Shown here: positions 1-21,581 of the stretch, piece by piece
How the letters are laid out: every line of letters starts with the position of its first letter
Numbering within the stretch: position 1 is the first letter of the stretch
Virus record (IMG/VR): IMGVR_UViG_3300025630_000069
Span: 1 to 21,581 of that record
Reading direction: 5' to 3' (one strand)
DNA length: 21,581 bases
From: a virus
Notes under the pieces: generated by a model
Seen by the model: the letters and a program-made list of their open reading frames with translations, nothing else
Databases searched by the model: none
Told to the model about the DNA's origin: nothing
Translations under genes and position numbers: made by a program

Positions 1-333
1 GATGCCCCAGACGCCGCCGACCATCGCGCCGTACATCTGGATGTACCATTCAGGCATGGCGCTGAGAGCCAACGTGAAGTACGCCTCAACCGCAAGCGGA
101 TCGAACAACGCCCAAACGAACGGTGCGGAGAACATTGAGAACGAGATGCGACGCAGCCACTTGTCCTTGTCGGTAAGGTTCGCCATCTCCCAGTCATGGT
201 TGTTCGACTGCTTGTCGCGCAGCAGGCGGGCGCGGTTCTCCTTCTCAGCCTTCTTAATTTCCTGCTCAGACATGACGTAATCTTTGACGCCATTCACAAC
301 AGGACCAATCAGCGTCCCGATCAATCCAATCAT
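1..333 (-). CDS. Three-helix holin, 3' end cut by window edge
   Basis: This frame starts at ATG 333 and stays open to base 1 (111 residues, no stop), so it is a partial gene. It opens with an amphipathic stretch (MIGLIGTLIGPVVNGVKDYV), continues with a charged helix rich in Lys, Glu and Arg (about residues 22-60), and then has hydrophobic stretches at about 64-80 and 97-111. The order matches the 'holin of 3TMs, for gene-transfer release' family known from gene transfer agents and siphoviruses, including the W-x-L/M-A-n-L-x-x-K-x-x-W pattern before the first membrane segment and the PEW motif between the last two. Such proteins sit in the inner membrane and are thought to help release endolysin or particles. 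The start overlaps the upstream stop in an ATGA junction. Family assignment is from memory of the pattern; holin function is inferred. Confidence 0.82.
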   Translation of the reverse strand, partial: MIGLIGTLIGPVVNGVKDYVMSEQEIKKAEKENRARLLRDKQSNNHDWEMANLTDKDKWLRRISFSMFSAPFVWALFDPLAVEAYFTLALSAMPEWYIQMYGAMVGGVWGI

Positions 334-590
334 TTATCGGCCTCCAGCAATTTAATCCGCACCTGTAGATCGTGGATTATGTGCATGAAATCTTCGCGCA
401 TCTGTTGCCTCGCAATGCTGTTAGCTGGCGACGCCACGATCTCGCCTTGCGGCGTGACCAACAGCATGAGATATCCTTCGGTCTTTTGCAGCCTGCTTTC
501 GAGTTCGTTTAAACTGGTGATGAGGTACCCAACAGCGGCGAACAGAATAGGTGCCAGCGCCGTCAGGATGGATTGCGTATTGAAATTCAC
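330..590 (-). CDS. Small membrane protein with coiled coil, lysis region
   Basis: The product is 86 residues if translation starts at the GTG at 590, which forms a GTGA overlap with the upstream stop and is preceded by a G-rich stretch. A second GTG at 602 would add four residues and cannot be excluded. A single hydrophobic segment (about residues 8-25, LAPILFAAVGYLITSL) is followed by a heptad-like segment (NELESRLQKTEGYL) and a second helix near the C-terminus (HIIHDLQVRIKLLEADK). One N-terminal anchor with a helical tail is the layout of inner-membrane spanins and of some phage membrane accessory proteins, but I recognise no family. It lies immediately before the holin in the transcript, so a lysis role is plausible but only inferred from position. 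Confidence 0.72.
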   Translation of the reverse strand: MNFNTQSILTALAPILFAAVGYLITSLNELESRLQKTEGYLMLLVTPQGEIVASPANSIARQQMREDFMHIIHDLQVRIKLLEADK

Positions 591-748
591 CGCCCCGTCC
601 ACCGCTTAACCGTGTCGGTCTCCCAGATGCGCAGCGCCAGCCAGATGATTGACAGCAGCGCCGCGACATCGGGCAGGATAGCGAGCCATGATCCCAGCCC
701 GCCAGCGACCGCCGCCACGTCGATCCCGCTTTTCATTTCGTTGGTCAT
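587..748 (-). CDS. 53-residue single-pass membrane protein, lysis region
   Basis: ATG 748 overlaps the upstream stop as TGATG, and the frame ends at TGA 587-589 inside the GTGA junction with the next gene, so it fills the space exactly. The protein is 53 residues: a short polar N-terminus (MTNEMKSGID), a hydrophobic stretch from about residue 11 to 40 (VAAVAGGLGSWLAILPDVAALLSIIWLAL, broken by Pro 26), and a charged C-terminal tail (RIWETDTVKRWTGR). The hydrophobic part could be one long or two short membrane passes. Small proteins of this kind are common next to phage holins and may be a second holin or antiholin. No family is recognised. Support comes from the junctions at both ends and the membrane-protein composition. 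Confidence 0.75.
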   Translation of the reverse strand: MTNEMKSGIDVAAVAGGLGSWLAILPDVAALLSIIWLALRIWETDTVKRWTGR

Positions 749-1017
749 CACGCGGCTCCGTCTCGCTTAATTTTGCCCACCATGCTCGGCGCAGTACACC
801 ATTGTCCGCCACGGTCGAAGAACACAGTCCATGTGTCGCGCCCTAGATAGAAGCGCATCCCTACGCCGCCGCTGGTTTCGCCCCGCCACGCAAGTTCCTC
901 GCCCGCATTGCGCGCTGCCTCATCCGCCGCCGCCACATCCGGCACGCACGCAATCTGCTGCTGTGCAGCGAGCGGCGTTGCAAACAGGCACGCGGCAATG
1001 ACGAGCGCGCCGCGCAT
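748..1017 (-). CDS. Small exported protein with signal peptide, lysis region
   Basis: The product has 89 residues from ATG 1017, which overlaps the upstream stop as TGATG; in-frame TTG and GTG codons lie just upstream but would break that junction. The first 20 residues (MRGALVIAACLFATPLAAQQ) look like a type I signal peptide: an Arg after the start, a hydrophobic core and an A-x-A-like end near residue 19. The mature part is short and soluble and holds two cysteines (ACVP about residue 24 and WCTA about 74) that could form a disulfide in the periplasm. I see no lipobox and no known enzymatic motif. Its position between fibre-region genes and small membrane proteins suggests a role in lysis or at the envelope, which is inference only. 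Confidence 0.72.
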   Translation of the reverse strand: MRGALVIAACLFATPLAAQQQIACVPDVAAADEAARNAGEELAWRGETSGGVGMRFYLGRDTWTVFFDRGGQWCTAPSMVGKIKRDGAA

Positions 1018-1346
1018 CACCAACCAGCAGGAAGTTTCTGCACCACGGGCGGATCGCGGTCGTCAGCAATGCGCTGCGCGAGAGCCGCCTGAATATCAGC
1101 CTCGCTCATGTCCAGCTTGTCGATCACCCACGCGACGACCTGATCCTTGGTCAGCACGTCGAACGCAACGAAGCTGTCCGCGTCCGGCGCGTCGAGGCCG
1201 ACAGAACCGTAAGCCGTGGCCGACAGATCGTCGGTGTCGTCGTGCGCGTTCACGCGCCAGTGCACCTGCTTGGCGACATCGCTCATGCCGTCTTCGCTTT
1301 TTGCGGTGTCGATGGTCTCGATGACCCATGTGTAGGTGATAGCCAT
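1017..1346 (-). CDS. DUF7936-like small phage protein, second copy
   Basis: This 109-residue protein begins MAITYTWVIETIDT and resembles a family of small phage proteins (DUF7936 type, seen in cyanophages and other marine phages) that share a start of the form M-x-x-TY-x-W-x-I-x-x-I. The first half is likely beta-stranded (conserved VHWRVNAHDD) and the second half contains the usual helix (LTKDQVVAWVIDKLDMSE). It is paralogous to the gene at 1492-1878, from which it is separated by a 47-residue gene. The start follows a good ribosome binding site (GAGGAA, five bases before ATG). The function is unknown. Position just after the tail fibre suggests a virion-associated or fibre-associated protein, but this is inferred. 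Confidence 0.8.
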   Translation of the reverse strand: MAITYTWVIETIDTAKSEDGMSDVAKQVHWRVNAHDDTDDLSATAYGSVGLDAPDADSFVAFDVLTKDQVVAWVIDKLDMSEADIQAALAQRIADDRDPPVVQKLPAGW

Positions 1347-1348
1347 GT

Positions 1349-1492
1349 TTATTCCTCAGTTGCTTCTGCTTGCGGCATGTCCACAGCCGCGTTGAGTGCC
1401 TGCACCACTTCCATCAGAGCCGGTGCCTCGTTGCCCTTGATGTCGATGCGAGCAAGGAAGGCAAGGGCGTTATCGACGATGCGCTTTTCCAT
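1349..1492 (-). CDS. 47-residue protein between two DUF7936-like genes
   Basis: The frame starts at ATG 1492, overlapping the upstream stop as TGATG, and ends at TAA 1349-1351, two bases before the next ATG. The product is 47 residues with no membrane segment. It begins with a likely amphipathic helix (MEKRIVDNALAFLARIDIKG) and continues NEAPALMEVVQALNAAVD with an acidic end (AEATEE). Two predicted helices joined by a short turn suggest a small helical hairpin. Similar tiny helical proteins accompany DUF7936-like genes in marine phages as far as I recall, but I cannot name a family. It is real by spacing and by its coupling to both neighbours; its function is unknown. Confidence 0.72.
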   Translation of the reverse strand: MEKRIVDNALAFLARIDIKGNEAPALMEVVQALNAAVDMPQAEATEE

Positions 1493-1878
1493 CAGGCTGC
1501 TACACCCTCTTCAACGGCCCAAGGCAGCGGTGCGGACTCCGGTGCGGCAACTGCGTTGGCAAGCTGCTGCGCAAGGTCGGCGTCCGTGCGGTCAAGGGAT
1601 GTGGTCTCGACACCATCAGCATCTTCAGCAATTCCGTTGCTCGCCTCGAACGCTTCTACCCACCCGATCACGTCCGCTTCTGTTACGTCAGCAAGCGGAA
1701 CGAAAGGCGAGGACAATTCATCAGGTGTCCAGTTCACAACCCGTGCGTCCTGCACCGTGTTGGTGCCATCCGTTGCGATACGAGACGCGCTGATCTGCAC
1801 GATCACACCGTCCGATCCATCAACAGGCTCGGGGTGCGTTGCGATGGAATTAATATTCCATGAATAAGTTACGGTCAT
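1492..1878 (-). CDS. DUF7936-like small phage protein, first copy
   Basis: The product is 128 residues. Its N-terminus, MTVTYSWNINSIATHPE, matches that of the 109-residue protein downstream (shared TY-x-W and I-x-T pattern), and both have an acidic helix in the middle (here VTEADVIGWVEAFEAS, there LTKDQVVAWVIDKLDM). This copy carries an extra C-terminal tail of about 35 residues rich in Ala, Asp and Glu. A clear Shine-Dalgarno sequence (AGGAG) lies about nine bases before ATG 1878, just after the fibre stop. The two copies look like an old tandem duplication. Function is unknown; the neighbourhood suggests an accessory virion role. Confidence 0.8.
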   Translation of the reverse strand: MTVTYSWNINSIATHPEPVDGSDGVIVQISASRIATDGTNTVQDARVVNWTPDELSSPFVPLADVTEADVIGWVEAFEASNGIAEDADGVETTSLDRTDADLAQQLANAVAAPESAPLPWAVEEGVAA

Positions 1879-1890
1879 TTTTGTTTACTC

Positions 1891-4080
1891 CTAAATTGTT
1901 CCGTCATGCAGCAACTTGTAACGATTGCCGTTGATTTTGAGTTCGACGTACTGGTTGCCAGCGCCAGCCGAACCAGTGCCGCCCGTGCTGCCGGTAGTGG
2001 TGTTTATCTCCAACAAGTCTCCGTTTGTGACGTTACCCAGCACCATTGTCTGTGTGCCGTTCATAACCAATTCGACACCGCCGGACACGCCGTTGAAGTT
2101 CAACCCGTAGTTTGTGCCATCGGACAACTGCAACGCTGATCCCAATGCGGCTGACTGAATATTTAATCTTGGTGTGCTGGCACTGGCACCAATTCCTACG
2201 TTTGATGAACTATTCCACTCAAGAGCCTTAGCGCCACCAGCAACCAGCGCACCAATGTCAGCAGATACCCAGCCCATGCCGGTGTCTGGATCGGCTTTGC
2301 TCGGAACCAGAGTTGGGTTGGTGGATGTAGCAGCCTCGTTCAGCATTGCGGGGCCGGACGCAGTAGTAACGTCTATGGTTAATCCAGATGTAACTGTAGA
2401 AGTGTTAATGGTTAGACGCCCACCGCCGCCTGTTGCAAACGCAAGAGTGTCCGCTGCGGAGTGATAAATTCCTGTGTCAAAGTCGCTATTGAATGACAGA
2501 GCGGGCGTTCCGAATGATCCCGCCGTCAGAATGTTCACCACACCCGACCCGCCAATGGCAACGCGGTTCCCACCGTTGGTGATTAAGTGCAGGTTGCCAG
2601 CAGCAGCAGCGCCAATACCGTCACCGGGGTTAGCCCTGTTTGGAACAAGCGTCGGATTTGTTGATGTAGCAGCCTCGTTCAGCAGTGCAGGTCCGGCAGC
2701 GTTGGCAATATTTAACGCCGTAGGAGTGACGTTAAAAACCGAACCGGAGTCGTCGTCGACGTACAGAGTTCCGCCGCTGTCATATATTGTCCATGTGTCT
2801 GTTCCTGACAGACCACCGCGCCGAAATTGAAGACCGGCATTTCCTGAGTCAGAAATGATTCGCATGAAGGATGAGTTTGCCCCGGTTTCCTCCACAATAA
2901 ACTGAGGAGCGGTTCCGGCACCTTTCACATGCAATCGTGCAGATGGTCCAGATTCGCCGATGCCGACATTGCCGCTGCTGATGATGCGGACCTTCTCGCC
3001 CGAAGCGGTGTGAAACTGGATCGAACCAGTTGCCAGCAGCTTTAGAAATGCGTTGGTGTGCTGGCCGGTGATGTAGGCGTTACTGCCGCCCCAATTGATC
3101 TGTTGCGACCCAAGATCGTTGAATTGAAGGTTGCCGCCGTTGTCGAGACGCATCTTCTCGGCGGAACTCGTGGCAAAGGCCAGATAGTTGTTACCCGGAT
3201 TACCGACAATCTGAACCGCATTGTTGGTGGTGTTGGATCGCCAGTAGATATTGCCGCTGTTGGTTGCGTCGCCGACATTGAATGTCATGCCGACAGTGCC
3301 GGACAGCGCCTGATTGGTGATCTGGAGATCAGCAGCAGAAGAATTGGACACGCCGAAATCAGTCGTGCCGATCTGCACTCGACCGTTTGCGCTGTCCACA
3401 ACACTAAATACCGCTTGTGCACCACCGTTCAGAACGGCGAGTCGGCTACCGCCCGGGCTGCTCGTCCCAATACCTAAGTTCCCACTCGTGCCAAGCCGCG
3501 CAACCTCTGAACCGTTCACGATGAATGGGACAACATGGTTAGTGAACGACCCTATCTGAAATTGCGACCCGCCAGATGAAGCGTAAAGCCCACCCTGCAC
3601 TGCGCCTCCGATAACGCGGGAGATCGTCTCGGTCGCGCTGATGCGTAGTGTGTCGGAGCCGAGAGTGGCGGTTCCAATGCCCATAGCTGGGCCGGTGCTG
3701 TCAAAATAGACTGGCGCTGCTGTGCTGCCGAACATTCGCACATCTTCGCCAGCCGCCCCTGCAAACTGCAATTCGATGGGCGAGCCACTGCGGTTTATTT
3801 GCGCGCTCGACCAGTTGATGAACCCGTCTGTCAGGGTCGTGCCTGTGATCGTCGTGCCGGTGATTGCTGCGGGGGTGGTCGCGCCGATGGTCGTGCCGTC
3901 GATGGTGCCGCCGTTGATGTCAACGACCGAAAGAACATCCTGCTCAATCGCGTTGTTAAGTTCTTCACGGCTGATCTTTTTTGTCGCAGCGCCCGAACTA
4001 TCCACGACGATGAAATAGTCGTCTGCCGCCGTCGCAGAGCCAGTAATCGCATCCAGTTCTGAGATTTTTTTGTCAGCCAT
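1891..4080 (-). CDS. Tail fibre protein with beta-rich repeats
   Basis: This 729-residue protein starts MADKKISELDAITGSATAAD, a start widely seen in phage fibre proteins. It is rich in Gly, Ser, Thr and Asn and carries two repeat types. One is G-N-x-GIG-x-S-x-P-x-x-RL, seen about three times (LGIGTSSPGGSRL, VGIGESGPSARL, VGIGASASTPRL). The other is the LNEAATSTNPTLVP unit, seen twice near the C-terminus with a degenerate version (PALSFNSDFDTGIY) between. Such repeats form trimeric beta-structured shafts that bind receptors. No intramolecular chaperone (S74-type) domain follows the GIG repeats, as it does in many relatives; the end is short (VELKINGNRYKLLHDGTI). AAGGA sits eight bases before the ATG. 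Identification as a fibre is confident; the receptor is unknown. Confidence 0.88.
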   Translation of the reverse strand: MADKKISELDAITGSATAADDYFIVVDSSGAATKKISREELNNAIEQDVLSVVDINGGTIDGTTIGATTPAAITGTTITGTTLTDGFINWSSAQINRSGSPIELQFAGAAGEDVRMFGSTAAPVYFDSTGPAMGIGTATLGSDTLRISATETISRVIGGAVQGGLYASSGGSQFQIGSFTNHVVPFIVNGSEVARLGTSGNLGIGTSSPGGSRLAVLNGGAQAVFSVVDSANGRVQIGTTDFGVSNSSAADLQITNQALSGTVGMTFNVGDATNSGNIYWRSNTTNNAVQIVGNPGNNYLAFATSSAEKMRLDNGGNLQFNDLGSQQINWGGSNAYITGQHTNAFLKLLATGSIQFHTASGEKVRIISSGNVGIGESGPSARLHVKGAGTAPQFIVEETGANSSFMRIISDSGNAGLQFRRGGLSGTDTWTIYDSGGTLYVDDDSGSVFNVTPTALNIANAAGPALLNEAATSTNPTLVPNRANPGDGIGAAAAGNLHLITNGGNRVAIGGSGVVNILTAGSFGTPALSFNSDFDTGIYHSAADTLAFATGGGGRLTINTSTVTSGLTIDVTTASGPAMLNEAATSTNPTLVPSKADPDTGMGWVSADIGALVAGGAKALEWNSSSNVGIGASASTPRLNIQSAALGSALQLSDGTNYGLNFNGVSGGVELVMNGTQTMVLGNVTNGDLLEINTTTGSTGGTGSAGAGNQYVELKINGNRYKLLHDGTI
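2250..2700 (-). repeat. Degenerate tandem repeats in the fibre gene
   Basis: Two copies of the protein unit LNEAATSTNPTLVP are encoded about 113 codons apart, with a diverged third unit between them. At DNA level a 22-base stretch is identical at 2324-2345 and 2663-2684, embedded in longer imperfect similarity. This is consistent with internal duplication within a fibre shaft and could mediate recombination that changes fibre length. Confidence 0.7.
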
Positions 4081-4091
4081 GCCGTTAATCC

Positions 4092-4481
4092 TTACCGATC
4101 TTCGCCTTCGTATGCCTCAAGCGCCGGAGAGCGCCAAGACCACCCTGACTTTGCATCGAAAGCGTCAATCGCTTCTTGGGTGTCACACGCGCGCCATTCT
4201 TTATATTTCTTGCAGAATTCTTCCTGCCGCACACTAACTACGTCTGTGTAAGCCTTGTGCAGCAATGCCTCGACGCCAGCGCGATCAAGCGTGTGACAAT
4301 CGCCATCAACATCGCGCACAGAGAATTCTTGCACGCCGCCAATATACCCAATCATCAGATAGGCGAGATCATAAAACAAAAATGAATATGTGTGGTTGCC
4401 GCACGAGAATTCACTATGCGTGAATCCAAACGTGTATTCGGACATGATCTCTGCGAATTTTTGGTGCTTATCTTTCTGCAT
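4092..4481 (-). CDS. Hypothetical protein between collar and fibre genes; possible fibre-assembly helper
   Basis: This is a 129-residue soluble protein with four cysteines and many aromatic residues. The layout, a small beta-like start (FSCGNHTYSFLFYDLAYLMI), then a Asp-Gly-containing strand (DVDGDCHTLDRAGVEALL), then a long helix ending CDTQEAIDAF, recalls DUF4376-type fibre-assembly proteins, where a 'dG-x-x-x-L-t-x-e-e' segment precedes such a helix. The match is loose and I would not name it. It starts two bases after the collar gene stop with only a weak ribosome binding site, and a second in-frame Met lies 12 residues in. Position between the collar protein and the long fibre fits a helper of fibre folding or attachment; this is inference. 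Confidence 0.7.
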   Translation of the reverse strand: MQKDKHQKFAEIMSEYTFGFTHSEFSCGNHTYSFLFYDLAYLMIGYIGGVQEFSVRDVDGDCHTLDRAGVEALLHKAYTDVVSVRQEEFCKKYKEWRACDTQEAIDAFDAKSGWSWRSPALEAYEGEDR

Positions 4482-4483
4482 TT

Positions 4484-5347
4484 CTATGTCTTTATGATGT
4501 AGTTCAAGATGATTGTGGGCTGCACGTTATTGTGCGGCGTATCACTGCCGACTGTGGTGTTGGAAGCTGCAGCCACGGGGTTAGGCGCGGCGTCAGCAAA
4601 TGCAGGAGTTACTGCCGAAGCAGGATTGCGCTGCGTAAATGATGGCAACTCAGCTTCAGTTAATTGGTGCGTCTCCGCGCCGCCTGTCGCGCCCAATGTG
4701 TCGCCATTCAATCCACCGCTCTGATTAGTCAGGCGATTGGCGCTACTTCCGCCCATGTCGTCCTGTCCCGCAATGACGCGCCCGCGCAAATCTGGAACAT
4801 TGAATGTGCTGCCAGAGCCGCCGTAGGTATAGGCGAGCGCCGCGAACAGCGATGCATACGTCGTCGTGCTTAGAGATTGCCCATAGCAGAATAGATACCC
4901 AGAAGGCTCTGTGATTCCGGCATACGGAAAAATCATGCCCGCCAAAAGAGGCGATGCCTGCTTGACTCGCAACGGAGTCATTATCTGAGTGTTATTGACG
5001 CCAGCCTCTGCTGTGGCTTGCGACGCAACCTGCAAGTCAATGATTTTGGTGCCAGTGTTGTCGTGAATGTCAATCCCACCAGAACTAGCAGCCGTGATCG
5101 AATCAGTGATCAACTCGAAGCGACTATTTGCAACATCAAATTCGCCAACAATAACCCATGCTGAATCAGCCGCATTGCGAATTTTGAGATAATTGTTCGC
5201 CGTGTCGTTCCACCACATCCCAGCATAGGTCGTTGTCGGCGCAGTCGCGGAGCCGTTATTGGTCGCAATAGCCGCCAATGCTGAGTTTAGATCAGCGCGG
5301 AACGCTGGCGTGGTTTGGTCGTTAATCACATAATCATGCGTGGACAT
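4484..5347 (-). CDS. Tail collar domain protein (short tail fibre)
   Basis: The product is 287 residues. The N-terminal part (about 1-75) has the NDQTTPAFRADLNSALAAI and MWWNDTANNYLKIRNAADSAW patterns frequent in phage tail proteins. Residues from about 135 form a Phage Tail Collar domain: AGMIFPYAG, then GYLFCYGQSLSTTTYASLFA, YTYGGSGSTFNVPDLRGRV and a G-rich region, ending HNNVQPTIILNYIIKT, which is the classic end of this family. Collar proteins sit at the tail tip or fibre ends and help contact the host. The gene abuts the J-like gene (TAA followed directly by ATG) and has GAGG six bases upstream of the start. Identification is confident by motif. Confidence 0.9.
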   Translation of the reverse strand: MSTHDYVINDQTTPAFRADLNSALAAIATNNGSATAPTTTYAGMWWNDTANNYLKIRNAADSAWVIVGEFDVANSRFELITDSITAASSGGIDIHDNTGTKIIDLQVASQATAEAGVNNTQIMTPLRVKQASPLLAGMIFPYAGITEPSGYLFCYGQSLSTTTYASLFAALAYTYGGSGSTFNVPDLRGRVIAGQDDMGGSSANRLTNQSGGLNGDTLGATGGAETHQLTEAELPSFTQRNPASAVTPAFADAAPNPVAAASNTTVGSDTPHNNVQPTIILNYIIKT

Positions 5348-7960
5348 TTAGTACCTCACAGTCGCCGCCAACTGAGCAAGCGCTGGCGTCACTCCATCTG
5401 ACGTTGATTTTAATTCTACACGAAAGCGAAATGCTCTGCCGCTGAAATCTCCAGCCTTGAACCGCTTGTAATCCGACCAAGTTGGAGAGCCCGCAGGATC
5501 ATCATCTGTTGTCGAAACATACTGCAACACATTTGTGTCCGAAAAACTGCTGCCGCCAGTCAAATCGTCAAAAAGTCCCGCAAGGCTGTCGAAGTTCCCC
5601 GTCAACGTGTCGAAAGTAACAGTCGCAGCATCATCAATTCGCACGTTTTCGATTTCCATCGCGCATCGCGCCACACGCACTGATCCAGTGTCAACATATG
5701 AAGAAAAGTCGTATGTCGCAGATGATGGCGCGGTAGATGGATCAGTGATGCGCAATCGACTGTCCACTACGCTGCAACCTGTCTTGCTGCCGCTAAATGT
5801 CGAATGTTCAGTCTGTCGCTGCGTCGTGCCATATATATCAAGGTCTTCCGCGCGCACCACAACTGACGCCGCAATGACGCTTTGGTTGCCGCTTTTGTCA
5901 TAGGCTTTTATGAGATAGGTGCCAGACTGCGGAGGCACGATAACGCTGTTCGCCGGACGCGCCACCTTATCGATAGCAGTGACCGCGCTGCCAAAACTTG
6001 CGCCGCTTTCGACAAAAGAATGTCGGATGCGATAAAATGACAAATCGAGGTCGGCAACCGGCTCCCACTCAAGCAGAATTCCGCTGGGTCCGACATTGAA
6101 CGAGAAATCCGTCACGTCCGCAGGCGGATCTGATAGATTTTCGACTTGAAACCCAGAAACCGTAGTGAAACCGCCCTTGATGCCGAAGGTGTTGATAGCA
6201 CGCGCACGAATATCAAAGGTGTTGTCCTGCACATCGAGAATGTCAACGATGCCAAGTTCGCCGAAACCTGCGAGCCTGTAGTCCGTCTCAGAAGACAGTT
6301 TGAATTGCACCTCAACCTGATCCACGCGCTCTGGGGATGTTGAAGTGGTTGTGACCACGATCACATTCGTTAGATGCTCGTTAATGATGCGCGCTTCAGA
6401 TGTAACATTGACGCCAAGTTCCGGCACGCTGAACGGATCGAATAGTGTCGTGTTGTTGCTCTCAAATGCCGTCTCTTCCGCATCCCAGTCGAAAACAGCA
6501 GAAGATATTTCACGCAGATCAAGATTGACGACAAGGCTTTGATCGTCCATTGGCGTGAAGGTCCAGTTGATGACTTCAAATGTCTTTTCACTCCAACCGG
6601 CGCGCGTATTTGTCAGCTTAATAATGTCGCCGACCTGCACCTGAAATGCTTTCATTCCAAAGGACGCGGAAACTGTTAGCTGCTCGCGATTTCTAAACAG
6701 CGCCATCTTCGCAATTCGCTGCGCGCGAGATGCGGTGCTTGTATAGAGAAGATCGAAATCAATGACGCTCTGATCGCCGCCATCAACATTGATGAATTCG
6801 GTAGAGGTGATTTGCGGATAGTCGCTGCTAACATAATTTGTTTCAGGTCCGCGAAATGTACCCTGCACTGTGTTGAAATTGTCGCGGCGCGAATGTCGAG
6901 TGATGATCTTGATGCCGGAACGCAGATCGTCCTCATCAAAAGATGCTACCGGCGTCGTATAGGCCGCAGCTTTAGTGCGCCACTTGCCTTGCGCATACCA
7001 AATCATGCCGCCCATAGCGCGCAGCAATGATTCAATGACATCGATTGGCTTGTCGGAGGTTACGAATGACCCGTTTGTGGTATATCGCGCCTCTGTGCCA
7101 CCCGCATCAAGCGGCACCGCTTCGTCGCATATATTAGCCGCCGTGATGAACAGCGTGTCGTCAATGTCTGTCGTATTCAGGCCGTAGTCAGATACCAAAT
7201 AATCGCGCAAGCAAAGCGCTGAGTTTTCGGTCCACTCAGTCACATCAGTGTTTGGGTTGTAGATTTTCTTGCCCTTGACCAAAAAGCTAAGTGCGGGCTC
7301 GCCGTTTGGAAAGGAATCGGCGTTAAAATCAAGTCTAAGATAGATATAGCAAATGCCCTGCAAGCGGTGATCTGATGTCCACTTGCCTTCACTTTCATCA
7401 ACAAGATATTCATCGGCTTGCTGCGTGTCTGAGCCAAGATGTTTTTTGACGCGCACGAGGCCGACATACTTATCTGGAGCCGTAACGTTGCCGTCCACAT
7501 CAAGCGTCAAGATTTCATCGTCCAGATAGACGCTTGTTATCTCCTCACATTCATGCCCAGCAATTGCGATGACTTGATGCAAGTATCTGCTGCCGTTCGT
7601 GACTTCCTTGTAAACGATAACGCCGCCCACGCGAGATTGTCCGTAAATGACGGCATGATCCTGCGCTGGACCGATTTGCGCGACAGAATAGCCGGTCTCA
7701 CCAATCGTAGATGCAAAGCCACTAGCCCCGCCGCGCGGTTTAGGCGTCAATGCAGACGAGAGGAAAGACAACCCGACGCTGACCGCGAAACTTGTCGCAA
7801 AGTAACCGAGCAGCGCGCTTGCGGCGATTGTACCCGCCGCATATGCAACTCCAGTAGAACCAGCCGCCGCAAGCGCCGCGATGCCAATCGAGATAGGATC
7901 AGCAGTGGCAGCAGTCGTTGCGGTCAGAAATGCCAGCAAAAATGTGAAAAAAAATTTCAT
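5348..7960 (-). CDS. J-like tail tip / host specificity protein
   Basis: The product is 870 residues from ATG 7960, which overlaps the upstream stop as ATGA; a GTG nine bases earlier is possible. The first 20 residues (MKFFFTFLLAFLTATTAATA) resemble a signal peptide, and hydrophobic Ala/Gly-rich stretches follow to about residue 75. This is as in tip proteins that have absorbed a gpI-like segment. The middle part has the hub features of central tip proteins: VAQIGPAQDHAVIYGQSRVGG, then DNFNTVQGTFRGPE, then fibronectin-type III-like modules (about 520-700, e.g. DPPADVTDFSF). The tip protein closes the tail end and leads contact with the cell. Its place after two hub-like genes and a DUF6950 gene and before the collar gene supports the call. 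Confidence 0.85.
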   Translation of the reverse strand: MKFFFTFLLAFLTATTAATADPISIGIAALAAAGSTGVAYAAGTIAASALLGYFATSFAVSVGLSFLSSALTPKPRGGASGFASTIGETGYSVAQIGPAQDHAVIYGQSRVGGVIVYKEVTNGSRYLHQVIAIAGHECEEITSVYLDDEILTLDVDGNVTAPDKYVGLVRVKKHLGSDTQQADEYLVDESEGKWTSDHRLQGICYIYLRLDFNADSFPNGEPALSFLVKGKKIYNPNTDVTEWTENSALCLRDYLVSDYGLNTTDIDDTLFITAANICDEAVPLDAGGTEARYTTNGSFVTSDKPIDVIESLLRAMGGMIWYAQGKWRTKAAAYTTPVASFDEDDLRSGIKIITRHSRRDNFNTVQGTFRGPETNYVSSDYPQITSTEFINVDGGDQSVIDFDLLYTSTASRAQRIAKMALFRNREQLTVSASFGMKAFQVQVGDIIKLTNTRAGWSEKTFEVINWTFTPMDDQSLVVNLDLREISSAVFDWDAEETAFESNNTTLFDPFSVPELGVNVTSEARIINEHLTNVIVVTTTSTSPERVDQVEVQFKLSSETDYRLAGFGELGIVDILDVQDNTFDIRARAINTFGIKGGFTTVSGFQVENLSDPPADVTDFSFNVGPSGILLEWEPVADLDLSFYRIRHSFVESGASFGSAVTAIDKVARPANSVIVPPQSGTYLIKAYDKSGNQSVIAASVVVRAEDLDIYGTTQRQTEHSTFSGSKTGCSVVDSRLRITDPSTAPSSATYDFSSYVDTGSVRVARCAMEIENVRIDDAATVTFDTLTGNFDSLAGLFDDLTGGSSFSDTNVLQYVSTTDDDPAGSPTWSDYKRFKAGDFSGRAFRFRVELKSTSDGVTPALAQLAATVRY

Positions 7961-8385
7961 TCCACGCACCAGTAAATGTCTGTTTCTGCCGGTCTATCGA
8001 ATTCAATCCCGTTTTCAGCAACAAATGCGACCAAATCGCTGACGCATACGCCAAAGCTGACACCAAGAACCGGCATGTTTGCGTCGAGGCGCGCCACAAT
8101 ATCGCCGCGAAACGGCAAACGCCCTGTGCGCCTTTTTAAGCGAGCATCAACCGCTTGAACAATATCATCATGCGGCTCTGATTTCTGCTTCTCTATATAT
8201 AATTTCTTTGCGGATTTCGCTGAATCATAGCCGCTGGTCCAGTCATCTGCGAAACCCTCGCCCGTCTGTACGCGCACCGCTTCGTTCGCAAAACGCAGAC
8301 ATTCCCACTCGCTCCAGTCAAATTTCCTGTCCCTGACCGCATCGACAAATTCTGCAAGCCGAATGTCCCAGTCGTTGCGTTTCAT
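7957..8385 (-). CDS. DUF6950-like protein, putative tail-tip peptidase
   Basis: The product is 142 residues from ATG 8385 (ATGA overlap with the upstream stop, GGGGA a few bases upstream); an earlier in-frame ATG at 8397 lacks a visible ribosome binding site. The pattern FDWSEWECLRFANEAVRVQTGEGFADDW, with SGYDSAKSAKKLY, matches the start of the DUF6950 family, which is related to NlpC/P60 cysteine peptidases and encoded beside tail-tip genes. The Cys in WSEWECLRF (about residue 29) occupies the usual nucleophile position. I cannot see an obvious partnering His, so activity is uncertain. In lambda-like tails a peptidase of this kind (compare gpK) may trim peptidoglycan during DNA entry. Confidence 0.82.
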   Translation of the reverse strand: MKRNDWDIRLAEFVDAVRDRKFDWSEWECLRFANEAVRVQTGEGFADDWTSGYDSAKSAKKLYIEKQKSEPHDDIVQAVDARLKRRTGRLPFRGDIVARLDANMPVLGVSFGVCVSDLVAFVAENGIEFDRPAETDIYWCVE

Positions 8386-9011
8386 CCGCGTCCCCATGTG
8401 AATCGCTTGTCCTGCAAGTCCTCGACAAACTCAAAGCCCTTGTCGTTGGGAAAGCGCGCCTTCTGATTGGCATCCGTGTAACGGAACACGCGCGGACGCT
8501 CCAAGTCGATCAGCTTACTCTCGACGCTCAGGCCGATGGTGGATGTCTCAGCGCCTTCCTCGATATTCATCTGATCCATGTAGCCCGAAAAAACCTCCAC
8601 AATCTCATTCGGGTCTCCAGACGACAAGTCGATGCGCGATGTATCCTCTGCCAGAATATATGTGCCGTCTTCCGCAACCAAGTATTGCCGGTTTGCGTCG
8701 ATAGCGCCGAAAAATATCTGACAAAGCCTGCCCTGATATGGCTCTGTCAGCGCCAAAGAAATCAATTCGGACGGAATTGCCGACAAGGTAAGCGTCGCGC
8801 CTTGCGCTGAAATCTCTGCTGTCTCAGATAACTCGCTGATCTGAAGCAAGCGCCCGGTTCCCGTGTAGGTTACGGAAGCAACGGTTAGATCGCCAAGACC
8901 AGTCCAAAAGTTGAGTGTTTGCGTGTCAAAAAAAAGGCGCACAGCAAAAAACGGCTTGATCGACTCAGCCGTCAAAACGTTGACAATGGAATCTGAAAGG
9001 GCGCGGCTCAT
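8382..9011 (-). CDS. Tail-tip hub-like protein (DUF2163-like N-terminal part)
   Basis: The product is 209 residues and starts in an ATGA overlap with the upstream gene. The start SIVNVLTAESIKPFFAVRLF, followed by LNFWTGLGDLT, TYTGTGRLLQISELSETAEI and SELISLALTEPYQGR, is the pattern of small hub proteins found between the distal tail protein and the peptidase in many alphaproteobacterial siphoviruses and gene transfer agents. The later part (EVFSGYMDQMNIEEGAETS and IGLSVESKLIDLERP) reads like beta-strands of a hub domain. It probably forms part of the tail-tip ring with the J-like protein. The family is recognised by pattern only; I would not press a specific gene symbol. Confidence 0.78.
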   Translation of the reverse strand: MSRALSDSIVNVLTAESIKPFFAVRLFFDTQTLNFWTGLGDLTVASVTYTGTGRLLQISELSETAEISAQGATLTLSAIPSELISLALTEPYQGRLCQIFFGAIDANRQYLVAEDGTYILAEDTSRIDLSSGDPNEIVEVFSGYMDQMNIEEGAETSTIGLSVESKLIDLERPRVFRYTDANQKARFPNDKGFEFVEDLQDKRFTWGRG

Positions 9012-9640
9012 ACTATTGCTTCCAAAGCCGCGAAATTGACCCCGTATATTGACGCCTCATTGATCGACCAATTTGTTTGATTGGAAGCGAGGCGGAACAA
9101 GCCCTTTGCGCTCGTCACAGCGACCGTCGCGTCATCTGCGGGCGCGGTGCGGATGCTGGGCCAGATATCAAGATTAGCTTGCCCGCTTGCGTTCGTGTTT
9201 ACATCTGAAAGCACCTTGTGCAATGTGGCAGACGACCCGCCGCCAAGCTGAATATAGTCTCCAGCTTTTAAGTAACCCGTCGCGCTGTTTGGGCATCCGT
9301 CTATCGTCAGCGTGTCGCCCGTTTGTCCCGCACCATTGACAACAGGCGTTCCCTGCGTGACAGACGCGCTTCCGCGTGGTGTCGCGCCAAGCGGATCGCC
9401 CAAAAGAAACGTGCCTTTCATGCCGCGTAGGGAGACAAGAAACGAAACCCACGCTTCAGCGTCGGCGCGCGCCATAGGCGGCATACTGATTTCGGCCTCC
9501 CAGCGCTGCCCAGAATGCTCGATGATCTGCTGCTTGAATGTGAATGGGCTTTCGCTGATCGCAACCGCATTGACGGCACGCAAGTTAATCGTGGCGATGC
9601 CGCTTTCGGTCGGGAGCGTCAGAGGATACGAGATCGTCAT
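9008..9640 (-). CDS. Distal tail protein-like (tail tip ring)
   Basis: The product is 210 residues. The motif series ISYPLTLPTESGI, FTFKQQIIEHSGQRWEAEI, DAEAWVSFLVSLRGMKGTFL, LGDP and GATPRG is typical of phage proteins that join tail tube and tip (in lambda terms the gpM/gpL position). GDTLTIDGCPNSATGYLKAG continues a beta-rich fold. It follows the tape measure gene after eight bases, with AGGA about six bases before ATG 9640. The neighbour order, tape measure then this protein then hub then peptidase then J-like tip, is the usual siphovirus order. I infer that it forms the ring on which the tip assembles. Confidence 0.8.
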   Translation of the reverse strand: MTISYPLTLPTESGIATINLRAVNAVAISESPFTFKQQIIEHSGQRWEAEISMPPMARADAEAWVSFLVSLRGMKGTFLLGDPLGATPRGSASVTQGTPVVNGAGQTGDTLTIDGCPNSATGYLKAGDYIQLGGGSSATLHKVLSDVNTNASGQANLDIWPSIRTAPADDATVAVTSAKGLFRLASNQTNWSINEASIYGVNFAALEAIV

Positions 9641-9648
9641 TTTTCATC

Positions 9649-11376
9649 CTATCTGAAAGCGGCTGCGAATTGTCCGCCGCGTCGCCGAGAATCTAAAACA
9701 GCCGCCTTTGTCTGCTCTTTAATTTGTGGAAGCAGTGACATGATTTCAGCGCGCACTGTTTGCGAGACTCCGGTCTCGATCTGGATCGTCTGGTTCACGA
9801 TTGTTGTCTGTCCGCCGCCTTGCCCAGACAATGCCTCGTTGCGAACGATTGTGCCAGACGCGCCGGGAACAAACAATTCCGGTCCTTTTTCGCCGACCAT
9901 GTATGGGCTATTTCGAGACACGCTGCCGCCGACCGCGCGTCCACGAGGAAGTTGCCATATAGGCCCTGCACCCGGACTTCCGCCACCGCCGAAGCCGCCA
10001 AACACGCTGCCCATCGCGCTGCCAAGAAGACCACTCAAAGGACCAGTTATGCTTTGCCTGATTTGCATTCGGATCAGATCATTGATGATCGAAAGCGCCA
10101 TTGATTTGAAGGCGTCCTTTGCGCTCGTGGTCCCGTTCACGACGCCCAGCAAGGCATCTTCCAAGTTTTGCATCGCCGACACACCAATGTCTTGCAATGA
10201 GGAGAACGTGTCGCGCGCAGCATCTCCATATTCTTGAAGTGCCGTTTTAGCGGCTTCATATTGCGGTGGAATCTCTGCTCCAAGAATTCCAGCGCCAGCA
10301 ATCAGGCGATCATTTTCTTCAATGATCCGCTCCATTTCGTCCGACACTTCTCGCAAGGCGGGTGGGAACTCGCCGATCAACATCCCGCCGGTAAGTTCGT
10401 CGTTTAAGCGGATATAACTCTCCGAAAGACGATCCACCTGATCTGTTGCTTTCTCAATGGCAGGAGCCACAACGTTGTTCACTTGCTCCGTCCAAACCAA
10501 CAGACCCGCGCCGCTTTCTTCAGTTGCGTCTTTCAAAGAGAAAAGAGAATCAGACATGGTTTTTGTGTAATCTGCCGCAGATTGCAAAGACTTCGTATTA
10601 AGCCCCAATGCTTCGCCCAGCTTTGCCCAGAACGACAAACCTTCAGAAATTTTCTCACTTACGAGGGACACGGCATTTACCAAGCCGTCAACCAGCACTG
10701 GCAAGACTTCTGCGGAGATTTGTTGTGTCAGGCTTGAAAGCGCAGTCCCTAAAGCTGAGAGATTGTCATTTGCCTGTTGCACGGCTGCTGTTTGCCGTTC
10801 TGTCAACTCAATCGTCAAATCTTCAAACTTCTGGCGCATATGATCGACGCCATCAGAACCAGCCATGAGCATATTTGTCAGCTTTTCGCCAGACCTGCCA
10901 AACAACTCGAATGCGACACGGACACGTTCCGCTGGGCTTTCAATGTTGTTGAAGTTTTGCAACACCTCTTCAAGAAGCTGGTTGATGCCCTTGAGATTGC
11001 CGTCCTGATCTTTTACGGATATGCCAAGCGTATCAAATGCTCTTTGTGCAGTCGCCAGTCCGACGTTCGCCTCAGAAATTGTGCGCGCGAACCGCTGCAT
11101 ACCCTTGTCGAGTTCTTGTGTAGATGCACCCGATAGCTGCGCCGCATATCGCAGTGACTGCAACTCGTTTGCGGTAAAGCCTATGCGTGCCGCCGTCTTT
11201 GCAAGGTTGTCAATGCTTTGCCCAATGCGAAAGATTGCAGCGACGACTAGGCCAGCGGAGGCGACGACCGCAATAAACGCACCCTTCATTGATTTGAGGC
11301 GACTGCCTAAGTTGTTGAACGCTTGCCGCGTCTTGTCGATGGCAGTGATTTTAATCTGAAGATTTTCAGTTGCCAT
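9649..11376 (-). CDS. Tail tape measure protein
   Basis: The product is 575 residues. The N-terminal part contains long helical stretches (FNNLGSRLKSMKGAF), a membrane-like segment (AFIAVVASAGLVVAAIFRIG, about 33-52) and the tape-measure motif AKTAARIGFTANELQSLRYA. Near the C-terminus is the common end of lambda-family tape measure proteins: a Gly-rich linker (GSVFGGFGGGGSPGAG), then RAVGGSVSRNSPYMVGEKGP and ELFVPGASGTIV. Such proteins thread the tail lumen, set its length and reach the cell membrane during DNA entry. From the usual rule of about 0.15 nm per residue, the tail would be about 85 nm; this is an estimate. The start overlaps the end of the frameshifted gpGT frame by 11 bases. Confidence 0.92.
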   Translation of the reverse strand: MATENLQIKITAIDKTRQAFNNLGSRLKSMKGAFIAVVASAGLVVAAIFRIGQSIDNLAKTAARIGFTANELQSLRYAAQLSGASTQELDKGMQRFARTISEANVGLATAQRAFDTLGISVKDQDGNLKGINQLLEEVLQNFNNIESPAERVRVAFELFGRSGEKLTNMLMAGSDGVDHMRQKFEDLTIELTERQTAAVQQANDNLSALGTALSSLTQQISAEVLPVLVDGLVNAVSLVSEKISEGLSFWAKLGEALGLNTKSLQSAADYTKTMSDSLFSLKDATEESGAGLLVWTEQVNNVVAPAIEKATDQVDRLSESYIRLNDELTGGMLIGEFPPALREVSDEMERIIEENDRLIAGAGILGAEIPPQYEAAKTALQEYGDAARDTFSSLQDIGVSAMQNLEDALLGVVNGTTSAKDAFKSMALSIINDLIRMQIRQSITGPLSGLLGSAMGSVFGGFGGGGSPGAGPIWQLPRGRAVGGSVSRNSPYMVGEKGPELFVPGASGTIVRNEALSGQGGGQTTIVNQTIQIETGVSQTVRAEIMSLLPQIKEQTKAAVLDSRRRGGQFAAAFR

Positions 11377-11850
11377 CTTTTGTCACCTTAAAATAGGCCA
11401 TCCATTCGTGAAACTCTTCTAATGTGAGTTCCTCAATTTCAGCCTGTGTCTTATGAAGCCGATCCGCTAACGCCAAAAGATTCAAGCGGAACGGATCGCG
11501 CCTCAGTTTTTTTCAATTTCCTCGATGCTCTCTGGCTCGCCAAACATTTCACCAGCGACTTCGGAGATCACCGTGAGGCTTTCCCGCATCAGGATCGGAC
11601 GATCCTCCAACGTAAACGCCTTGTCACCTTCTGCCGTCTCTGCCTTGAGGATGATGAGATCAACCATCGCGGCCACAGACATATTGCTCAGAAAGTCTTT
11701 GTGCTTCTTCTGTATGCGGTCGATATCGCCAGCCGTAAGTGCAGAGGCGTAAATGACCGCTGGCTCAGACCCGTCGCCCCAAGCCTCGACAGTGATTTTC
11801 GTGCGAGGCTTGGAGCGGTTGCGCCTGATGTTCTCAGAGATTGTGGACAT
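11366..11850 (-). CDS. Frameshifted tail assembly chaperone gpGT (161 residues)
   Basis: Read through the -1 frameshift at A AAA AAC (11506-11512), the gpG-like protein gains a 46-residue tail. It starts LRRDPFRLNLLALADRLHKT and continues QAEIEELTLEEFHEWMAYFK before stopping at TGA 11366-11368. That tail carries the gpT-like signature of lambda-type tail chaperones: a basic start, the LADRLxKTxAEIE helix and the EFxEWxAYF motif. In lambda, gpG and gpGT bind the tape measure protein and tube subunits, and the fusion is made by a programmed slip in a few per cent of ribosomes. The frameshift and the recognisable downstream peptide are both visible in the sequence. The slip rate is not known. 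Confidence 0.85.
11503..11850 (-). CDS. gpG-like tail assembly chaperone
   Basis: The product is 115 residues. It is rich in charged residues, with likely helices (SALTAGDIDRIQKKHKDFLS, VAAMVDLIILKAE) and an acidic C-terminus (FGEPESIEEIEKN). Position between the tail tube gene and the tape measure gene, size, and the slippery site at its end all match gpG of lambda-type tails. The zero-frame product stops at TGA 11503-11505, directly after the slippery heptamer. The gene begins six bases after the tail tube stop, with only a weak ribosome binding site, so it may depend on coupling to the tail tube gene. I infer a chaperone role that keeps the tape measure protein soluble during tail assembly. 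Confidence 0.85.
   Translation of the reverse strand: MSTISENIRRNRSKPRTKITVEAWGDGSEPAVIYASALTAGDIDRIQKKHKDFLSNMSVAAMVDLIILKAETAEGDKAFTLEDRPILMRESLTVISEVAGEMFGEPESIEEIEKN
11506..11512 (-). other. A AAA AAC slippery site for -1 frameshift
   Basis: On the minus strand the run reads G, seven A, then CTGAGG. In the zero frame the codons are GAA AAA AAC TGA, so A AAA AAC fits the X XXY YYZ rule. A slip of one base back puts the ribosome on CTG AGG CGC and opens a 46-codon frame that encodes a gpT-like tail. The stop codon follows the heptamer directly, which commonly favours slippage by pausing. Confidence 0.85.
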
Positions 11851-11856
11851 TTTCTA

Positions 11857-12246
11857 TTAGACCGTGGTTTCCGTAAGTGCGCCGGTTCCCTGCACGCTGA
11901 AGCTGGCCTCGACCATGCCATCAAACGAAGAGGAAACAGACTTGCCTGTGACGATTGCCGTGCCGGTGTAGTAGGTGTCAGCAGAAGCGTCGCCTTCCGG
12001 GTACAAATTGAGCGTCACGGAAGAACCAACATCGAGAGCGCCCTGCCCGCTGGTGTCGGTCTCATCCCAGAACACGTCAACGCTGCCGCTCCAACTTGTG
12101 AGGCTGGGCAGGTAGGTGCGCGCACTGTCGCCCATGCTCGTGTCTTCAAGCGTGTCGGCGGTTTCTTCAATCGAGAAAGAGCGGATTTCGGCGACTGCGT
12201 TAGAGCCGACCTTAACCGTTCCTTCAGAGCCCTTGTGATTCGCCAT
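11857..12246 (-). CDS. Major tail tube protein
   Basis: The product is 129 residues from ATG 12246; a TTG six bases earlier is less likely. AAGGAG lies seven bases upstream of the ATG, the strongest ribosome binding site in this block, as expected for a protein made in many copies. The start MANHKGSEGTVKVGSNAVAE, followed by SFSIEETADTLEDTSMGDSA and later GSVTLNLYPEG-like and TGTAIVTGKS stretches, is the beta-rich pattern of tail tube proteins of the gpV/TP901-1 type. The subunits stack as hexameric rings to form the tail shaft. Its place between the terminator-like gene and the gpG-like gene agrees. Confidence 0.87.
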   Translation of the reverse strand: MANHKGSEGTVKVGSNAVAEIRSFSIEETADTLEDTSMGDSARTYLPSLTSWSGSVDVFWDETDTSGQGALDVGSSVTLNLYPEGDASADTYYTGTAIVTGKSVSSSFDGMVEASFSVQGTGALTETTV

Positions 12247-12391
12247 CGTCAATCTCCTTCGCGGCTATCTTCTTGGGTTGCTTTTTAGGTTTAGCATCGG
12301 CCCGACGCCATCCCTTACGCTCGAAATTCTCAACCTTATAGTCGAGAACGTCGATCTCTGTGTCGCCAGAAGGCGAAATCATCTTCGTCAT
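12224..12391 (-). CDS. 55-residue basic protein overlapping the tail tube gene
   Basis: ATG 12391 overlaps the upstream stop as ATGA and has GGAG eight bases upstream. The frame ends at TGA 12224-12226, inside the start of the tail tube gene in another frame. The peptide begins MTKMISPSGDTEIDVLDYKV and ends in a Lys-rich stretch (KPKKQPKKIAAKEIDDGESQ). The segment VENFERKGWRRADAK recalls small phage proteins next to tail tube genes, but I recognise no function. The Shine-Dalgarno of the tail tube gene lies within this frame, so translation of the two is likely coupled. It is a real gene by spacing and start signals, with a function that is not known. Confidence 0.72.
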   Translation of the reverse strand: MTKMISPSGDTEIDVLDYKVENFERKGWRRADAKPKKQPKKIAAKEIDDGESQGL

Positions 12392-12831
12392 GCGGCTGTC
12401 TCCAGATCGTTCTCCAGCGTAACATAATCCACAATCACTGTGAAAGTGGCGATGCCCACCGGCTGATCTCCTTCACCACTAAAGTCAAAAGCAAAATCGG
12501 TCACGCGCGTGTCTTTTGCAAGCGAAGATCGCGTTACATCAGACGCAAGCGCCTCTGCAATCTCCACAGCAATCGCGTCAATCGTATCCTCAACGCCGGA
12601 AGTCGCCTTCACATACGCTTCAACGACGAACTCCGCTTCGTGCATGACGCTGCGCGGGATCGTGATCGTTGCATAGTCGCTCGTTTCCGATCTGGAATAA
12701 ATCGTCAGCGCAGGCAGCTTAGCCTCGGCCAACGGGAAAAAGCGCGTTTGATACACATTCGAGCCGGTCGTCGCCAACCCGGTCAGCGTCGTGGTGATAT
12801 TATCGCGGATCGATTTGCGAACGTGCGGCAT
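12388..12831 (-). CDS. Tail terminator-like protein (gpU position)
   Basis: The product is 147 residues from ATG 12831, overlapping the upstream stop as TGATG with GAGGAAG just upstream; a TTG one codon earlier is in frame but less likely. The pattern MPHVRKSIRDNITTTLTGLA, NVYQTRFFPLAEAKLPALTI and later IDAIAVEIAEAL resembles the minor tail protein U family, which caps the finished tail tube and prepares it for joining to the head. The position just before the tail tube gene agrees. The C-terminal part (VGIATFTVIVDYVTLENDLE) is beta-rich. I hold the family match as good but made from memory. Confidence 0.8.
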   Translation of the reverse strand: MPHVRKSIRDNITTTLTGLATTGSNVYQTRFFPLAEAKLPALTIYSRSETSDYATITIPRSVMHEAEFVVEAYVKATSGVEDTIDAIAVEIAEALASDVTRSSLAKDTRVTDFAFDFSGEGDQPVGIATFTVIVDYVTLENDLETAA

Positions 12832-13142
12832 CAAACTTCCTCAAGCACAAGGTTGGTGACACCTGTGCCGTCAGCTTCGACAACCTTGATCGTGTAATTG
12901 GTGGAATTGACGAGAAGCGTGTCGCCTTCAGCCGCACTTGAAATATCGGCAGTGCGGCAGAGAAAGCGCGGTTGCTCGATTGCGACCGCCACAGAGCCGC
13001 CAGCATCAGCGGCGAAGTATTCGTGATCGAAGATGCCGTTGACTGTCACCGCCGCGCCGCCATCTGGCGTATATGTCGCCGCAACGCCGAAATCATCGAC
13101 GCTAAAAAACACAGCGAGATCATCGGCGGTTTCGACAGCCAT
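12831..13142 (-). CDS. Head-tail joining protein-like (gpFII position)
   Basis: The product is 103 residues. ATG 13142 overlaps the previous stop (TAATG), with AGAGG seven bases upstream. The pattern LAVFFSVDDFGVAATYTPDG, then GIFDHEYFAADAGGSVAVAI, and then TADISSAAEGDTLLVNSTNY with TIKVVEADGTG at the end matches small beta-barrel head-tail joining proteins of the lambda gpFII/Gifsy-2 type, where a pattern of 'F-D-x-x-Y' and 'G-D-x-L-x-V/I' recurs. These form a ring at the portal vertex after DNA packaging. The position before the terminator-like gene is the usual one. Confidence 0.8.
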   Translation of the reverse strand: MAVETADDLAVFFSVDDFGVAATYTPDGGAAVTVNGIFDHEYFAADAGGSVAVAIEQPRFLCRTADISSAAEGDTLLVNSTNYTIKVVEADGTGVTNLVLEEV

Positions 13143-13354
13143 TATTCAGCCTCTGGGATTTCCAGATCGTCGGCAGCAACAGCGCGATCAGAAAGCGACA
13201 TTTTCTTCTTGCGCCCACCGCTGCTCTTTACCTCTTCGGCAACGCCGCGCGCGATCAACTTATTGGCGAAGCTGTCATCGACTTCGTGCTCTTCGCCAGC
13301 AAAGACGCTGCGTCCGGTTCCGATGAAAGATTTCTGTAGAAATTTGATTTTCAT
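13142..13354 (-). CDS. Small head-region protein, 70 residues
   Basis: This is a 70-residue protein with AAAGG six bases before ATG 13354. The start MKIKFLQKSFIGTGRSVFAG, then EEHEVDDSFANKLIARGVAE, resembles short phage proteins with a small beta domain (compare 'hypothetical phage protein, DUF7210-like') that often follow the capsid gene. The C-terminal part is Lys-, Ser- and Asp-rich (GGRKKKMSLSDRAVAADDLE) and likely unstructured. I do not know its function; in lambda-type phages the protein at this position (FI) aids packaging, but similarity to FI is not visible. It is the first gene after an intergenic hairpin behind the capsid gene. Confidence 0.75.
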   Translation of the reverse strand: MKIKFLQKSFIGTGRSVFAGEEHEVDDSFANKLIARGVAEEVKSSGGRKKKMSLSDRAVAADDLEIPEAE

Positions 13355-13373
13355 ATCTCACCTTTCAAGAATT

Positions 13374-13400
13374 GGGAGAGACGCAACGCGCGCCCCTCCC
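13374..13400 (-). other. Long intergenic hairpin after the capsid gene
   Basis: On the minus strand bases 13400 to 13374 can pair in a stem of up to 12 base pairs with a 3-base loop (GGGAGGGGCGCG / UGCGUCUCUCCC, including three G-U pairs). It lies in the gap between the capsid stop (13416) and the next gene. No U-rich run follows, so it is not a standard terminator. It may limit transcript decay or reduce downstream expression. Confidence 0.6.
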
Positions 13401-13415
13401 GCATCTCAAGCTGCA

Positions 13416-14729
13416 TTAAGCGGTGCTTACTTCGTCCGTCTTGGCGAAGGAAACAGCGTTACGCAGGGCCACATCGACATCCTGATGGATGATGATGCGA
13501 ACCGTACCAGCCAGACCGCCGGTCGTCTCGTCAATCAGGATCGACGGAGCGCCGAACAGGCCAACGATCAACTGCGAGAAGTCGCCGAAGATCAGAGCCG
13601 AAGCGTCGGAGCCGCCATCACCCGGATCGAGATCAGACGGAACGTTGCTGGTGAACTCAGCGCGGTAGCCATACAGGCTGTTCCACGGATCGTTCATCAG
13701 CATCACGCTGTCGGTCGAGCCAACGCGGGCGGTGTTCGCCAGCTTCGCCTTGACCTTCGGGTTCGACAGCCAGCCCAGCGCGTTCTGATTGATGACGCCA
13801 TTGGCATCTTCAACCGTCTTCACGATGTTGGTGATGTCGGCCCAAGTCAGCGCATCAACGTCGGTGCCAGCGGAAATGTCCACGTTACCAACGCTGCCGT
13901 CGTTCAGGATGCCGGTCGGCTGACCAGAGGAACCCGAACCTTGGATCGCGTAATACTCGATCTTGTCGGCTACGGAACGAAGCAGATCGTCCTGCACCAC
14001 CTGATCGATTGCCGGAACCGATTCCTTCATCAGCAGGCGGCTGATGTCGGCATAGGCACCCAGCGTGCGCGGCTGGAGCGTCACAGCGCCATCGGTCGGC
14101 GACTGATCGGCAACATTGCCCAGTTCCTCAACGAAGCCAGCAGCGGCACCCGTTGCGATCTTCGGCATCTTGATGCGATTGGTAAGGCCACCCATGAAGG
14201 TGACACCAAGCGCGGCCATGACCTGCTTCGCGCGCAGCGCCTCGATGAACATGTCACCGCGATGCACTGTCGGAACGAAGTTGTCGGTGACGTTTTCGGA
14301 GCCAGAAGCGCCGGTCGCCGCCGTGGACATGGGGCCAGCACGGAAAGCAAAGTCAGGCACATAAACGCCTTCGCACTGCTTGCCGGTGCGGCGTGCGATT
14401 TCGTCGTGAATTTCACGCTCGAAACCAGCCTCGCGCCAGTCACCGCTCATCTGCGCGCGGATCATTTTGCCAAGGCTATATTCGCGCTGCTCTTTAACAG
14501 GCGCGTCAACGACGTGAGCCGGAGTGTCGAGCGGCTCGTTGCCAATGGCCTCAAGCAGTTCGCCCCGGAACTCGTCGATGGAAAGGCCACGACCAAGGGC
14601 GTCTTCGCCCATGTCAGCCTTGTTGTGTTTGCGCGCGAGGATCATAATCTCCTTCGCATTGCGCTGTACGGTCTTGGCAGCATCAGCAGCAGCTTCGGCC
14701 CGCACCTCGTCCAGATTAATGTCAGACAT
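13416..14729 (-). CDS. Major capsid protein from internal start
   Basis: Codon 426 of the long protease-capsid frame is ATG 14729, preceded eight bases upstream by a perfect AAGGAG. Translation from there gives a 437-residue protein that begins MSDINLDEVRAEAAADAAKT, which is helical and charged as in the delta scaffold domain of HK97-type capsids. It then shows HK97-fold features: FVPTVHRGDMFIEALRAKQV, VTFMGGLTNRIKMPKI, FVEELGNVADQSPTDGAVTL, RTLGAYADISRLLMKES, GSGSSGQPTGILN and WNSLYGYRAEFTSNVPSD. The shell needs hundreds of copies, and the internal site explains how. I infer cleavage of the N-terminal part near residue 125-135. Confidence 0.85.
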   Translation of the reverse strand: MSDINLDEVRAEAAADAAKTVQRNAKEIMILARKHNKADMGEDALGRGLSIDEFRGELLEAIGNEPLDTPAHVVDAPVKEQREYSLGKMIRAQMSGDWREAGFEREIHDEIARRTGKQCEGVYVPDFAFRAGPMSTAATGASGSENVTDNFVPTVHRGDMFIEALRAKQVMAALGVTFMGGLTNRIKMPKIATGAAAGFVEELGNVADQSPTDGAVTLQPRTLGAYADISRLLMKESVPAIDQVVQDDLLRSVADKIEYYAIQGSGSSGQPTGILNDGSVGNVDISAGTDVDALTWADITNIVKTVEDANGVINQNALGWLSNPKVKAKLANTARVGSTDSVMLMNDPWNSLYGYRAEFTSNVPSDLDPGDGGSDASALIFGDFSQLIVGLFGAPSILIDETTGGLAGTVRIIIHQDVDVALRNAVSFAKTDEVSTA

Positions 14730-16004
14730 TAGATCATCTCCTTCAGTCTTGACGGTTGCACAAAGGTTTTCGGGATTCGAGCGTCCGACACCGACAAGAC
14801 TTGACTGGTCTGCCGGAATAGAAACTATCGAAATCTCCATTGGAGTTGTTCGCACCCGATAATACTCTTCAGGATCGTTCTTCTCCTCAACGCGGCCATC
14901 AATGCGATAGCCCACGCTGATATTCTGGCGGATACCGTCCACCACGTCTGTGAACACTTCCGAAGCCAGCGCGCCTTTTCCAAAGCGCACAATAGCGCGG
15001 AGACGCCGCGCACCTTCATCCAGTTCAACAGATTCCACGACGCCGATCTGCCGCTCCATGTCGTGATCGAGCAGGAGCGGAGCGCGTCCACTATTCAAAA
15101 AATCAAGGTTCATGCTGCCAGCGCGATGATCGATGACCTCCATGCCGAATTCCCGCTTCACAGGCTCTTCGCTGGAGACGCCGACGCGCACGACACGCTT
15201 CTCTTCGTCAATAACCTTGTCACCGTTCATGTCGAAAGCGCGCATCTGCATGTCTGAGCGATCGAAACGCTCCTCTGCGGCGACCTCCTCGACAGCCTCT
15301 TCGTGATGCTTGGCGAAGGTGACGGTCACATTCTCGTCATCTTCTTGCACATCGACAACGTGCCGCTGTTCCATTTCGTCCATGCCAGCCTCTCTTTCGC
15401 CAGTGGCTTCTTCAAACTCAATCGGCTCGAACTCATGTTCTTCGAGCCACGCACGCGCTTCAGCAGCAGAATAGCGATCTGCGTCGAAACGAACAGCCTG
15501 TAATTCGCTTTCGCCATCCATGATACCATAGATGAAATCGATGCCGGGACCGCCTGCGTCTGCTTCACGCGCAAATTCGTCATATTTCGCAGGATCGCTG
15601 ATGCGCGCAGCGTGTTCATTAGGATATGGACGCTTCTCTTCGTCGTGCCACGCACGCTCTTCGTCAATGCGATCCATCTGCGCGTCTTTCGCGTTAGCCC
15701 AAGACTGTCCAGCGTCGCCACCCCAAAGCGCCCAAGCAATTCGACCTGCGCTTGGGTAGCCATCTTCGCCGGGAGAAAATCCCTCGCCCTGCTTGTCAAC
15801 TTCGTGTCGCGCGAAATACGAAACCATGCGCCGCACTGTGTCAGGCGATAACTCTTGCCGATTTTTTAACTGCCGCGCACGCGCTACGCCGACAGCCGTG
15901 CCGCCGCGCCCAAATTCTTCGCGCCAAGCAAGCCCACGCTCCGCCTCTTCGGCCATCGATGCGGTCGGCTTGAGATCGATGTCTTCGCCTTTATACCTCG
16001 CCAT
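13416..16004 (-). CDS. Fused accessory domain, HK97-type prohead protease and capsid protein
   Basis: This is one open frame of 862 residues. Residues 20-105 carry a domain seen in various phage head proteins (VGVARARQLKNRQELSPDTV, then GEGFSPGEDGYPSAGRIAWA). Residues 141-200 hold a YDEFAREAD and AEARAWLEEHEFEPIEFEEA segment often found before proteases. Residues 250-410 are an HK97-type prohead protease, with LLLDHD (His 314), NISVGY (Ser 363) and TTPMEISIV (Glu 390) as likely catalytic residues. The rest is the capsid protein. The start overlaps the portal stop by 14 bases; GGGAG precedes ATG 16004. A full-length fusion would deliver the protease into the prohead, while an internal start supplies most capsid protein. 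Confidence 0.85.
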   Translation of the reverse strand: MARYKGEDIDLKPTASMAEEAERGLAWREEFGRGGTAVGVARARQLKNRQELSPDTVRRMVSYFARHEVDKQGEGFSPGEDGYPSAGRIAWALWGGDAGQSWANAKDAQMDRIDEERAWHDEEKRPYPNEHAARISDPAKYDEFAREADAGGPGIDFIYGIMDGESELQAVRFDADRYSAAEARAWLEEHEFEPIEFEEATGEREAGMDEMEQRHVVDVQEDDENVTVTFAKHHEEAVEEVAAEERFDRSDMQMRAFDMNGDKVIDEEKRVVRVGVSSEEPVKREFGMEVIDHRAGSMNLDFLNSGRAPLLLDHDMERQIGVVESVELDEGARRLRAIVRFGKGALASEVFTDVVDGIRQNISVGYRIDGRVEEKNDPEEYYRVRTTPMEISIVSIPADQSSLVGVGRSNPENLCATVKTEGDDLMSDINLDEVRAEAAADAAKTVQRNAKEIMILARKHNKADMGEDALGRGLSIDEFRGELLEAIGNEPLDTPAHVVDAPVKEQREYSLGKMIRAQMSGDWREAGFEREIHDEIARRTGKQCEGVYVPDFAFRAGPMSTAATGASGSENVTDNFVPTVHRGDMFIEALRAKQVMAALGVTFMGGLTNRIKMPKIATGAAAGFVEELGNVADQSPTDGAVTLQPRTLGAYADISRLLMKESVPAIDQVVQDDLLRSVADKIEYYAIQGSGSSGQPTGILNDGSVGNVDISAGTDVDALTWADITNIVKTVEDANGVINQNALGWLSNPKVKAKLANTARVGSTDSVMLMNDPWNSLYGYRAEFTSNVPSDLDPGDGGSDASALIFGDFSQLIVGLFGAPSILIDETTGGLAGTVRIIIHQDVDVALRNAVSFAKTDEVSTA
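14738..14743 (-). promoter_or_regulatory. Internal ribosome binding site for the capsid protein
   Basis: The minus strand reads AAGGAG, then eight bases, then ATG 14729 in frame with the larger protease-capsid gene. It is a full match to the anti-Shine-Dalgarno core, and is stronger than the site at the start of the fusion (GGGAG, three bases before ATG 16004). This decides an internal capsid start. Confidence 0.85.
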
Positions 16005-17481
16005 CGTCTCCCCCGCTTACCTCTGCCGTCGCTGGCGTCTTGGTACCGAACGGCTCGAAGGCCATCTTGAGGCCAAACTGCTCTGCGAGTTCTTTGTCGC
16101 GGCTGATCTGGTTGAACGTCTCTTCCGCGTCGCGTCCGTAATGCGCCGCCACATCCTGCATCGACAAGATGCCGTTGTTCAGACCTACGACCGCCGCGTT
16201 CATTTCCTTCAGCGGATCGACCCAGTTCCAGCCGCGCCCACGGAAATGCGTGTTGTCCGCGAACTTGTCAAACTTGTTGCCGGGAATCGGGATCGCGCCG
16301 AAATCCATCGCGCTCGACAGCCACTCGTAAAACACTGGCTCGATGAAATGCTGAATCATAAACATCTGCAAGCTGCGATAGCCATCACGCTCGTCCAGCG
16401 CGCCCTGCCGGATCGAGGAATAGTTCACGCTCGACAGGTCGTTCGACAACGCCGCATAAGATACGTTTAAGCCAGACGCCACACCGCGCAGCATCGCCGA
16501 TTCAAATTCTGCGAAGCCAGTGTTGGGATGCTTCGGATCGAACATATTAAATTGATATCCATCAGGCATGACATGAAAGCTGCCCGCAGAAACTTCCGTT
16601 ATGCCCAAATAATCGTCGTGCGTGTCATCGCCGATAAACTCTTCGCCGCCCGGAGTTGTGAGGATGCCCATCTTGCTCGCACTAATTCGCGCCGCGATAA
16701 CCTCTGCCTCACGGAACGCCTGCATGTGCTTCAGCGCGGACATAGCAGAAACCATAAAGGGCTCGCCGCGCGCCTGATGCGTGCGATTGGGCATATATAT
16801 ATGCATCATTTCTTCGGCTGGAACGCGCACATGCTTCTGTGACTGCGCGCTGTAATAATAACGATCACCCGGATGCGTGGTCAGGACGTGATAAGCGACA
16901 GGACGATGCGTCTTGTCCATCTCAATGCCCATTCGCACCTGATTGCCGTTCGATAGCGTCTCGTTCTTTTTCTCATCAACGAGATCAGCTTCGAGGAACT
17001 GCAAGCCAAAACCATCGCGGTATTTGTTGCCGCGCAACTTCTTCACGAACACTTCGCCGTCGCGCGCGAGACTTTCCACGACGAACTTCTGGCAGTCGAT
17101 CCAAGACATACGCGCGTCGGCGGTCGGGGAACCAAGTCTCCCCCATCGCTTCCATGCATTTTCGATGATCGTATTACCAGCCGAATCAAGAGAGCCGTCG
17201 CTGTTGCGCGCTTTAAGCTGCAACTGAAAGCCCTGCTCGCCGACGATATTGGTCTTCAAAAGGTGCATATAGCGGCGCGCATATTCGTTGTCGCGCACCA
17301 ATTCGCGCGAACGATTTCGCATGACCTCAAGATTGAAGCGCAGCTCTGAGTCGGCTGAGTTTGATGAACCTATAAAATCAGAAAACAATCGTCCGCCACG
17401 CGCGGAAGCATAAGATCGTTTTTTCATTTTGTTTTGACTATCAGCGTCTTTGCCGCGCCGCACGAAGTCGAGGATGCCCAT
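15991..17481 (-). CDS. Portal protein, lambda family
   Basis: The product is 496 residues. The start MGILDFVRRGKDADSQNKMK is followed by the family pattern SELRFNLEVMRNRSRELVRD and NEYARRYMHLLKTNIVGEQG, then WKRWGRL and LQFLEADLVD, VRMGIEMDKTHRPVAYHVLT, EEMMHIYMPNRTHQARGEPF, and GLNVSYAALSNDLSSVNYSS, all hallmarks of the lambda gpB portal family. Twelve copies form the channel through which DNA enters, and the terminase docks there. AGG lies nine bases before ATG 17481. The C-terminal part (FNQISRDKELAEQFGLKMAF) continues the family's usual end. The gene overlaps the next by 14 bases. Confidence 0.95.
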   Translation of the reverse strand: MGILDFVRRGKDADSQNKMKKRSYASARGGRLFSDFIGSSNSADSELRFNLEVMRNRSRELVRDNEYARRYMHLLKTNIVGEQGFQLQLKARNSDGSLDSAGNTIIENAWKRWGRLGSPTADARMSWIDCQKFVVESLARDGEVFVKKLRGNKYRDGFGLQFLEADLVDEKKNETLSNGNQVRMGIEMDKTHRPVAYHVLTTHPGDRYYYSAQSQKHVRVPAEEMMHIYMPNRTHQARGEPFMVSAMSALKHMQAFREAEVIAARISASKMGILTTPGGEEFIGDDTHDDYLGITEVSAGSFHVMPDGYQFNMFDPKHPNTGFAEFESAMLRGVASGLNVSYAALSNDLSSVNYSSIRQGALDERDGYRSLQMFMIQHFIEPVFYEWLSSAMDFGAIPIPGNKFDKFADNTHFRGRGWNWVDPLKEMNAAVVGLNNGILSMQDVAAHYGRDAEETFNQISRDKELAEQFGLKMAFEPFGTKTPATAEVSGGDDGEV

Positions 17482-17484
17482 TTT

Positions 17485-18069
17485 TTAGAACCTCGCCACC
17501 ATTGTCGCGCCCGTCGGAACGCCACGCCGCACACGCTCTTTGCGCTGCTGCATAACCAATTCGCGCTTGTAATAATCTCGCCACTGCACGAGTTCGTCGG
17601 GCGTCATCTTGGAGAGCGAGCGCCCGCTGATCGAATAGGAAAGAACATCTGCATCCGCGCGCCCTTGCAAGACTGTCTCGATCTTGTCGATCATAATCTC
17701 TGCGTGCGTGCGCGGATCGGACTGATTCACATCCAGATCGACAATCGCAGTGAACGTGTTTCGGTCCACGACGATGCGGTTGCCGTCGCTGTCTCGCGCA
17801 ATCTCAAGCTGCCAGTGATAATAGCCGGGAACGAAATCAGCAGAGGTGGCGCTATCAACTGTGAAAAGATAGTCGTCGTTGTAGGCGGTCCCGACCAGCG
17901 TAATCTCGTTCGCACCGCCGCCTGTGATGCGCGCAACATAGGTCGCCGTATATTCATCGTTGGGATAATCGGTTCCCAAATCTGTGCGCCGCCACTGGAT
18001 GTAGTCGCCAACAACAATTTGAAGCGGTTCTGTTGTGGGAGAATTAGCGGCGTCGAACAGATTTGCCAT
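17485..18069 (-). CDS. gpW-like neck protein with an added N-terminal domain
   Basis: The product is 194 residues from ATG 18069, which has GGAG about nine bases upstream; an in-frame TTG at 18084 overlaps the terminase stop and is less likely. Residues 119-194 contain RTHAEIMIDKIETVLQGRAD, SYSISGRSLSKMTPDELVQW and RRGVPTG, the helical gpW-like pattern of head-tail joining proteins. Residues 1-115 form a beta-rich domain (VGDYIQWRRTDLGTDYP, YYHWQLEIARDSDGNRIVVD) that lambda gpW lacks, so the protein is about three times the usual gpW size. The position between terminase and portal is that of gpW. I infer a role at the head-tail connector; the N-terminal domain's role is unknown. Confidence 0.8.
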   Translation of the reverse strand: MANLFDAANSPTTEPLQIVVGDYIQWRRTDLGTDYPNDEYTATYVARITGGGANEITLVGTAYNDDYLFTVDSATSADFVPGYYHWQLEIARDSDGNRIVVDRNTFTAIVDLDVNQSDPRTHAEIMIDKIETVLQGRADADVLSYSISGRSLSKMTPDELVQWRDYYKRELVMQQRKERVRRGVPTGATMVARF

Positions 18070-18074
18070 GCGGG

Positions 18075-19877
18075 CTATCTCCAAGCGGTTGCGAAATTAT
18101 TTCGCCTCACTGGCCCTTGTCGCTTCGGCGCTTCTGGCTTGTCTTGTTGCCGCTCGCCGCGCTCGATCAGAGCGTCGATATTAACATTCAACAATGTATA
18201 TGCCGCTAAAGCATATACACGCAAGTCAAGCGCCTCGTTCCGCGCCCGCACCTTCTTCCACTCTCGCCGCCGGAAACCCTTGCTGAACCTTGTAACGATC
18301 TGCTCCGCTGTCAACTGCGCGAAATACTCATCGTCATAATGCTCTGGGAAATGACAATACCCCGGTCCCGGCTTAGAGATTTTCAGCCTAGCATAGATGA
18401 TTTCTTTCGCCGTATCAACGCCAACCGGGAACAGCCTGATCTTACCGATATTGTTGCGAGACGGTCTGCCGACAAGTGGCTTGCCCTCACCGCCGACACC
18501 CTTTATGGCGAAAATGCGGCGCTTCTCTCGCGGGCGCACGAAGTCATAAACGGCTTGCGTGTAATGCCCGCCTGAGTCAATGCACGCGCAACGAATATCT
18601 AGGAGCGTTCCGTCCTCTTTCTCAAATTTTTGAGACAGGTAAGTGTCCAAGTCGCGCCAGATTTGAGGCCCAGCCGGATCGCCATAAATAATCGCATGGT
18701 CAATCGACCAAGTTTCTTCAGAGCGGCCAACACCCAAGAGTTCAACTTCGAGACGATCATCCTGCACGTCAACACCGGCAGTGAGAAGATGCACGCCATC
18801 CGGCACAGCCGCTTGATAGTCTTCGCGGTGCGTTGAAATGTCAGTCTCACTGACGCCATCACCTTGCTCCTCCCAAGTTTCGCCAAGGAATGTGTTCACA
18901 AAAACGCGCAGCGTCTCAGGCAGTTTCTTGGCCTCAAGAAAATCGCGCACCGCGTCTGCAAGCGGCACCCACGGACTGTATAGCCCAGACAACCTGAAAC
19001 CGGCGACGCCATTATGCGGTTGTGACGCAATCCATTCGCCGTTCTTGATCGCCTTGAAGCGGTCGGCATCTGTCCACGCAACGCCGCACGCCTCACAAAT
19101 GTATGCAGCGGTGTGCGCCTCGCCCTCTGTCCAATGCACATTTTTCCACGATAGCGTTTGCGCGTCGCTGCAATGTGGACAGCTTACATGAAATTCGCGC
19201 TGGTCACTGTCTAAAAATTCCGCCTCGATGCGCGATGCGCCCTTGACGGTCGGCGTCGATACCGTGACCAGCTTGCTGTTCCAGAATGTTGTCGCGCGTT
19301 TTGCCGCCAGTCGGATCGGATCGCCTTCTGTTCCCGCGCTGGATGGGTAACGATCCACCTCGTCGCAAAGCACGATGCGGACAGGGCGCGATGCGAGGCC
19401 CGCCGCACTATTCGCGCCAGCCATCGTAATGTGCCCGCCCGGATAGACCTTGTGCAGCGTCGTGTTGCCGCTATCGCGTGAGCGCGGGTCTTTCACCTTG
19501 CCCTGTAGCACTGGCGTGTCACGCAGCATGGGCGCGAGACGATCCTTCGAGAACGCCTGTGCCATTTGCAGCGTCGGCTGTATGCACAAGATCGGCGCGG
19601 CGTCCTGATCGATGTGGTAGCCGATCACGTTGAGGATGAATTCTGTCTTGCCGACCTGTGCTCCAGACATAACAACGACCTGTCGGATCGCCGGATCGCT
19701 GATTGCATCCATGATGCCGCGCAGATATTCGGCGCGCGCGGTGTACCAGCGTCCCGGCTCGGCAGATGCCTCTGGTGAAAGGCGCCGCTCTGCGTCAGCC
19801 CACTGGCTCACCGTTAGTGTCGGCGGCGGCTTCCACGCTTGTGCTGCTGCTGATTTCAGAATCCGCATCTGATTCAT
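18075..19877 (-). CDS. Terminase large subunit, GpA family
   Basis: The product is 600 residues. Motifs: the family start PPPTLTVSQWADAERRLSPE, Walker A SGAQVGKT (71-78), Walker B RIVLCDEVDR (167-176), coupling motif STPT (about 207-210), a possible zinc ribbon CPHC (233-236) with CEAC (261-264), and nuclease residues around AGVDVQDDR (Asp 370), CIDSGG (Asp 434) and ALDLRVYALAA (Asp 551). The ATPase drives DNA into the prohead and the nuclease cuts at each genome end. ATG 19877 and ATG 19868 are both possible starts; either overlaps the small terminase gene by roughly 75-85 bases. Confident by motif. Confidence 0.95.
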   Translation of the reverse strand: MNQMRILKSAAAQAWKPPPTLTVSQWADAERRLSPEASAEPGRWYTARAEYLRGIMDAISDPAIRQVVVMSGAQVGKTEFILNVIGYHIDQDAAPILCIQPTLQMAQAFSKDRLAPMLRDTPVLQGKVKDPRSRDSGNTTLHKVYPGGHITMAGANSAAGLASRPVRIVLCDEVDRYPSSAGTEGDPIRLAAKRATTFWNSKLVTVSTPTVKGASRIEAEFLDSDQREFHVSCPHCSDAQTLSWKNVHWTEGEAHTAAYICEACGVAWTDADRFKAIKNGEWIASQPHNGVAGFRLSGLYSPWVPLADAVRDFLEAKKLPETLRVFVNTFLGETWEEQGDGVSETDISTHREDYQAAVPDGVHLLTAGVDVQDDRLEVELLGVGRSEETWSIDHAIIYGDPAGPQIWRDLDTYLSQKFEKEDGTLLDIRCACIDSGGHYTQAVYDFVRPREKRRIFAIKGVGGEGKPLVGRPSRNNIGKIRLFPVGVDTAKEIIYARLKISKPGPGYCHFPEHYDDEYFAQLTAEQIVTRFSKGFRRREWKKVRARNEALDLRVYALAAYTLLNVNIDALIERGERQQDKPEAPKRQGPVRRNNFATAWR

Positions 19878-20349
19878 CAGATTCGCTTTCCTCTTCTATC
19901 CATCGTGCAATCTCATCCAGCGCCTCAACAATTTGCTCCTCGATGAGCCGCTTGCAAATTGCAGGACTTTCTTCGACCGCAACAACTGGCGCAAGTTTGG
20001 CCGGCATCGACAGCATCTTGGTGCGACACGCCGAAACCATGTCCAGCCAAGTGTCCACGATCTCAGTCATTGGCACAAGTTGCTCTTTCTTTTCGAGCAG
20101 TTCTAATTCAGCCAATTCCGCTTCAGCCGCCGTCTTGCGTGCGCGCACTTCGTCAAAGCTAATCACGCCGGGATTGATGCTGCGCTCTTTCAGATAGGCA
20201 ATATAACCGCGCACCGCTGGGACAAGCTCATATCGCCCGCGCTCCGCCTTGGGTATCACGCCCTCTTTCGATAACTGCTGCACGCGGCGAGGCGTTAGAT
20301 CAAGCAGCTTCGATATAGTATCGAGCGAATGTGTTGCAGTTTTAGGCAT
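19795..20349 (-). CDS. Terminase small subunit, Nu1-like
   Basis: The product is 184 residues from ATG 20349; a TTG just before it is less likely. The N-terminal part (LDTISKLLDLTPRRVQQLSK and IPKAERGRYELVPAVRGYIA) is the winged helix-turn-helix of Nu1-like packaging proteins. A central helical region (FDEVRARKTAAEAELAELEL, LEKKEQLVPMTEIVDTWLDM) fits the coiled assembly domain. The C-terminus is acidic and Ser-rich (IEEESESDESDADSEISSST) and is encoded in the region shared with the start of the large terminase gene. It recognises the packaging site and recruits the large subunit. It overlaps the upstream methyltransferase gene by eight bases. Confidence 0.88.
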   Translation of the reverse strand: MPKTATHSLDTISKLLDLTPRRVQQLSKEGVIPKAERGRYELVPAVRGYIAYLKERSINPGVISFDEVRARKTAAEAELAELELLEKKEQLVPMTEIVDTWLDMVSACRTKMLSMPAKLAPVVAVEESPAICKRLIEEQIVEALDEIARWIEEESESDESDADSEISSSTSVEAAADTNGEPVG

Positions 20350-21541
20350 CAAACTCTTTCCCGGTTTCAGCGTGAACGGCTTTCTTGCCTGTGAATTCCT
20401 GCCACCGCTTTACGATCACGTCGCAGTATTTGGGGTCGAGTTCCATGAGGCGAGAATGGCGACCGTTCTTCTCTGCGGCTATCATTGTGGTGCCGGAGCC
20501 GCCGAAAATGTCCAAGACAATCCCACCTGAGTTGGATGCGTGACCGATTGCGTTCTCGACCAACTCGACTGGCTTCATTGTGGGATGAAGATGAGATGAT
20601 TTCGGCCTTGGGAAATCCCAAACATTTGTTAGCTTTCTGTCGTCAATAAAAGACGAGCCGCTCTTGTGCCATCCAAACCAGCACGGCTCGTATTTATTCT
20701 GATATTTGCCTCGCCCTAAAGTGAATTGATCTTTATTCCACACAATCGTGGTGGAGCAGTGCATTGCTTTATCAAGGACAGAGAACATAATCCTGCCGTC
20801 TGGCCCCGGATGCCCGAAAACATAAACGCAGCCATCACACATTGCGACCAAAACAGAAACAAACGATGAGCAAAAATCTGCAAACTGATCGAGGCTCATA
20901 TTGTCATTCTCGATCGACCTTTGCTTAAACTTCGGATGCTTTATGTTTCCATAGTCGATGTTATAGGGTGGGTCGGTAAACACCATGTCAGCCTTGCGCC
21001 CATCCATCAGCTTCTCAACCGCATCGATGCTGGTCGAGTCCCCGCACATCAGCCGGTGATTTCCAAGCACCCAGATGTCACCTTCGACCGTGACAGGCGT
21101 TTCCGGCACTTCTGGCACCGCATCTTCGTCGGTCAGCCCTTCGGTTTCTTCGGCAAGAAGCGCGGCAAGTTCGTCGTCGCTGAATCCGGTCAGGTCGAGA
21201 TCGTATTCCTCGCCAAGCAAATCTTGCAATTCCAGCGTCAGCAGATCGTGATCCCACTCTGCTTCTTGGCTCACGCGGTTGTCCGCGAGGCGATACGCCT
21301 TGACCTGCGCCGGGGTTAAATCTTCCGCGACAACGATTGGCACCTTGTCCATTCCAAGCGACTGCGCCGCCGCGAGTCGAGTGTGTCCCGCGATCACTAC
21401 CATTTCGCTATCAACGACGATGGGTTGTTGCCACCCAAACTCCTTAATCGATGCCGCGACTTTGCTTATAGCCGCCTGATTTTGCCGGGGATTGCGAGCG
21501 TATGGGACCACCGTGTTGATTGCTACATTCTTGATTTTCAT
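20342..21541 (-). CDS. ParB-like / DNA adenine methyltransferase fusion
   Basis: The product is 399 residues. Residues 1-130 form a ParB/sulfiredoxin-like domain (NTVVPYARNPRQNQAAISKV, VVIAGHTRLAAAQSLGM). Residues 155-385 form an amino-methyltransferase: DMVFTDPPYNIDYG (DPPY at 190-193), HLHPTMKPVELVENAI (320-335), and LDIFGGSGTTMIAAEKNGRH (FGGSG at 346-350), with DPPY before FGGSG, the beta-class order of Dam-type and related N6-adenine or N4-cytosine enzymes. Such fusions are common in phages and may protect phage DNA or mark it. GGAGG lies 13 bases before the ATG, which is wide, while an ATGA overlap with a likely upstream gene may aid coupling. Target sequence unknown. Confidence 0.9.
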   Translation of the reverse strand: MKIKNVAINTVVPYARNPRQNQAAISKVAASIKEFGWQQPIVVDSEMVVIAGHTRLAAAQSLGMDKVPIVVAEDLTPAQVKAYRLADNRVSQEAEWDHDLLTLELQDLLGEEYDLDLTGFSDDELAALLAEETEGLTDEDAVPEVPETPVTVEGDIWVLGNHRLMCGDSTSIDAVEKLMDGRKADMVFTDPPYNIDYGNIKHPKFKQRSIENDNMSLDQFADFCSSFVSVLVAMCDGCVYVFGHPGPDGRIMFSVLDKAMHCSTTIVWNKDQFTLGRGKYQNKYEPCWFGWHKSGSSFIDDRKLTNVWDFPRPKSSHLHPTMKPVELVENAIGHASNSGGIVLDIFGGSGTTMIAAEKNGRHSRLMELDPKYCDVIVKRWQEFTGKKAVHAETGKEFDA

Positions 21542-21581
21542 GTGAAACGAAACGCCTCCAAAATTTCTGTCGCTACGAAAC
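21538..21581 (-). CDS. C-terminal end of an upstream gene, cut by window edge
   Basis: The right edge keeps one open frame ending FVATEILEAFRFT at a TGA that overlaps the methyltransferase start as ATGA. Only 13 residues are visible, so no family can be named. The junction pattern used throughout this window makes a real gene likely, but the evidence is short. Confidence 0.4.
   Translation of the reverse strand, partial: FVATEILEAFRFT

Follow-up and report, generated by a model that had tools for sequence, protein, structure and literature searches.

A probable lambda-type −1 frameshift at the end of a phage tail chaperone gene, with a covarying downstream stem-loop

Introduction

The locus examined here raises the question of whether a short gene between the tube and tape measure genes of a marine phage encodes one tail assembly chaperone or, through a shift in reading frame, two. 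The gene closes with ...GAA ATT GAA AAA AAC TGA and is part of a 21,581-base virus record, referred to at its full length as the window. In phage lambda, a heptamer of the form X_XXY_YYZ lies at the end of gene G, and the T frame ends at the start of the tape measure gene. The lambda gpG/gpGT pair is the product of a programmed −1 frameshift (Levin 1993; Xu 2004, 2013; reviewed in PMC5009743), and frameshifting at tail chaperone genes has been measured at 6–7% in other systems (PMC3711429). An earlier note made from the letters of the window had proposed the same kind of pair at this locus. Judged from sequence comparison, a lambda-type G/GT programmed −1 ribosomal frameshift is very probably what the locus encodes, and from this we infer slippage in vivo. 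By the comparative evidence the site is functional and ordinary in kind, a well-supported further example of a known mechanism.

The locus and its gene neighborhood

The structural genes of the window all lie on the minus strand, in the order portal, capsid with protease, head–tail connector, tail terminator, tube, G/T, tape measure, tail tip and fibers. Gene G (11503–11850, minus strand) is an open reading frame of 115 amino acids that starts at the ATG at 11850 and stops at the TGA at 11505–11503. It is adjoined upstream by the major tail (tube) protein gene (11857–12252, minus strand; PHROG 1407 major tail protein, E 9.9e-18) and downstream by the tape measure protein gene (9649–11376, minus strand), which matches Pfam Tape_meas_lam_C and PhageMin_Tail as well as PHROG tape measure families. 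A G-like frame is thus found between tube and tape measure genes in the lambda-like order.

Elsewhere in the window, a single 862-amino-acid protein (13416–16004, minus strand) combines an N terminus like PHROG 2859, whose function is unknown, with a serine protease and a major capsid domain. At 20342–21541 (minus strand), judging by the translation, a ParB-type N terminus appears to be fused to a DNA methyltransferase.

The assignment of G to the tail assembly chaperone family comes from its relatives and from its predicted fold. PHROG 344, "tail assembly chaperone," is matched by 26 of 34 G relatives; the G protein of the window itself had no PHROG 344 match in the PHROG search, a Pfam search with the G and T proteins of the window returned zero matches, and a PDB sequence search with G found no relative. 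Modeled with AlphaFold (pLDDT 88), G finds its best PDB match in the HK97 tail assembly chaperone 2ob9 (Foldseek probability 1.00, TM 0.51, E 0.028).

Sampling of relatives

Relatives were gathered by G protein similarity from viral contigs, phage records and genome contigs, using peptide patterns that spared the end of G and so did not cover the slippery site. After duplicate removal there were 79 distinct DNA contexts, that of the window among them. Beyond near-identical copies, the relatives are 29–66% identical in G by protein search. A scan by DNA pattern, which by its nature favors loci with the heptamer, was excluded from the heptamer counts, and the hairpin statistics were rerun without it. 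The G tree covers 63 proteins and is built on few columns, with many forks unresolved.

The genome-contig scan yielded only two loci. One G relative (L121), 53% identical, shares the heptamer and comes from a 582-kb Akkermansiaceae (Verrucomicrobiota) assembly contig, reflecting either a prophage or a binning error.

The slippery heptamer

The heptamer A AAA AAC occupies 11512–11506 on the minus strand, with the stop codon directly after it. The earlier note had given the zero-frame end as GAA AAA AAC TGA, which is exact for the frame from 11850 to 11503, and had left the strand unstated. Taken as a single sequence the argument is weak, because AAAAAAAC as a bare string occurs once in the window against 0.92 expected by chance and because open −1 frames of 46 codons are not rare, with comparably long ones following other genes of the window. 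What exceeds chance is the position of the heptamer together with its conservation. In-frame X_XXY_YYZ motifs occur at 20 per 6838 codons in the genes of the window, and one is found at the end of G in all 79 distinct relatives, every one of which has a homologous T in the −1 frame.

The heptamer is A AAA AAC in 58 of the 79, G GGA AAC in 10, A AAA AAT in 7 and A AAA AAG in 4. The A AAA AAC and A AAA AAT forms abut the stop codon, and G GGA AAC and A AAA AAG sit one codon earlier. On the G tree the heptamer switched at least three to four times, each time to another slippery heptamer, and the GGGAAAC clade (99/93) is nested among AAAAAAC relatives. The earlier note had counted against its own reading any relatives that break the heptamer yet keep a working tail. 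Since the altered heptamers are all slippery and the T frame is kept in 79 of 79, these changes speak in favor of the reading instead. The note had also presented the A-rich heptamer as a departure from lambda; A AAA AAC is indeed present, but it is not special, given that close relatives carry G GGA AAC or A AAA AAG and that Acinetobacter phage Loki has the identical string (PMC5313236).

Codon usage around the site is also constrained. Among the 65 relatives with an AAAAAA-type heptamer, the lysine codon of the heptamer is always AAA, compared with 54% AAA elsewhere in G. The codon 5' of it is GAA in 64, and the A run is exactly seven long in 64. In E. coli, A_AAA_AAC, which also occurs in the haloarchaeal virus HCTV-2, slips far less readily than A_AAA_AAG (PMC5009743), and the rate at this site may therefore be low.

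A further constraint, absent from the earlier note, lies upstream. The glutamate codon at 11523–11521 is GAG in 63 of the 65 AAAAAA-type relatives, against 149 of 585 glutamate codons (25%) elsewhere in G. The fixed GAG mostly precedes a codon starting with GA, giving a Shine-Dalgarno-like GAGGA (11519–11523, minus strand) 6 nt before the heptamer. Shine-Dalgarno-type stimulators of −1 sites are reported 9–14 nt upstream (PMC5009743), which places this GAGGA too close for a standard −1 stimulator of that kind.

The T extension

The −1 frame (11366–11512, minus strand, counted from the heptamer) reads KK-LRRDPFRLNLLALADRLHKTQAEIEELTLEEFHEWMAYFKVTKDGN*, with 46 codons after the heptamer and a stop at 11368–11366. 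The tape measure ATG is at 11376–11374, so that the end of T overlaps the start of the tape measure gene by 11 nt. The 46-codon length and the ending inside the tape measure start agree with what the earlier note had described, and both of the peptide patterns it had pointed out, LADRLxKTxAEIE and EFxEWxAYF, are present in the translation. Its gpG/gpGT reading gains support from the PHROG 344 and HK97 fold matches for G and from PHROG 337 for T.

The T extension is common to all relatives. PHROG 337, "tail protein," is matched by 27 of 30 T relatives, and Pfam PF06223 (Phage_tail_T, the lambda Minor tail protein T) weakly by 3 of 30, with a best E of 0.0044. In the part of T that lies 3' of the stem described below, a stretch closed to the zero frame, the median pN/pS is 0.21; the sequence comparison thus indicates that the T protein is under purifying selection.

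The T half is an unannotated gap between G and the tape measure gene in the records of phages CRP-821, CRP-406 and CRP-811 (L036, L038 and L039, each at 2843–2980), and likewise in that of Pelagibacter phage HTVC026P (L037, 2789–2954). Frameshifting goes unmentioned in the paper that describes CRP-822-type phages (PMC12629253).

The downstream hairpin

The RNA 3' of the heptamer in the window is predicted to fold into a stem-loop of −26.6 kcal/mol, a feature that the earlier note had not included. The outer limits of this predicted pairing are 11454–11505 (minus strand), and the predicted core arms are 11498–11490 and 11468–11460. Across relatives the stem begins 3–7 nt past the heptamer.

In an alignment of 43 diverse relatives, a 17-pair stem has 87.4% of its cells paired and eight pairs changed on both sides, with 0 of 500 shuffles as high; shuffle counts ignore relatedness, so exact significance is not to be read from them, and the synonymous control is the stronger argument. 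This control was drawn to allow for protein conservation, as the coding sequence of T runs through the stem. An average of 14.7 of the 17 pairs form, against 9.9 ± 0.2 with synonymous codons (maximum 10.6 in 500), and the values are 14.68 against 9.93 for relatives found without the DNA pattern. When codons were exchanged only between sequences that agree in the amino acid at that position, 0 of 2000 shuffles reached the observed pairing. Within the stem CCG and GCG predominate: proline is CCG in 41 of 60 cases there versus 4 of 51 further along T, and alanine is GCG in 52 of 60 versus 66 of 314. A single alifold run gave a consensus of the 6-pair core only, owing to an inner stem whose register differs from one relative to the next. 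In the window itself 11 of the 17 pairs of the common register are formed, which 14% of synonymous versions equal; its own fold is unusual, with 7 of 2000 synonymous versions as stable. An Rfam search returned nothing credible. A pseudoknot between the loop and GAGG was considered by inspection and dropped, the loop of the window having no CCTC.

The clades differ in how strongly they fold. Against synonymous versions, the mean folding z score is −3.9 in the A AAA AAC group that has the LADR core, −3.7 in the G GGA AAC group, −2.4 in the A AAA AAG group and −0.45 in the clade of Roseobacter-phage type. A compact stem of another kind occupies about the same place in the A AAA AAG clade, and alifold runs on the GGGAAAC and Roseobacter clades yielded no persuasive common stem. 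These differences suggest that the putative stimulator has been exchanged or has disappeared in some clades, the slippery heptamer being retained. Taken over the relatives, the sequence evidence is that the RNA stem and the slippery site are kept by selection.

The Roseobacter-phage type clade (L013, L019, L025, L031, L036, L038 and L039) keeps A AAA AAC/T, with A AAA AAT in part of the clade, and has lost the hairpin. The hairpin is therefore not essential everywhere.

Alternative explanations

A longer product could be dispensed with altogether if T were a separate small gene, started at TTG, GTG or ATG and translationally coupled to the stop of G. The −1 frame of the window does have TTG at codons 9 and 12, and some start-type codon occurs early in T in many relatives, but its place is not conserved. 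No such codon lies within the first 14 T codons in 12 of the 79 relatives, and in five there is no ATG, GTG or TTG anywhere in the frame, so a separately started T cannot be the general route. It would also leave the conservation and the swaps of the heptamer unexplained, and conservation extends to the codons ahead of any start (L-[KR]-x-D-P-[FL]-R). A separate T gene is accordingly most improbable. Very little probability likewise attaches to transcriptional slippage, by which RNA polymerase would slip on the A run and yield mRNAs one base longer or shorter. The nearly constant run of seven makes a plausible site for it, but 14 of the 79 relatives carry G GGA AAC or A AAA AAG, with shorter runs, and keep the same T frame. 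Moreover, a nascent hairpin that promotes polymerase slippage sits before the site (PMC5009743), whereas the conserved hairpin here follows the run and is thus untranscribed while the polymerase is on it.

The role of the hairpin itself is a narrower matter. It might serve mRNA stability or coupling to the tape measure gene, leaving the frameshift to the heptamer alone, as an entire clade presumably does its frameshifting with no hairpin. This is unlikely, if less so than the other two alternatives, given that the stem occupies the position of 3' stimulators, that another stem is found at about that place in the AAAAAAG clade, and that folding in the GGGAAAC clade, too, is better than in its synonymous versions.

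A programmed ribosomal frameshift on the lambda model would proceed as follows. Most ribosomes would read G and terminate at the TGA, giving the chaperone gpG. A minority would pause at A AAA AAC, held by the stem-loop just 3' of it, and the tRNAs on AAA and AAC would re-pair one base back onto AAA AAA. Ribosomes that slipped would continue in the T frame to make gpGT. By analogy with lambda, gpG would coat the tape measure protein, the T part of gpGT would bring in the tail tube protein, and the slippery site would set the gpG:gpGT ratio.

Comparison with known systems

The locus resembles that of lambda in gene order, in a chaperone followed by a T domain in the −1 frame, in X_XXY_YYZ at the end of G and in the end of T at the tape measure start. 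It differs in having A AAA AAC rather than G GGA AAG, a stop codon directly after the heptamer and a covarying downstream stem-loop, and its proteins are too distant for the lambda G families of Pfam. In the description given for gp12/gp13 of Acinetobacter phage vB_AbaS_Loki, AAAAAAC likewise abuts the stop of the tail chaperone gene, and a frameshift into the next frame was inferred (PMC5313236). Loki belongs to another phage group, and the comparative and hairpin evidence described here concerns the present locus and its relatives.

Homologous G and T are found in Roseobacter phages CRP-821, CRP-822, CRP-823, CRP-831, CRP-811 and CRP-406 and in HTVC026P, and the records of CRP-821, CRP-406, CRP-811 and HTVC026P have A AAA AAC before the stop. 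The Roseobacter clade differs from the window in the absence of the hairpin, and HTVC026P is only 29% identical in G.

The E. coli dnaX cassette shares with this locus an A-rich heptamer, a simple stem-loop a few nucleotides 3' and a purine-rich, Shine-Dalgarno-like stretch 5'. The heptamer in dnaX is A AAA AAG with the Shine-Dalgarno sequence 10 nt upstream, and its frameshift product is shorter; here the product is longer. A selected stem-loop a few nucleotides downstream is present at this locus, as in a dnaX-type cassette, and GAGGA at 6 nt falls outside the 9–14 nt of the upstream element.

Implications

The covarying stem-loop after the heptamer is new here, and the hairpin and its differences between clades are the part worth following. 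It provides good comparative evidence for a 3' stimulator at a tail chaperone site. The catalogue of tail chaperone frameshifts also gains a group with isolates, the marine Roseobacter and Pelagibacter phages, and the T half proves to be unannotated in the four isolate records examined.

More broadly, the relatives may represent a large, mostly uncultured phage group that shares a complete three-part frameshift cassette: GAGGA upstream, an exchangeable heptamer where G stops, and, inside the T coding sequence, a hairpin that covaries. The existence of a clade without the hairpin suggests, tentatively and at somewhat less than an even chance for this wider picture, that gains and losses of stimulators tune the gpG:gpGT ratio. 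Relatives with swapped heptamers or no hairpin offer a natural test set for what determines that ratio.
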